Shown in pieces: positions 1-64,000 of a DNA stretch of 64,000 nucleotides. This DNA is from Marivita geojedonensis. Lineage in GTDB: Bacteria > Pseudomonadota > Alphaproteobacteria > Rhodobacterales > Rhodobacteraceae. The notes beneath the pieces were generated by a model. The model had not been told where the DNA came from and did not search any database. It worked only from the letters and a program-made list of their open reading frames with translations. Position 1 is the stretch's first letter. Each line of letters starts with the position of its first letter. The DNA is taken from positions 124,001 through 188,000 of the forward strand of contig NZ_JFKC01000003.1 of assembly GCF_002115805.1 (NCBI RefSeq). The letters run 5' to 3'. Both the position numbers and the translations under genes were made by a program.

Positions 1-1
1 A

Positions 2-1255
2 GTAGTTGTGACGGGCTTGGGATTGGTGACACCGTTGGCAGACGGGGTCGAGGCGAGTTGGTCGCGCCTCCTGGACGGGCAGTCCGGCGCAGGAACGATT
101 TCGAAATTCGACGCGAGCCATCTGGCGACGACCTATGCCTGCGAAGTGCCCTATGGTGATGGCTCGGATGGGACGTTCAATCCCGATGCCTATCTGGAGA
201 AGAAAGAACAGCGTAAAGTCGACGAGTTCATCCTGTTCGGTATGGCGGCTGCGCAGCAGGCGGTGACGGATGCGGGCTGGATGCCTGAGGACGAGGAAAG
301 CCGGTTGCGCACCGGTGTGATGATTGGGTCGGGGATCGGTGGTCTTAATTCCATCGCCGAAACCGCGCTCTTGATCCGTGACAAGGGCCCGCGCCGGGTG
401 TCGCCGTTCTTTATCCCGGGCGCGCTGATCAACCTGATTTCGGGCAATGTGTCGATCAAATACGGCTTCAAGGGGCCGAACCACGCGGTTGTGACGGCGT
501 GTTCGACGGGTGCCCATGCGATTGGTGATGCGGCGCGGCTGATCATGTTCGGAGATGCGGATGTGATGGTGGCCGGTGGCGCCGAGGCGGCGATTTCCGA
601 AATCGGGATCGCGGGCTTCAACGCGTGCAAGGCGCTGTCCACCAAGCGTGGCGATGATCCGAAGGCGGCGAGCCGTCCTTACGATGCGGACCGTGACGGG
701 TTTGTCATGGGAGAGGGTGCGGGCGTCGTGGTGCTTGAAGAATACGAACACGCCAAGGCGCGTGGCGCCAAGATTTACGCCGAGGTTTGTGGTTATGGCC
801 TGTCGGGGGATGCCTATCACATCACTGCGCCGTCCGAGGATGGTGAAGGTGGTGAGCGCTCGATGCGCGCGGCGTTGAAGCACGCAGGGATCGAGCCCGC
901 GGATATCGACTACATCAACGCGCATGGCACCTCGACCATGGCGGATGTGATCGAATTGGGCGCGGTCGAGCGGATGATGGGGGATGCGGCGGGCAAGGTG
1001 ACGATGTCATCGACCAAATCCGCGACAGGACACCTTCTGGGCGCGGCCGGGGCAATCGAGGCGATCTTCTCGATCCTTGCGATCCGGGATCAGGTTGCGC
1101 CGCCGACGCTGAACCTCGACACGCCTGCTGTCGAGACGGCTGTCGATCTGGCTCCGAAGGTCAAGCGGGAGCGCGAGATCACCTATGCACTGTCGAACTC
1201 GTTCGGCTTTGGCGGCACCAATGCCAGCGTCGTTTTCGGGCGGGTGGATCGCTAA
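2..1255 (+). CDS. fabF: Beta-ketoacyl-ACP synthase II, 5' partial
   Basis: Condensing enzyme of type II fatty acid elongation: it joins malonyl-ACP to acyl-ACP in the cytosol. The frame is open to the left window edge and reads VVVTGLGLVTPL, the family N-terminus, so only the first few codons are missing. The active-site Cys lies in VTACSTG, the two catalytic His in NAHGTST and KSATGHLLGAAGA, and the Gly-rich C-terminus NSFGFGGTNAS is intact. mltG starts three bases after the stop, which is the usual alphaproteobacterial fabF-mltG order. Identity is secure from motifs and near full length. Confidence 0.96.
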   Translation, partial: VVVTGLGLVTPLADGVEASWSRLLDGQSGAGTISKFDASHLATTYACEVPYGDGSDGTFNPDAYLEKKEQRKVDEFILFGMAAAQQAVTDAGWMPEDEESRLRTGVMIGSGIGGLNSIAETALLIRDKGPRRVSPFFIPGALINLISGNVSIKYGFKGPNHAVVTACSTGAHAIGDAARLIMFGDADVMVAGGAEAAISEIGIAGFNACKALSTKRGDDPKAASRPYDADRDGFVMGEGAGVVVLEEYEHAKARGAKIYAEVCGYGLSGDAYHITAPSEDGEGGERSMRAALKHAGIEPADIDYINAHGTSTMADVIELGAVERMMGDAAGKVTMSSTKSATGHLLGAAGAIEAIFSILAIRDQVAPPTLNLDTPAVETAVDLAPKVKREREITYALSNSFGFGGTNASVVFGRVDR

Positions 1256-1258
1256 ATC

Positions 1259-2419
1259 ATGTGGCGTCACATTGCGTCTAACGCACTGACTTTTCTCGTC
1301 GTTCTGTTCTTTCTGTTCGGCGGCGTCCTGATCTGGGCGCAGAACAGTTACGTCTCGGAAGGGCCGTTGGAGCAGGCAATCTGCGTGCAGGTCGAACGCG
1401 GGAGCAATTTTCGTCGGGTGTCCGAGTCCCTTGCAGAGGATGGCGCTGTGTCCAGCGCGGCGCTGTTCAGGATCGGTGCGGATTATGCGGGAAAGACCTC
1501 GCAGTTGAAGGCGGGGTCGTACCTTGTGCCCGAAGGCGCGTCGATGGCGCAGATCGTCGATATCGTGACGCGGGGCGGGGCGAGCACCTGCGGTACTGAA
1601 GTGGTCTATCGCGTGGGCATCACGCGCGCCACGGTGCAGGTTCGGGAGCTTGACCCGGCGACCGGACGCTTTGTTGAAATTGCAGAGTTCGATCCGGCTG
1701 AGGATGCGGTTCCGGAAGAGTATACCGAGGTGAAGGCCGAAGCCGATACGCGGTATCGGGTGGCTCTGGCGGAAGGTGTGACCAGCTGGCAGATCGTGCA
1801 GGAGCTGAACCAGATCGACGTTCTGGAGGGCGAGATCGAAGAGATCCCGGCAGAGGGGTCTCTGGCCCCTGACAGTTATGAAATCAGCCCCGGCGACACG
1901 CGGGCTGAGCTGCTGGAGCGGATGGTGTCGGCGCAGGACCGGATTCTGGCGGAAGCCTGGGCAAACCGGCAGGACGGTCTGCCGTATGACAGCCCCGAGG
2001 AGGCGCTGATCATGGCGTCGATCATCGAGAAGGAGACCGGCACACCGGACGAGCGGTTCCTTGTGTCGAGCGTCTTCGTCAACCGTCTGGAGCAGGGTAT
2101 GCGGCTTCAGACTGACCCGACCGTGATTTACGGAATCACCCGTGGTCAGGGCGTGCTGGGGCGTGGGATCCGGCAGAGCGAATTGCGGGCGGAAACGCCG
2201 TGGAACACCTATGTGATCGACGGGCTGCCACCGACCCCGATTGCCAATCCAGGACGGGCCAGCATCGAGGCGGCTCTGAATCCGGATGACACCGGTTACA
2301 TCTTCTTCGTTGCCAAGACGCTTGATCCGGCAGATGGACACAATTTCGCGGAAACTCTGGCGGAGCATAACGAGAATGTTGCGGCATACCGGGCGCTTGA
2401 GGCGCAACGGGAGAATTGA
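1259..2419 (+). CDS. mltG: Endolytic murein transglycosylase MltG (YceG-like)
   Basis: Membrane-anchored lytic transglycosylase that cuts nascent peptidoglycan glycan strands. 386 aa with an N-terminal membrane segment (about residues 8-26). The YceG domain follows, with the catalytic Glu in MASIIEKETG and the conserved TDPTVIYG and TPWNTYVIDGLPPTPI-type stretches near the C-terminus. The start ATG is three bases downstream of the fabF stop, so the two are co-transcribed. Typical length for the family. Confidence 0.95.
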   Translation: MWRHIASNALTFLVVLFFLFGGVLIWAQNSYVSEGPLEQAICVQVERGSNFRRVSESLAEDGAVSSAALFRIGADYAGKTSQLKAGSYLVPEGASMAQIVDIVTRGGASTCGTEVVYRVGITRATVQVRELDPATGRFVEIAEFDPAEDAVPEEYTEVKAEADTRYRVALAEGVTSWQIVQELNQIDVLEGEIEEIPAEGSLAPDSYEISPGDTRAELLERMVSAQDRILAEAWANRQDGLPYDSPEEALIMASIIEKETGTPDERFLVSSVFVNRLEQGMRLQTDPTVIYGITRGQGVLGRGIRQSELRAETPWNTYVIDGLPPTPIANPGRASIEAALNPDDTGYIFFVAKTLDPADGHNFAETLAEHNENVAAYRALEAQREN

Positions 2420-2450
2420 CCCGTCGCGTGATTGATCCGGTGGGCGCGTC

Positions 2451-3194
2451 ATGGGCCTGATCGAACTGCTGTTGATCGGCGCGGTGGTGTTCGTCGTTGC
2501 CGGGTCGGTCAAGGGGCTGGTGGGCATCGGACTGCCCACAGCCGCGATCAGCATGTTGACCATGGTCATCGATCCCAGAACGGCGATTGCGATGGGGCTT
2601 GGGCCGATCATCGCTTCGAACGCATGGCAGATCTGGACGATGGGAGATCTGCGCGGGGCGATCTCGCGGTATTGGGTCTTTGCGATTTTGCTTGGCGTGA
2701 GCGTGTTCCTGACCGTTCTGCTGTCTGCCGAGGTGTCGGACCGGGTGATTTTTCTGGCCCTCGGTCTGTCCATCGTGTCTTTCGCGGTGTTGAATCTGCG
2801 CTTTGCCATGCCGCGTATTCCCGACCGGTTTGACAGGCTGGCGCAGGTGGCCTTTGGCAGTTTTGCGGGCATTCTGGGCGGGCTGTCGGGCGTCTGGATT
2901 GCCCCCATCATCATGTATATGAGCGCACGGCAGGTGCCCAAGGACGAGTTTGTGCGGGCGACGGGTCTTTTGCTGTTCGTGGGCGGCGTACCTTTTTCGG
3001 TGGCCTATGTGCAGCAGGGGCTGGTGACACAGGAACTGGGCCTTGTGTCGCTGCTGTTGATCCTGCCGACCCTGCTGGGGTTCTCACTGGGGGCCAAGTT
3101 GCGGAAGCGGTTTTCGAATGAGGGTTTCCGCAAGCTGGTGCTGTACGTCTTCCTGATCCTTGGCCTGAACCTGCTGCGGCGGGGGATTTTCTGA
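2451..3194 (+). CDS. TSUP family (TauE/SafE) membrane permease
   Basis: Predicted inner-membrane transporter of the sulfite exporter TauE/SafE family; 247 aa with about eight hydrophobic segments. The N-terminal Gly-rich stretch GSVKGLVGIGLP and its echo GILGGLSGVWIAPI in the second half match the two-repeat TSUP architecture. The start follows mltG by 31 bases, so it could be in the same transcript. The substrate cannot be told from sequence; anion export (sulfite, sulfonate or a carboxylate) is the family theme. Confidence 0.85.
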   Translation: MGLIELLLIGAVVFVVAGSVKGLVGIGLPTAAISMLTMVIDPRTAIAMGLGPIIASNAWQIWTMGDLRGAISRYWVFAILLGVSVFLTVLLSAEVSDRVIFLALGLSIVSFAVLNLRFAMPRIPDRFDRLAQVAFGSFAGILGGLSGVWIAPIIMYMSARQVPKDEFVRATGLLLFVGGVPFSVAYVQQGLVTQELGLVSLLLILPTLLGFSLGAKLRKRFSNEGFRKLVLYVFLILGLNLLRRGIF

Positions 3195-3439
3195 ACCGCG
3201 CGTGGTGTGGTTAAGGAAACCTGAATCACTTCAATTTGTGGCGGGCTCATGGGTCTTGTGGCCTCGGGGGCGAAGTCTTTCCAGGGTGTAAACCCGCCGC
3301 GCGCCGCGTTAGGCGCTTCTTTCCTGATGTGCAGTCTAGTGCCCGGTGCCTGCTAGGCATCAACAGGTTACGGGGCGACCCGGGACCTGCCGGTGCGTCG
3401 ATGGACGGAGATCCATTCAGCACAGGAGGCAGGGATCGC

Positions 3440-3787
3440 ATGGTTCTGATCACTGCAGAAGAAACGGGCCGCGCGCTTGAGACCGAGCGCGAGGCCATTG
3501 CGCAGGAATTGCGGGCCATCCGCGAGATGGTGGCGGCTCTGCGCAGGAAAGTGGAGGCCGGAGAAACAGGCACGGCCAGCGAGGCAGCCAAGGCGCTTGC
3601 CGATCTTCGTGTCTGGCTGAAACACGCCAAGGAAACGGAGGTTCAGATTGAAAGACATCGCCGAGAACATGCCGCCATTGACGGAGCTTACGGGCTTGAC
3701 CTCGATGCGGCGCGGGTTGCGGTCGGGTGCCGACTTGATCGCCTCCGCCAGTGTTGCCGAGAAGGACGCGTTTCTGAGCAGTCTTGA
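3440..3787 (+). CDS. GTA g1-like protein (small terminase candidate)
   Basis: 115 aa, highly charged and predicted largely alpha-helical, with long Glu/Arg/Ala-rich stretches and a KHAKETE segment. It sits directly before and overlaps the terminase frame, as ORFg1 does in Rhodobacter-type GTAs, where it is proposed to be the small terminase subunit. The ATG at 3440 is preceded by AGGAGG at 3424-3429, a near-ideal ribosome site. The frame stays open upstream, but that part has no RBS and unlike composition. Overlap with the next gene is 140 bp. Confidence 0.75.
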   Translation: MVLITAEETGRALETEREAIAQELRAIREMVAALRRKVEAGETGTASEAAKALADLRVWLKHAKETEVQIERHRREHAAIDGAYGLDLDAARVAVGCRLDRLRQCCREGRVSEQS

Positions 3788-6161
3788 AGAGGTGGACGGG
3801 GCGCTGTTGGCGCTGCGCTATCTGTTCGAGTTCTGGGCGCATCCGCACCAGTTGCCCCCCGAGGGGGACTGGCGGTCATGGGTGATCCTTGGTGGGCGCG
3901 GCGCGGGGAAAACCCGCGCCGGTGCCGAATGGGTGCGACAGGTGGTCGAGGGGTCGCGGCCGAAGGATGCCGGGCGCGCGCGGCGTCTGGCGCTGGTGGG
4001 CGAGACATTGGATCAGGTGCGCGAGGTGATGATCTTTGGCGACAGCGGGATCATGGCCTGTTCGCCGCCTGATCGGCGGCCCGAATGGCTTGCGACGCGG
4101 CGGATGCTGCGCTGGCCCAACGGGGCTGAGGCGGTGGCCTGTTCGGCGCATGATCCGGAGAGTTTGCGCGGGCCGCAGTTTGACGGCGCCTGGGTGGATG
4201 AGATCGGGTGTGCGGCGGTGAATAAGGCGACGAATGAGCCGAACAAGTTTCTGGATCCGAAGAGTTCGGAGAGCACGTTGCCGGCCTATGCGAACGGGTT
4301 GCGCGATGAGTTGATCCAGCATCAGTATCTGCGGGCAATGCTGAGCTATTGGGGCGATCCGGCGAACAACCCCGTATCCGGCGTTACCGGTGAGCCGATG
4401 ATCGACATGGGGCGGGTGTTTGTCTGGGCGTGGGACGCGCGGCCCTATCCGTGGTTTCCGAATACGGACGAGATGTGGTCGGACGGACCGAATTATCGAC
4501 GTGGCCACTGGATCAATGGGCGGGTGTCGGGGCGGACTCTGGCCTCGGTTGTTTCTGAGATTTGCGAGCGCTCGGGGCTGCATGACTATGATGTGAGTGC
4601 GCTTTACGGCTTTGTGCGCGGCTACCTTGCGCCGAACGTGTCTGACGCGCGGCGTGCGTTGCAGCCGTTGATGATGGCCTATGGGTTCGATGCCATTGAA
4701 CGCGACGGGGTTCTTGTTTTCCGCAATCGCAATGGAGCGCAGGCCGTGTCCTTGGCCGACGACCAGCTTGCGGCGCATGTCGATCTGGGTGCCGACGTGG
4801 TGCAGAGCCGCAGCTCGGAGGCCGAGATGTCGGGAAGAGTGCGGCTGAACTTCGTCGAAGCGGATGGGGACTATCGCAATATCGCGGAGGAATCGGCGCT
4901 GCCGGACGAAAGCACGCATGCGGTGGCCGAAAGCGAGGTGCCGCTGCTCCTGACGCGGCCAGAGGGGCGGCAGGCGGTGGAACGCTGGCTGAGCGAGGCG
5001 CGGGTGTCGCGGGATGCGGTGCGCTTTGCGCTGCCATTGTCACAGCAGGCGCTGGGCGCGGGGGATGTGGTGCGGTTGCCGGCCGAGGCCGGAGACATGA
5101 CCGTGCGCATCGACCGGGTGGAACAGACGACGCATCAACTGATTGATGCGGTGCGGATCGAGCCTGAGGTTTACCATCCGGCAGATTTCCCGGACGATCC
5201 TACGCCGTCGCAGCGGTATGTTGCCTCCGGGCCGGTGCTGCCGCTCTTCCTCGATCTGCCGCTGATCACCGGCGATGAGGTGCCCCATGCGCCGCATCTG
5301 GCGGTGACGGCCGACCCGTGGCCGGGGGATGTGGCGGTCTACGATGCGGCCGAGGATGCGGGCTATTCTCTGAACGGGCTGGTTGCTGTGGCATCGACCG
5401 TCGGGGTGACGGTCGATCCGGTTGCGCGTGGGCCTTCGGGGCTGCTGGATCATGCGACGCAGATTGATGTCACGCTGACATCGGGCAGCCTGTCGTCGGT
5501 CAGCGAGGCGGGGTTGCTGGGGGGTGCAAACCTTGCGGCGCTTGGAACCGGAGAGCCAGGGGCCTGGGAGGTGATCCAGTTCCAGACGGCGCAGTTGATT
5601 GCACCCGACGTTTGGAGGTTGTCCAATCTCCTGCGGGGACAGTATGGCACCGATGCGCTGGTGTCGGACGTGCTGGGTGCGGGGGCGTATTTCGTACTGC
5701 TTGATGGCTCACCACGACAGATTGCCCTCGCAGCTGCGCAAAGAGGACAGGACAGACACTACAGGATCGGACCAGCGGACAAACCGGTTGATCATGCGGT
5801 GTACCGGCACGAGGTTCATGCCTTTGAAGGCGTGGGGTTGCGCCCTTACAGCCCTGTCCATCTGTCGGCGTCGATGGGCGGTGCTGATCTGTCCATATCC
5901 TGGATTCGCAGAGGGCGGATCGATGCGGACGGTTGGGACTTGCCTGATATTCCGCTGGGGGAAGATCGGGAAGCCTATGTGCTGCGGGTTCTTGCCGGAG
6001 GCGTCCCGGTCAGGACAGTGGAGCTGTCGGCTGCGGAATGGATATACACGGCAGCGATGCAGTCCGAGGATGCTGTCGCAGGGCAGATTGAGGTCGAAGT
6101 GGCGCAGCTGTCCGACCGCTTTGGACCCGGACCTGCTGCGCGCATTGCCGTAAGCCTGTGA
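3648..6161 (+). CDS. Chimera: GTA large-terminase N-terminus fused to GTA host-specificity (g15) C-terminus
   Basis: 837 aa. Residues 1-185 are the N-terminal ATPase part of a GTA large terminase: Walker A GGRGAGKT (82-89) and the segment ending SLRGPQFDGAWVDE, where WVDE is the Walker B position. From residue about 186 the sequence is GTA g15: CAAVNKATNEPNKFLDPKSS, then NPVSGVTGEPMIDM and VFVWAWDARPYP, the end of its TIM-barrel-like region, followed by phage-tail-3-like and C-terminal domains. The terminase nuclease domain and about half of g15 are missing. The frame is uninterrupted. The start is TTG 3648 inside g1, or ATG 3669; no strong RBS decides. Relic or assembly error are both possible. 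Confidence 0.85.
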   Translation: MKDIAENMPPLTELTGLTSMRRGLRSGADLIASASVAEKDAFLSSLEEVDGALLALRYLFEFWAHPHQLPPEGDWRSWVILGGRGAGKTRAGAEWVRQVVEGSRPKDAGRARRLALVGETLDQVREVMIFGDSGIMACSPPDRRPEWLATRRMLRWPNGAEAVACSAHDPESLRGPQFDGAWVDEIGCAAVNKATNEPNKFLDPKSSESTLPAYANGLRDELIQHQYLRAMLSYWGDPANNPVSGVTGEPMIDMGRVFVWAWDARPYPWFPNTDEMWSDGPNYRRGHWINGRVSGRTLASVVSEICERSGLHDYDVSALYGFVRGYLAPNVSDARRALQPLMMAYGFDAIERDGVLVFRNRNGAQAVSLADDQLAAHVDLGADVVQSRSSEAEMSGRVRLNFVEADGDYRNIAEESALPDESTHAVAESEVPLLLTRPEGRQAVERWLSEARVSRDAVRFALPLSQQALGAGDVVRLPAEAGDMTVRIDRVEQTTHQLIDAVRIEPEVYHPADFPDDPTPSQRYVASGPVLPLFLDLPLITGDEVPHAPHLAVTADPWPGDVAVYDAAEDAGYSLNGLVAVASTVGVTVDPVARGPSGLLDHATQIDVTLTSGSLSSVSEAGLLGGANLAALGTGEPGAWEVIQFQTAQLIAPDVWRLSNLLRGQYGTDALVSDVLGAGAYFVLLDGSPRQIALAAAQRGQDRHYRIGPADKPVDHAVYRHEVHAFEGVGLRPYSPVHLSASMGGADLSISWIRRGRIDADGWDLPDIPLGEDREAYVLRVLAGGVPVRTVELSAAEWIYTAAMQSEDAVAGQIEVEVAQLSDRFGPGPAARIAVSL
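4188..4206 (+). other. Deletion junction between GTA g2 and g15
   Basis: Codons for A-W-V-D-E-I at 4188-4205. In intact clusters the terminase Walker B region (AWxDE followed by L-A) and a g15 segment (WxDE followed by G-C-A-A) both carry these residues. The switch from terminase-like to g15-like sequence falls exactly here, as expected for recombination at a short shared sequence. Confidence 0.7.
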
Positions 6162-6526
6162 CGCCGGTGATCTATAACGACGTGCTGGCCGCGGTTTCGG
6201 TTGTTGCTGCGGTCTCGGCCGAGCAGCGCGCCGCCGTTGTCGCACGCTTGCTGCGAGAAGCTGATCTTGCCGAAAGTCATCGTCTCATCCACGGGGCTGC
6301 CCATCCTGTGTTTGGGGACGGCAGTCTGATGGCTGCGGCTCTGCGCTACCAACGGCGCGGATCGGCGTCGTTTCAGGATCGCGAAGGCCTGGCGGCGTGG
6401 CGCTGCGTGATCGATGCTCTGTGCGCCCGGTTGGATCAGCCCGACGCGCAGCTAATACAGCGGCGGGCTGTGGGGTCCAGTTCCAGCCGTTTTGGGGCGA
6501 TGTTGTCTCCGCAGTCCTCGCAATAA
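6158..6526 (+). CDS. GTA-adjacent small protein (DUF7742-like)
   Basis: 122 aa in the 368 bp after the chimera, starting GTG in a GTGA overlap with its stop. The pattern AEQRAAVVARLLREADLAE, then HPVFGDGSLMAAALRY, matches the small protein of unknown function that follows g15 in Rhodobacterales GTA clusters. The last 30 or so residues (after QPDAQLIQ) overlap the 3' end of the convergent DksA-like gene and look unlike coding sequence, so the natural stop may have been lost. No function is assigned. Confidence 0.6.
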   Translation: MTPVIYNDVLAAVSVVAAVSAEQRAAVVARLLREADLAESHRLIHGAAHPVFGDGSLMAAALRYQRRGSASFQDREGLAAWRCVIDALCARLDQPDAQLIQRRAVGSSSSRFGAMLSPQSSQ

Positions 6527-6792
6527 CCGAAATCGCCATCATCGATCCGGGTGAGCGCCGCGTGCAGGGCTTTGCGAAGACCGTCCCGCCGCGCCTGAGT
6601 GGCTTTCGCCATCGACTGGCTGAGCAGCGCATCCTGCCGGGAGAGGCGGCCTACGGCCTGTTGATCCAGCGTGACAACCGATTGCCCGTCGCGGCCAAGG
6701 CCGTCTTCGGCATCGAGATCGGTCAGACGGTCTTTGATCAAGGCCCGAAACCTGCTGCGGTCTGCATCATTCAAAATGTTGATCCCTGCCAT
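6436..6792 (-). CDS. DksA/TraR family C4-type zinc finger protein
   Basis: 118 aa from ATG at 6792 (MAGINILNDADRSRF). An N-terminal helical coiled-coil half is followed by a four-Cys zinc finger, CEDCGD then CISCASG, the DksA/TraR signature. It is shorter than true DksA (about 150 aa) and belongs to the small TraR-like group, which may bind RNA polymerase through the secondary channel. It is divergent from cysE, with only 65 bases between the two start codons. A longer frame reaches 6885 but runs into the cysE coding start. Confidence 0.85.
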   Translation of the reverse strand: MAGINILNDADRSRFRALIKDRLTDLDAEDGLGRDGQSVVTLDQQAVGRLSRQDALLSQSMAKATQARRDGLRKALHAALTRIDDGDFGYCEDCGDNIAPKRLELDPTARRCISCASG

Positions 6793-6857
6793 CACGGCTT
6801 TGCGTTTTCGATATTCGATCCTATCTGCTATACCCGGCACGTCAAAGGAGAGATGGC

Positions 6858-7667
6858 ATGGCTGAAACACGCGCAAAACTCGCATCGGTCGATCCGGTCT
6901 GGGCCCGCATCGTCAAGGAAGCGGACGAAGCGGTGGCCAAGGAACCGCTGCTTGGGGGCATGATCCATTACTCGGTGCTGCACCACCCCAGCCTCGAGCG
7001 GGCACTGAGCTACCGGATTTCGCTGAAACTGGCCAATGGCGAGATGACCGAGCAGATTCTGCGCGAAATCTGTGATGAAGCCTTTGCGTCCGATCCCAGT
7101 CTCGCCATGGCAGCGCGCGCGGATATCGTAGCGGTTTATGAGCGCGACCCGGCCTGCCATCGGTTCCTGCAACCGTTGCTGTTTTTCAAAGGATTCCAGG
7201 CGATCCAGTGCTACCGTGTGGGCAATTGGCTCTGGCGGCAGGGACGGACGGATCTGGCCTATTTCGTGCAGATGCGCTGCTCGGAGGCGTTTGGTGTCGA
7301 TATCCACCCGGCCGCGAAGATCGGGCAGGGGATCATGATCGACCATGCCCATTCCATCGTGATCGGCGAAACGGCTGTCGTGGGCGACAACGTGTCGATG
7401 CTGCATTCCGTGACGCTGGGCGGGACCGGCAAGGAAGAGGAAGACCGGCATCCGAAGATCGGTGACGGTGTGCTCATTGGGGCTGGGGCGAAGGTGCTTG
7501 GCAATATCAAGGTTGGCAATTGCTCGCGCGTCGCGGCCGGGTCCGTGGTGCTGGAGGAAGTGCCGCCCTGCAAGACCGTGGCGGGTGTGCCGGCGCGGAT
7601 CGTGGGCGAGGCCGGGTGTTCGCAGCCTGCAATCAGCATGGATCAGATTCTGCGCTCTGGCGCGTGA
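6858..7667 (+). CDS. cysE: Serine O-acetyltransferase
   Basis: Makes O-acetylserine from serine and acetyl-CoA, the first step of cysteine biosynthesis. 269 aa: the N-terminal helical SATase domain (DPVWARIVKEADEA), then left-handed beta-helix hexapeptide repeats from about residue 150 (DIHPAAKIGQGIMIDH, HSIVIGETAVVGD). The catalytic His lies in IDHAHS and MLHSVTLGGTGK. A ribosome site (AGGAGAGA) lies 6-13 bases before the ATG. Monocistronic by context, followed by a cluster of hairpins. Confidence 0.96.
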   Translation: MAETRAKLASVDPVWARIVKEADEAVAKEPLLGGMIHYSVLHHPSLERALSYRISLKLANGEMTEQILREICDEAFASDPSLAMAARADIVAVYERDPACHRFLQPLLFFKGFQAIQCYRVGNWLWRQGRTDLAYFVQMRCSEAFGVDIHPAAKIGQGIMIDHAHSIVIGETAVVGDNVSMLHSVTLGGTGKEEEDRHPKIGDGVLIGAGAKVLGNIKVGNCSRVAAGSVVLEEVPPCKTVAGVPARIVGEAGCSQPAISMDQILRSGA

Positions 7668-7677
7668 TACGAGCGAA

Positions 7678-7760
7678 GGCGATGCGGTGACGCATCGCCT
7701 GTTTCCGGTGACGGAAACAGGGGGCGCTGCCCCCGCCACCCTTCGGGTGACTCCCCCGAG
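7678..7760 (+). terminator. Cluster of four hairpins after cysE
   Basis: Four stem-loops in 80 bases. GGCGATGCG-GTGA-CGCATCGCC is at 7678-7699, TGTTTCCG-GTGA-CGGAAACA at 7700-7719, GGGGGC-GCT-GCCCCC at 7721-7735 and CACCC-TTCG-GGTG at 7738-7750. The first two share a GTGA (GNRA) tetraloop and the last has a UUCG tetraloop. There is no long T run. It lies between the convergent cysE and pdhC, so termination or mRNA 3'-end protection is likely. Confidence 0.6.
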
Positions 7761-7780
7761 ATATTTTCAGCCCAAAGAAG
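7753..7780 (+). repeat. Dispersed intergenic repeat, copy 1
   Basis: CCCCGAGATATTTT followed by CAGCCCAAAGAAG. The same motif recurs at 21183-21208 and, inverted, at 21355-21382. It directly follows a G/C hairpin, as in the other copies. Confidence 0.6.
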
Positions 7781-7786
7781 CCAGGG

Positions 7787-9070
7787 TCAGGCCAGCATGG
7801 CCATCGGGTTTTCCAGATTGTCGACAATGACTTGCAGCAGTTCTGCGCCGAGGGCGCCGTCGATCACGCGGTGATCCACGGACAGTGTCATGGACATGAC
7901 CGTTGCGACTTTGACGGTGCCGTCTTCGCCAACCACCGGTTTTTTCAGGCCTGCCCCGACTGCGAGGATGGCGCCATGCGGCGGGTTGATGACAGCGTCG
8001 AAGTTTTCGATGCCGAACATCCCGAGGTTGGAGATGGCAAAGCTGCCGCCCTGGTATTCATGCGGCGCGAGTTTGCGGTCGCGGGCGCGGGTGGCGAGGT
8101 CTTTCATTTCAGACGAGAGCGCAGAAAGGGATTTCTGGTGCGCGTCTTTCAGAACGGGTGTGAAGAGACCGCCTTCGATGGCGACGGCCACAGCCACATC
8201 CGAGGGTTCGAGTTGCAGAATGCGGTCGCCCGCCCAGACGGCATTGGCGGCGGGTACCTGTTGCAGAGCCAGCGCGCAGGCTTTGATGATGAAGTCATTC
8301 ACGCTGAGTTTGACGCCGCGCTTTTCGAGCTGTGCGTTGAGCTGGGCACGGAAAGCCATGAGAGGGTCGAGGGTGACGGACCGGCGCAGGTAGAAATGCG
8401 GGATGGTCTGTTTGGCCTCGGACAGACGTGCGGCGATGGTCTTGCGCATGCCGTCGAGCGGCAGTTCGTTATAGGCGCGGCCTTCGTACATGCGGGCGAT
8501 GGCGTTGGCATCGACCGGTTTTGCGGCCGGCGTCGGATCGGCGGCGGCAGGTGCGGCGGCTTGGGCCGGGGCGGCGGAGGGTTGCGCGCTGGCGCCTTCG
8601 ACATCGGCTTTGACAATGCGTCCGCGCGGGCCGGAGCCTGTGATCTGGCTCAGATCGAGCCCTTTCTCGGCGGCGATGCGGCGGGCGAGGGGGGAGGCGA
8701 AGACGCGGTCACCGCTTTTGGCCGGCGCAGGGGGCGCGGCAGTGGGTGTGGATGCGTCTTCGGCGGGTTTGGCCGGGGCCGCTTGTGGAGTGGGGGCCGG
8801 TGCAGCGTCGAGATCGTCGGCGCTTTCGCCGTCTTCGAGCAGCATCGCGATGGGGGTGTTGACCTTTACGTCTGCGGTACCTTCGGCAACGAGGATCTTG
8901 CCGATCACACCTTCATCGACGGCTTCGACTTCCATCGTCGCCTTGTCGGTTTCGATCTCGGCGATCACATCGCCGGATGACACCGCGTCGCCTTCCTTGA
9001 CCAGCCATTTTGCCAGCGTGCCTTCCTCCATCGTGGGGGAGAGGGCGGGCATGAGGATTTCGATTGGCAT
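7787..9070 (-). CDS. pdhC: Pyruvate dehydrogenase complex E2 (dihydrolipoamide acetyltransferase)
   Basis: Core of the pyruvate dehydrogenase complex; transfers acetyl from lipoamide to CoA. 427 aa: an N-terminal lipoyl domain with the lipoyl-Lys in [13 protein letters not shown], then an Ala/Pro-rich linker. The peripheral subunit-binding domain comes next ([14 protein letters not shown] through [10 protein letters not shown]), then the catalytic acyltransferase domain ending in [14 protein letters not shown], with the active-site His and Asp. Last gene of the pdh operon on this strand; it starts two bases beyond the small upstream gene. Full length. Confidence 0.96.
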
Positions 9071-9071
9071 G

Positions 9072-9326
9072 TCAGGTCTCCTCGATCAGGGTGATGAGGT
9101 CATAAGGGTCTTTGGGTGTTTTCCCGGCTTTCAGCGTCGCTACGGCTCGCGTGATCTGACGCTTGTGCGCGCCGATCCATTCGTAGGCCGACTGATGCGA
9201 CGGGCGGGCCTCGTTCGGGAATCTGTCCATCAGGCATTCCGGAACCAAAGCCGCGCCTTCGGGTGTGACCACGTGATAGGCCTCGCGGGCGACGTCGCGG
9301 GTGCGGACGGTCAAGTCACCATTCAT
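9072..9326 (-). CDS. Small conserved-context protein between pdhB and pdhC
   Basis: 84 aa, soluble, no signal peptide, no Cys pair. It starts in an ATGA overlap with the pdhB stop and ends two bases before the pdhC start, so it is translated within the pdh operon. The C-terminal half ([19 protein letters not shown]) is basic-helical. I do not recognise a characterised family. Tight coupling suggests a role with, or at least co-expression with, pyruvate dehydrogenase. Confidence 0.7.
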
Positions 9327-10693
9327 CGGTAGCAGACCTTTTTCGCCGCCTCGATCACTTCGGCCGTTGTCACCAGCGCGTGTTTTTCGAGGTTCGCGGC
9401 ATAGGGCATGGGCACGTCCTTGCCGGTCAGGTTCAGCACCGGTGCGTCGAGATAATCAAACGCGCGTTCCATGATGACGGCGGAAAGGTGGTTGCCGATG
9501 GCACCGACGGGGAAGCCTTCTTCGACCGTGATGCAGCGGTTGGTTTTCTGCACCGAGGCCAGCACGGTGTCATAGTCGATCGGGCGCAGGGTGCGCAGGT
9601 CGATCACCTCGGCCTCGATCCCGTCTTGTGCAAGCTTTTCCGCGGCGTCCAGGGCGTAGGTCATGCCGATGCCGAAGCTGACGATGGTCAGGTCCGAGCC
9701 TTCGCGCCAGACGCGCGCCTTGCCGAAGGGGACGGTGTAATCGTCGATCTCGGGCACCTCGAAGCTCTTGCCATAGAGGATTTCGTTTTCGAGGAAGATC
9801 ACCGGGTTCGGGTCGCGGATCGCGGTCTTCAGCAGGCCTTTGGCGTCGGAGGCTGAGTAGGGCATCACCACCTTCAGACCGGGGATGTGCGCGTACCACG
9901 CGGCGTAGTCCTGGCTGTGCTGCGCGGCCACACGGGCGGCTGCGCCATTGGGGCCCCGGAACACCATCGGAGCGCCCATCTGCCCACCCGACATATAAAG
10001 CGTCTTTGCGGCGGAATTGATAATCTGATCAATGGCTTGCATGGCGAAGTTGAACGTCATGAACTCGACGATCGGACGCAGGCCACCAAAGGCGGCGCCA
10101 ACGGCGATGCCGGTGAAGCCGTGTTCGGTGATCGGCGTGTCCATCACCCGGCGCGCGCCGAATTCGTCCAGCAGTCCCTGGCTGATCTTGTAGGCACCCT
10201 GGTATTCGCCGACTTCTTCGCCCATGAGGAACACGTCCTCGTCGCGGCGCATTTCTTCGGCCATCGCGTCGCGGAGCGCTTCGCGGACGGTTGTCTGTTT
10301 GGTCTTGGTGCCTTCCGGCCAGGGGGCTTCAGCCTTGGGTGCTGCCAAGGCGGGTTCCGCTTCCGCAGGTTTGGCAGGGGCGCTAGCCGTGGCCGCAACC
10401 GGTGCAGCGGTCGCCGCAGGGGCTGACGGTGTCGCGTCTGCGACGCTTTCGCCGTCTTCGACCAGCACCGCGATAGGGGTGTTGACGCGCACACCTTCGG
10501 TGCCTTCGGCGATCAGGATCTTGCCGACGATGCCTTCGTCCACCGCTTCGAATTCCATCGTCGCCTTATCGGTTTCGATCTCGGCCAGGATGTCACCGGC
10601 GCTGACGGTGTCGCCTTCCTTGACCAGCCATTTGGCCAGCGTGCCTTCTTCCATGGTGGGCGAGAGGGCGGGCATGAGTACTTCGGTCGCCAT
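9323..10693 (-). CDS. pdhB: Pyruvate dehydrogenase E1 beta with N-terminal lipoyl domain
   Basis: 456 aa. Residues 1-80 are a lipoyl domain almost the same as that of the E2 gene downstream ([13 protein letters not shown]), followed by an Ala/Pro linker and the E1-beta transketolase-like domain ([28 protein letters not shown]). A lipoyl domain on E1-beta is known in alphaproteobacteria. ATG at 10693 overlaps the pdhA stop as TGATG; a GTG codon just before it is not needed. Acts with PdhA to decarboxylate pyruvate. Confidence 0.96.
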
Positions 10694-11706
10694 CACACGG
10701 CCTCCTCTGCGTAAATATCTGTCCAGAGTTCATCGAGGCTCGGTTCCGGGCTTTCGCGGGCGAAATCGGCGCTGGCGTTGACGATGGCCTTGATCTCTTT
10801 GTCGATGGCTTTGAGGTCGTCTTCGGTCGCGTGTTTGCCGGTCAGCAGCATCTCGCGGACATGTTCGATGGCGTCGCGTTCCTCACGCATTTTCTGCACC
10901 TCTTCACGGGTGCGGTACTTGGCCGGGTCCGACATGGAGTGGCCGCGATAGCGGTAGGTTTTGACCTCGAGAATGTAGGGGCCTTTGCCAGAGCGGCAGT
11001 GTTTGACGGCCTTGTCGCCAGCCGCCTTGACCGCCAGAACGTCCATCCCGTCGACCGCCTCGCCGGGGATGCCGAAGGCTTCGCCGCGGGTGTGCAGATC
11101 TGGGGTCGAGGTTGAACGGCGCTGTGCGGTGCCCATGGCGTACTGGTTGTTTTCAATGACGAAAATCACAGGAAGCTGCCAGAGCGCGGCCATGTTGAAG
11201 GTCTCGTAGACCTGGCCCTGGTTGGCGGCGCCATCGCCGAAATAGGTGAAGGTTACACGGTCGGTGCCCTTGTATTTGTCCGCAAAGGCCAGGCCCGCGC
11301 CCAGCGGCACCTGCGCGCCAACGATACCATGTCCGCCGTAGAAATCTTTTTCCTTGGAGAACATGTGCATGGAGCCGCCTTTGCCCTTGGAATAGCCGCC
11401 CTCGCGTCCCGTCAGTTCGGCCATCACGCCGTTCGGGTCCATGCCGCAGGCCAGCATGTGACCGTGATCGCGGTAGGAGGTGATACGCTTGTCGCCTTCG
11501 TCGGCGGCGGCCTCAAGCCCGACAACCACGGCTTCCTGACCGATGTAAAGGTGACAGAACCCGCCGATGAGACCCATGCCATAGAGCTGGCCGGCCTTTT
11601 CCTCGAACCGCCGGATCAGCAGCATGTCGCGGTAATAGGCGGTGAGTTCCTCTGCCGAGACATTCGGCTGGCTTGCTGCCTTGGCCGATGTTTTGCGTGC
11701 CGCCAT
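10693..11706 (-). CDS. pdhA: Pyruvate dehydrogenase E1 alpha
   Basis: 337 aa thiamine-diphosphate subunit. The ThDP motif begins at [14 protein letters not shown] and ends in ENNQYAMGT. The regulatory-loop region [15 protein letters not shown] is present. The start at 11706 ([12 protein letters not shown]) is set by a GGGAGG site immediately upstream; the frame stays open to 11874 but has no other support. First gene of pdhA-pdhB-orf-pdhC. Confidence 0.96.
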
Positions 11707-12010
11707 GGGCGCCTCCCTGCGAAACTGTTTAGCGTTAAACCTTTTTTGGCAGCCTACGATCATCCCTTCGGCGAACGCAAGTGCCGACTTGGTCGTAAGC
11801 GCCCGTCTTGCCGCGCGTGCTTTGCATTGATTCGGGGCAGGGCCTTTGTCCGCAATCGAGATGTGGCAGAACAATGGCAGGAGCGCTCTGGGGACTGTTC
11901 AAGACCGACGGACAATGATGGCCAAAATTGGGCTGATTTAACCAAATCTAGAGACATCGTGGCTGAAATAAGGAGAGATTAAGGCCTCTGCTCAGTTCGG
12001 GACCACAATT
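11707..12010. other. Divergent intergenic region between pdhA and the glycoside hydrolase
   Basis: 304 bases that must hold promoters for both directions. Visible items are the palindrome at 11727-11740 close to pdhA, and an AAGGAGAG ribosome-site-like string at 11970-11977 before the hydrolase gene. No RNA gene or convincing ORF was seen. Confidence 0.5.
11727..11740. promoter_or_regulatory. Palindrome in the pdhA leader
   Basis: GTTTA-GCGT-TAAAC, a perfect 5-bp inverted repeat 21-34 bases upstream of the pdhA start codon. It is AT-rich against a GC-rich background. It could be a regulator site controlling the pdh operon, but no regulator gene is near. Confidence 0.3.
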
Positions 12011-13759
12011 ATGCCAGAAATCTCTGCGTATGGATTTATGGGATCTGAAGCCTCTCAGGGGCTGTTCGGCGCAAATGTGCTTGCGACACGGTCTTCACTG
12101 GAGCAGGGCGGCGACTATGACCGCCTGATCGAGGAACTGGGCGTTGGATCCTTCCGTTACCCCGGCGGTTCCCTGACGGAACGGTATTTCGACATCACCA
12201 ATCCCAATGCGTCGCTCGTCACCGACCGCGATACCGGCGAAATGCGCGATTTCATTCCGCTCAACGAAGCGCTGTCATACGCCGGGGCCGAGGGGCTGTC
12301 GGTGACCGTCGTGATTCCGACCCGCAATCTGCTCTCGACAACGGCGGATGCAAACGGGGACCGGTTCGCGGCCATCGACGAGGATGCGCTGCGCGGCTTC
12401 GTGCGTGATGTGGTCAGCGGCGTACACGGATCGGCCGAGATCGAGGCGTTCGAACTGGGCAACGAATACTGGGGCAGCGGCCAGATGACCTCGGTCGAGT
12501 ATGGCCGCCTTGCGAGTGAAATGGCGGTCATCGTCAACGATGAACTCAACGCTCTGAATTCGGACGCGGACATCATCGTGCAGTCCGGCGCGAACTTCGA
12601 CTATGCGCGTCTGAATGAACAGTTCAGCGGCGATATGACCGGTGCAGACATCCTTGCCGCCCTCAATGCCAGCCATGGCCTGAACCTCGACGCGGACAGT
12701 CTTTACAGTTCGGGTGAGGTCAACTGGACCAACGTCGCCAACGAAATGATCCTGTCCGAATTCGACACCGAGGCGGAGCGCAGCGCTGTCGATCAGGTCG
12801 CGGTGCATGTTTACTCGCGCGGGCAGGTGACCGAAAGCCAGCGCAGCTTCTTCCTCAACAATACTGACGAAACATGGGGCGAACAGATCCCCGAGGCGCA
12901 GATTGCGGTGACGGAATGGAACACTGCCGGTAACACCGGGTCGCTGGACCGCAACAGCGATTACGGGCTGCACCAGTCCCACGAGATGATCAACATCATG
13001 GAGGAATTCCTCCGGTATGATGTTGAAACGGCGCATGTCTGGCCGCTCATTCAGAACACGCCCAACACATTGAGCGTTGATGACGGTCAGGCCGACCTGA
13101 CGCCGGGCGGGGCGATCTTCAGCATGATGCAAGAGGCGCTGCCCGGCAAAACCGCGATCGACCTCACGCCGGAAAGCGGTGCGGATACCGAGGTCGAGGA
13201 AGACGGCATCGCGCTGCACGGTTTCTGGGAACCGGATGAATTGTTGTTCTACGTCGCCGCCACCGAAGAGGGTGGGGCCGATACGTCGGTGGATTTCTCG
13301 GGGCTGGTGTCCGAAGCCGGCCGCGTCGAAATTACGGTTCTTGGTGTCACCGAGGGCGATCCGATCGGGGCGAACACCTCAACCGTTGAAATCGAGGCGC
13401 TTGATCCGGCCAGTGTGATGGCGGGTACAACGCTGTCCGTGCAGATGGATCAGGGTGAGATCATGCAGGTCCGAATGTTCGGCTTTACCCCGTCGCAGGA
13501 ATTTCAGGACGTGATTTCGAACGAAGCACCCGAAGCCCTGCCGGAACCGATGATCGACCCGTTCACAGAAGAAGCGGCGGTCGAAACCGACGACAGCGTG
13601 ATTGATTTTCCCACAGTCGCCGCCACTGCAGCGCCCGATGAATTCCTCGCGATGGAAGAGGCGGAGGCGCTTGATGAGGCTGAGGATGACAGCGATGACG
13701 GCATGGCCGATCTGGTCGCCGCGCTGCCCTTCCTCGGACTGCTGGTACTGTTCATCTGA
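12011..13759 (+). CDS. Glycoside-hydrolase-like (clan GH-A) protein with acidic C-terminus and hydrophobic tail
   Basis: 582 aa. Residues about 1-380 look like a TIM-barrel glycosidase of the arabinofuranosidase/GH39-51 kind: FRYPGGS (48-54), an Asn-Glu acid/base pair in GNEYWGSG (150-157), VHVYS (266-270) and a second Glu in VTEWNTAG (300-307) as nucleophile candidate. A beta-rich domain follows (about 390-495), then an Asp/Glu-rich linker and a C-terminal hydrophobic run (LVAALPFLGLLVLFI). No N-terminal signal peptide and no RTX repeats are visible. Substrate unknown; polysaccharide is likely. The ATG has a weak RBS. Confidence 0.65.
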   Translation: MPEISAYGFMGSEASQGLFGANVLATRSSLEQGGDYDRLIEELGVGSFRYPGGSLTERYFDITNPNASLVTDRDTGEMRDFIPLNEALSYAGAEGLSVTVVIPTRNLLSTTADANGDRFAAIDEDALRGFVRDVVSGVHGSAEIEAFELGNEYWGSGQMTSVEYGRLASEMAVIVNDELNALNSDADIIVQSGANFDYARLNEQFSGDMTGADILAALNASHGLNLDADSLYSSGEVNWTNVANEMILSEFDTEAERSAVDQVAVHVYSRGQVTESQRSFFLNNTDETWGEQIPEAQIAVTEWNTAGNTGSLDRNSDYGLHQSHEMINIMEEFLRYDVETAHVWPLIQNTPNTLSVDDGQADLTPGGAIFSMMQEALPGKTAIDLTPESGADTEVEEDGIALHGFWEPDELLFYVAATEEGGADTSVDFSGLVSEAGRVEITVLGVTEGDPIGANTSTVEIEALDPASVMAGTTLSVQMDQGEIMQVRMFGFTPSQEFQDVISNEAPEALPEPMIDPFTEEAAVETDDSVIDFPTVAATAAPDEFLAMEEAEALDEAEDDSDDGMADLVAALPFLGLLVLFI

Positions 13760-13788
13760 CTGCAAATCCCGCCAGCGGAACGTCTGGG

Positions 13789-14094
13789 TCAGCGCACCAC
13801 GATTTCGTCCGTGCGGATCATGCCCAGCATGTCACGGGCGCGTTCATCCAGCAGGTCCAGATCAAGATAGGTGTCCGAGAGGCGCCGGGTGAGGTTTTCC
13901 ATCCGCGCCACTTCGATTTCGAGCGCCTCGAGTTCGGCCTCCAGCTCTCGCGTTTCGACGAGTATCTCGGCGCGGCGGAACACGCCGTAATCGCCCTGAA
14001 CGGCAGCAAAGATGAAATAGGCACCCACGCAGAACGAGCCTGCGAAAAACACAAGTCCCCCAAGGGCTGGTCGTGTGCGGTGTTGCGTCATCAT
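13789..14094 (-). CDS. ftsB: FtsB/DivIC-like septum formation initiator
   Basis: 101 aa bitopic membrane protein: short cytoplasmic N-terminus, one membrane segment (about residues 12-31), then a coiled coil rich in Glu/Leu (ETRELEAELEALEIEVARME) and the family tail LDLLDERARDMLGMIR. FtsB links FtsL and FtsQ in the divisome. It lies convergent with the hydrolase gene and upstream of pdhA in genome order. Two adjacent ATG codons (14094, 14091) can serve as start. Confidence 0.85.
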   Translation of the reverse strand: MMTQHRTRPALGGLVFFAGSFCVGAYFIFAAVQGDYGVFRRAEILVETRELEAELEALEIEVARMENLTRRLSDTYLDLDLLDERARDMLGMIRTDEIVVR

Positions 14095-14240
14095 CTGCCT
14101 CTGATCGCACCTCTTTCCGGGCGCGTGGCGTCACAATTGCACAGGGGACTCCGCGAGGGAATTCCCCTGTCATGTTTTTTTCATCAAAACCTTCAGGAAG
14201 CCTGCGGCTGTTGCTTTCAGGACTCGCCCTTGGGCCAGGA

Positions 14241-15416
14241 TCAGCCCAAGGCGGCGACACCCGGCAGGGTTTTGCCTTCCATCCATTCAAGGAACGCCCC
14301 GCCTGCGGTCGAAATGTAGGTGAAGCTCTCTGCCGCATCCGCCTTGTTCAGCGCCGCGACAGTGTCACCCCCGCCCGCGACCGAAATCAGCTTGCCCGAC
14401 CGGCTGAGCCCCGCCGCATACGCCGCCGCTGCATTGGTAGCCGCATCGAAGGGCGGGATTTCAAACGCGCCCAGCGGGCCGTTCCAGATCAGGGTCTTCG
14501 CGCGGTCAAACGCCTGGCAGATATGCGCCACGCTGTCGGGGCCGGCGTCGAGGATCATCGCATCCGAGGGGCAGTCTTCGGTCTTGACGGTCTGCGCCTC
14601 GGCCCCCGCCTTGAATTCACGCGCCACAACCACGTCACGCGGCAACAGCAGTTCGCAGCCGGTCTGGGTGGCTTTTTCAGCAATCGCGCGGGCAGTGTCG
14701 GCCAGATCGTGTTCGCAGAGCGACTTGCCCACATCCACGCCCTGTGCCGCGAGGAAGGTGTTGGCCATGCCGCCGCCGATCACGAGGATGTCCACCTTTT
14801 CAATGAGATTCGACAGCAGGTCGAGCTTGGTGGACACCTTCGCGCCGCCGACCACGGCCACGACGGGGCGTTGCGGATTGCTCAGCGCCGCCTCCAATGC
14901 GCGCAATTCGGCCTCCATCAGACGACCGGCACAGGACGGCAGCAGATGCGCCACACCCTCGGTCGAGGCATGGGCGCGATGCGCGGCCGAGAAAGCGTCG
15001 TTGCAATAGACATCGCCAAGAGAGGCCAGGAACTGCGCCATTTTGGGGTCGTTCGCCTCTTCCATCGGGGTGAACCGGGTGTTTTCCACCAGCACCACCG
15101 CGTCAGCGGGCAGGGCGTCGATCTCGTCGCGCGACGGTCGTTCCATGAAGGTCACGTCGCGGCCAAGCGCCTCTTCCAATGCCGGCTGGACAAGGCGCAG
15201 GCTCATTTCGGGGTTCGGTTTGCCCTTTGGGCGCCCGAAATGCGCCAGCAGGATCGGCGTTCCGCCCTTGGCCAGAATGTCGGTGATCGTCGGGACGATC
15301 CGGGTGATGCGCGTGGCATCCGTCACCCGTCCGTTTTCCAGCGGAACGTTGATGTCCACCCGTGTCAGCACGCGCTTGCCAGCGAGATCCATGTCGTCGA
15401 GCGTTTTCCAGGCCAT
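14241..15416 (-). CDS. pgk: Phosphoglycerate kinase
   Basis: 391 aa glycolytic kinase that interconverts 1,3-bisphosphoglycerate and 3-phosphoglycerate with ADP/ATP. Motifs: [17 protein letters not shown] near the N-terminus, [10 protein letters not shown], the hinge region [10 protein letters not shown] and the C-terminal nucleotide signature [12 protein letters not shown]. The start at ATG 15416 gives the standard N-terminus MAWKTLDD with GGAGGG upstream; the frame is open to 15485 but this part is not family-like. Monocistronic here. Confidence 0.96.
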
Positions 15417-15539
15417 ATGCCCCTCCTGATCACTTTGCCCCGTGATGGCCGGGAGCGGGCCGGAGGTCAATGCGGTCCTTGGCAATCGGCATGCTGCGGC
15501 TTAAGTGTTGCCGCAACTTTACATCTGAAGGAGCGCGGC

Positions 15540-16046
15540 ATGGCCGAGATCAAAGACCCCGAGAACACGATCCTCATCGAACTGAAGGACGGCACCGTCA
15601 CCATCGAACTGCTGCCGGATGTGGCACCGAAGCATTCCGAACGCATGAAGGAACTGGCCCGCTCCGGCGCCTATGACAACGTGTGTTTCCACCGGGTGAT
15701 CGACGGCTTCATGGCGCAGACCGGCGACGTGGAGCATGGCGACATGGAAGACGGTTTCAACCTGCGCCGCGCGGGCACGGGTGGGTCGGACCTGCCGGAC
15801 CTGCCGGCGGAGTTCTCCAAACTGCCGCACGACCGGGGCACGCTGGGCGCGGCGCGGTCGCAGAACCCGAACTCGGCCAATTCGCAGTTCTTCATCAACT
15901 TCAAGGACAACCATTTCCTGAACGGTCAGTACACGGTTTATGGCCGCGTGATTTCCGGCATGGAACACGTGGACGCGATCACCCGTGGTGAGCCGCCTGC
16001 GAACCCGGACCGGATGATCTCGGTCAAGGTGGCTGCAGATGCGTAA
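15540..16046 (+). CDS. ppiB: Cytoplasmic cyclophilin-type peptidyl-prolyl isomerase
   Basis: 168 aa cyclophilin without signal peptide. Core motifs: VCFHRVIDGFMAQTGD (catalytic Arg in FHRV), ARSQNPNSANSQFFI, FLNGQYTVYGRVISGM. Catalyses cis-trans isomerisation of Xaa-Pro bonds. GAAGGAG lies 6-13 bases before ATG 15540; the frame is open much further upstream only because it runs antisense to pgk. It overlaps the next cyclophilin gene by 8 bases. Confidence 0.95.
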   Translation: MAEIKDPENTILIELKDGTVTIELLPDVAPKHSERMKELARSGAYDNVCFHRVIDGFMAQTGDVEHGDMEDGFNLRRAGTGGSDLPDLPAEFSKLPHDRGTLGAARSQNPNSANSQFFINFKDNHFLNGQYTVYGRVISGMEHVDAITRGEPPANPDRMISVKVAADA

Positions 16047-16587
16047 GCTGGCGCTGGCCTTTTCGCTGCTGGCGTCCCCGGCGCTGGCCACAGGTCTGCA
16101 GATCGAGATTGCGGGCGAGGCCAATGGAACCGTCGTGATTGACCTCTTCGAGGACGTGGCGCCGCAGCACGTGGCTCAGATCACCGCACTTGCGGAAGAG
16201 GGTGCCTATGACGGCATCGTCTTTCACCGGGTGATCGACGGGTTCATGGCGCAGACCGGCGACGTGCAGTTCGGCAAGCTGGAAGGTGGCGACATGCGCA
16301 TGGCGGGACGCGGTGGTTCTGACCGACCCGACCTGCCTGCGGAATTCTCCGATCTTCCGTTTGATCGCGGTGTCGTCGGTATGGCGCGGTCGCAGAACCC
16401 GAACTCGGCCAATTCCCAGTTTTTCATCATGTTCCAGGAAGGCTATTTCCTGAACGGTCAATACACCGTTGTCGGAACTGTGACCGAAGGCATGGATGTG
16501 GTCGATGCGATCAAACGCGGCGAAGGTCGCAATGGCGAAGTCATGGGCCGCCCCGATGTGATGGCCGATGTGACGGTGATCGAGTGA
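16039..16587 (+). CDS. Periplasmic cyclophilin-type peptidyl-prolyl isomerase
   Basis: 182 aa. The signal peptide MRKLALAFSLLASPALA precedes a cyclophilin domain very similar to the gene just upstream (VFHRVIDGFMAQTGDVQ, ARSQNPNSANSQFF, YFLNGQYTVVGTV). The pair therefore serves the cytoplasm and the periplasm. The 8-bp overlap shows translational coupling and suggests an old tandem duplication with later gain of the export signal. Confidence 0.94.
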   Translation: MRKLALAFSLLASPALATGLQIEIAGEANGTVVIDLFEDVAPQHVAQITALAEEGAYDGIVFHRVIDGFMAQTGDVQFGKLEGGDMRMAGRGGSDRPDLPAEFSDLPFDRGVVGMARSQNPNSANSQFFIMFQEGYFLNGQYTVVGTVTEGMDVVDAIKRGEGRNGEVMGRPDVMADVTVIE

Positions 16588-16596
16588 TTTTACGGC

Positions 16597-16619
16597 GCGT
16601 GGCCCCTATCGGGCCACGC
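16597..16619 (+). terminator. Hairpin after the cyclophilin pair
   Basis: GCGTGGCCC-CTATC-GGGCCACGC, a perfect 9-bp stem 10 bases past the stop, followed by TCTGTTTG. A Rho-independent terminator with a weak T tract. Confidence 0.65.
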
Positions 16620-16667
16620 TCTGTTTGAGCCGCTGCCGCCCTTGGGCGGCATCGGCGGCGGCTGAAG

Positions 16668-16715
16668 TTTGCAAAGTCTCGCCTCTGACATGGGGGTTTG
16701 AAGATTTGCAAAGTC
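16668..16715. promoter_or_regulatory. Two TTTGCAAA palindromes upstream of the DUF3179 gene
   Basis: Exact TTTGCAAA at 16668-16675 and 16705-16712, both continuing as GTC, 37 bases apart. From memory, TTTGCAAA is the core of RamB/PccR (ScfR family) operators in actinobacteria and Rhodobacter. Here the assignment is a guess from the motif alone. Confidence 0.35.
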
Positions 16716-16720
16716 GCATT

Positions 16721-16749
16721 TGCATATTTGTAAAAAGAAGAAGCAGCGG
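16721..16749 (+). repeat. Dispersed intergenic repeat, A-rich variant, copy 1
   Basis: TGCATATTTGTAAAAAGAAG then AAGCAGCGG. An almost identical copy is at 36062-36090. It differs from the GC-hairpin variants but shares the ATATTT...AAGAAG tail. Confidence 0.55.
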
Positions 16750-16835
16750 ATCGCGCCCTGTCACAGACGCGTGTGGCGGACTGTGCACGTCGCGGGTTTT
16801 ACGGCAAACTGATCGCATCAGGGGGAGGATGTCTG

Positions 16836-17801
16836 ATGCGTCTGCCATTTGTTTCGGTTCTGCTGGCACTTGTTCTGGCCTCATCGGTCTGGGCGAGCCC
16901 CGAGTTCTGGCGGTATGAATGGCCGGACACGAATTTCGAAAAGACCTCTGTATCCAATTGGGTGGAGATCCTGTCCGGTGGGCCACCCAAGGATGGCATC
17001 CCGGCGTTGGACAATCCGGATTTCGTGCCCGCCTCGGACAAGGCCGGGATTGACCCGACGGAGCCGGTGATCACGCTTGAGATGGGTGGACAGGCGCGGG
17101 CCTATCCGATCCGCTATCTGACTTGGCATGAGATCGTGAACGATGTGGTGGGTGGTGTGCCCGTGGCGGTGACCTTCTGCCCGCTCTGCAATTCGGCACT
17201 GACTTTTGACCGGCGGATCGATGGCCGGGTGTTGAGCTTTGGCGTATCCGGCAAGCTGCGCCATTCCGACATGATCATGTATGACCGGGAGACGGAAAGC
17301 TGGTGGCAGCAGGCGATTGGTGAAGCGATTGTCGGCGACCTGACCGGGGCCGAGTTGAGGACGCTGCCAAGCTGGATGGAAAGCTGGGCCGAGTTTCTGG
17401 AGCGTCATCCCAACGGGTTGGTGATGGCGGAGCCGGGCCACAACCGTGACTATGGGCGCAATCCGTATCGGGGCTATGACAGTTCGGCGCGTCCGTTCCT
17501 TTATTCAGGAGACTTGCCGCCGCATGGGATTGATGCGCTTGCGCGGGTGATCCGGGTGGGGGACCGGGCCTGGCCCATGGAGCGGCTGGCGCGCGAGGGC
17601 GAAGTCCGCGAGGCCGGTGTTGTGATCTCTTGGCGCTCGGGGCAAGCCTCGGCGCTGGATACGGGCCGGATCGGGGATGGCCGCGATGTCGGGTCGATCC
17701 GGGTGCGCGACGGGCAGGGCCGGGATGTGCCGCATGACGTGATGTTCGCCTTTGCCTATCACGCCTTCTGGCCGGAGGGCATCTGGATGCTTGGGAACTG
17801 A
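16836..17801 (+). CDS. Exported DUF3179 domain protein
   Basis: 321 aa. Signal peptide MRLPFVSVLLALVLASSVWA. The mature part has the DUF3179 features: YLTWHEIVNDVVGGVPVAVT, FCPLCNSALTF, a Cys-pair motif CPLC, and SWWQQAIGEAIVG. Function of the family is not established. The start at ATG 16836 is chosen because GGGGGAGG ends 8 bases upstream and it restores a signal peptide. The 3' end overlaps the convergent GNAT gene by 43 bases. Confidence 0.85.
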   Translation: MRLPFVSVLLALVLASSVWASPEFWRYEWPDTNFEKTSVSNWVEILSGGPPKDGIPALDNPDFVPASDKAGIDPTEPVITLEMGGQARAYPIRYLTWHEIVNDVVGGVPVAVTFCPLCNSALTFDRRIDGRVLSFGVSGKLRHSDMIMYDRETESWWQQAIGEAIVGDLTGAELRTLPSWMESWAEFLERHPNGLVMAEPGHNRDYGRNPYRGYDSSARPFLYSGDLPPHGIDALARVIRVGDRAWPMERLAREGEVREAGVVISWRSGQASALDTGRIGDGRDVGSIRVRDGQGRDVPHDVMFAFAYHAFWPEGIWMLGN

Positions 17802-18622
17802 CGGCGAAACGCAGGCAGGAGGCGCAGCCATGTGCCGCCCAGGTGATGTCTGTGTGCGCCGGTGCGGAGCTTGAACCGGTCAAGACCGTCCGGTCCGGTG
17901 AGCAGACCGAGATCCAAAGTGCTGTAGCCTCGGGCCTGCAGCCAGATCATCGTCTTCCACAGCATGAGAGTATGCGCATTTGCCGCGCGACCGGCCTTCG
18001 TCGTGACGGCGATGTGATAGGTCGACCACGGTCGATGGCAGAGGATCAGCATTCCGGCGATCGGTCCGTCGCTGTTCTGCGCGGTGATGACGCGGGCCTG
18101 ACCGGGGTTTTCCCGGGCAAACGTGTCGAGCAGGCGTATGGGCCAGTTGCGGTAGCCTTGTGATTTTTGCTGGGCGCGTTCGGCTTGGATGAGCCAGGCG
18201 TGGTGCGTCGGGTGATATGCCGTGTTGGTGATACGCAGATCGCCCTTTTCCGCCTTGTTCAGGGCACCGCGCCAGGAAGGGTGCAAGGTCTTCCGCATTC
18301 GGCGTGGTTCGCAGAGCGGAAGCAAAGCCACGGATTTCGGTCTGGACAGCCTGATCAACCCGTCGGTTGGTGTTTCCGGGCTGTTGGTGTTCACGATCAG
18401 CGGTCCGCGCAGGTCAAGACTGTGCAGGTACGCGGCCTCATCTGCGGCGGCAAGCCCGACCGGACCGCGAGAGATGAGGTTGACGGGTCCAATGAGCGGG
18501 ATGTGACGGGTTTGGATCAGGCAGCGCCCCTGATGACCAATCGCGTCGGTGCGCACCCGCGTCCCAAGGGCGCGCAGGGTGTTGGCGTAAGCATCTGATT
18601 GCGGGAGCGGATTGGGCAACAT
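17759..18622 (-). CDS. GNAT/FemAB-like acyltransferase
   Basis: 287 aa. The C-terminal half has a GNAT-like or BioF2-like acyltransferase pattern: GPIAGMLILCHRPWSTYHIA, AANAHTLMLWKTMIWLQARG, then LDLGLLTGPDGLDRFKLRTG. These are typical of the Asp-Gly-x-x-x-Phe-Lys core of peptidoglycan/lipid II or lipid aminoacyl transferases. No membrane segments. The substrate is unknown. It ends inside the 3' end of the DUF3179 gene; convergent overlap only. Confidence 0.7.
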   Translation of the reverse strand: MLPNPLPQSDAYANTLRALGTRVRTDAIGHQGRCLIQTRHIPLIGPVNLISRGPVGLAAADEAAYLHSLDLRGPLIVNTNSPETPTDGLIRLSRPKSVALLPLCEPRRMRKTLHPSWRGALNKAEKGDLRITNTAYHPTHHAWLIQAERAQQKSQGYRNWPIRLLDTFARENPGQARVITAQNSDGPIAGMLILCHRPWSTYHIAVTTKAGRAANAHTLMLWKTMIWLQARGYSTLDLGLLTGPDGLDRFKLRTGAHRHHLGGTWLRLLPAFRRQFPSIQMPSGQKA

Positions 18623-18663
18623 GTGCGCAACATCGCGCGGGAAGGTTGCCGTTTTGTTAACGC

Positions 18664-18693
18664 GCGCCCGGCATCCTCAAAGACGCCGGGCGC
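18664..18693 (+). terminator. Strong hairpin between tyrS and the GNAT gene
   Basis: GCGCCCGGC-(12 nt)-GCCGGGCGC, perfect 9-bp stem, followed on the plus strand by TGTTTTTTT (18694-18702). Both flanking genes run on the minus strand, so the T tract faces the wrong way for tyrS. On the minus strand the stem is preceded by the A run. It may still stop tyrS transcripts or block antisense ones. Confidence 0.5.
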
Positions 18694-18704
18694 TGTTTTT
18701 TTGT

Positions 18705-19955
18705 TCAGCCCATCTTCACCAGAGCGTGGCGCTTCTTGCCGGCGCTGAGCTTGATCGGGTTGGCAAGGGCCGCCGCGTCGATCATCAGTCCCGCATCGGT
18801 GAGTGGTTCGTCATCAAGCCGCGCACCGTTTTCGGCGATCAGGCGCTTGGCCTCCTTGCCGGATTTGGCGAGGCCTGTCTTGACGATCAGTTGCACGATG
18901 GAAATGCCGTCACCGATCTCGTCCGAAGTCAGGGCGACGGTCGGCAGGTCATCCCCGATGCCGCCTTTCTCGAACACTTCGCGCGCGGTGGCCTCGGCTG
19001 CCGCAGCGGCCTCGGCGCCATGGCAGAGCATTGTCACCTCGTTGGCGAGGATGATCTTGGCGTCGTTGATCTCGGACCCGGCCAGCGCGCCAAGGCGGTT
19101 GCATTCCTCGATCGGCAGCTCAGTATAGAGCTTGAGGAAGCGGCCCACATCGGCATCGGTGGTGTTGCGCCAGAACTGCCAGAATTCATAGGGCGAGCGC
19201 ATGTCGGCATTGAGCCAGACCGCGCCATCGGCGGATTTGCCCATCTTCTTGCCGTCGCTCGTGGTCAGCAGCGGCGAGGTGAGGCCGTAGATCTCGTGAT
19301 CCAGCACGCGGCGGGTCAGGTCGATGCCGTTGACGATATTGCCCCACTGGTCCGAGCCGCCGAACTGCACCAGGCAGCCGTAACGGCGGTTCAGTTCGAG
19401 GAAGTCGTAGGCCTGCAGGATCATGTAGTTGAATTCGAGGAAGGACAGCGACTGTTCGCGGTCGAGGCGCGATTTCACGCTCTCGAACGACAGCATGCGG
19501 TTGACGCTGAAATGCCGCCCGATATCGCGCAGGAAATCGAGGTAGTTCAACCCGTCCAGCCATTCGGCGTTGTTGAGCATCAGCGCGCCAGTGGGGCCGT
19601 CATCGTATGAGATGTACTTGGCGAAGACCTGCTTGATGCCGTCGATATTGTCGTCGATCTGTTCCGGCGTCAGAAGCGGGCGTTCGTCCGCACGAAAGGA
19701 CGGGTCGCCCACCTTGGTGGTGCCGCCGCCCATGAGCGTGATCGGCTTGTGCCCGGTTTTCTGCAGCCAGCGCAGCATCATGATCTGGATGAGACTGCCC
19801 ACATGCAGCGATTTCGCCGTGGCGTCGAACCCGATATAGCCCGGCACCACCCCTTTGATCAGTGCCTCGTCAAGGCCCTGATAATCGGTGCAGTCGGCCA
19901 GAAAGCCACGCTCCATCATGACGCGCATGAAGTCCGATTTGGGATGGTAGGTCAT
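18705..19955 (-). CDS. tyrS: Tyrosyl-tRNA synthetase
   Basis: 416 aa class I aminoacyl-tRNA synthetase that charges tRNA-Tyr. The HIGH-like motif is in KSLHVGSL near residue 48, [24 protein letters not shown] holds the tyrosine site, and the KMSKS-like loop is KKMGKS. A C-terminal S4-like RNA-binding domain ([20 protein letters not shown]) ends the protein. Divergent from anmK. Confidence 0.97.
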
Positions 19956-20010
19956 GGGGTTGCCTCGTTATAGAATGGTGGGGGCAGCTATACGCAGGGC
20001 AGGGCAAAAG

Positions 20011-21105
20011 GTGAAGGGCAAGTTGGCAGAACCGATCTGGGCCTTGGGCGCAATGTCGGGCACGTCTCTGGACGGGGTCGATGCGGCGCTGGTGCGGACA
20101 GATGGGGTGACGATTTCCGAGTTCGGCGCGTCGGGTTACCGCGCCTATTCGATTGACGAACAGGTGGTTCTGCGTGCGGCGTTGGGCAAATGGCCGGGCG
20201 ACGACCTTGATGCGGCGGCGGATGTCGTGCTGCGGGCGCATATAGCCGCGCTCAAAGGGTTCGATGCGGATGTTGTCGGCTTCCACGGCCAGACGCTGGC
20301 GCACGAGCCGCGTGGGCGCGGTACACATCAACTGGGCGATGGAGCGGCCCTGGCCGAGGCGCTGGCGCGCACGGTTGTGTGGGATTTCCGCTCGAACGAT
20401 GTCGAGTTGGGAGGCGAGGGCGCGCCGCTTGCACCGTTTTTCCACTGGGCCTGTGCGAAATGGATCGGGGCGGAGGCGCCTCTGGCCTTTCTGAACCTCG
20501 GCGGCGTGGGTAATCTGACCTGGGTTGATCCATTGTCGCGCGCGCCGGAGGAGGAGGGCGCTCTTCTCGCGTTTGACACCGGGCCGGCCAATGCGCCGAT
20601 CAACGATCTGCTGATGGAACGACGCGGTTTGTCGTTCGACCAAGACGGCGCGTTGGCATCGCAGGGCGAAGTGGTCGATGGTGCTCTGGAGTTGTTCCTT
20701 GAGGAAGGGTACTTCCGCAAGATGCCGCCCAAGTCTCTGGATCGAAATGATTTTTCCCTCATGCTCGATCTCGTGAGGGAACTGGGCGATGCGGATGCAG
20801 CGGCGACCATGACGGCGATGGCGGCGGCGTCGGTTATGCAGGGTATGGAGCATTGTCCGGTTCCGCCGGAGCGGGTGCTGGTCACGGGAGGCGGGCGGCG
20901 CAACCCGGTGATGATGGCAATGCTGGAAAGCGCGCTCGACTGTCCGGTGCTGCCGGTCGAAACGGTGGGATTGGACGGCGATATGCTTGAAGCGCAGGCC
21001 TTCGCCTATCTCGCTGTGCGGGTGCTGCGTGGGCTTCCGACCTCGGCACCAGGTACGACAGGTGTGCGGGCGCCAGTTGGCGGCGGGCAGATTTCGCGGG
21101 TGTGA
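20011..21105 (+). CDS. anmK: Anhydro-N-acetylmuramic acid kinase
   Basis: Phosphorylates and opens 1,6-anhydro-MurNAc during peptidoglycan recycling. ATP-site motif [17 protein letters not shown] at the N-terminus, [12 protein letters not shown], and [11 protein letters not shown] all match. I place the start at GTG 20011, giving the family-like N-terminus; in-frame ATG codons at 19975 and 19954 are alternatives, and the latter would overlap the tyrS start. About 364 aa, normal length. Confidence 0.93.
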
Positions 21106-21164
21106 TCAAATGCGCGCCTGCGGCGCACAGTATCAGCTTGCCGCGCTTCTTGCGCGCCAAGCGA

Positions 21165-21208
21165 TTGGGGCGCTGCCCCAAACCCCGAGGTATTTTGGGC
21201 CCGAAGAA
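21165..21208 (+). repeat. Dispersed intergenic repeat, copy 2
   Basis: Hairpin TTGGGG-CGCTG-CCCCAA (21165-21181) followed by CCCCGAGGTATTTTGGGCCC and GAAGAA. Oriented with anmK. Confidence 0.65.
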
Positions 21209-21306
21209 ACCAATTGTTAAGGCTGTCGGGCTATTTCTGAGATACGGTACAGGCGGAGGCGCCGATGACCGTGCCCGAAGAAGCGACTGACATGTCGGAT
21301 TGCTTC

Positions 21307-21339
21307 AACGCCCGCCGCGATCTGCTCGTGGCGGGCGTT
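21307..21339 (+). terminator. Hairpin in the anmK-moaA gap
   Basis: AACGCCCGCC-(13 nt)-GGCGGGCGTT, a perfect 10-bp stem between the two inverted repeat copies. No T tract follows on the plus strand. Possible bidirectional terminator. Confidence 0.45.
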
Positions 21340-21354
21340 CTTGCGATGTATGGG

Positions 21355-21404
21355 TTTCTTTGGGCTGAAAATACCTCGGGGAGCGCGAGGGGCTGGCCCC
21401 TCGC
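21355..21404 (-). repeat. Dispersed intergenic repeat, copy 3 (inverted)
   Basis: Reverse complement of the copy 1/2 motif (CTTTGGGCTGAAAATACC, then TCGGGG), followed by the stem GCGAGGGG-CTGG-CCCCTCGC (21385-21404). Oriented with moaA. Confidence 0.65.
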
Positions 21405-21416
21405 ATGCACCGCAAT

Positions 21417-22421
21417 TCAACCGCCGGTGTGGCTCATGTGTCGCGAGACGCGTCCATCGACGGTCTGGCGGGAATAATCAAAGTCATGCCCCTTGGGTTT
21501 CAGCGCAATCGCGTCGCGGATCGCCTGTTCCAGTGGGGCATCGCTGTTGGGGTGGTTGCGCAGGGCCGAGCGCAGGTCGGCATTGTCTTCCTGCCCCAGA
21601 CACATGAACAGTTCGCCGGTGCAGGTCAGTCGGACGCGGTTGCAGCTTTCGCAGAAATTATGCGTGAGCGGCGTGATGAAGCCGATCTTCTGTCCCGTTT
21701 CCTCGACACGGACATACCGCGCGGGGCCGCCGGTGCGTTCGGGCAGGTCGGTCAGTGTGTATTCCTTGCGCAGTTCGTCGCGCAGGTCGCTGAGTTTCCA
21801 GTACTGGCCCAAGCGGTCCTCGTTGCCGATATCGCCCATCGGCATGACCTCGATGAAGGTCAGATCCATGTCCCGGCTCTTGCACCATTCGGTGAGGGTG
21901 AACAACTCATCCTCGTTGAAGCCCTTGAGGGCCACCGTGTTGATCTTGACCCGCATGCCGGCCTTTTGAGCGGCATCAATCCCCTTGATAACCTGGGGCA
22001 GGCGGCCCCAACGGGTGATGTCCGCGAATTTCTGTTCGTCCAGCGTGTCGAGCGAGATATTGATCCGGCGTACACCGGCATCGAAAAGGTCACCAGCAAA
22101 GCGGTCGAGCTGCGAGCCGTTTGTCGTCAGCGTCAGTTCCTTGAGCGCGCCCGCATCCAGATGCCGGGTCATCGCCCGGAAGAACGTCATGATGTCCCGC
22201 CGGACCAGCGGTTCACCCCCGGTAATCCGGAGCTTCTCCACGCCGAGGCGGATGAAGGTCGAACACATACGGTCCAGCTCTTCCAGCGTCAGCAGTTCCT
22301 TCTTTGGAAGGAACGTCATGTTTTCCGACATGCAATAGACGCAGCGGAAATCGCAGCGGTCGGTCACGGAGACGCGAAGGTAGGAGATCGCGCGCTGAAA
22401 GGGATCAATAAGCGGTGTCAT
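21417..22421 (-). CDS. moaA: GTP 3',8-cyclase (molybdenum cofactor biosynthesis)
   Basis: 334 aa radical SAM enzyme that starts molybdopterin synthesis from GTP. N-terminal cluster CxxxCxxC in [11 protein letters not shown] motif [11 protein letters not shown], second [4Fe-4S] ligands in [18 protein letters not shown], and the C-terminal Gly-Gly (MSHTGG) needed for activity. Start ATG 22421 ([20 protein letters not shown]); the frame is open upstream without support. Divergent from the next lipoprotein gene. Confidence 0.97.
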
Positions 22422-22501
22422 GCCGCAGAGCCTAGCCTTTCGTTCGGGGCTGGGCAAGTATGGGACGATATGGTTTTGTGGGACGATGGTCGGAGGTATC
22501 G

Positions 22502-22993
22502 GTGCAGAAGAAACTTGGAATTCTGGGGCTTTGTGCCGTTCTGGCAGGATGCGGGATTCTGCCAAAAGAAACACAGGATGCACCGCCTGTCCAAGCGGTT
22601 GCTGATGGGCAGATGCGTCCCCAGTCGCGGCCCGAAACGCTCGATACATCTGCCCGTCGACCGCCCCCGACAGCGCGGACGGTTGAAGAGTTCGACACCA
22701 CCACCCGCGACGAACGCGAAGCAGCTGCCAGCGCACCGGTAAGTGCCGAGCGCGCACTCGGGTCAACAATCGTGTCGCTGGGCGATCCGACGCGACCGGG
22801 GTTCTGGGTCGAGACCTCGCTTGTCTCCGCGCCGGGCAAGGGGCGCGTTGTTAATCCCGATACCGGGCAATCTGCCCAGGTCGATCTGCTTCCCGCTGAC
22901 GGCACCGGAAGCCGGATGTCACTTGCCGCGATGCGGTTGATCGGTGTGCCCTTGACGGGTTTGGCGGAGGTTGTGCTGTTTTCAGGCGGATAA
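22502..22993 (+). CDS. Hypothetical lipoprotein
   Basis: 163 aa. Lipoprotein signal [20 protein letters not shown] with the lipobox LAGC. The mature part begins Pro/Thr/Asp-rich and disordered, then a compact C-terminal domain ([21 protein letters not shown]) resembling short D-galactarate/septal-ring type domains only loosely. The GTG start at 22502 is set by GGAGG at 22492-22496. No function recognised. The 3' end overlaps the convergent alkD-like gene by 12 bases. Confidence 0.7.
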
Positions 22994-23665
22994 ATGCCGC
23001 GCCGCTTCCTTGCGGGCGAAGGGTTTCATCCGGTCACCGTGTTTGGAGAGGAACGCTCGGGCGCGATCAGGGTCGTGGCGTGAGAGGTCCCGGAGCCACC
23101 ACGCCACGGCTTTCTGAATGAACCAGTCGGTGTCATCGAGATAGCCTGCGGCCCACCCAAGGATGCGGTCGCGGGCTGCGGTTTCATCGGCGGTGGGGTG
23201 GTTTTGCTTGGTCCACGGCAGGGTGATGACCAACGCGGCGCGCCGGGTCCACATATGATCGCTGGCTGTCCATGTATCCACTGTATCGAGGCGGGAGGGA
23301 TCAGCGGTCAGACGGCGTTGACCGGCCATGCAGGCGTGATCGGCAATGGCCCAGCTGTCGAAATCTGGCACCCAGCTTTGGATCAGCTGCCATGCGGCCT
23401 CGTCGGATGGTTTGATCCGGGCCTGTGTCAGCAGTTTGGAGGCGGCCACGCGCGCTTCAAAGATATTGGTGTTCCAGAGATCCGCCGCCAACCGCAGCCG
23501 TGTGTCGAGGTCAATCTGCTGGCGCCAGTCCCGGACAAGTGCGTCGGTGTCAGGGTTGGCGACGCCCAGATAGGGGCGGTCGACCTTGTGATAGGCGGCC
23601 ATCTGTTCTGCGCGCCCCGTTTGCGCCCGGGCGCGCAGTTCCGACAGAGCCTCGTCCAGTGTCAT
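22982..23665 (-). CDS. alkD: DNA alkylation repair protein (AlkD-like HEAT repeat)
   Basis: 227 aa, all-helical AlkD/AlkC-like family of DNA glycosylases acting on alkylated bases. Typical stretches: DLWNTNIFEARVAASKLL, SWAIADHACM, TWTASDHMWTRRAALV, YLDDTDWFIQKAVAWWLRDL. The start ATG 23665 overlaps the glmS stop as ATGA, so it is co-translated as last gene of glmU-glmS-alkD. The frame is open to 23815, but only inside glmS. Confidence 0.85.
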   Translation of the reverse strand: MTLDEALSELRARAQTGRAEQMAAYHKVDRPYLGVANPDTDALVRDWRQQIDLDTRLRLAADLWNTNIFEARVAASKLLTQARIKPSDEAAWQLIQSWVPDFDSWAIADHACMAGQRRLTADPSRLDTVDTWTASDHMWTRRAALVITLPWTKQNHPTADETAARDRILGWAAGYLDDTDWFIQKAVAWWLRDLSRHDPDRARAFLSKHGDRMKPFARKEAARHLSA

Positions 23666-25479
23666 TCCACGGTAACGGATTTGGCGAGGTTGCGGGGCTG
23701 ATCCACGTCTGTGCCTTTGGCGATTGCTGCATGATAGGCGAGAAGCTGCGCAGGCAATGCGTACAGCAGAGGCGACAGGACCGGATCGACTTCGGGCAGG
23801 GTAATGGTACGCCAAACGTCTGATCCGGTGGCTTCTGCGCCAGCGGCATCTGTGATGAGGCAGACTTTCCCGCCACGGGCCATGACTTCCTGCATGTTGG
23901 ACACGGTCTTTTCAAACAGTGCGTCGCGCGGGGCCATGACGATCACGGGTACAGATTTGTCGATCAGCGCAATGGGGCCATGCTTGAGTTCGCCTGATGC
24001 GTAAGCTTCGGCATGTATATAGCTGATTTCTTTGAGTTTAAGGGCGCCTTCAAGGGCGAGGGGGTGCATCAGGCCGCGCCCGAGGAACAGGACATCGCGA
24101 GCCTCTGCGATCTGCCGCGCCGCGTCGGCGATTGTAGGGTCACGATCCAGCGTGGCGTTGAACAGCCCCGGCAGAGCGCGCAGCTGGGTCAGTTTTTCAG
24201 CGCAGTCGCCAGCAGACATTGCGCCTCGTTCGACGGCCGCTTTCAGCGCGAGAAGCAGCAGCGTGTTGAGCTGGCATGTAAACGCCTTGGTCGAGGCGAC
24301 GCCCACCTCGACCCCTGCGTGGATGGGCAGGGCGATGTCGCTTTCACGTGCGATGGAGCTTTCCGATACATTGACGACGGACAGGATGCTGTCAGCCTTC
24401 CCGGCGCAGTACCTCAGCGCGGCCAGAGTGTCGGCGGTTTCGCCCGACTGCGATACAAAGAGCGCAATCGTGCCCGGTGTGACCGGAGGTTCGCGGTAAC
24501 GGAACTCGGACGCGATATCGACTTCGACAGGAAGTCTGGCCAGCTGTTCGAACCAGTATTTCGCTGTCAGGCAGGCATAGAAAGCCGTGCCGCAGGCCAC
24601 CATTGTGATCCGGTCGATCTTGGTGAAATCGGGCAGCGCGTCGGGCATCACGATCTGATTGCCGTCCAGGTAGGCTCGGAGCGCATCGGCAAGCACCGTG
24701 GGTTGCTCGGCGATTTCCTTGGCCATGAAGTGTTTGTAGCCGGCTTTGTCCACACGGGTCGCATCCGTGTTGATCTTGCGGCTTGGGCGGGTCACGCGGG
24801 CGCCACTTTCATCAAAGATATCAACCGTTTGCCGGGTCAGAACGGCACAATCGCCTTCTTCGAGATAGGTGATCGTATCCGTCAGAGGAGCCAGCGCAAT
24901 GGCGTCCGATCCAACGAACATTTCGCCCTCACCATGGCCGATGGCCAGGGGGCTGCCCTTGCGGGCGGCAACGATCAGGTCGTCTTCGCCATCGAACAGG
25001 AACGCCAGCGCAAAAGCGCCGTCCAGTCGTGCAAGACAGGCACGGGCCGCGTCCACATGGCTCATCCCCTGCTTCATGTAGTGATGGGTCAGCAGGGCAA
25101 CGGTTTCGGTGTCCGTGTCGGTCTCCGGGGTGATCTGGTGTCTCGCCAGTTCGGCGCGCAGTTCCTTGTAGTTCTCGATGATCCCATTGTGGACAACCGC
25201 CACCGGGCCGGACTGGTGCGGGTGGGCGTTCTTGGTGTTGGGCTCTCCATGGGTGGCCCAGCGAGTGTGGCCGATGCCGGATTTGCCGGGCAGCGGGTCA
25301 TGGACCAGCAGATCCGACAGGTTCACCAGCTTGCCGACGGCGCGGCGGCGATCCAGTGTGCCTTCGTTGACTGTCGCGATCCCTGCGCTGTCATAACCGC
25401 GGTATTCCAGCCGTTTCAGCGCTTCGACAAGCAGCGGTGCTGCCTCGTGTTCTCCGAGAACGCCCACAATTCCACACAT
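23662..25479 (-). CDS. glmS: Glutamine-fructose-6-phosphate aminotransferase
   Basis: 605 aa. Makes glucosamine-6-phosphate from fructose-6-phosphate and glutamine, feeding peptidoglycan and LPS synthesis. N-terminal Ntn amidotransferase domain with catalytic Cys2 in MCGIVGVLGE and YRGYDSAGI; two SIS domains follow (CGTAFYACL, SQSGETADTLAALR). The C-terminus is LAKSVTVE. It lies 4 bases after glmU, forming the hexosamine operon. Confidence 0.97.
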   Translation of the reverse strand: MCGIVGVLGEHEAAPLLVEALKRLEYRGYDSAGIATVNEGTLDRRRAVGKLVNLSDLLVHDPLPGKSGIGHTRWATHGEPNTKNAHPHQSGPVAVVHNGIIENYKELRAELARHQITPETDTDTETVALLTHHYMKQGMSHVDAARACLARLDGAFALAFLFDGEDDLIVAARKGSPLAIGHGEGEMFVGSDAIALAPLTDTITYLEEGDCAVLTRQTVDIFDESGARVTRPSRKINTDATRVDKAGYKHFMAKEIAEQPTVLADALRAYLDGNQIVMPDALPDFTKIDRITMVACGTAFYACLTAKYWFEQLARLPVEVDIASEFRYREPPVTPGTIALFVSQSGETADTLAALRYCAGKADSILSVVNVSESSIARESDIALPIHAGVEVGVASTKAFTCQLNTLLLLALKAAVERGAMSAGDCAEKLTQLRALPGLFNATLDRDPTIADAARQIAEARDVLFLGRGLMHPLALEGALKLKEISYIHAEAYASGELKHGPIALIDKSVPVIVMAPRDALFEKTVSNMQEVMARGGKVCLITDAAGAEATGSDVWRTITLPEVDPVLSPLLYALPAQLLAYHAAIAKGTDVDQPRNLAKSVTVE

Positions 25480-25483
25480 ACGC

Positions 25484-26833
25484 TTAACCCTTTGCCTGCT
25501 TGGCTTTCTTGGCGCGCAGGATGCTGAAAAGCTTGCGCGCGAAACCGTCCTTGTTGGTCTGCTCCGTTCGGGCGATGGCCATTGCGCCGTCCGGGACGTC
25601 TTTGGTCACCACGGTGGCGGTCGCGGTCATCGCTTCGTTGCCGACGGCCACCGGGGCGACCAGCATGGTGTTCGATCCGATGAACGTGTCGCGTCCGATG
25701 GTGGTGCGGTGCTTCATCACGCCGTCATAGTTGCAGGTAATGGTGCCTGCTCCGATGTTCGACCGCGCGCCAACCTCGGCATCGCCGATATAGGTGAGGT
25801 GATTGACCTTTGCGCCTTCATCAATTGCAGCGTTCTTGATCTCGACGAAGTTGCCGATATGCACGTCTTCCGCCAGTTCGGCACCGGGGCGCAGGCGGGC
25901 GAACGGGCCGACGGTGGCACCGCGGCTGACATGCGCGCCTTCGAGATGGCTGAAGGCGCGGATGCGGGCGCCGGATTCGACAGTGACGCCGGGGGCGAAG
26001 ACCACGTTGGGCTCGATTTCCGCGTCGCGGCCGATGATCGTGTCAAAGGACAGGAACACCGTGTCGGGGGCCTGCATCACCACGCCATCTTCGATCAAAG
26101 CGCGGCGTTTGTTCCGTTGGAAAAGCGCTTCGGCATTGGCCAGTTCCAGACGGGAATTGATGCCAAGTGTTTCCGCCTCGTCACAGGTGACGGCGGTGGC
26201 CTTGAGGCCGCGCGCGTTGGCGAGACCGATGATGTCAGTCAGGTAGTATTCGCCAGAGGCATTGTCGTTGCCCACGTCTGCCACCAGATCAAAGAGCGTG
26301 CGGGCATCGGCACAGATAACACCAGAGTTACAGAGTGTTATGGCGCGTTCTTCATCGGTTGCGTCCTTGAATTCGACGATCCGATCCAGCGTTGTTCCAT
26401 CCATGATCAACCGGCCATAACGACCGGGATCAGCAGCCTCGAACCCAAGCACAACGATATCATGTGCCGCGCGCGCAGCGATCATCTGTTCCAGCGTATC
26501 CGTGGTGATGAAAGGTGTGTCGCCGTAAAGTACGATCACGTCGCCATCAAAGCCGTCCAGCGCGTCGCGTGCCTGGGCGACGGCATGGGCTGTACCCAAC
26601 TGTTCTTCCTGGCGGACGGCAATCGCGTCTGGGTCGAACTCCTGTGCGGCGGCATCGACAAGCTCGGCTCCATGCCCGGTCACGACGATTGTGCGCTCCG
26701 GCTCCAAGGCCGAGGCGGACAGCATCGCGTGGTGCAGGAGCGGCGCGCCGCCGATCTTGTGCAGGACTTTCGGAAGGTCCGATTCCATGCGGGTGCCTTT
26801 GCCCGCCGCTAGAATGACTAGGGCTGTGCTCAT
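25484..26833 (-). CDS. glmU: Bifunctional N-acetylglucosamine-1-P uridyltransferase / glucosamine-1-P acetyltransferase
   Basis: 449 aa. N-terminal nucleotidyltransferase domain with LAAGKGTRM and the Mg/UDP-GlcNAc site VLYGDTPFIT; C-terminal left-handed beta-helix acetyltransferase with hexapeptide repeats (HIGNFVEIKNAAIDEGAKVN, YIGDAEVGARSNIGAGTITC). Produces UDP-GlcNAc for cell-wall precursors. First gene of the operon with glmS and alkD; divergent from the gph-like gene. Confidence 0.97.
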   Translation of the reverse strand: MSTALVILAAGKGTRMESDLPKVLHKIGGAPLLHHAMLSASALEPERTIVVTGHGAELVDAAAQEFDPDAIAVRQEEQLGTAHAVAQARDALDGFDGDVIVLYGDTPFITTDTLEQMIAARAAHDIVVLGFEAADPGRYGRLIMDGTTLDRIVEFKDATDEERAITLCNSGVICADARTLFDLVADVGNDNASGEYYLTDIIGLANARGLKATAVTCDEAETLGINSRLELANAEALFQRNKRRALIEDGVVMQAPDTVFLSFDTIIGRDAEIEPNVVFAPGVTVESGARIRAFSHLEGAHVSRGATVGPFARLRPGAELAEDVHIGNFVEIKNAAIDEGAKVNHLTYIGDAEVGARSNIGAGTITCNYDGVMKHRTTIGRDTFIGSNTMLVAPVAVGNEAMTATATVVTKDVPDGAMAIARTEQTNKDGFARKLFSILRAKKAKQAKG

Positions 26834-26938
26834 CGAGTTTCTCTTTGTCTTTTGCCTCTGCTCCTTTTATCGCTCTGGCCGAGTGCCGCAAGGCGGCTTA
26901 TTTCACTTGTGGTTGCGAGATGTGACAGGAGAGATGCG

Positions 26939-27601
26939 GTGCGGACGGTGATTTTTGACCTCGATGGAACGCTGGCCGACACCAGTGGGGATTTGATTGC
27001 GGCAGCCAATCATTGCTTTGAGCGTATGGGTTTCGACTCGCGGCTTGACCCCATGGGGGATGCCGGTACGGCGCTGCGTGGAGCAAAAGCGATGCTGACG
27101 CTCGGGTTGGAACGCTCTGGGCAGTATTCCGCTGATCTGATCGACCAGTATTACCCGGTGCTTCTGTCAGCGTATGGCGATGCGATTGACACGCATACCG
27201 TTCTCTATCCCGGTGCGATGGAGGCGGTTGAGGCGCTCAAGTCACATGGAATGGCTGTAGGGATCTGCACCAACAAGCCCGAAGGTCTGGCGGAAACGCT
27301 GATGACGCGCCTTGGGGTGCGGGATGCGTTCAGCTCGTTGATCGGGGCTGACACGCTGCCCACCCGCAAGCCGGATGCAGCGCCTTACATCGCTGCGGTC
27401 GAATGGGCGGGGGGCGTTGTCGGACAAAGCTGTCTGATCGGGGACACGGTCACGGATCGCGACACCGCACGCGCTGTGGGGGTTGCCTGTGTGCTGGTCG
27501 GATTCGGCCCTGCGGGTGGGGACATGGCCGCGCTGGAACCGGACGCGATCATCCAGCACTTCGACGAGCTGCCCGAGGTCGTGGTGCGGCTGCTGGGGTA
27601 G
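26939..27601 (+). CDS. gph: Phosphoglycolate phosphatase-like HAD hydrolase
   Basis: 220 aa HAD superfamily. Nucleophile motif VIFDLDGTLADTSGD, motif II ICTNKP, and the C-terminal acidic motif LIGDTVTDRDTA. The cap region is of the PGP type. GTG 26939 is favoured because ACAGGAGAG lies 4-12 bases upstream and the protein then begins at VRTVIFDLDGT. A second paralogue lies at 63078. Confidence 0.88.
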   Translation: MRTVIFDLDGTLADTSGDLIAAANHCFERMGFDSRLDPMGDAGTALRGAKAMLTLGLERSGQYSADLIDQYYPVLLSAYGDAIDTHTVLYPGAMEAVEALKSHGMAVGICTNKPEGLAETLMTRLGVRDAFSSLIGADTLPTRKPDAAPYIAAVEWAGGVVGQSCLIGDTVTDRDTARAVGVACVLVGFGPAGGDMAALEPDAIIQHFDELPEVVVRLLG

Positions 27602-27642
27602 GTAAACGAAGTCACCTTCGGGTCGAACCCAAGGATGGCTGC

Positions 27643-28092
27643 TCAATCTGACCCGTAAAGCGGCACGGTGGACATCGACACCTTGGCCGACCCGTCGGTC
27701 AATTCCGCCGCGTGGGCGACGTAGATCAGCGTCTGATTCTTCTCGTCGAAGATGCGCTTCACCCGCAGCGATTTGAGGATGATCGACCGCGAGGCGCGGA
27801 ACACGTCTTCGCCGCTGTCACTCCGGTCGATATCACCAATCGTGATTGGTCCGGTCTGGCGGCATGAGATCGACGCGTTCGACGGGTCTTCGAACCAGTT
27901 GCCCTTGCTGAGCCGGTCAATCAGGCCGCGCTCGAAATAGGCAATGTGGCACGTCACGCCAGCCACATCCGGGTCGTTGATGGCTTCGATGATGATGTCA
28001 TTGCCGACCCAGTCGACCCCAACCTGTCCGACTTCCTCGGCAAAAACGGGAGCGGCGCAAGTGAGGAGGGCAGCGGTGAGAAGAATTCGCAT
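27643..28092 (-). CDS. creA: CreA family exported protein
   Basis: 149 aa with signal peptide MRILLTAALLTCAAPVFA. The mature part matches the CreA family of unknown function: GNDIIIEAINDPDVAGVTC, ISCRQTGPI, SIILKSLRVKRIFDEKNQTL and YVAHAAELTDGS. Periplasmic by prediction. It lies convergent with gph and divergent from the leucine operon. Confidence 0.9.
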   Translation of the reverse strand: MRILLTAALLTCAAPVFAEEVGQVGVDWVGNDIIIEAINDPDVAGVTCHIAYFERGLIDRLSKGNWFEDPSNASISCRQTGPITIGDIDRSDSGEDVFRASRSIILKSLRVKRIFDEKNQTLIYVAHAAELTDGSAKVSMSTVPLYGSD

Positions 28093-28154
28093 GGGACAAT
28101 CCTTGATCTGAGGGCCTGCCGTGCAGACGTGCAGAGGCTACACGAAGCCAACGC

Positions 28155-28184
28155 TTGACCGAAGGCTTAGGTTGCGATTAGTAT
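28155..28184 (+). promoter_or_regulatory. Sigma70-like promoter of the leucine catabolism operon
   Basis: TTGACC (28155-28160), 18-base spacer, TAGTAT (28179-28184); TTAGTA with 17 bases is the alternative. It lies about 40 bases before the first gene and directly abuts the operator palindrome. Confidence 0.55.
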
Positions 28185-28200
28185 TTGAACAAGCGTTCAA
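28185..28200. promoter_or_regulatory. Operator-like inverted repeat before ivd
   Basis: TTGAAC-AAGC-GTTCAA, perfect 6-bp arms. It starts right after the -10 hexamer, where a bound repressor would block RNA polymerase. The shape resembles TetR-family operators found before acyl-CoA dehydrogenase genes. The regulator itself is not in the window. Confidence 0.6.
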
Positions 28201-28225
28201 TAAATCGCGTCGGGGGAGACAGCGT

Positions 28226-29389
28226 ATGTTCAATGCCACCATGCAGTTCGATCTGGGAGAAGACGTCAACAGCCTCCGCGAGATGGTGCATCGCTGGGCG
28301 CAGGAACGCGTCAAGCCGATGGCGGCCGAAATCGACCGATCCAACAACTTCCCGGCAGAGCTTTGGACCGAGATGGGCGAACTTGGCCTTTTGGGCATCA
28401 CCGTGGACGAGGAATACGGCGGTGCCGGCATGGGCTATCTTGCACATACCGTCGCCGTGGAAGAGGTGGCGCGGGCATCGGCCTCGGTCTCGCTGTCATA
28501 TGGCGCACATTCCAACCTGTGCGTGAACCAGATCAAGCTGAACGGCACCGCCGATCAAAAGGCAAAGTGCCTGCCAAAGCTGATCTCCGGTGAGCATGTC
28601 GGCGCGTTGGCGATGTCCGAACCCGGGGCAGGGTCGGACGTGGTGTCGATGAAACTGCGCGCCGAAAAGCGCAACGACCACTACCGGCTGAATGGCAACA
28701 AGTACTGGATCACCAACGGTCCGGATGCCGACACGCTGGTTGTCTACGCCAAGACCGATCCCGATGCCGGGTCCAAGGGGATCACCGCCTTCCTGATCGA
28801 AAAGTCGATGAAAGGGTTCAGCACCTCCCCGCATTTCGACAAGCTGGGGATGCGTGGGTCGAACACCGCCGAGCTGATCTTTGACGACGTCGAAGTGCCC
28901 TTCGAAAACGTGCTGGGCGAAGAGGGCAAGGGCGTGCGCGTGCTGATGTCCGGCCTTGATTACGAGCGCGTGGTCCTTGCAGGCATCGGCCTCGGCATCA
29001 TGGCCGCCTGTCTGGACGAGATCATGCCCTACATGGCCGAGCGCAAGCAGTTCGGCCAGCCGATTGGCAATTTCCAACTGATGCAGGGCAAGATGGCCGA
29101 TATGTACACGGCGATGAATTCGGCCCGCGCCTATGTTTACGAAGTCGCCAAAGCCTGCGACCGGGGGGATGTGACCCGTCAGGACGCGGCCGCCTGCTGT
29201 CTCTATGCCAGCGAACAGGCAATGGTGCAGGCGCATCAGGCGGTTCAGGCGATGGGCGGCGCGGGCTTCCTGTCCGACGCGCCGGTTGCGCGCATCTTCC
29301 GCGATGCCAAGCTGATGGAGATCGGGGCGGGCACGTCCGAGATCCGGCGTATGCTGGTGGGTCGCGAAATGATGGCGGCGATGAGCTGA
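28226..29389 (+). CDS. ivd: Isovaleryl-CoA dehydrogenase
   Basis: 387 aa FAD-dependent acyl-CoA dehydrogenase; converts isovaleryl-CoA to 3-methylcrotonyl-CoA in leucine breakdown. FAD/substrate motifs [26 protein letters not shown] and the C-terminal [15 protein letters not shown]. The Glu in DYERVVLAG is at the position that is catalytic in isovaleryl-CoA dehydrogenases, which supports the substrate. ATG 28226 has GGGGGAG 8-14 bases upstream. First gene of the operon. Confidence 0.93.
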
Positions 29390-29391
29390 CC

Positions 29392-29697
29392 ATGCCAGGC
29401 TGGGTGTGGTTCGTGCCTCTGGGACTTGCCACGCTGGTGGGCGCATTGCTTGCGTTCCGCTATGGTTGGATCGCGGCAACGATAACGGAGACCGATGTGA
29501 TCAACGCCATTGCCACGCGCTATGTCACACAGGACGGCGGCTCCACCGCGCAGGTCGGCGATTGCGTCGGGCTTGCCGGGCAGGTCGAGGGGGCGTGGAT
29601 TACCGTGAAATGCAATGATCTGGTCTATCACGTCACCCGATTTGGTCGTCTGATGTCCACCGAGGGGCAGACTTTGCCGGAGGGGCCATCGATATGA
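29392..29697 (+). CDS. Small single-pass membrane protein in the leucine operon
   Basis: 101 aa. One N-terminal membrane segment (WVWFVPLGLATLVGALLAF), then a periplasmic or cytoplasmic domain with two Cys (DCVGLAGQVEGAWITVKC) that could pair. The start is 2 bases after the ivd stop, and the stop overlaps the next start. I do not recognise the family. Confidence 0.7.
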   Translation: MPGWVWFVPLGLATLVGALLAFRYGWIAATITETDVINAIATRYVTQDGGSTAQVGDCVGLAGQVEGAWITVKCNDLVYHVTRFGRLMSTEGQTLPEGPSI

Positions 29698-31256
29698 CCG
29701 CGCGCCCGATGCTCAAACCCGCGCCATATGATGCGCTGTGCAAAGGCTTCGACTGGGACCTGCCAGCATCGCTGAACATGGCGCATCAGGTTTGTGATGG
29801 TTGGGCCGCCACCGATCCGGGGCGCGTTGCGATCATCGAGGTGACGCCGGAGCGTGTGCGCCCCGTGACCTATGGCGATCTTTGGTATCGGTCACGGCAG
29901 GTTGAAGTGGCGCTGATCGAGCGCGGCGTGATGAAGGGCGACCGGGTGGGCGTCTTGCTGTCGCAATCCCCCTTGTGCGCCGCGGCCCATATCGCGGCGT
30001 GGCGGCTTGGCGCCATCTCGGTCCCGCTTTTCAAACTGTTCAAGACCGAAGCGCTGCGCACGCGGATTGAAGATGCGGGGCTCGGCGTTGTCGTGACCGA
30101 CCTCGAAGGCGTTGTCCAACTGACCGGGCTGGGCGTTGCAACAGTCACCCGAAGCGATCTGGGCGCATCATCCGGCACCCGCGCGATGGTCGAGACCGGA
30201 CCGGATGACGCGGCGGTGCTGATCTACACAAGTGGCACGACGGGGGCGCCCAAAGGCGCGCTGCATGGGCATCGGGTGCTGACCGGGCACTTGCCCGGTG
30301 TCGAGATGAGCCACGACTTCCTGGGGCAGGACGGCGACGTGATCTGGACGCCCGCCGATTGGGCGTGGATCGGCGGTCTGTTCGACGTGCTCATGCCGGG
30401 TCTGGCGCTTGGGGTTCCGGTGGTTGCGGCGCGGATGCCGAAGTTTTCGGTCGAGGAGTGCGCGAGGATTTGCCGGGAAGGCACTGTGCGCAATGTGTTT
30501 TTCCCACCAACCGCCCTGCGGATGCTCAAGGCGGCGGATGCCCGGATCGACGGTCTGCGTTCGGTCGCCAGTGGCGGCGAACCGCTCGGGGCCGAGATGC
30601 TGGCCTGGGGACGCGACGCGTTTGGCGTGACGATCAACGAATTCTACGGTCAGACCGAATGCAACATGATCGTGTCGTCCTGTGGCGCGTCTTTTGACGC
30701 TGTGCCGGGGTCGATGGGTCGCGCTGTGCCGGGGCATCAGGTGGCGGTGATCGGGCCGGATGGGGTGCCCTGCGACGGAGAGGGCGACATCGCCGTGCGG
30801 CGCGGATCGGCGTCGATGATGCTGGAATACTGGCGCAAGCCCGAAGAGACCGCTGAGAAGTATCGCGGCGATTGGTTGGTCACCGGGGATCGTGGGGTCA
30901 TGGAGGGCGACACGATTACCTTTCTGGGGCGCGAGGATGACGTGATCACCTCAGCCGGGTATCGCATCGGACCTGCAGAGATCGAGGATTGCCTGCTGAC
31001 CCATCCAGCGGTCGCAACCTGTGGTGTAGTGGGCAAACCCGACGCGCTGCGGACAGAGATCGTCAAGGCCTATGTGGTGCTCAAGGACGGCGTTAACGCT
31101 TCGGTAACGGATCTTCAGGATTGGGTTAAGGTTCGCCTTGCAAGTTATTCTTATCCAAGGGAAATCGAATTTCTGGACGAGTTGCCGATGACCGTCACCG
31201 GCAAGGTGATCCGCAAAGAGCTCAAGGCGCGGGCCAGTCGGGAGGGTCAGGCGTGA
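29694..31256 (+). CDS. AMP-dependent acyl-CoA synthetase
   Basis: 520 aa ANL superfamily ligase. P-loop IYTSGTTGAPKGAL, A4/A5 motif NEFYGQTECN, hinge/A8 region with DVITSAGYRIGPAEIEDCL and catalytic Lys in TGKVIRKEL. Activates a carboxylic acid to its CoA thioester; an acetoacetate or branched short-chain acid is plausible from the operon, but the substrate cannot be read off the sequence. Overlaps both neighbours by 4 bases. Confidence 0.88.
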   Translation: MTARPMLKPAPYDALCKGFDWDLPASLNMAHQVCDGWAATDPGRVAIIEVTPERVRPVTYGDLWYRSRQVEVALIERGVMKGDRVGVLLSQSPLCAAAHIAAWRLGAISVPLFKLFKTEALRTRIEDAGLGVVVTDLEGVVQLTGLGVATVTRSDLGASSGTRAMVETGPDDAAVLIYTSGTTGAPKGALHGHRVLTGHLPGVEMSHDFLGQDGDVIWTPADWAWIGGLFDVLMPGLALGVPVVAARMPKFSVEECARICREGTVRNVFFPPTALRMLKAADARIDGLRSVASGGEPLGAEMLAWGRDAFGVTINEFYGQTECNMIVSSCGASFDAVPGSMGRAVPGHQVAVIGPDGVPCDGEGDIAVRRGSASMMLEYWRKPEETAEKYRGDWLVTGDRGVMEGDTITFLGREDDVITSAGYRIGPAEIEDCLLTHPAVATCGVVGKPDALRTEIVKAYVVLKDGVNASVTDLQDWVKVRLASYSYPREIEFLDELPMTVTGKVIRKELKARASREGQA

Positions 31257-31741
31257 AGCGCATAGTGATGATCGTGGCGCTGGTGTGCGCCCCGCAGATG
31301 GGCGGAGCGCGGGACTTGAAAATCGACCAACAGTTCGTTCGGGATTGCTTTGAAAACACCGAGATCGGGGCGCTGTATCCGCTCTGTCTGGGGCAGGCAT
31401 CGGGCCAATGTCAGGAGCGGCCTGGCGGATCGACCACCATCGGGATCACCGAGTGCATCCAGGCCGAAACCGCGATGTGGGATGTGATCCTGAACGAGGA
31501 ATACAAGTGGACGCAGATGGCGAATGAAACCGCCGACGAACAGGGGCTGTCGCAGGTCATGGACCGGACGGATGCCCTGCGCGATGCGCAACGGGCGTGG
31601 ATTGCCTTTCGCGATGCCGATTGCGCCGCGCGTTACGCGATGTGGCAGGATGGAACCATCCGTTCCATCGTGGCGGCCAACTGCCACCTGACCATGACAG
31701 CCGGACGCGCGATCGAGCTGCGCGACATGCGGGGACACTAA
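31253..31741 (+). CDS. LprI-family (DUF1311) exported protein
   Basis: 162 aa with a signal peptide ([19 protein letters not shown]). The DUF1311/LprI pattern is clear: [20 protein letters not shown], then [17 protein letters not shown]. Some family members inhibit lysozyme; for this one that is only family knowledge. At least six Cys suggest disulfides in the periplasm. It starts inside the stop of the acyl-CoA synthetase gene, an odd place for an envelope protein. Confidence 0.85.
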
Positions 31742-31742
31742 G

Positions 31743-33344
31743 ATGAAACTTCGATCACAGGCGATTGCCTCGTCTGAACAGTTCAAGGCGAATATCGCTG
31801 CCCACCAAGAGGCGTTGCGCGTGGTGCGCGAGGCGGCAGAGCTGGCCGCTGCGGGTGGGGGCGACCGCGCACGGGAACGGCACGTCTCGCGCGGAAAGAT
31901 GCTGCCCCGCGACCGTGTGGCGAACCTGCTCGATCCCGGATCGCCGTTTCTGGAGGTCGGTGCCACAGCTGCGCATGGGCTTTACGACGGGGCCGCGCCC
32001 TGTGCCGGTGTGATCGCGGGTGTGGGCCGGGTCATGGGCCGTCAGGTCATGGTCGTGTGCAACGACGCCACGGTGAAGGGCGGCACCTATTACCCGATGA
32101 CCGTCAAGAAACACCTGCGCGCGCAGGAGATCGCGGAAGAGAACCATCTTCCCTGCATCTATCTGGTCGACTCGGGCGGCGCGAACCTGCCCAATCAGGA
32201 CGAAGTCTTCCCCGACCGCGACCATTTCGGGCGGATTTTCTACAATCAGGCGCGGATGAGCGCGAAGGGTATCGCGCAGATTGCGGTGGTGATGGGGTCC
32301 TGTACGGCGGGCGGCGCCTATGTGCCCGCGATGTCGGATGTGACGATCATCGTGAAAGAGCAGGGCACGATCTTCCTCGCCGGTCCGCCTTTGGTGAAGG
32401 CGGCGACAGGCGAGGTTGTCACGGCCGAGGATCTGGGCGGCGGTGATGTGCACACGCGGCTCTCGGGTGTGGCGGATTACCTGGCCGAGGATGACGCACA
32501 CGCCTTGGCGCTGGCAAGGCGGGCGGTTGGGTCATTGGGCGGAGCGCCGAAATCCGGTCTGCGGCAAGCATCGGAAGATCCCGCATATGATCCTGACGAG
32601 ATTTTCGGCGTTGTCCCCGGCGATCTGCGCACGCCTTATGACATCCGCGAGGTCATCGCGCGTGTGGTCGATGGGTCTTATTTCGACGAGTTCAAACCGC
32701 GCTTTGGCGAGACTTTGGTGACGGGCTTTGCCCATGTCGACGGCTGGCCCATGGGGATCATCGCGAACAACGGCGTGCTGTTTTCCGAGGCCGCACAGAA
32801 GGGTGCGCATTTCGTCGAGCTCTGTTCGCAGCGCAAGATCCCGTTGGTGTTCCTGCAGAACATCACCGGGTTCATGGTGGGTCGGAAATACGAGAACGAA
32901 GGCATCGCGCGGCATGGGGCGAAGATGGTGACGGCTGTGGCCTGCACCTCGGTGCCGAAGATCACCATGCTGGTCGGCGGGTCTTTCGGTGCGGGCAACT
33001 ACGGCATGTCCGGTCGGGCCTATCAGCCGCGCTTCCTGTGGACCTGGCCAAACTCGCGCATCAGCGTGATGGGCGGCGAACAGGCAGCGGGCGTTCTGGC
33101 GACCGTGAAGCGCGACGCCATCGAACGCGGCGGCGGTTCGTGGTCGGCCGAGGAAGAAGCGGAATTCAAGCGCCCGACCATCGAGATGTTCGAGGAACAG
33201 GCGCATCCGCTCTATGCCTCGGCCCGGCTGTGGGATGACGGGGTCGTCGACCCGCGCAAGACGCGCGCGGTGCTGTCGCTGTCGCTGGAGGCGGCGTTGA
33301 ATGCACCGATTGAGGACACGCGTTTCGGCGTGTTCCGCATGTAA
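31743..33344 (+). CDS. mccB: Methylcrotonyl-CoA carboxylase beta subunit
   Basis: 533 aa carboxyltransferase subunit. Two crotonase-like halves: [20 protein letters not shown] near the N-terminus, [39 protein letters not shown] and the C-terminal [16 protein letters not shown]. These are typical of MCC beta rather than propionyl-CoA carboxylase. Carboxylates 3-methylcrotonyl-CoA together with MccA. Starts one base past the LprI gene. Confidence 0.95.
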
Positions 33345-33415
33345 TTGGGGGGCCGACCCCCAAACCTCAGGTCACATTGGGGGCCAGCCCCCAAACCCCC
33401 GGAGTTTACGGGCAA
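33345..33415 (+). repeat. Tandem hairpins plus dispersed repeat, copy 4
   Basis: Two near-identical stem-loops, TTGGGGGGCCGACCCCCAA (33345-33363) and TTGGGGGCCAGCCCCCAA (33377-33394), then CCCCCGGAGTTTACGGGCAA and GATGAAGAG. The tail matches the one at 59849-59878. Lies between mccB and mccA. Confidence 0.65.
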
Positions 33416-33439
33416 GATGAAGAGAAGCGGTGGTGCGAG

Positions 33440-35380
33440 ATGTTTGACACGATCCTGATAGCCAACCGGGGCGAGATTGCCTGCCGGGTGATCGACACGT
33501 GCCGACGCCTTGGGGTGCGCACCGTGGCGGTGCATTCCGACGTCGATGCGCAGGCGCGTCATGTGGAGATGGCGGATGTGGCGGTGTCGCTTGGCGGCGC
33601 GTCGCCCGGCGAGAGTTACCTGCGCGGGGAAGCGATTATTGCGGCGGCGCAGGCGACAGGCGCGCAGGCGATCCATCCGGGTTATGGCTTCCTGTCGGAG
33701 AACCCGGATTTCGTCGAGGCGGTCGAGGCGGCGGGGCTGGTGTTCATTGGCCCGTCGGCCAAGGCGATCCGGGCGATGGGGCTGAAGGATGCCGCGAAGG
33801 CGCTGATGGCAAAGGCGGGCGTACCGGTCGTGCCGGGCTATCACGGTACCGATCAGGATCCCGGTCATCTGGAGGTCGAGGCTGCGGCCATCGGGTATCC
33901 GGTGCTGATCAAGGCGGTGGCCGGAGGCGGCGGCAAGGGGATGCGTCTGGTCGAGCGCGCCGAGGATTTCGTCAACGGTCTGGAAAGCGCCAAGGCCGAA
34001 GCACGGGGCGCGTTTGGAAATGACGCTGTTCTGATCGAGAAATACGTCACCAGTCCGCGCCACATCGAGGTGCAGGTTTTCGGCGATGGTGAAAAAGCGG
34101 TGCATCTCTTTGAGCGGGATTGCTCGCTTCAGCGGCGGCACCAGAAGGTGATCGAGGAAGCACCCGCGCCCGGAATGACGCCCGAGATGCGCGAGGCGAT
34201 GGGACAGGCGGCGGTGCGCGCGGCCGAGGCCATCGGCTACAAGGGCGCAGGCACGGTGGAGTTCATCGTCGATGGTTCGGACGGGCTGCGCCCCGACGGG
34301 TTCTGGTTCATGGAGATGAACACGCGGTTGCAGGTGGAGCATCCCGTGACCGAGGCCATCACCGGTGTCGATCTGGTGGAGTGGCAGTTGCGGGTGGCGG
34401 CGGGTGAGCCGTTGCCTCGTGCTCAAGGTGATCTGTCGATCAGCGGCCACAGCTTCGAGGCGCGGCTCTATGCCGAGGACGTGCCGGCCGGGTTCCTGCC
34501 GGCGACCGGGCGGTTGGCGCATCTGGCCTTTCCCAAGGGCGCGCGGGCCGATACCGGGGTGCGGACGGGCGACGTGATCAGCCCGCATTATGACCCGATG
34601 ATCGCCAAGGTGATCGTGCACGGTCCGTCGCGCGCGGTGGCCTTGCGCAAGCTGCGCCAGGCCTTGGCGGAAACTCAGGTTGCCGGAACGGTGACGAACC
34701 TCGCTTTCCTTGGAGCGCTGGCGCGGCACGAGGGCTTTTCAAACGGCATCGTGGATACCGGCTTGATCGGGCGCGATCTGGAGACGCTCGTTTCGGTTGG
34801 GCAAGCCGGTGCTGCGGGCATCGCGCAGGCGGCGCTGGCGCTTGTCGGTCTGAACAGGGAGCCGCAGCCGCTGGACGGGTTTGCTCTTTGGGCTCCGATT
34901 GCGCAGGATGTGGTCGTGTCCTGTGATGAGCAGGTCCTGACCTGCCGTGTTGTGACCCATGGGCCGGGTGAGATTGACGTGACCGTGGATGACACTCTGG
35001 TACAGGCGCGGCACGGGGCCAATGGCTGGCGCTTTGACGGTCAGCCCGCGCGGGCGGTGTTTGTCGAAAGCGGCGTTACCACGGTGTTTGGCGATCCGAC
35101 GCGGGTGGTGCGCCATGTCGATCCGCTGGATGTCGAAGCGGGCGCGGGGGCGTCAAGCGATCTGATCGAAGCACCGATGCCGGGGCTGGTGCGGCAGGTT
35201 TTCGTCTCTGCCGGGCAGAGCGTTTCCAAAGGCGATCGGCTGGCCATCCTCGAGGCGATGAAGATGGAGCACAGCCTGCTTGCGGCGCGAGATGGTACTG
35301 TGGCCGAAGTGATGGCCGAGGCGGGATCGCAGGTCGAGGCAGGGGCCGTTCTGATCCGGCTGGAAGAGGAAGAGACATGA
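33440..35380 (+). CDS. mccA: Methylcrotonyl-CoA carboxylase alpha (biotin) subunit
   Basis: 646 aa. Biotin carboxylase domain (ILIANRGEIACRVI, KAVAGGGGKGMRLV, EMNTRLQVEHPVTE), a linker domain, and a C-terminal biotinyl domain with the biotin-Lys in EAMKMEHSL. ATG 33440 has no clear SD; the frame is open through the repeat, but that part is not family sequence. It needs the BirA encoded at 59.9 kb for biotinylation. Confidence 0.95.
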   Translation: MFDTILIANRGEIACRVIDTCRRLGVRTVAVHSDVDAQARHVEMADVAVSLGGASPGESYLRGEAIIAAAQATGAQAIHPGYGFLSENPDFVEAVEAAGLVFIGPSAKAIRAMGLKDAAKALMAKAGVPVVPGYHGTDQDPGHLEVEAAAIGYPVLIKAVAGGGGKGMRLVERAEDFVNGLESAKAEARGAFGNDAVLIEKYVTSPRHIEVQVFGDGEKAVHLFERDCSLQRRHQKVIEEAPAPGMTPEMREAMGQAAVRAAEAIGYKGAGTVEFIVDGSDGLRPDGFWFMEMNTRLQVEHPVTEAITGVDLVEWQLRVAAGEPLPRAQGDLSISGHSFEARLYAEDVPAGFLPATGRLAHLAFPKGARADTGVRTGDVISPHYDPMIAKVIVHGPSRAVALRKLRQALAETQVAGTVTNLAFLGALARHEGFSNGIVDTGLIGRDLETLVSVGQAGAAGIAQAALALVGLNREPQPLDGFALWAPIAQDVVVSCDEQVLTCRVVTHGPGEIDVTVDDTLVQARHGANGWRFDGQPARAVFVESGVTTVFGDPTRVVRHVDPLDVEAGAGASSDLIEAPMPGLVRQVFVSAGQSVSKGDRLAILEAMKMEHSLLAARDGTVAEVMAEAGSQVEAGAVLIRLEEEET

Positions 35381-36051
35381 TCCGTTTGCATCATTGCCCG
35401 CAGACACGGTCGATGCGCACGCTCTGGCTGCTTAACGAGCTTGAGGTCGAGTTCGAGGTTGTTCTGCATGCCTTCGACAAGTCGCTGCGCAGCCCGGAAT
35501 ACCTGTCGCTGTCGCCGGCCGGGCGCGTTCCGGCGCTGGAAATCGATGGCGAACGGATGTTCGAGACGGGTGCGATCACCGAATATCTTTGTGAACGGTT
35601 TCCTGATGCGAACATGGGGCGCGGGCCGGAGGATCCGGACCGGATGGCCTGGCTCGTCTGGGTGCATTTCGCCGAGACGATCAGTCAGCATGCCGCGGCG
35701 CTGACGCAGCAGCATATCATGCTCTACGAGGATGCGATGCGCTCGCCCGTCGTGATGAAGCTCGAGGCGGCCCGATTGAAGAAATGCTACGATGCGATTG
35801 AGGCGCGGCTGTCCACCCCGGTGGAGAATCGCGATTACCTTCTGACCTCGGGGTTTTCCGCAGCGGATGTGTCGGTCGGGCAGGCGGTCTACATGGCGCG
35901 TCATTTCGCGGCGCTGGACGGTCATCCGGCAGTGTCCGACTGGTACGACCGGATCACCGAGCGGCCGGAGTTTCAGAAATCCCTGCCGGCAGAGGGCGGG
36001 GCGCGGCTTTATACGCAGGACTTCTACCCGGCGTGGGAGGCGGCGGGCTGA
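35377..36051 (+). CDS. Glutathione S-transferase family protein
   Basis: 224 aa. Thioredoxin-like N-terminal domain (IRLHHCPQTRSMRTLWLLNE, then GRVPALEIDGERMFETGAIT with the cis-Pro and Glu-Thr/Ser GSH site) and an all-helical C-terminal domain. It starts in an ATGA overlap with mccA, so it belongs to the leucine operon. The role there is unknown; GSH-dependent handling of reactive acyl intermediates is a guess. Confidence 0.88.
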   Translation: MIRLHHCPQTRSMRTLWLLNELEVEFEVVLHAFDKSLRSPEYLSLSPAGRVPALEIDGERMFETGAITEYLCERFPDANMGRGPEDPDRMAWLVWVHFAETISQHAAALTQQHIMLYEDAMRSPVVMKLEAARLKKCYDAIEARLSTPVENRDYLLTSGFSAADVSVGQAVYMARHFAALDGHPAVSDWYDRITERPEFQKSLPAEGGARLYTQDFYPAWEAAG

Positions 36052-36061
36052 TGGCGCGCCG

Positions 36062-36090
36062 TGCATATTTTGAAAAAGAAGAAGCAGGGG
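36062..36090 (+). repeat. Dispersed intergenic repeat, A-rich variant, copy 2
   Basis: TGCATATTTTGAAAAAGAAG then AAGCAGGGG. It is the near copy of 16721-16749. Its end, GCAGGGG, also serves as ribosome site of the next gene. Confidence 0.55.
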
Positions 36091-36099
36091 CGTGGCACT

Positions 36100-36951
36100 G
36101 TGGCTGAACGGGTCGAGATCTTTGAAGTGGGGCCGCGCGACGGGTTGCAGAATGAGGCGCGGCTGATCCCGGTCGAGGAAAAAATCGCACTGGTCGACTG
36201 TCTGTCACGTGCCGGGTTCCGGCGGATCGAATGCGCCAGTTTCGTCAGCCCCAAATGGGTGCCGCAGATGGCGGATTCGGGTGCTGTGCTGGCGGGGATC
36301 ACGCGGATGCCGGGCGTGTCCTATGCGGCGCTGACCCCGAACATGCGCGGGTTTGAGGATGCGGTGGCGGCGGGGGCTGACGAGGTGGCGATTTTCGGAT
36401 CGGCCTCCGAAGGGTTTTCCAAGGCCAATATCAACGCGACGATCGAAGAGAGTCTGGAGCGGTTCCGCCCGGTGGCAGCGGCCGCGATTGAGCGGGGGCT
36501 GCCGGTGCGGGGATACGTGTCCTGCGTGGTGGAGTGTCCCTATGATGGCCCTGTTGCGCCCGCCTCAGTGGCGCGCGTGGTGGCGGCGTTGCGCGATATG
36601 GGCTGCTACGAGGTGTCTTTGGGTGACACGATCGGTCGCGCCACGCCCGAGGGGATTGTCGCGATGCTGAAAGCGGTCTTGGGCGAGATGCCAGCCGAGA
36701 GACTGGCCGGGCATTACCACGACACGGGTGGTCTGGCCTGTGACAATGTCGAGGCATCGCTGGGCCTCGGGCTGCGGGTGTTCGATGCGGCCGTCGGCGG
36801 CCTTGGAGGGTGCCCTTACGCGCCGGGTGCTGCGGGCAATGTGGCGACAGAAGCGGTGGCGGCACGGGTGGCTGCCTTGGGGTATGAGCATGGGCTCGAC
36901 ATGGATGTGGTGGCCGAGGCGGCCGACATGGCGCGGAGGATGCGGGGATGA
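36100..36951 (+). CDS. mvaB: Hydroxymethylglutaryl-CoA lyase
   Basis: 283 aa TIM-barrel lyase; splits HMG-CoA to acetyl-CoA and acetoacetate, the last step of leucine breakdown. Motifs: FEVGPRDGLQNE (metal and substrate site), HYHDTGG, and the signature GGCPYAPGAAGN with the active-site Cys. GTG 36100 follows GCAGGGG with 9 bases spacing and gives the standard N-terminus; codons upstream belong to the repeat. Confidence 0.94.
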   Translation: MAERVEIFEVGPRDGLQNEARLIPVEEKIALVDCLSRAGFRRIECASFVSPKWVPQMADSGAVLAGITRMPGVSYAALTPNMRGFEDAVAAGADEVAIFGSASEGFSKANINATIEESLERFRPVAAAAIERGLPVRGYVSCVVECPYDGPVAPASVARVVAALRDMGCYEVSLGDTIGRATPEGIVAMLKAVLGEMPAERLAGHYHDTGGLACDNVEASLGLGLRVFDAAVGGLGGCPYAPGAAGNVATEAVAARVAALGYEHGLDMDVVAEAADMARRMRG

Positions 36952-37724
36952 GTTTGATCCGGGTGGAGACCGATGCACGCGGCGTTGCGACACTGACCCT
37001 GGCGCGGGCCGAGAAGCACAACGCGTTGTCAGCGCAGATGATGACCGAATTGGAGGACGCGGCCCGGGGCTTGGCCAAAGACACGAAGGTTCGGGTTGTG
37101 GTGCTGGCAGCAGACGGCAAGACCTTCTGCGCCGGTGGCGATCTGGCGTGGATGCGTGAGCAGTTCGACATGGATGCGGAGACGCGCCGGGTGGAAAGCC
37201 GTCGGATCGCAACCGTGCTGGGTGCGCTGTACGATCTGCCGCAGCCGCTGATCGGGCGGGTGCAGGGCAATGCGCTGGGTGGCGGTGTGGGCCTTGTGTC
37301 GGTCTGCGATGTGGCAATCGGGGTTTCCGGGGCCAAGCTGGGCTTTACCGAAACGCGGCTTGGGTTGATCCCGGCAAATATCGGGCCGTATGTGCTGGCT
37401 CGGATGGGGGCGACGCGGGCGTCGGAGGTCTTTATGTCGGCGCGGATCTTTGGGGCAGAAGAGGCCGTGCGGTTGAACCTGTTGAGCCGAACGGTTGAGC
37501 ACGACGATCTGGATGCGGCCATTGACGCTGAAGTTCTGCCTTACCTGTCCTGTGCGCCGGGGGCGGTGGCCGAGGCCAAGGCGCTGATGCGCGATCTGGC
37601 TGGACGGGTGGTGCAGGAGCAGGTGGACTTGGCCATCGACGCTCTGGCGCGGCGCTGGCAATCGGACGAGGCGCGCGAAGGGGTCGGGGCTTTCTTCGAC
37701 AAGCGCAGCCCAAGCTGGCAATGA
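36948..37724 (+). CDS. liuC: Enoyl-CoA hydratase (methylglutaconyl-CoA hydratase)
   Basis: 258 aa crotonase family. KHNALSAQMM, oxyanion-hole segments FCAGGDLAWM and GNALGGGVGLVSVCDVA, and TETRLGLIPANIGPYV with the catalytic Glu region. With MCC and HMG-CoA lyase on either side, hydration of 3-methylglutaconyl-CoA is the likely reaction. ATGA overlaps with both neighbours. Confidence 0.9.
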   Translation: MSLIRVETDARGVATLTLARAEKHNALSAQMMTELEDAARGLAKDTKVRVVVLAADGKTFCAGGDLAWMREQFDMDAETRRVESRRIATVLGALYDLPQPLIGRVQGNALGGGVGLVSVCDVAIGVSGAKLGFTETRLGLIPANIGPYVLARMGATRASEVFMSARIFGAEEAVRLNLLSRTVEHDDLDAAIDAEVLPYLSCAPGAVAEAKALMRDLAGRVVQEQVDLAIDALARRWQSDEAREGVGAFFDKRSPSWQ

Positions 37725-38092
37725 CGGTACAGATTGCACATCTCTATGCCACTGCCGCGCTGGCGATTGCGTTTTTTCAGGTTGCGCTGATCCTTGGTGC
37801 GCCATTGGGCCGGTATACGCAGGGTGGCCAGAACGAGGGCGCCTTGCCGATCTCGGGGCGGATTATCGCGGCCGTGTCGATTCCGGTGGTGCTGTTTCAG
37901 GGATTGGCCATCTTGTCTGCGGCGGGCTTCCCGGGGCTGGGCTGGCCTGCATGGACGGGCTGGGTCGCATTTGTGGTGCAGGTTGTGACAACCGTATTGA
38001 ATTGGATTACCCCGTCCAAACCGGAACGGGCGGTTTGGGGGCCGATCACGCTGGTCATGTCGGCGATGGCGCTTGTTGTGCTGACGGCCTGA
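37721..38092 (+). CDS. Small multi-pass membrane protein
   Basis: 123 aa with four hydrophobic segments (AALAIAFFQVALILGAP, IIAAVSIPVVLFQGLAIL, TGWVAFVVQVVTTVLNW, ITLVMSAMALVVLTA). ATGA overlap with liuC. I know of similar four-helix hypothetical proteins but no function. It ends four bases before the convergent PrpD-like gene. Confidence 0.75.
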   Translation: MTVQIAHLYATAALAIAFFQVALILGAPLGRYTQGGQNEGALPISGRIIAAVSIPVVLFQGLAILSAAGFPGLGWPAWTGWVAFVVQVVTTVLNWITPSKPERAVWGPITLVMSAMALVVLTA

Positions 38093-38096
38093 CGCT

Positions 38097-39425
38097 TCAG
38101 ACAGGCGCGGTTAGCAGGGACAGAAGCAACGACATGTCGTCCCCGGAATCTGTCCCCAGATTGAGAACGTGGTCTTCAATGGTATTTGCCCGTTCTGCGC
38201 CAAGGAGCGGGTCGGCATAGGCGTGGAATTTGGCAACCACCGTGTCGAGGGTTGCGGGGTCTTCCGGATCGCCGAGGGCCTCGGTCGGACCGGAGTTCAG
38301 TTCCCGGCCATCTTTGAGAACAAGCGTCACTTCGGCGATCCGGCGGGCAGGAAAGGCCGCGTTAAGGGTGTCGCTTTCGCGGATGTCCATTGAGTGGGCG
38401 AGGCGTTGGATTTCCGGCTCGGCAAAACTGCTTTCCTGCATATCTTTCGGGCCACAGGTGCCACGCACCATACCGACAGCGGTCGGGAAGGCGGTGGAAT
38501 ACTGCGCCTCTTCGGTTGTGCGTGGGTCTGTCACGGCAAGGCGGCGGGATTCGTGGAAGGTCGTGATTTCGATACGGTCAACATCATGCGATGTCAGGTC
38601 GTGATCTGCGCGCAGGTTGAGAACGGCCTGAAGGGCGGGCTGCGCCCAGCGGCAGACGGGAAAGTGTTTGAAATACTGCTCGCGGATCCGCCATGTCTGA
38701 CCAAGGTCTGACCAAAGGTCCGCCACGTCGCCGTGCTCGACCGTTACAGCCGGTGCACCGGTGAACCCGTCTTTTGCCAGATAGACCGCAGAGACCCCCG
38801 ACATCGCGCCCCAGCCCGATCCGTCTTTGACCATTGTCGGATGATCTATTGTGCGCATCATCTGGCTGCGTGGTCCGTGGTATTCGGCGATGCCCATTGC
38901 CTCGCGGGTCCTCGCGGCATCCAAGCGCAGCACACGGGCGCCAAGGGCTGCCACCGCCACCGCGATCCACGCCCCTGACGTGTGGTAGTCCGGTGCTGTC
39001 CGGTGCAGGGCGATCCCGGCGCGGGTGCCGATCTCGTAGCCGATCACGAGGGAGGTCAGAAAATGCTGCGCTTCTGTGTCCTTTTCTGCTTGGCACAGGG
39101 CGAGCAGTGACGGGAAGATGCCGCAGCCGACGTGACCCTTGGTCAGCTTGTGCCCGTCATGGCCATCGAGAGCATCGATTGTCATGCCTCCTGCGAGGGC
39201 CGCGCCTGCCGGGCTGACCTCGCGCCCGTCGAAGAGCATCTGTGCGCCCGATCCCCCGAATTGCCGTGCTGCGTGGTTGCGTATGATGCGAGACAGGGAC
39301 GTCTGCTGACCTCCGGCGGCCACACCGATCAGGTCGAGCATCCATTGACGGGCGAGACGGCGGGCATCCTCGGGAATGTCCGAGTAGGTCGTATCATGGA
39401 GAAAGTCGGAGAGGGGGTGCTGCAT
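38097..39425 (-). CDS. MmgE/PrpD family protein
   Basis: 442 aa. Family features: RLARQWMLDLIGVAAGG, GMTIDALDGHDGHKLTKGHV, EYHGPRSQMMRTIDHPTM, and the C-terminal KDGRELNSGP. PrpD members dehydrate 2-methylcitrate, but this branch is diverse and other roles (such as itaconate decarboxylase-like) are possible. Start ATG 39425 (MQHPLSDFL) is preferred over an upstream GTG at 39455. Confidence 0.85.
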   Translation of the reverse strand: MQHPLSDFLHDTTYSDIPEDARRLARQWMLDLIGVAAGGQQTSLSRIIRNHAARQFGGSGAQMLFDGREVSPAGAALAGGMTIDALDGHDGHKLTKGHVGCGIFPSLLALCQAEKDTEAQHFLTSLVIGYEIGTRAGIALHRTAPDYHTSGAWIAVAVAALGARVLRLDAARTREAMGIAEYHGPRSQMMRTIDHPTMVKDGSGWGAMSGVSAVYLAKDGFTGAPAVTVEHGDVADLWSDLGQTWRIREQYFKHFPVCRWAQPALQAVLNLRADHDLTSHDVDRIEITTFHESRRLAVTDPRTTEEAQYSTAFPTAVGMVRGTCGPKDMQESSFAEPEIQRLAHSMDIRESDTLNAAFPARRIAEVTLVLKDGRELNSGPTEALGDPEDPATLDTVVAKFHAYADPLLGAERANTIEDHVLNLGTDSGDDMSLLLSLLTAPV

Positions 39426-39782
39426 GATCTGGCTTTCAGGTATCGGCGTACCCACTGTCAGCGCGCTCCGGGCCCTCTGTCGCGGCCAAAAACGACCTCG
39501 GTCTTTGTTGCAGGCGGCAGGATAACAGGGTGGAGGAATGCGGCACCATCATCGTTGCAGCAGTTCAGACTGCGAAAAGACATGGTTCTGCTGAGAGGCT
39601 GTTCGCGCATCCGCACAACGCTATTTCTCGATCGGAGGAGTGTTTAAGCTCTCACAAGCACTGTCCGACGCTCGCGATGACGTGAAGGATTGCGGGTGCT
39701 TTGGCGTGAATAAACGTGTCTGTGGCTGTTGACCTTGCCCCCACTGGAAGGCCTAGTCCCCCAAGGAAAGGTATCGAAAGGG
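39426..39782. other. Divergent intergenic region with the copper promoter
   Basis: 357 bases. The only clear element is the CueR-type promoter at 39729-39759 and the following ribosome site. The first 300 bases show no convincing ORF, hairpin or RNA gene. Confidence 0.5.
39729..39759 (+). promoter_or_regulatory. CueR-type (MerR family) copper promoter
   Basis: TTGACC -35 (39729-39734), a 19-base spacer and TAGTCC as -10 (39754-39759). The spacer holds the imperfect dyad CCTTGCC...GGAAGG, nearly the arrangement of CueR promoters (copA, cueO: TTGACCTTCC...GGAAGG). The overlong 19-base spacer is the hallmark of MerR-family activation. It is followed 23 bases later by the DUF411 gene. No merR-like gene is in the window. 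Confidence 0.75.
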
Positions 39783-40265
39783 ATGCAGGACAAGATGACG
39801 ACATTCACTCGCAGAGCTTTTCTAGGTGGTGCAGCGACGGTGATTGCGATGCCGATGGGCGCAATGGCGCAGACCGCTCCCCGGATGCATGTGTTCAAGG
39901 ACCCGAATTGCGGATGCTGCTCGGCCTGGATCGATATTCTTGAAGAGGATGGTTTCCAGATCACCACCGAAGCCCGCACAAACGGTGCGCTTGTGCAGGA
40001 GAAGATCAAGCGCGGCATTCCGGCAAACATGGCGTCGTGCCATACGGCTGATGTGGACGGGTATGTGATTGAAGGTCACGTTCCGGCCCGCGACATTCGC
40101 AGGCTGTTGAGCGAACGTCCGGATGCGATCGGGTTGGCCGTTCCGGGGATGCCATTCGGATCTCCCGGGATGGGGCCGGAAAACCAGCGTGAAGCCTATG
40201 ATGTGCATCTGATCCGTCGCGATGGCACAACAGACGTATTCACAAGATATGAAGGGGCGGCCTGA
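39783..40265 (+). CDS. Tat-exported DUF411 (CopG-like) copper protein
   Basis: 160 aa. A twin-Arg signal TRRAFLGGA with a hydrophobic run and AMAQ cleavage region directs export. The mature part begins MHVFKDPNCGCCSAW with the CxCC Cys cluster (C43, C45, C46) of DUF411, whose members (CopG) occur in copper-resistance operons and handle Cu(I) in the periplasm. It continues with ASCHTADVDGYVIEGHVPA and the Met-rich LAVPGMPFGSPGMGPE. The start is 39783 or 39795; the latter has CAGGA 4 bases ahead. Confidence 0.85.
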   Translation: MQDKMTTFTRRAFLGGAATVIAMPMGAMAQTAPRMHVFKDPNCGCCSAWIDILEEDGFQITTEARTNGALVQEKIKRGIPANMASCHTADVDGYVIEGHVPARDIRRLLSERPDAIGLAVPGMPFGSPGMGPENQREAYDVHLIRRDGTTDVFTRYEGAA

Positions 40266-40305
40266 CGCGCCCTGCGCATACCAAAGCCGAACGAAAGGAG
40301 TGCGG

Positions 40306-40746
40306 ATGACTCGCATCATTTTACCCGTCACAATTGTGTCGCTGTGTTTCGCAACGCTGGCCGTGGCGCATACTGGGGTCAAGAACCCGACCGTATTGGC
40401 GCGGATGGAGGCAATGAAAGAGACCCAGGAGAGCACAAAGGTGCTTGGGGCCATGGCCAAGGGCGAACGCAGCTTCGATGCAGACACGGCCCGCGCCGCT
40501 GCGGCTGAGATAGCAAGGCTGGCCGGGCAGACACCTGCTTTGTTTGAAGTTCAGGAAACCGATCCGAATTCCGAAGCTTTGCCGGTGATCTGGGATCGTT
40601 TCGACGATTTCACCGAAAAGTCGCTGGCTTTGGAAGCGGTAGCGGATGCTTTGGCGGCGAGCATCGAGACCGAAGAGCAGTTGCGCGCGGGTCTGGGTCG
40701 GATCGGCGCGGCCTGTAAAGCCTGCCATGAGGTGTATCGGAAATAG
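40306..40746 (+). CDS. Periplasmic c-type cytochrome (c556/c'-like)
   Basis: 146 aa. Signal peptide ending LAVA-H (about residue 23); a four-helix pattern in the mature part; heme motif CKACH at residues 137-141 near the C-terminus, as in cytochrome c' and c556, where heme is close to the C-terminus. AAAGGAG lies 6-12 bases before ATG 40306. It follows the DUF411 gene by 40 bases and so is probably under the same copper promoter. Confidence 0.88.
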   Translation: MTRIILPVTIVSLCFATLAVAHTGVKNPTVLARMEAMKETQESTKVLGAMAKGERSFDADTARAAAAEIARLAGQTPALFEVQETDPNSEALPVIWDRFDDFTEKSLALEAVADALAASIETEEQLRAGLGRIGAACKACHEVYRK

Positions 40747-40931
40747 GTGCAAAGCCTATCAAGGTATACAATTGCACACTTGATGAGCCGCTTTTGCGGC
40801 GGACCCGTGCGGAATCGGTGGTGGCCAAGCTCCGACCGATTGACGCATGTTGTTCAAAACAGGGGGTATTTTCATGGTAAGCGCCTTGTTTTCAAGCGGA
40901 TAGCAGAGTTCGGTAAGATGTCGCCCTGCGG

Positions 40932-40960
40932 TTGACCCCCGGAAGAGACGGGAGTAGATC
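40932..40960 (+). promoter_or_regulatory. Candidate promoter of the nuo operon
   Basis: TTGACC (40932-40937), 17-base spacer, TAGATC (40955-40960). It is about 65 bases before the nuoA start and is the best sigma70-like match in the gap. No other evidence. Confidence 0.45.
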
Positions 40961-40964
40961 AGCC

Positions 40965-40986
40965 TCAAGTCAACCTCGCCACTTGA
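40965..40986. promoter_or_regulatory. Inverted repeat downstream of the nuo promoter
   Basis: TCAAGT-(10 nt)-ACTTGA, perfect 6-bp arms one helical turn and a half apart, lying at about the predicted transcription start. Possible regulator site. Confidence 0.3.
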
Positions 40987-41025
40987 CGGCGCGTGTCGGT
41001 GCGCGATGGGAAAAGGAGCCTCGTC

Positions 41026-42516
<1,491 letters not shown>

Positions 42517-42520
<4 letters not shown>

Positions 42521-42720
42521 TGGGTGGCTACGGCATGGGCGGCGGAGGCCTTATTTGGTTTCTGATCATCGGCGTGTTGATCGTCGTTCCATTCTGGAAG
42601 CTCCTGCCACGCTATGGTTTGCCCAGTTGGGCAGCACTTTTGACAATTTTCCCGCTGGTCGCATTGGTCTTTCTCTGGATCATGGCGTTCAAGGACAACG
42701 GTGGCGGAGGACGGTCATGA
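42517..42720 (+). CDS. Small two-helix membrane protein between nuoC and nuoD
   Basis: 67 aa: Gly-rich N-terminus (GGYGMGGGG), two membrane segments ([18 protein letters not shown] and [18 protein letters not shown]), then a Gly-rich tail. ATGA overlap with nuoC and with nuoD, so its stoichiometry is tied to the complex I subunits. No characterised homologue known to me; a complex I accessory or assembly role is inferred from position only. Confidence 0.75.
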
Positions 42721-43949
42721 TGGACGGCTCCAAGTTTGACGACGGAAGTGTTGACGCGATCTCTGGTGAGCAGAAGATCCGCAACTTCAACATTAACTTC
42801 GGCCCGCAACACCCTGCGGCACATGGCGTTTTGCGGCTTGTGCTTGAGTTGGATGGCGAGATCGTGGAACGCTGCGACCCGCATATCGGCCTGCTGCACC
42901 GTGGCACCGAAAAGCTGATGGAAAGCCGCACCTACCTGCAGAACCTGCCGTATTTCGACCGCCTCGACTACGTGGCGCCGATGAACCAGGAACATGCGTG
43001 GTGTCTGGCGATCGAAAAGCTGACAGGCGTGGAAGTGCCGCGTCGCGCATCGCTGATCCGGGTCCTTTATTCCGAAATCGGCCGCATCCTGAACCACCTG
43101 CTGAACATCACGACGCAGGCGATGGACGTGGGCGCGCTGACGCCGCCGCTCTGGGGCTTTGAAGAGCGCGAAAAGCTGATGGTGTTCTACGAGCGTGCCT
43201 GCGGCGCGCGTCTGCACGCCGCCTATTTCCGCCCCGGCGGGGTACATCAGGACCTGCCCGGTGATCTGATCGACGATATCGACCAGTGGGCCGACGAGTT
43301 CCCGCGTGTGATCGCGGACATTGACGGACTTCTGACGGAAAACCGCATCTTCAAACAGCGGAACGCCGATATTGGTGTCGTGACCGAAGAAGAAATCCTC
43401 GACTGGGGGTTCTCGGGCGTCATGGTGCGCGGCTCTGGTCTTGCGTGGGATTTGCGTCGTGCACAGCCTTATGAGTGCTACGATGAATTCGACTTCCAGA
43501 TCCCCGTCGGCAAGAACGGCGACTGCTATGACCGCTACCTTGTCCGCATGGAGGAGATGCGCCAGTCGCTGAAGATCATCAAGCAGGCGATCGAGAAGCT
43601 GCGTGCACCCGAAGGGCAGGGCGACATCCTTGCCCGCGGCAAGGTCACGCCGCCGAAGCGGTCCGAGATGAAGACCTCGATGGAAGCGCTGATCCATCAC
43701 TTCAAGCTCTATACCGAGGGTTTCCACGTTCCGGCCGGTGAGGTTTACGCCGCTGTCGAAGCGCCCAAGGGCGAATTCGGCGTCTACCTCGTGGCCGATG
43801 GCAGCAACAAACCCTACCGCGCCAAACTGCGCGCGCCGGGATACCTGCACCTGCAGGCGATGGACCACGTGGCGAGCGGGCACCAGCTTGCCGATGTGGC
43901 CGCCATCATCGGTACGATGGATGTTGTGTTTGGAGAAATCGACAGATGA
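42717..43949 (+). CDS. nuoD: NADH-quinone oxidoreductase subunit D
   Basis: 410 aa (49 kDa subunit) lining the quinone cavity. Motifs [41 protein letters not shown] and the C-terminal DVVFGEIDR. Two adjacent ATG codons (42717, 42720) with CGGAGG 7-12 bases upstream; either fits. ATGA overlap with the downstream lipoprotein. Confidence 0.97.
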
Positions 43950-44233
43950 GTGCGCGTGTTTTCGCTCCGCTGGCAGGTCTTGGCCTGCTGACCGCCTGTG
44001 CCATGCCGCCTGAAGGCGTGTCGCAGGAGGATCTTGTGGCATTCGATGAGGCGGTGGCCTCGATCGGATGCGATCTTGTGGGCGAAAGCGACTACTTGCC
44101 GGTTGAGCTTCAAACTGGACTGACCCGTGAACAGGTCATTCAAACGGCTTCGTTCCGTGTGGCATCCGAGCAAGCCGTCAAGCTTGAGAATGGTGGCGTT
44201 CGCCTGATCACAGGGAGCTGCGCACCGGAATGA
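43946..44233 (+). CDS. Small lipoprotein in the nuo operon (1 of 3)
   Basis: 95 aa. Lipobox LTAC (Cys18) after a hydrophobic N-terminus; internal Cys42 (ASIGCDLVG) and C-terminal Cys92 in LITGSCAPE. The same Cys spacing and hhTxxC ending recur in the genes at 48258 and 51298. Translationally coupled to nuoD by ATGA. Envelope-anchored; function unknown. Confidence 0.75.
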
Positions 44234-44324
44234 TCCGGACGGGGTTGGATATGCGCCTGATGGGCCGCGACCACTCGTCCAAGACTTTTCCCGTTGTCTG
44301 CATGATGACGCAATAGGATACGAT

Positions 44325-45581
44325 ATGCTACGACGCCTTCATTCCGAACAACCCGCAAGTTTTGCCTTCACGCCGGACAACCAAGCGTGGGCGGAAGCGC
44401 AGATCACCAAGTACCCGGAAGGTCGCCAGGCCAGCGCGATCATTCCGCTGTTGTGGCGCGCGCAGGAGCAGGAAGGCTGGCTGACCCGTCCTGCGATCGA
44501 GGCGGTCGCCGATATGCTGGGGATGGCCTATATGCGGGCGCTTGAAGTGGCGTCGTTCTACTTCATGTTTCAGCTGCAACCGGTTGGTTCTGTTGCGCAT
44601 ATCCAGATTTGCGGCACCACGTCCTGCATGATCTGCGGCGCCGAGGATCTGGTTGCTGTCTGCAAGGAAAAGATCGCTGCGAAGCCGCACACTCTGTCCG
44701 CCGATGGTAAGCTCAGCTGGGAAGAGGTCGAGTGCCTCGGGGCCTGTGCCAACGCGCCGATGGCCCAGATCGGCAAGGATTACTACGAAGATCTGACCGC
44801 AGAACGGTTTGGTGAAATCCTCGACGAGTTGGTCGCTGGCAAGGTCCCGGTGCCCGGCCCGCAGAATGGACGCTATGCGGCAGAGCCGAAATCCGGCCTG
44901 ACCAGCCTGACCGATTTCGAAAGCGGGCGGCATGAGTACAATGCATCGGTGCAACTGGCGACCGATATCGGCGATACGGTGAAGCGGATCGACGGCACCG
45001 AAGTGCCGCTGCTGCATCCCTGGGGGGACGCCGGTGGGCGTCCGCAGAGTCAGGCGAAGGCCGCCAACGAGGCCGTGGCGCCGTCGCGCGCCGCAGCCGA
45101 GGCCGCCCCCAAACCCGCAGACGCGCCGAAGCCGGAAGACACCTCCGTGATCAAACCGTCGACGGAGTTGGCGGGAGAGGCGGAACTCGCAGCCCGGAAG
45201 GGGACGTGGAAATACGCCAAGGCGACCACTGCACAGCAGGTCGAAAAAGAAGACGCCGCCTCCGCAGCGCCGGTTGCCGAAGGACCGGGAACCAAGCCCG
45301 AGACCCTTAGCGAGGCGCGGGATGGTAAAGGCGACGACCTGAAGCGCATAAAAGGCATCGGTCCGAAACTGGCCGCGCTCTGTAATCGTCTTGGATTTTT
45401 CCACTTCGATCAGATCGCCAACTGGACGGCCGACGAGGTCGCTTGGGTTGATCAGAACCTTGAAGGTTTCAAGGGTCGTGTGACCCGCGATAATTGGGTT
45501 GAACAGGCCAAGACACTTGCCTCAGGCGGCGAGACAGAGTTTTCTGCACGTGTCAAGAAAGGTGATGTTTACGACAAGTAA
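44325..45581 (+). CDS. nuoE: NADH-quinone oxidoreductase subunit E with C-terminal HhH extension
   Basis: 418 aa, much longer than plain NuoE (about 160-240 aa). Residues 1-175: thioredoxin-like [2Fe-2S] domain with ligands C96, C101, C137, C141 (CGTTSC, CLGAC). Then a Pro/Ala linker, a [16 protein letters not shown] motif and, at 340-418, a helix-hairpin-helix domain ([10 protein letters not shown]...[16 protein letters not shown]) of the kind annotated as H3TH, flap-endonuclease-like. The same linker motif and domain recur in the next gene. The extension is known in Rhodobacterales; its job is not. Confidence 0.95.
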
Positions 45582-45609
45582 CATCTGAACACGGACAGGG
45601 AGAGTACGA

Positions 45610-46527
45610 ATGCAACAACAGAATTCCGGGATAAGCTGCGCGCTTTGGTCATGGGCCTTGGCTGCAGGGGTTGGTTTACTTGTCGTTATCCTGCTGCTGG
45701 TCGTCGGTGGATGGGGCGTGATTGGCTCGATCTTCATGGGCGGGCTTGCATTTGTCGTGTTGGGGCTCGCCTTCAGCTGGATCTTCTGCCGCAGCCTTCC
45801 TGAGGCGCGTGGTCCGGGAAATATCGATACGTCGGGCGTTGCAAACACGTCCGCACCTGCGCCCAAGGCGTCTGCGCCGAAAGCTGCGTCGCCCAACGCG
45901 CCGCCGCCGTCCGTTCCGCCTGCGCCCACAGCAGATGAAGCGACCAGCCCTGCCAAAGCCGCACCCGTCGGTGTTGCTGCACCGGCAGCCGCTGCCGCAG
46001 CGACTGAGGCCAAACCGACCGAGAAAGCAAAGACCGAAGCGCCGGCAGCTGCGGCCAAACCCGCAGCCGAGAGCGGTCCCGCGGTCAAGCCGTCCGCGCG
46101 TCTGGCAGGTCAGGAAGACCTCGCATCACGCAAGGGCGAATGGAAATACGAAGGTGGCAGCGGCACATCCGCCAAAGCTGCGCCTGCGGCCGCGACCCCG
46201 GACTACGATGGTGACGGCAAGAACGAAGGGGCCGAAGAAGGGTCCAAGCCTGCAACGCTGGCCGAGGCGCGCGAAGGTGGTCCGGACAACCTCAAGGAGA
46301 TCAAAGGGGTTGGTCCGAAGCTTGAAAAGCTGCTGCACTCGATGGGGTTCTACCATTTCGACCAGATCGCGAACTGGACGGCAGACGAGGTGGCATGGGT
46401 CAATGCCAACCTCGTGGGGTTCAAGGGCCGCGTGTCGCGAGACAACTGGGTGGAGCAGGCTAAAATCCTCGCCTCCGGCGGGGAAACCGAATTCTCCAAG
46501 CGCGTTGACAAGGGCGACGTGTACTGA
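45610..46527 (+). CDS. Membrane-anchored HhH-domain protein (NuoE extension paralogue)
   Basis: 305 aa. Two N-terminal membrane segments (residues about 16-60), an Ala/Pro/Lys-rich low-complexity linker (65-195), the motif LAGQEDLASRKGEWKYE, then an HhH domain at 229-305. By hand count that domain is the same as the NuoE C-terminus at 61 of 77 positions. It appears to be a tandem duplicate of the NuoE tail joined to a membrane anchor. GGGAGAG precedes ATG 45610. Function unknown. Confidence 0.85.
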   Translation: MQQQNSGISCALWSWALAAGVGLLVVILLLVVGGWGVIGSIFMGGLAFVVLGLAFSWIFCRSLPEARGPGNIDTSGVANTSAPAPKASAPKAASPNAPPPSVPPAPTADEATSPAKAAPVGVAAPAAAAAATEAKPTEKAKTEAPAAAAKPAAESGPAVKPSARLAGQEDLASRKGEWKYEGGSGTSAKAAPAAATPDYDGDGKNEGAEEGSKPATLAEAREGGPDNLKEIKGVGPKLEKLLHSMGFYHFDQIANWTADEVAWVNANLVGFKGRVSRDNWVEQAKILASGGETEFSKRVDKGDVY

Positions 46528-46546
46528 CGGGGGTTGAGACCACACC

Positions 46547-46765
46547 ATGAGCCGGGATTCAGACGAGGCGCGAAAAGGACGGCGGATTGCGCTGTTCATC
46601 GCCGCAGTTGGCCTCTTCTGGATCCTGGTGACGGCCATCGGGTCTGAATATGGCTGGAGCCAACGGACCCGGGCTCTGTTCGACCTCGCCGCTTTGGCGG
46701 GGTTCGGGGCAGGGTTATGGATGACATACCAACTCTGGCGTGTGCGCCAGGCTGACAAGGATTGA
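46547..46765 (+). CDS. DUF5337 small membrane protein
   Basis: 72 aa with two membrane segments (IALFIAAVGLFWILVTAI and LFDLAALAGFGAGLWMTY) and charged ends. Matches the DUF5337 family that I recall from Rhodobacteraceae nuo operons. Located 3 bases before nuoF. Function unknown. Confidence 0.8.
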   Translation: MSRDSDEARKGRRIALFIAAVGLFWILVTAIGSEYGWSQRTRALFDLAALAGFGAGLWMTYQLWRVRQADKD

Positions 46766-46768
46766 GCA

Positions 46769-48067
46769 ATGCTGAGCGATCAGGACCGGATCTTTACCAA
46801 TATCTACGGGATGCATGACCGGACCCTCAAAGGGGCGCAGGCGCGCGGCCATTGGGATGGCACGGCAGACATCATCAAGAAAGGCCGTGACTGGATCATC
46901 GACGAGATGAAAGCCTCGGGTCTGCGTGGTCGGGGCGGTGCGGGCTTTCCGACGGGTCTCAAGTGGTCGTTCATGCCCAAGGAAAGCGACGGGCGTCCCA
47001 GCTACCTTGTCGTGAACGCCGACGAATCCGAGCCGGGCACCTGTAAAGACCGCGAAATCATGCGCCACGATCCGCATACGCTGATCGAAGGCTGCCTGAT
47101 CGCGTCCTTCGCAATGCAGGCACATGCCTGCTACATCTACATTCGCGGCGAATACATCCGCGAGAAAGAGGCGCTTCAGAACGCCATCGACGAGGCCTAT
47201 GACGCGGGCCTTCTGGGCAAGAACGCCGCCGGATCGGGCTGGGATTTCGATCTCTACCTGCATCATGGCGCGGGCGCCTATATCTGCGGTGAGGAAACCG
47301 CGCTGCTCGAAAGCCTTGAAGGCAAGAAGGGCATGCCGCGCATGAAGCCGCCATTCCCGGCGGGGGCGGGTCTTTATGGCTGCCCGACGACGGTAAACAA
47401 TGTGGAATCCATCGCTGTTGTGCCGACGATCCTGCGGCGTGGCGGGGAATGGTTCTCGGGCTTTGGCCGTCAGAACAACGCGGGCACCAAGCTGTTTGCC
47501 ATCTCGGGCCATGTGAACAACCCCTGTGTGGTTGAAGAGGCGATGTCGATCTCGTTCGAGGAACTGATCGAAAAGCATTGCGGCGGCATTCGCGGCGGTT
47601 GGGACAACCTCAAGGCGGTGATCCCAGGTGGGTCCTCCGTGCCATGTGTGCGTGGCGAAAACATGCGCGATGCGATCATGGATTTCGATTACCTGCGCGG
47701 TGAACTGGGTTCGGGCCTCGGCACGGCGGCTGTGATCGTGATGGATCAGTCGACCGACATCATTAAAGCGATCTGGCGTCTGTCCAAGTTCTACAAGCAC
47801 GAAAGCTGCGGCCAGTGCACGCCGTGCCGCGAAGGCACCGGCTGGATGATGCGCGTGATGGACCGTCTGGTGCGCGGCGAAGCCGAGGTCGAGGAAATCG
47901 ACATGCTGTTCGACGTCACCAAGCAGGTTGAAGGCCACACCATCTGCGCGCTTGGTGATGCAGCGGCCTGGCCGATCCAGGGTCTTATCAAGAACTTCCG
48001 CGACGAGATCGAGGACCGCATCAAGGCGCAGAAAACCGGTCGGGTCAGCGCCGTCGCGGCAGAGTAG
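46769..48067 (+). CDS. nuoF: NADH-quinone oxidoreductase subunit F
   Basis: 432 aa NADH-binding (51 kDa) subunit. [16 protein letters not shown] for [18 protein letters not shown] and [17 protein letters not shown] for FMN, and the N3 [4Fe-4S] ligands in [15 protein letters not shown] plus a downstream Cys ([10 protein letters not shown]). A pair of terminator-like hairpins follows the stop. Confidence 0.97.
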
Positions 48068-48119
48068 GCCGGAAGCCGTTTCGAAACGCCTTCTCCACGC
48101 GGTTTGGAAACCTTTTTCC

Positions 48120-48168
48120 AAGGCCGGTGAACCGGCCTTTGATAAAGGCGCCTTAAGGCGCCTTTTTT
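48120..48168 (+). terminator. Double hairpin with T tract between nuoF and nuoG
   Basis: AAGGCCGGT-GA-ACCGGCCTT (48120-48139), then AAGGCGCCTTAAGGCGCCTT (48145-48164), a perfect palindrome followed by TTTT. It has the form of a Rho-independent terminator and lies inside the nuo operon, about 1.1 kb before nuoG. Confidence 0.7.
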
Positions 48169-48257
48169 CGATTCAGGCGTCATCGACCCGCTCGGGGGTT
48201 GCAAGCCTGCCGCGTCTGAGCGCATTGTGCCCTCAAGAGTTTAATAGGAATACAACC

Positions 48258-48590
48258 ATGAAATCAGCATGGGTCTCGGGCACGCTTCTTCTGGTACTTG
48301 CAGCATGTGGCGATGGGGATATGGACACCATCACCTTAGACGGCGCGCGCTTTTCGGGCGATCTGCGCTCAGAGCGCAGCGACCGCGAGGCGTTTGTGGC
48401 GACCGGGGGCCCTGCGTCGGTCAGCCTCGAAGGTTCACGGCAGGCGGCGGCGTATCAGGCAGTTCAGCACTGCATTGGCTATCTCGGCAGTTCCGACATC
48501 GCTTGGATCAACGGTCCGGATGTCGCCGATGACCAATTAACGATCATCGACGATGAAGTTGTTCTCACAGGTCGCTGTTCTGAGCCATAA
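48258..48590 (+). CDS. Small lipoprotein in the nuo operon (2 of 3)
   Basis: 110 aa. Lipobox LAAC (Cys17); a short acidic stretch; internal Cys72 (QHCIGYLG) and C-terminal Cys107 in VVLTGRCSEP. The Cys arrangement matches the lipoproteins at 43946 and 51298, suggesting a disulfide-held domain. Only a poor RBS (AGGAA) before ATG 48258. Lies just after the internal terminator. Confidence 0.75.
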   Translation: MKSAWVSGTLLLVLAACGDGDMDTITLDGARFSGDLRSERSDREAFVATGGPASVSLEGSRQAAAYQAVQHCIGYLGSSDIAWINGPDVADDQLTIIDDEVVLTGRCSEP

Positions 48591-48681
48591 GCTGCTGAAT
48601 GTCGGCCGATTTTCCTTTGGATATTGAATAACACCTGGCGCAGAACCCATATTGAAGCCAGACGATGCATTGAGGCGAGTT

Positions 48682-49077
48682 ATGCGGATCCTGACATCTT
48701 TGGTGGCCGTTTTGGCCATCACCGGAACAGTTGCATCAGCAAAGCCACCGCTGCGCGAGGTCGCCGAGATCGATGATATGGTCATGGTGGTCGCGATTGC
48801 GGATGAAATCCGCAAGTCCTGCGACGACATCGGCGCGCGATTGATACGAGCCTATTCCACTCTGAACGGTCTCAAGGCGCTGGCCCGAGAAAAGGGCTAC
48901 AGCGACGAAGAGATCGAGCGGTATGTGACGTCGAAAGACGAAAAAGCGCGGATGCGCGAAAAAGCCGAGTCGTTCCTGCTGGCCAACGGTGTTCGGGCAG
49001 ACGACCGCGCGGCGCTGTGTCGCTTCGGCAAGATGCAGATCCAGGCACAGACCGAGATCGGCGAACTGCTGAAATAA
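48682..49077 (+). CDS. DUF5333 exported protein
   Basis: 131 aa. Signal peptide ending VASA-K; the mature part AKPPLREVAEIDDMVMVVAI, SCDDIGARLIRAYSTLNGLK and GYSDEEIERYVTSKDEKARM matches DUF5333, known from Rhodobacterales. Two Cys (SCDD, LCRF) could pair. GAGGCGAG lies 5-12 bases before ATG 48682. Function unknown; the position before nuoG is its only clue. Confidence 0.85.
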   Translation: MRILTSLVAVLAITGTVASAKPPLREVAEIDDMVMVVAIADEIRKSCDDIGARLIRAYSTLNGLKALAREKGYSDEEIERYVTSKDEKARMREKAESFLLANGVRADDRAALCRFGKMQIQAQTEIGELLK

Positions 49078-49273
49078 GCGCCAATTCGGGCGGACTTTCC
49101 GTCATATTCAAAAACCCGCAAGTTACCGTACCCGCGTCGATATTTCCCGTTTTCTTTTTGCCTGAACATCTGGCCTATTTGGGAGAGCCGCGCTAGAAGG
49201 CGGGCGACGTCAGCCGATCGCCGTTTGCCGCGGCATCGACTGCGCCAGCCAAATGGGAACAAAGGGCTCGGGC

Positions 49274-51292
<2,019 letters not shown>

Positions 51293-51297
51293 GCCTG

Positions 51298-51699
51298 ATG
51301 CGCCAAATGGCGGTCATAGCACCCGTTGCGATGGTGATGGTGGGCGGTTTGTCGGGATGCGATGCGGCACAACCGACCGACTCGCGCTTTGCTCCGGACT
51401 ACCAAGGCGTGGAGACCACGTTGCTTGACGGTGATCTGGTCAAGTTTGACGTGGCCATGCAGGGTGCGCGCGGCCCTGTGGACGTGGAAAACTACGCCGA
51501 ATGCGCCGCAGCGCAGTATGCGTTGATCCGTGGCTACGGTTTTGCGCGGCATTTGCGCACAAATGTATACGAAGAGGCTGGCCTCTGGCGAGGAGATGCG
51601 GTTTACACCATCTCGCCGGCGCTGCCCCGTGGGGTGCGGACCATCGACGCCGAAGTCGTGACCGCCTCATGCGTAGAAAACGGAATACCGATGGTTTGA
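51298..51699 (+). CDS. Small lipoprotein in the nuo operon (3 of 3)
   Basis: 133 aa. Lipobox LSGC (Cys21); internal Cys69 in [18 protein letters not shown]-terminal Cys125 in [10 protein letters not shown]. Same pattern as the lipoproteins at 43946 and 48258. Starts 5 bases after nuoG and ends 7 bases before nuoH. Envelope-anchored; function unknown. Confidence 0.75.
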
Positions 51700-51706
51700 G
51701 GACGTG

Positions 51707-52735
51707 ATGGCTGACTTCTTTACCACCCCCCTAGGGATCGGCGTGATCATCGTCGCACAGTGTCTTGCGGTACTGGGCTTTGTGATGGTGAGCCTTCTGT
51801 TCCTCGTCTATGGTGACCGGAAAATCTGGGCCGCGGTCCAGATGCGGCGAGGTCCGAACGTCGTGGGCGCTTACGGACTGCTTCAGACCGTAGCTGATGC
51901 GCTGAAATACGTTGTCAAGGAAGTGGTCGTGCCGGCCGGCGCCGACAAGCCGGTGTTCATGCTGGCGCCGATGACCAGCTTTGTTCTTGCGATGATCGCC
52001 TGGGCGGTGATCCCCTTCAACGACACTTGGGTTCTGTCGGATATCAACGTCGCGATCCTCTATGTCTTCGCCGTCTCCTCGCTCGAGGTTTACGGCGTGA
52101 TCATGGGTGGCTGGGCGTCGAACTCGAAATACCCGTTCCTTGGCTCGCTGCGCTCTGCCGCGCAGATGATTTCCTACGAAGTGTCGCTGGGCCTGATCAT
52201 CATCGGCATCATCATTTCGACCGGATCAATGAACTTTGGCGACATCGTCCGGGCACAGGACGGCGATTTCGGATTCTTCTCGTGGTACTGGCTGCCGCAC
52301 TTCCCGATGGTGTTCCTGTTCTTCATCTCGGCGCTGGCCGAAACCAACCGCCCACCCTTCGACCTTCCCGAAGCGGAATCGGAACTCGTGGCAGGCTACC
52401 AGGTGGAATACTCGTCGACACCGTTCCTGCTGTTCATGGCGGGCGAATACATCGCGATCTTCCTGATGTGCGCGCTGACCTCGCTGCTGTTCTTTGGCGG
52501 CTGGCTGTCGCCCATTCCGGGTATCCCGGACGGCGCGCTGTGGATGGTCGGCAAGATGGCATTCTTCTTCTTCATCTTCGCGATGGTGAAGGCGATCACC
52601 CCCCGCTACCGCTATGACCAGCTGATGCGGATCGGTTGGAAAGTGTTCCTGCCGTTCTCGCTGATCTGGGTGGTCTTCGTGGCCTTCGCGGCAAAGTTCG
52701 ACTGGTTCTGGGGCGCTTTCGCGCGCTGGGTATAA
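51707..52735 (+). CDS. nuoH: NADH-quinone oxidoreductase subunit H
   Basis: 342 aa, about eight membrane helices, forms the quinone entry. Signatures [20 protein letters not shown] and [23 protein letters not shown] 51707 follows GAGG with 5 bases spacing; a GTG at 51704 is too close to the SD. Confidence 0.97.
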
Positions 52736-52747
52736 GGAGAGGTCAAG

Positions 52748-53242
52748 ATGGCGAATATCGACTACGGACGCGCTGCCAAGTACTTCCTTCTTCAGGATTT
52801 CTGGGTCGGCATGAAACTGGGCTTCAAGTACTTCTTTGCGCCCAAGGCAACCGTGAACTACCCGCACGAAAAAGGCCCGCTGTCCCCGCGCTTCCGCGGT
52901 GAACATGCGCTGCGCCGCTACCCGAACGGTGAAGAGCGCTGCATCGCCTGCAAACTGTGCGAGGCGATCTGCCCGGCGCAGGCGATCACCATCGACGCGG
53001 AACCCCGCGACGACGGCTCGCGCCGCACCACGCGCTATGACATCGACATGACCAAGTGCATCTACTGCGGCTTCTGCCAGGAAGCCTGCCCGGTGGATGC
53101 AATTGTCGAAGGTCCGAACTTCGAGTTTTCGACCGAGACCCGCGAAGAGCTTTACTACGACAAGGCCAAGCTCTTGGACAACGGCGAACGCTGGGAAGCC
53201 GAGATCGCGCGCAACCTCGAACTGGATGCGCCGTACCGATGA
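52748..53242 (+). CDS. nuoI: NADH-quinone oxidoreductase subunit I
   Basis: 164 aa ferredoxin-like subunit with two [4Fe-4S] motifs, [16 protein letters not shown] and [27 protein letters not shown] lies just upstream. ATGA overlap with the next gene. Confidence 0.97.
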
Positions 53243-53649
53243 GCGATACGAAAACCCCTTTCGAGTTGATGATGCAGCAGGCGCAGGAGATGGCGCGTGC
53301 CTTCAATCCTGCGCTCTCGTCGTTCGACCCCAAGGGGTTCGAAAAGCTGTGGCCGACCATGCCGAAGGACGCCATGGAGATGTGGTTCGGCAAGGGCATC
53401 AGCAAGGACGGTCTGGACGCCAAGACGCGGCTGCTGCTGACCCTCGCAGGCATGACCATGCAGGGCGCGCAGGCGGAAACGCCGTTCCGCATGACCGTGC
53501 GCCACGCGACTGAGGCCGGTGCCACGAAAGACGAAATTGCCGAGACCATCGCCCAGATGTCGATGTTCGCCGGTATCCCTGCCATGACCCGCGCCATGGA
53601 ACTTGCGCGCGAGGTGATGGAAGACGAGAAAAAGGATGACGAGACATGA
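53239..53649 (+). CDS. Carboxymuconolactone decarboxylase-like protein in the nuo operon
   Basis: 136 aa helical AhpD/CMD-type fold: [54 protein letters not shown]. The CxxC of AhpD-like peroxidases is absent, so redox activity of that type is unlikely. It overlaps nuoI and nuoJ by 4 bases at each end, an unusual tight insertion among complex I subunits. Function unknown. Confidence 0.85.
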
Positions 53650-54248
53650 CTGTCTTTGCCTTCTACCTCTTTGCCCTGTCGGTGATCGCGGGCGGTCTGT
53701 TCACGGTGGTGAGCCGCAACCCGGTGCATTCGGTCCTGTGGCTGATCCTCGCCTTCCTGTCCTCGGCGGGCCTGTTCGTGCTTCTGGGCGCGGAATTCGT
53801 GGCGATGCTTCTGGTGATCGTCTACGTGGGCGCAGTGGCGGTTCTGTTCCTCTTCGTCGTGATGATGCTCGACGTGGATTTCTCGGAACTGAAGGCTGAA
53901 ATGGCCCGCTACATGCCGCTGGCGCTGCTTATCGGCGTGGTCATCCTGATGCAATTCGCGCTGGCCTTCGGCGCGTGGGAAAGCAACGCGGCAGCCGAAG
54001 GGCTGCGCGCCCAGGTGATGCCGGTCGACCGGCACAATACCGAAGCCTTGGGCCTGATCCTGTATGACCAGTATTTCCTGCTCTTCCAGCTTGCCGGGCT
54101 GATCCTGCTGGTCGCCATGATCGGCGCGATTGTCCTCACGCTGCGGCACCGCTCGGACATCAAGCGCCAGAACGTGCTGGCGCAGATGTACCGCGATCCG
54201 GCCAAGGCGATGGAACTGAAAGACGTGAAGCCCGGACAGGGCCTGTAA
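53646..54248 (+). CDS. nuoJ: NADH-quinone oxidoreductase subunit J
   Basis: 200 aa with five membrane segments. [20 protein letters not shown] and [19 protein letters not shown] are typical. A 71-base gap with a short hairpin separates it from nuoK. Confidence 0.96.
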
Positions 54249-54319
54249 AGATTCGCAGCCCCGATCCAATTGGGGCGCTTTGACAAAGAAAACGACGGGG
54301 CACACCCCGGAGGGACGTG

Positions 54320-54625
54320 ATGATAGGACTTGAGCATTACCTGACAGTGGCAGCGGTGCTGTTCGTGATCGGGATTTTCGGACTGTTCCTGAACCGCAAG
54401 AACGTGATCATCCTGCTGATGAGCATCGAACTGATGCTGTTGGCGGTGAACATCAACCTTGTCGCGTTCTCGAGCTTCCTTGGCGATCTGGTGGGGCAGG
54501 TGTTCACCTTGTTCGTTCTCACCGTCGCCGCCGCCGAAGCCGCGATTGGCCTTGCCATCCTCGTCTGTTTCTTCCGCAACCGTGGCTCCATCGCGGTTGA
54601 AGACGTCAACGTGATGAAGGGCTGA
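54320..54625 (+). CDS. nuoK: NADH-quinone oxidoreductase subunit K
   Basis: 101 aa, the usual length, with three membrane helices carrying conserved Glu ([27 protein letters not shown]). ATG 54320 follows GGAGGGA; a GTG at 54317 is adjacent but too near the SD. Confidence 0.97.
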
Positions 54626-54630
54626 CGATC

Positions 54631-56766
54631 ATGGAAACGCTTATCCTGTTTTCCCCGCTGGTCGGTGCCATTCTGTGTGGCTTTGGCTGGAAGTTCATCG
54701 GTGAGACCGCCGCGCAATGGATCGCCACGGGCCTTTTGTTCTTCGCCTGTGCGCTCTCCTGGATCGTCTTCCTGAGCCAAGACGGCGTCACCGAGACCAT
54801 CAACATCCTGCGCTGGATCGAATCCGGCACGCTCAGCACCGAATGGGCGATCCGTCTGGACCGCCTGACCGCGACGATGCTGATCGTCGTGACCACGGTT
54901 TCGGCGCTCGTGCACCTGTATTCCTTCGGCTACATGGATCACGACCCGCAGTGGAAAGAAGGCGAAAGCTATAAGCCGCGCTTCTTTGCCTACCTGTCGT
55001 TCTTCACCTTCGCCATGCTCATGCTGGTGACATCGGACAACCTTGTTCAGATGTTCTTTGGCTGGGAAGGCGTGGGCGTCGCGTCCTACCTGCTGATCGG
55101 CTTCTACTATCGCAAGCCGTCCGCCAACGCCGCAGCCATCAAGGCCTTCGTGGTCAACCGTGTGGGCGACTTCGGCTTCGCACTGGGCATCTTTGCGCTG
55201 TTCTTCCTCGTGGACAGCATCCGCTTTGATGACATCTTCGCAGCCGCGCCGACGCTGGCAGAAACGCAGCTGACCTTCCTCTGGATCGAATGGAACGCGG
55301 CCAACCTGATCGCCTTCCTTCTGTTCATCGGGGCGATGGGGAAATCGGCGCAGCTGATCCTGCACACGTGGTTGCCGGACGCGATGGAAGGTCCGACCCC
55401 GGTGTCAGCTCTGATCCACGCGGCAACCATGGTGACCGCAGGCGTTTACCTTGTCTGCCGCATGTCGCCGCTGATGGAATTCGCGCCCGAAGCGCAGTCC
55501 TTCATCGTCTTCCTTGGTGCGACCACCGCGTTCTTCGCGGCCACGGTCGGCCTCGTGCAGAACGACATCAAGCGCGTGATCGCGTATTCGACCTGTTCGC
55601 AGTTGGGCTACATGTTCGTGGCCGCGGGCGTCGGTGTCTACTCGGTGGCGATGTTCCATCTCTTCACACACGCGTTCTTCAAGGCAATGCTGTTCCTTGG
55701 CGCCGGTTCGGTCATCCATGCGATGCACCACGAGCAGGACATGCGGAGCTATGGCGGCCTGCGGAAGAAGATCCCCTATACCTTTGGCGCGATGATGATC
55801 GGCACTCTGGCAATCACCGGTGTTGGTATCCCGCTGACCGGCTGGATCGGCTTTGCTGGCTTTGCCTCAAAGGACGCGGTGATCGAAAGCGCCTATGCCG
55901 CTGGCCCGATGGGCTATGCCTTCTGGATGCTGGTCATCGCGGCACTGTTCACCAGTTTCTATTCCTGGCGTCTGATGTTCCTGACGTTCTACGGCAAGCC
56001 GCGCGGCGACAAGCACACGCATGAACACGCGCATGAAAGCCCGATGGTCATGCTGATCCCGCTCGGAGTGCTGAGCCTCGGCGCGGTCTTTGCTGGTGCC
56101 ATCTGGTACAACAGCTTCTTCGGTCACACGGACAGCGTCGCCAAGTTCTTCGGCGTGCCCTATGCCGAGGCGGGTGAACACTCTGCCGAAGGTGACGGCC
56201 ACGGCGAAGAGGCCGCACATGGTGAGGCGGCTGATGCGGGTCATGGTGAAGACGCAGCTCATGGTGAAGAAGCCAAGGGTGGTGAGCACCACTATGTCTT
56301 TGCAGGTCAGCCGGGCGAGGGTGCCATCTATGTGGGTCCCGACAACGACATCCTGAACGAGGCGCATGAAGTTCCGAAATGGGTCAAGGTTAGCCCGTTC
56401 ATCGCGATGCTGTTGGGTCTGGGTACCGCTTACTGGTTCTATATCGTGAACCCGAAGCTGCCCAAGCGTCTGGCCGAGAGCCAGCGTCCGCTGTACCTCT
56501 TCCTTCTGAATAAGTGGTATTTCGACGAGATTTACGACTTCCTCTTCGTACAACCCGCAAAGGCGCTGGGGCGTCTGTTGTGGAAGCGTGGCGATGGCAA
56601 TGTCATCGACGGGTCGATCAACGGCGTGGCCATGGGTTTCATCCCGATGCTGACGCGCCTCGCTGGTAAGGCACAGTCCGGATACATCTTCACATATGCC
56701 TTCTTCATGGTGATCGGCATTGCAGCCCTTATCACCTGGATGACGCTGAGCGGAGGAGCACACTGA
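54631..56766 (+). CDS. nuoL: NADH-quinone oxidoreductase subunit L with His/Glu-rich insert
   Basis: 711 aa antiporter-like subunit at the distal end of the membrane arm, with the lateral helix at the C-terminus. Conserved [39 protein letters not shown] and [17 protein letters not shown]. Unusual: residues 462-470 read HTHEHAHES and residues 513-554 contain repeats of HGE(x)A, a His/Glu-rich loop between membrane segments. ATGA overlap with nuoM. Confidence 0.97.
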
Positions 56767-58310
56767 TGGATAACCTTCTTTCCATTGTCACGTTCCTGCC
56801 CGCGCTGGCAGCGCTGATCCTGCTGGTCTTCCTCCGGGGCGAGGATGAAGCGGCGAGCCGGAACGCAAAGTGGCTGTCGCTGATCGCGACATCGGCCACC
56901 TTCCTGATCTCGCTGTTCATTCTGGCGCAGTTCGACTCTCAGAACACTGGCTTCCAGATGGTGGAGCAGGGTGAGTGGCTGCTTGGCCTTCAGTACAAGA
57001 TGGGTGTGGACGGCATCTCGGTTCTCTTCGTGATGCTGACCACCTTCATGATGCCGCTGGTCATTGCGGCGAGCTGGGATGTGAGCCACCGCGTCAAGGA
57101 ATACATGATCGCGTTCCTGCTTCTGGAAACGCTGATGCTTGGCGTGTTCATGGCGCTGGACCTGGTGCTGTTCTACCTCTTCTTCGAAGCGGGCCTCATT
57201 CCGATGTTCCTCATCATCGGCATCTGGGGCGGTAAGAACCGCATCTATGCGTCCTTCAAGTTCTTCCTCTACACCTTCCTCGGCTCGGTTCTCATGCTGG
57301 TCGCGATGGTCGGAATGTTCGCCGATGCGGGCACAACCGATATCGAGCAGCTGCTGACACACCAGTTCGGGTCCGAGACCTTCAGCGTTCTGGGTGTTCA
57401 TATCGTCGGCGGTATGCAGACACTGCTGTTCCTTGCCTTCTTCGCCTCTTTTGCGGTGAAGATGCCGATGTGGCCGGTGCACACCTGGTTGCCCGACGCG
57501 CACGTTCAGGCGCCGACCGCAGGTTCGGTTGTTCTGGCGGCGATCCTGCTGAAGATGGGTGGCTACGGCTTCCTGCGGTTCAGCCTGCCGATGTTCCCGG
57601 TGGGGGCAGACGTGCTGACGCCGCTGGTGCTTTGGATGTCCGCCATCGCCATCGTGTACACCTCGCTGGTGGCGCTGGTGCAGGAAGACATGAAAAAGCT
57701 GATCGCCTATTCGTCGGTCGCCCACATGGGCTATGTGACCATGGGCATCTTCGCGGGCAACCAGCAGGGGATCGACGGCGCGATCTTCCAGATGATCAGC
57801 CACGGCTTCATCTCGGGCGCGCTCTTCCTGTGCGTCGGCGTGATCTATGACCGGATGCACACCCGTGACATCGACGCCTATGGCGGTCTGGTGAACCGGA
57901 TGCCGGCCTATGCGCTGATCTTCATGCTCTTCACCATGGCCAATGTCGGCCTGCCGGGTACCTCGGGCTTCATCGGGGAATTCCTGACGCTGATGGGCAT
58001 CTTCCAGGTCAACACATGGATTGCGGCGGTGGCCACATCTGGTGTGATCCTGTCGGCCGCCTATGCGCTCTGGCTCTATCGCCGGGTGGTGATGGGCGAC
58101 CTGATCAAGGAAAGCCTCAAGACCATCACCGACATGACACGCCGCGAGCGGGCAATCTTTGCCCCGCTGGTGATCGCGACGATCCTCTTTGGTGTCTATC
58201 CGGCCCCGATCCTCGACACGATCGGGCCGTCGGTGGAGGCGCTTGTGACCAATTACCAAACTGCACTTGCTGCGGCGGAAACCGCCACGCAAGTCGCCGT
58301 GAACCATTAA
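56766..58310 (+). CDS. nuoM: NADH-quinone oxidoreductase subunit M
   Basis: 514 aa antiporter-like membrane subunit. [20 protein letters not shown] with the conserved Glu, [20 protein letters not shown] with the Lys/His channel region, and [17 protein letters not shown] in overlap with the nuoL stop. Confidence 0.97.
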
Positions 58311-58322
58311 GGGGGCGAGGCT

Positions 58323-59765
58323 ATGCTCTCGGCTGATCTGAGTATCATCCTTCCCGAAATCATCCTGGCCATCTATGCGATGCTGGCGCTTCTTGGCGCG
58401 GTCTATACCGTAAAGGACGGGGCTGCGTCGCTGCTGGTCTGGGCGACAAGCGGTCTCTTCCTCGCCATCGCGGTGTGGATCGGGCTGAACGGGGCAGGGA
58501 CCAATGTCGCCTTCAACGGCATGTTCGTCGATGACGGGTTCGCGCGCTTCGCCAAGATCGTGATCCTTGTCTCGGCTGCCGCCGTTCTGCTGATGTCCGA
58601 AGCCTACATGACCCGCCGCGGTCTGTTGCGGTTCGAATATCCGCTGCTGATCGCGCTGGCCGTGGTCGGCATGATGATGATGGTGTCCGCTGGCGACCTG
58701 ATGGCGCTCTATATGGGCCTCGAGTTGCAGTCGCTGTCGCTTTACGTGGTGGCCTCGCTGCGCCGTGATAGCCTGAAATCGACCGAAGCGGGTCTGAAGT
58801 ACTTCGTGCTGGGCGCGCTGTCCTCGGGTCTGCTGCTCTACGGTACGTCGCTGGTTTATGGCTATGCCGGCACCACGCTTTTCTCGGGCATCATCCAGAC
58901 GGCGGTGCACGGCGACCTGTCGCTGGGCCTGCTTTTCGGTCTTGTGTTCCTGATCTCGGGCCTCGCGTTCAAGGTCTCGGCCGTGCCGTTTCACATGTGG
59001 ACGCCGGACGTTTACGAAGGATCGCCCACTCCGGTGACCGCGTTCTTCGCCACCGCGCCGAAAGTGGCGGCGATGGGCCTGTTCGCCCGCGTGATGCACG
59101 ACGCATTCGGCGCCGCCGTCAGCGACTGGAGCCAGGTGATCGCACTCCTGTCCGTGCTGTCGATGTTCCTTGGCGCCATCGCGGCCATCGGCCAGACCGA
59201 CATCAAACGTCTTATGGCGTTCTCGTCGATCGCGCATATGGGCTATGCCCTGATGGGGCTCGCAGCGGGGACTGCGTTCGGCGTGCAGGCGATGCTGATC
59301 TACATGGCGATCTACGTAACGATGAACGTCGGCACATTCGCCTTCATCCTGTCGATGAGCCGCGATGGTCAGCCCGTGTCGAACATCGCGTCCCTGAACA
59401 TGTATTCCAAGCGTGAACCGGGCAAGGCGCTGGCGATGCTGGTGCTGCTCTTCTCGCTCGCAGGTGTGCCGCCGTTGGTCGGCTTCTTCGGCAAACTCTA
59501 CGTGCTGCGCGCCGCCTATGAGGCTGGTCTGGCATGGCTGGCGATCGCCGGTGTGATCGCGTCGGTGATCGGTGCGTTCTACTACCTGCGGATCGTCTTC
59601 TACATGTATTTCGGGCAGGAGCGGGACGACGCGCTGGACAAGAGCCGGTCCCCGGTTCTCTGGGGGATGCTCATGGCAAGCGCCATCATCATGGTGGTTG
59701 GTGTCGTCAACCTCTTCGGCATCGAAGGGGCAGCAGCAGCCGCGGCGGCGACCCTTGTCAACTAA
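58323..59765 (+). CDS. nuoN: NADH-quinone oxidoreductase subunit N
   Basis: 480 aa, the third antiporter-like subunit. [40 protein letters not shown], and [26 protein letters not shown] before the ATG. Last nuo gene; the operon may continue into birA, although a hairpin lies between. Confidence 0.97.
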
Positions 59766-59790
59766 GCGGTCCACACCGTTGAAACATCGT

Positions 59791-59819
59791 GACGCGCCAA
59801 TGGCGCGTCGCTTTGTTTT
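59791..59819 (+). terminator. Terminator after nuoN
   Basis: GACGCGCC-AAT-GGCGCGTC (59791-59809) followed by GCTTTGTTTT. Short loop, T-rich 3' side. Likely end of the nuo transcript, perhaps with read-through to birA. Confidence 0.65.
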
Positions 59820-59848
59820 GTGCACCCAGCTGCGCGGGGCGCGATGCC

Positions 59849-59878
59849 TCCGGCGGGAGTTTATCCGGCAAGATGAAG
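59849..59878 (+). repeat. Dispersed intergenic repeat, copy 5
   Basis: CCGGCGGGAGTTTATCCGGC then AAGATGAAGG. The tail GGAGTTTA...GGCAAGATGAAG matches 33400-33415. An ATG in this repeat (59873) is in frame with birA. Confidence 0.6.
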
Positions 59879-59890
59879 GAGCCTGTCGTT

Positions 59891-60625
59891 TTGTCTGAGT
59901 GGCCGATGGGATATGGGCGGCAGGTGCTTACCGAAGTGGACAGCACCATGGCCGAGGCCGCACGGCAGGCCAAGGGTCTGGCGGGGCCGACCTGGATCTG
60001 TGCGCTGCGCCAGACGGCAGCACGGGGGCGGCGCGGGCGTGCCTGGGTGAACCCGGAAGGGAATTTCGCCGCCACTTTGGTGTTGCCAACGTCTGACGCG
60101 TCCGAGAAACGCGCTTTGCGCAGTTTCGTGGCCGCGCTGGCGCTGTTCGATGCGCTTGTCGCGGTGTCGGGCAGGGTTGACGGGTTGACGCTCAAGTGGC
60201 CGAACGATGTGCTGCTGACCGGGGGCAAGGTCGCCGGTATCCTGCTGGAGAGCATCGGGGCGCATCTGGCAATCGGAATCGGGGTCAATCTGATCGCGGC
60301 GCCAGCGTCTTCCGAGGTGGAAGAGCGCGCAGTCGCGCCGGTCTCTGTCCTGTCTGCTCTGGGCGTCGAGGTTGGGCCGGAGGTTTTTCTCGACATTCTC
60401 GCTGAAGCCTATGCCCGGCACGAAGCGCAATTCGCCACCTACGGCTTCGCGCCGATCCGAGAGGCCTGGCTTACGCGCGCGGCGCGGCTTGGCGAGGTTG
60501 TTACGGCGCGGATGGGGGATCGTGAAGTGACGGGCAGCTTCGAGACGGTGGACGCCGAGGGGCGGATCGTCCTAAACACCGCATCAGGCCGCCAAGCCAT
60601 TGCGGCGGCGGATATCTTCTTCTGA
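59891..60625 (+). CDS. birA: Biotin-[acetyl-CoA-carboxylase] ligase
   Basis: About 244 aa, class I biotin ligase without the DNA-binding N-terminus. Biotinyl-AMP motif QTAARGRRGRAWVNP and KWPNDVLLTGGKVAGIL. It would modify the biotinyl Lys of MccA. Start uncertain: TTG 59891 has AAGGAG 9 bases upstream and gives LSEWPMGYG, whereas ATG 59873 lies in the dispersed repeat with no SD. Confidence 0.93.
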   Translation: MSEWPMGYGRQVLTEVDSTMAEAARQAKGLAGPTWICALRQTAARGRRGRAWVNPEGNFAATLVLPTSDASEKRALRSFVAALALFDALVAVSGRVDGLTLKWPNDVLLTGGKVAGILLESIGAHLAIGIGVNLIAAPASSEVEERAVAPVSVLSALGVEVGPEVFLDILAEAYARHEAQFATYGFAPIREAWLTRAARLGEVVTARMGDREVTGSFETVDAEGRIVLNTASGRQAIAAADIFF

Positions 60626-60636
60626 GGGGCAGGGCC

Positions 60637-61410
60637 ATGCTTCTGTGTATCGACTGCGGCAATACCAACACCGTGTTCTCGATCTGGGACGGGGAGCGTT
60701 TCCTGTGCACCCTGCGCACGTCGACCCATCATGGGCGTACGGCGGATGCCTATTTCACATGGTTTTCAACGCTGATTGCGCATTACAGGATCGACCCCAA
60801 CATCACGGATGTGATCATCTCGTCCACGGTACCACGGGTGGTCTGGAACCTGCGGGTGTTCTCGGACCGGTTCTTTGGCGTTCGTCCGATCGTCGTGGGC
60901 AAGCCGGAATGCAAGCTGCCACACCCTCCTCGGGTCGATGTCGGCACCGGCGTGGGGCCGGACCGTCTCGCCAATGCGGCAGGCGCATTCAATCGCCACG
61001 GCGGCGATTGTGTTGTGGTCGATTTCGGCACGGCGACCAATTTCGATGTGGTGGCCGAGGATGGCGCCTATGTCGGTGGCGTGATCGCACCGGGGGTCAA
61101 CCTGAGCCTCGAAGCACTCCATCAAGGTGCTGCCGCGCTGCCGCATGTGGACATTTCGCAGCCGGAGCGGGTGATCGGTACCAACACGGTGGCCTGTATC
61201 CAGTCGGGTGTGTTCTGGGGCTATGTCGGGCTGATCCAAGGGATCACCGACCGGATCAAGGCAGAATACGGCAAGCCGATGAAGGTTATCGGCACTGGCG
61301 GGCTCGCGCCCTTGTTCGCACAGGGTGAGCTGCTATTTGACACGATTGAGGATGATCTCACCATGCACGGTCTGACGGTCATCCACGCCTATAACAAAGA
61401 AAACGGATAA
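60637..61410 (+). CDS. coaX: Type III pantothenate kinase
   Basis: 257 aa ASKHA-fold kinase; first step of CoA synthesis. LLCIDCGNTNTVFSIW (phosphate-1), GTGVGPDRLANAAGAF, and VVVDFGTATNFDVV with the catalytic Asp. GAGGGGCAGGG precedes the ATG. Between birA and rnj. Confidence 0.96.
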   Translation: MLLCIDCGNTNTVFSIWDGERFLCTLRTSTHHGRTADAYFTWFSTLIAHYRIDPNITDVIISSTVPRVVWNLRVFSDRFFGVRPIVVGKPECKLPHPPRVDVGTGVGPDRLANAAGAFNRHGGDCVVVDFGTATNFDVVAEDGAYVGGVIAPGVNLSLEALHQGAAALPHVDISQPERVIGTNTVACIQSGVFWGYVGLIQGITDRIKAEYGKPMKVIGTGGLAPLFAQGELLFDTIEDDLTMHGLTVIHAYNKENG

Positions 61411-61413
61411 ATC

Positions 61414-63081
61414 ATGAGCGGTGAACGGATCATCTACCTGCCTCTTGGCGGGGCCGGCGAAATTGGCATGAATGCCTACGTCTATGGCTACGGCAAACCG
61501 GGGGAAGAGCGGCTGATCCTTGTCGATTTGGGCGTTACCTTCCCGGATATGGACGGAACGCCGGGGGTGGATCTGATCCTGCCGGACATCAGTTGGCTGA
61601 AGGAACGGCGCAACCGGCTGGACGCGATTTTCATCACCCATGCGCATGAGGACCATGTCGGCGCGATTGGTCATTGCTGGGAAGAGCTTGGTGCGCCGGT
61701 CTATGCGCGGGCCTTCACCGCTCATATCGCCCGGTTGAAAATGGAGGATGCGGGACTGTCGCCGGAAATCGTGCGCACCGTGTCGCCCTGGCCGGAAACG
61801 GTAGAGGTGGGGCCGTTCAAAATCGGGTTCGTGCCGATTTCGCATTCCATCCCGGAAAGTTCGGGTCTGGTCATCGACACGCCCAAGGGGCGGGTGGTTC
61901 ATTCCGGCGATTTCAAAATCGACGAAACCCCCGTTGTGGGTGAACCGTTCGACCGAGCCCTCTGGGAAGAGGTTGGCAAACCCGGCGTCAAAGCGTTGAT
62001 CTGCGATTCCACCAACGTCTTCTCGGGGCATGCTGGCCGGTCCGAAGCAACAGTGGGCCCCGAAATCGAAACGCTGGTGCGAGAGGCCACCGGTATGGTG
62101 GTGGCAACCACCTTTGCCTCCAATGTGGCACGGGTGAAGACACTGGCCGAAGCGGCGGTGCGGGCCGGGCGGTCTGTCTGTCTGTTGGGGCGCGCGATGC
62201 GGCGGATGATCGAGGCCTCGATCAAGACCGGCGTGTTGGCGGATTTCCCGACAGTGGTCAGCCCGGAGGAGGCGACGCAGATTCCGCGTGAGAACCTGAT
62301 GCTGATCGTCACCGGAAGCCAGGGCGAGCGGCGTGCCGCCTCGGCCCAGCTTGCCCGTGGCAAGTATCAGGGGCTGACCATGGCCGAGGGCGATCTGTTC
62401 CTCTTTTCGTCGAAGACCATTCCGGGCAATGAGCGCGGTGTCATCCAGATCATGAACGCATTCTCCGAACAGGGGGTGGATGTTGTCGATGACAGTTCGG
62501 GCAAATACCACGTGTCCGGTCACGCAAACCGCCCTGATCTGGAAACCATGCACGCGCTTGTCAATCCGCAACTGTTGGTACCGATGCACGGCGAACACCG
62601 CCATCTGCGCGAACATGTGAAAGTGGCCGGTGCGGCAGGCCGCAAGGGTGTGCTGGCCGTCAACGGCATGATGATGGACCTCAGCGGAAACGAGCCGACC
62701 GTGGTCGAATATGTAGAGACCGGGCGCACCTATCTGGACGGCTCCGTCAAGATCGGCGCGCTGGACGGCATTGTGCGCGATCGTATCCGCATGGCGCTGA
62801 ACGGGCACGTGATCGTCACCGTCATTCTGGACGAGGAAGACGAACTGCTGGGCGAACCGTGGTGCGAGATCATGGGCCTGCCCGAGATGGGCCGAAACAA
62901 TGCGCCGCTGGTCGATGCGCTGGAAGAAGACCTGTCGCAATTCATCGGGCGGGCCGGGGACAAGACGATCACCGACGACGACAAGCTGGAAGAAGGGCTG
63001 CGCCGGATTGCCCGTCAGACCACGCAGAATGAGATCGGCAAAAAACCCGAAGTCACTGTCGTGATCAGCAGGCTCGCATGA
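61414..63081 (+). CDS. rnj: Ribonuclease J
   Basis: 555 aa metallo-beta-lactamase/beta-CASP ribonuclease. Zn ligands in THAHEDHVGAIGH, ISHSIPESSGLVIDT, HSGDFKID; beta-CASP motifs TTFASNVARV and VTGSQGERRAA; C-terminal HVSGHANRPDLETMHALVNP. Functions in RNA processing and decay. Three bases after coaX; ATGA overlap with gph. Confidence 0.96.
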   Translation: MSGERIIYLPLGGAGEIGMNAYVYGYGKPGEERLILVDLGVTFPDMDGTPGVDLILPDISWLKERRNRLDAIFITHAHEDHVGAIGHCWEELGAPVYARAFTAHIARLKMEDAGLSPEIVRTVSPWPETVEVGPFKIGFVPISHSIPESSGLVIDTPKGRVVHSGDFKIDETPVVGEPFDRALWEEVGKPGVKALICDSTNVFSGHAGRSEATVGPEIETLVREATGMVVATTFASNVARVKTLAEAAVRAGRSVCLLGRAMRRMIEASIKTGVLADFPTVVSPEEATQIPRENLMLIVTGSQGERRAASAQLARGKYQGLTMAEGDLFLFSSKTIPGNERGVIQIMNAFSEQGVDVVDDSSGKYHVSGHANRPDLETMHALVNPQLLVPMHGEHRHLREHVKVAGAAGRKGVLAVNGMMMDLSGNEPTVVEYVETGRTYLDGSVKIGALDGIVRDRIRMALNGHVIVTVILDEEDELLGEPWCEIMGLPEMGRNNAPLVDALEEDLSQFIGRAGDKTITDDDKLEEGLRRIARQTTQNEIGKKPEVTVVISRLA

Positions 63082-63734
63082 CACGGGGCGTCGTGTTCGA
63101 TCTGGACGGTACGCTGATCGACAGCCTGCCGGACATCGCGGCGGCGGCAAATGCGCTGTTGGCGGATCATGGGCTTGATCCGTTGCCGCAAAAACAGATT
63201 GGCAGCTTTGTCGGGATGGGGGAGCGGGTGTTCCTCGACCGTCTGATCGCGGCAACGGCGCTCGATGCGGCTGACTATGACGCGCTGATGGTGGAATTCA
63301 TCACCCATTACAAAGCCAGCACTGGGCTGACCACTGTGTTCCCGCGTGTTCTTGAGGTGATTCAAGCTTTGAAAGCCGAGGGCTACAAACTTGGCATCTG
63401 CACCAACAAACCCGGCGGGCCCTTGGCGGCGGTGCTGGAGGCGATTGATCTTGCCAAATGGTTCGACGTGATCATTGCCGGAGATACTCTGCCGGTGCGC
63501 AAACCCGATCCCGCCCCGCTGCGTCTTGCATTCGAGCGGATGGAGGCCACGCAGGGTGTGTATGTCGGAGACAGCGACGTGGATGCAGAGACCGCACAGC
63601 GGGCAGGGGTGGCGTTTGCGTTCTTCACCGAAGGCATCCGAACCAAACCGATCGAAGAAATCCCGCATGACCGGGCTTTTGAACGGTTCGAAGACCTGCC
63701 GTCAATTTGTCGGGAGATTCTGCGCCCGCTCTAG
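63078..63734 (+). CDS. gph: Phosphoglycolate phosphatase (HAD)
   Basis: 218 aa HAD. VVFDLDGTLIDSLPDIAAAA, ICTNKPGGPL, and VYVGDSDVDAETAQRAG. It is closer to canonical Gph than the paralogue at 26939. Removes 2-phosphoglycolate made in DNA 3'-end repair or photorespiration-type reactions. Co-translated with rnj. Confidence 0.92.
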   Translation: MTRGVVFDLDGTLIDSLPDIAAAANALLADHGLDPLPQKQIGSFVGMGERVFLDRLIAATALDAADYDALMVEFITHYKASTGLTTVFPRVLEVIQALKAEGYKLGICTNKPGGPLAAVLEAIDLAKWFDVIIAGDTLPVRKPDPAPLRLAFERMEATQGVYVGDSDVDAETAQRAGVAFAFFTEGIRTKPIEEIPHDRAFERFEDLPSICREILRPL

Positions 63735-63748
63735 AGCCGGGCGATGCG

Positions 63749-63774
63749 CCGCGTTTCCATTGACGGAAACGCGG
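63749..63774. terminator. Bidirectional hairpin after gph
   Basis: CCGCGTTTCC-(6 nt)-GGAAACGCGG, a perfect 10-bp stem between two convergent genes, ending with ACCTTTGA. Works for either direction. Confidence 0.6.
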
Positions 63775-63782
63775 ACCTTTGA

Positions 63783-64000
63783 TCAGCCTGCGCGGCGTTC
63801 GTCGAAGCTGAGCGCGATGAAGGACGGCATGTGATCGCCCATGCCCACGACATTGCTGTCGCGCCCACCACGATCATTGCGCCCACCGCGATCGTTGCGG
63901 CGGTTGCGGGATCGGTCCTGCTCCGGCTTCTGGTCGTCGTCACGCTTTGAGGTCTCTTTCGGGGCCTCTGTCTGAACCTGCTCCTGCGCTTCGACCTTGG
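63783..64000 (-). CDS. C-terminal part of a probable DEAD-box RNA helicase (5' part outside window)
   Basis: The minus strand from the right edge is open for 72 codons to a stop at 63783. It encodes an Asp/Arg/Gln-rich low-complexity tail (NRRNDRGGRNDRGGRDSN) ending in VGMGDHMPSFIALSFDERRA. The RG/RGG-rich tail with this end resembles Rhodobacteraceae DEAD/DEAH-box helicases, as far as I recall. The helicase core would be beyond the window, so the function is tentative; that the frame is coding is fairly sure. Confidence 0.55.
   Translation of the reverse strand, partial: KVEAQEQVQTEAPKETSKRDDDQKPEQDRSRNRRNDRGGRNDRGGRDSNVVGMGDHMPSFIALSFDERRAG

Follow-up and report, generated by a model that had tools for sequence, protein, structure and literature searches.

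A GTA head-tail cluster reduced to a terminase-baseplate chimera in Marivita geojedonensis, with the same junction in 28 genomes of the family

Introduction

Gene transfer agents (GTAs) are virus-like particles, made by some bacteria, that carry DNA from cell to cell. How GTA production survives against non-producing cheaters is an open question. The closest described systems to the locus analyzed here are the RcGTA-like head-tail clusters, the alphaproteobacterial type I GTA, with which it shares its position, its flanking genes, homology to g2 and g15 and a retained GafA, but from which it differs by the lack of about 11.4 kb between mid-g2 and mid-g15. Loss of GTA genes is known in the form of pseudogenized or absent clusters, with possible cheater lineages under discussion (excerpt of PMC10883770). 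The present case resembles the losses described in that excerpt in being scattered over lineages, and differs from them in that one in-frame, codon-exact junction is common to many genomes. We found no description of such a chimera in the literature searched, most subscription journals lying outside its scope. Here we describe the locus in a 64,000-nucleotide stretch of M. geojedonensis DNA (the window) and follow its junction through the family and class.

Results

A single open frame joins half of g2 to half of g15

The features of the locus, in window coordinates, are as follows.

8..3194, + strand: left flank, frames (from the frame listing) that we take, reading the names off the sequence, to be FabF-like, MltG-like and TauE-like
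3440..3787, + strand: g1-like frame, 115 aa, in the GTA small terminase position, upstream of the chimera and overlapping it
3648..6161, + strand: chimeric frame, 837 aa if read from TTG, an uncertain start within an open frame of 846 codons
3648..4199, + strand: g2 part, N-terminal portion of the GTA large terminase, remaining g2 absent
4197..4202, + strand: junction, GAT (D, g2) then GAG (E, shared codon), onward g15
4200..6161, + strand: g15 part, C-terminal half of the GTA baseplate protein ("megatron"), with the last third of the TIM barrel, Phage-tail_3 and Rcc01698_C
6158..6526, + strand: DUF7742 protein, 122 aa, directly 3' of the chimera (PF24891, E 1.1e-21)
6436..7667, right flank: presumably DksA/TraR-like (- strand) and CysE-like (+ strand) frames

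The open reading frame listing gives 3648-6161 as one frame of 837 aa with zero internal stops, as a sequence-only reading of this DNA had stated. That reading also described the product as terminase up to Walker B followed by the C-terminal half of g15, a composition on which Pfam, NCBIfam and the alignments of relatives agree. Pfam places Terminase_6N at residues 80-186 and GTA_TIM at 176-271 (profile 204-299 of 299), followed by Phage-tail_3 and Rcc01698_C, while the NCBIfam megatron (g15) model matches residues 178-834 to profile 641-1298 of 1299 with 783.5 bits, a score below its curated cut-off of 800. The fusion runs in g2 through Walker B (...AWVD) and then in g15 from the TIM-barrel glutamate (EIGC...). 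Within the g2 part we take GGRGAGKT to be Walker A, and WVD with the E of the next codon to be Walker B. When the halves were aligned to intact Marivita relatives, as had been proposed, the g2 part was 97% identical over 164 residues to that of G013 and the g15 part 84-85% identical to those of G013, G012 and G008; the g15 part is also 53% identical over 241 columns to RcGTA virion chain 6tba_8A. The g2 sequence ends after residue 184, and motif III and the nuclease domain of the large terminase are absent from the chimera, as is a full-length g15 of about 1300 aa with a complete TIM barrel. The g1-like frame matches no family model at its cut-off but occurs as the same frame in the same place in the intact relative L032; its name is based on position and on an excerpt of PMC6854486.

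DNA alignments to 15 matching Marivita relatives split at window 4200-4202, and in the 12 intact relatives whose two halves share a contig the distance between the points is 11,084-11,539 bp, in line with the in-frame deletion of about 11-13 kb that had been estimated. The chimera is the remnant of a GTA head-tail cluster in which the loss of about 11.4 kb joined the Walker B D codon to the g15 TIM-barrel E codon. Removal of the middle of the cluster, also claimed beforehand, is upheld by the 11-kb cluster interior of G013, for which this assembly gives DNA matches at the two flanks only, and by GTA capsid, which has no match in it at all; the set of portal, capsid and tail genes of a functional RcGTA-like cluster is not found in this genome. 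DUF6456, which we take as the marker of the GafA activator, is present (G000:C23:300614-301003, E 3.2e-45). With everything between mid-g2 and mid-g15 gone, the sequence suggests that no GTA particle should be expected from this remnant.

The same junction occurs in 21 genera

A search of sister genomes, likewise proposed at the outset, found the junction in 27 others, giving 28 genomes from 21 genera of the family, with the window included. The signature of the group, which the window carries, is a direct passage at the MltG-CysE locus from the WxD of g2 into the E-x-GC of g15. The codon boundary is the same in 27 of the 28 chimeras, G456 being damaged at the site. With one genome sampled per species, chimeras make up 4-5% of sampled genomes (17/394 in one sample and 19/390 in another, later finds included). 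Six other chimera assemblies carry the junction in contigs of 3.2-4.2 Mb, and because other assemblies have the same junction a read artefact in this single assembly is unlikely. The junction pattern was found in none of 380 genomes of other families of the class; the class-wide scan of 385 genomes, run without an intact-site pattern control, gave two hits, both among the five genomes of this family sampled, and a 36-base junction pattern run over the loci recovers 26 of the 28 chimeras. The viral_contigs collection gave no match to this 36-base pattern. It also yielded no same-species intact cluster, either with four of the 28 chimeras as queries (best 88% protein identity) or with all 28 against 120 of its contigs (best 91% DNA identity).

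Such an exact coincidence in 28 species is not explained by ordinary random deletion. A protein-aware computational step that removed the segment before or inside the collections used might produce exactness at a codon boundary whatever the DNA sequence, and contigs of two further genomes, G048 and G174, that start at the junction codon, together with the lack of a viral_contigs match, would fit such an artefact. However, withheld stretches would read N whereas the sequence is directly joined, three of the four broken chimeras (below) have a shortened GafA, resembling real gene loss, GafA is short or holds a stop in GTA losers as well, and viral_contigs holds virus-like contigs, in which remnants are not expected. 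Additionally, other genomes carry other deletions: remnants of the already known kind of GTA loss, with other junctions placed by alignment ends and not base-mapped, occur in G019, G061, G092, G139, G226, G256, G449 and G650, among others. We consider an artefact improbable.

DNA homology does not mark out the junction

The deletion had been attributed to one slip at codons for WVDE shared by both parents. WVDE is found at 78 of 102 non-chimeric g2 sites, but g15 has WFTE at 89 of 102 readable non-chimeric sites and WVDE at none (both sets take in remnants of other kinds). The Marivita relatives shown have 2-3 bp in common at the join, and the exact run in the nearest intact relatives is 2-7 bp (15 pairs compared). 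Across 86 intact clusters, the median agreement between the two sites is 10 of 19 positions and their median exact run is 3 bp; out of 5,538,000 position pairs, 95,279 (median) equal or beat the junction pair. DNA homology does not mark out the junction pair, and synonymous positions at the junction vary among chimeras. A single slip in this lineage only would suffice for this genome, and GAG is common to both sites, yet the finding of this junction in 20 further genera and the unremarkable site homology refute it as a general account and leave it very improbable. A microhomology hotspot was also rejected, given the 2-7 bp runs, the many thousands of equal pairs and the lack of enrichment of the better-matching Leu codon after the junction (11/27 chimeras vs 50/104 other g15 sites).

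Chimeras are scattered and their flanks are local

Chimeras are scattered on protein trees nearly like shuffled labels. On the g15 tree, where many intact tips were picked as congeners, the 28 chimeras form 24 chimera-only clades (shuffled mean 26.1, minimum 21). Old fixed chimera families in g378, g141 and g339 were considered and rejected, since added intact congeners fall between the chimeras. Each chimera consists of its own lineage's g2 and its own lineage's g15 up to the join. For example, the flank is local to the codon after the junction in chimera G354, which has ETGCPAVDLGANAPNL there together with its intact congener G541. Between-genus synonymous mismatch over six codons on each side is 0.482 for chimeras vs 0.484 for the rest, no shared haplotype beside the junction is left among chimeras, no foreign flank is seen on any of them, and divergence from congeners near the junction, taken over all genera, is not raised. 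A single spreading allele with donor flanks was therefore discarded, as the codon after the junction follows its own lineage and no haplotype is shared.

Taken by itself, genus g56 shows a modest rise in divergence from congeners to the right of the junction.

The plain reading of the trees, with own-lineage g2 and g15 and no trace of a shared allele, is recurrent de novo deletion, in which a recombinase-like or replicative process would have rejoined both points about 24 times. This reading has to face sites that no DNA motif or homology sets apart, with variable synonymous positions, short exact runs, equal pairs by the thousand and no Leu codon enrichment, and we regard it as rather unlikely. 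A codon-exact, recurrent, homology-free excision of the Rhodobacteraceae GTA interior, which would have turned producers into non-producers in about 24 lineages and left an open chimera, is likewise a doubtful though serious possibility. If the junction does form anew each time, a precise deletion process of a new kind would be revealed.

Possible selection on the remnant and its apparent decay

Chimera frames are unbroken as far as visible in 24 of the 28 genomes (the frame of G155 runs into the end of its contig) and broken in G329, G071, G537 and G456. In the first three of these the GafA frame (198, 300 and 281 aa, respectively) is shorter than in any of the other 25 chimera genomes, and the GTA losers G139, G019 and G192 likewise have GafA frames that are short or interrupted by a stop. 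Older losses thus seem to decay together, with a broken chimera accompanied by a shortened GafA. Chimera branches show much the same substitution pattern as intact sister branches, with N/S of 437/1304 vs 357/1234 in the g15 half (p 0.07) and 51/285 vs 63/298 in the g2 half (p 0.47). The dN/dS that the sequence-only reading wished to see is low, 0.05-0.11 between g378 chimeras and between G557 and G617, but was set aside as proof of function because the g378 divergence mostly predates the deletions.

Convergent selection for an exact fusion protein would require that, out of many deletions, only the one leaving Walker B intact and the g15 strand in register was advantageous. The junction is indeed exact in protein (after WxD, before ExGC) with variable synonymous DNA, most frames are unbroken, and an alignment of the 23 unbroken chimeras shows G82, G83, R84, A86, G87, K88, T89, D184 and E185 to be invariant and G85 nearly so, with K88, T89, D184 and E185 the residues of interest to this reading. 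Against this, four frames are broken, N/S on chimera branches is not clearly below that of intact sisters, large chimera clades have not formed, and AlphaFold gives no confident fold at the junction, with pLDDT mostly <50 at residues 185-294 directly after it. The fold of the chimera as the reason for junction exactness is thus unsupported, and selection of this kind appears unlikely. AlphaFold is also weak in the terminase part (1-34 and 46-87 <50).

Discussion

We infer the mechanism from the recurrence, position and scatter observed above. A constant codon boundary at sites of unexceptional DNA homology points to a single event, and the near-random scatter with intact congeners in between points to polymorphism or frequent exchange over old fixation. 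We lean, tentatively, toward most chimeras being one old GTA-null deletion allele, maintained as a presence/absence polymorphism, whose flanks have been overwritten by local intact alleles. Such an allele would be identical by descent at the junction only, and would persist and move between lineages as non-producers among producers. An RcGTA particle holds about 4 kb (excerpt of PMC9662315), and because of this load DNA from intact producers could overwrite both flanks up to the heterology edge but could not refill the 11.4-kb gap. Overwriting would keep the remnant frame open and locally matched with no function needed, and the remnant would decay once intact neighbors were gone. The intact-like substitution pattern on chimera branches and the shortened GafA in three of the four broken chimeras are in keeping with this view.

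Against spread of this null allele, recent spread predicts foreign flanks and none are seen. As no haplotype is shared beside the junction, overwriting of an old allele must have come within a few bp of the junction in each lineage, and neither the raised divergence nor the shared haplotype at the junction expected of a balanced polymorphism was found. Arabidopsis R-gene deletions are ancient presence/absence polymorphisms in which the deletion junction is shared. The chimeras are like them in having one deletion junction across divergent backgrounds, but differ in spanning bacterial genera and in lacking raised divergence near the junction. If the chimeras are one old allele, they would represent a presence/absence polymorphism that predates the genera and is kept local by GTA's own gene transfer. 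A single recognizable null allele could also serve as a marker for counts in strains and metagenomes, making the gain, loss and frequency of non-producers measurable.

Contigs of G048 and G174 start exactly at the junction codon of g15. Neither genome has a match to the g2 N-terminus; MltG is without a match in G048 and has other genes after it in G174. Such starts would be expected where an assembly forks between an intact and a deleted allele, the other arm of the fork being missing in both.

MltG-like and CysE-like genes both lie near the chimera in 25 of the 28 genomes, with the CysE side alone in G086 and G440 and the MltG side alone in G155, and the DksA/TraR-like and CysE-like frames of the right flank also adjoin chimeras of other genera. 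A DUF2793 gene lies between the remnant and CysE at 11/27 chimera loci vs 6/104 other loci. It was rejected as a driver of loss, since intact congeners in three of those genera carry DUF2793 too, and its enrichment beside chimeras is likelier due to shared ancestry.

The chimeric frame and its junction

In the gene transfer agent (GTA) locus of Marivita geojedonensis the large terminase (g2) and the baseplate protein (g15) are joined in one gene, as follows (window positions):

3648-6161, one open reading frame (837 aa) in which the N-terminal part of g2, with Walker A and Walker B, extends to residue 184 and the C-terminal half of g15 follows from residue 185
4197-4202, junction; codon D of the g2 Walker B motif, then a shared E codon, continuing as g15

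The window is internal to one contig of the assembly (4.31 Mb, 73 contigs, 100% complete), and no GTA capsid was found in this genome. The frame is matched in 16 of 17 Marivita genomes, this one included; outside this genome, the 15 matches all come in two pieces that break at window 4200-4202. Both halves lie on one contig in 12 of these relatives, with 11,084 to 11,539 bp between them, and on separate contigs in three (g2 and g15 loci L048-L049 in G006, L046-L047 in G011 and L044-L045 in G016). When the cluster interior of one relative (G013) is compared with this genome, DNA matches are confined to the two flanks. G014 (4.7 Mb, 94% complete) is the sole genus member searched that lacks a DNA match to g2 or g15.

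The sequence-only reading held that both parents carry WVDE at the join, which proved incorrect. Marivita relatives have AWVD/ELAKW at the g2 site (ELAKW with small changes) and WFT/EIGCAA at the g15 site, so WVDE derives from g2 and the two sites share only the glutamate codon. Among non-chimeric loci, WVDE is present at 78/102 g2 sites, while the 102 readable g15 sites have WFTE in 89 cases and WVDE in none; two more contigs start at the g15 site itself.

Recurrence of the junction in other genomes

The same junction, which that reading had proposed to look for in sister genomes, is present in 28 genomes from 21 genera. Of 394 family genomes searched (roughly one for each genus), at least 14 gave a single match over nearly the whole frame. 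A second search, run on 390 genomes with a junction-spanning query, gave 18 top-scoring genomes with matches covering both sides (partly in G537), after which the next best matches were one-sided, a few extending slightly beyond the site. Two further chimeras (G155, G456) came from inspection of 30 chosen genomes. Including later searches, chimeras occur in 17/394 and 19/390 genomes. The identical codon boundary is joined in 27 of the 28; G456 is damaged at the glutamate codon and in the frame immediately beyond, yet its g2 and g15 parts join at that place too. An MltG-like gene (left flank) and a CysE-like gene (right flank) are both nearby in 25 of 28, with only the CysE side seen in G086 and G440 and only the MltG side in G155. 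A capsid search that took in 17 of the chimera genomes gave no match in 13, nine of these by absence among the matches listed, with 54 more unlisted, and weak matches (E 1e-21 to 1e-57) in G086, G108, G160 and G354 that we take for other phages. Six chimeras (G120, G440, G071, G557, G410, G463) lie within contigs of 3.2-4.2 Mb. A data artefact that respects the protein frame is quite improbable as a source of the junction.

Phylogeny of the chimeras

Trees were built for the g15 half (137 tips, 28 chimeras), g2 half (129, 28), CysE (131, 27) and MltG (95, 26). Chimera-only clades numbered 24, 24, 24 and 22, respectively, compared with means of 26.1, 26.1, 25.1 and 23.9 for shuffled labels. Scatter is favoured in these trees because many intact tips were picked for being congeners of chimeras, and support is weak at many nodes. 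A few chimeras pair with one another (G557 with G617, G233 with G095, G108 with G153, G463 with G456), and intact congeners sit between chimeras:

Intact congeners of chimeras on the trees
G444: beside intact G437
G410: beside intact G417 and G469
G354: beside intact G541
G156: beside intact G612
G257: beside intact G409
five chimeras of genus g44: among them intact G590, G580 and others

Wherever an intact congener allowed comparison, the residues adjacent to the junction match their own lineage.

Selection and decay

Nonsynonymous and synonymous changes (N/S) were compared between chimera branches and intact sisters in 19 triples (17 for the g2 half), some with common members. The g15 half gave 437/1304 in chimeras versus 357/1234 in intact sisters (p 0.07), and the g2 half 51/285 versus 63/298 (p 0.47). 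Amino-acid changes are commoner in the chimeras of the five g44 triples, with the reverse in the two Marivita triples. The remnants are thus either recent or kept clean, and N/S of the 19 triples gives no sign of special preservation. Four of 28 chimeras are broken (G329, G071, G537, G456). The GTA activator gene GafA is found in all 28 chimera genomes, although its presence alone says little because 37 of 38 other genomes searched also have it, some without GTA genes. The shortest GafA frames of the 28 belong to three of the four broken chimeras, that of G456 being normal; an intact genome (G012) has a still shorter frame, at a contig start.

Origin of the junction

DNA homology was rejected as the cause because the site pair is not special across 86 intact clusters. 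The two sites have a median of 10/19 matches and an exact run of 3 bp, and 95,279 of 5,538,000 pairs do at least as well; 45,011 of these share the codon phase. Even the best cases (G098, G404, G041), with 14/19 matches and runs of 8-9 bp, have 372-1,066 pairs as good. Spread of a single allele with its flanks was also rejected, since no haplotype common to the chimeras was found beside the junction and divergence near it is not raised over all genera. The chimeras are codon-exact in what they share, scattered, flanked by local sequence and joined where there is no special homology.

Tentatively, we suggest that one old deletion allele may underlie the chimeras. The deletion would have arisen once, long ago, and the allele would have been kept as a non-producer allele and moved by recombination. 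The flanks would continually have been overwritten from intact neighbours, with strand exchange stopping at the heterology. RcGTA has a capacity of about 4 kb (PMC9662315, PMC6854486), less than the 11.4-kb gap, and a gap exceeding the particle DNA could presumably not be refilled. The main weakness of this old-allele reading is that it requires erasure in every lineage to within a few bp. Should this be asking too much, a site-exact recurrent mechanism is left, but this is rather unlikely and no DNA signal for it was found.

AlphaFold modelled the chimera with a mean pLDDT of 70.8 and a pTM of 0.42, and the top fold matches were the R4C baseplate and the RcGTA virion. Residues with pLDDT <50 include 1-34, 46-87, 185-227 and 256-294, and with the last two stretches following the junction, an exact fold is not supported as the explanation.

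Other losses and neighbouring genes

Other deletions occur, because remnants elsewhere show other junctions, as placed by alignment ends (G019, G061, G092, G139, G226, G256, G449, G650 and more). For example, loci L251 (G061) and L252 (G226) have g2 and the C-terminal part of g15 in one open frame of 977 and 1083 aa with different fusion points. One junction is prominent, with 28 cases, in searches aimed at that architecture. Contigs of G048 (30,468 bp) and G174 (4,597 bp) start exactly at the g15 GAA codon where chimeras resume. Such starts would be expected where an assembly forks into an intact and a deleted allele, but they are suggestive only. Neither genome has a g2 N-terminal match, and MltG too is unmatched in G048. 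The MltG-like gene of G174 is followed, where many relatives have the GTA cluster, by a run of sulfur-oxidation-like genes, sox-like by their sequence, and by no GTA genes (L391, contig C105).

A DUF2793 gene lies directly downstream of g15 or the chimera in 11/27 chimera loci versus 6/104 others (L104:8100-8807 and 16 other loci; PF10983 by a domain test on L104 only), and is probably a feature of certain genera. In genome G094, g15 and the capsid are each matched twice, on one and the same pair of contigs (C175, C33), and this genome seems to carry two GTA clusters.
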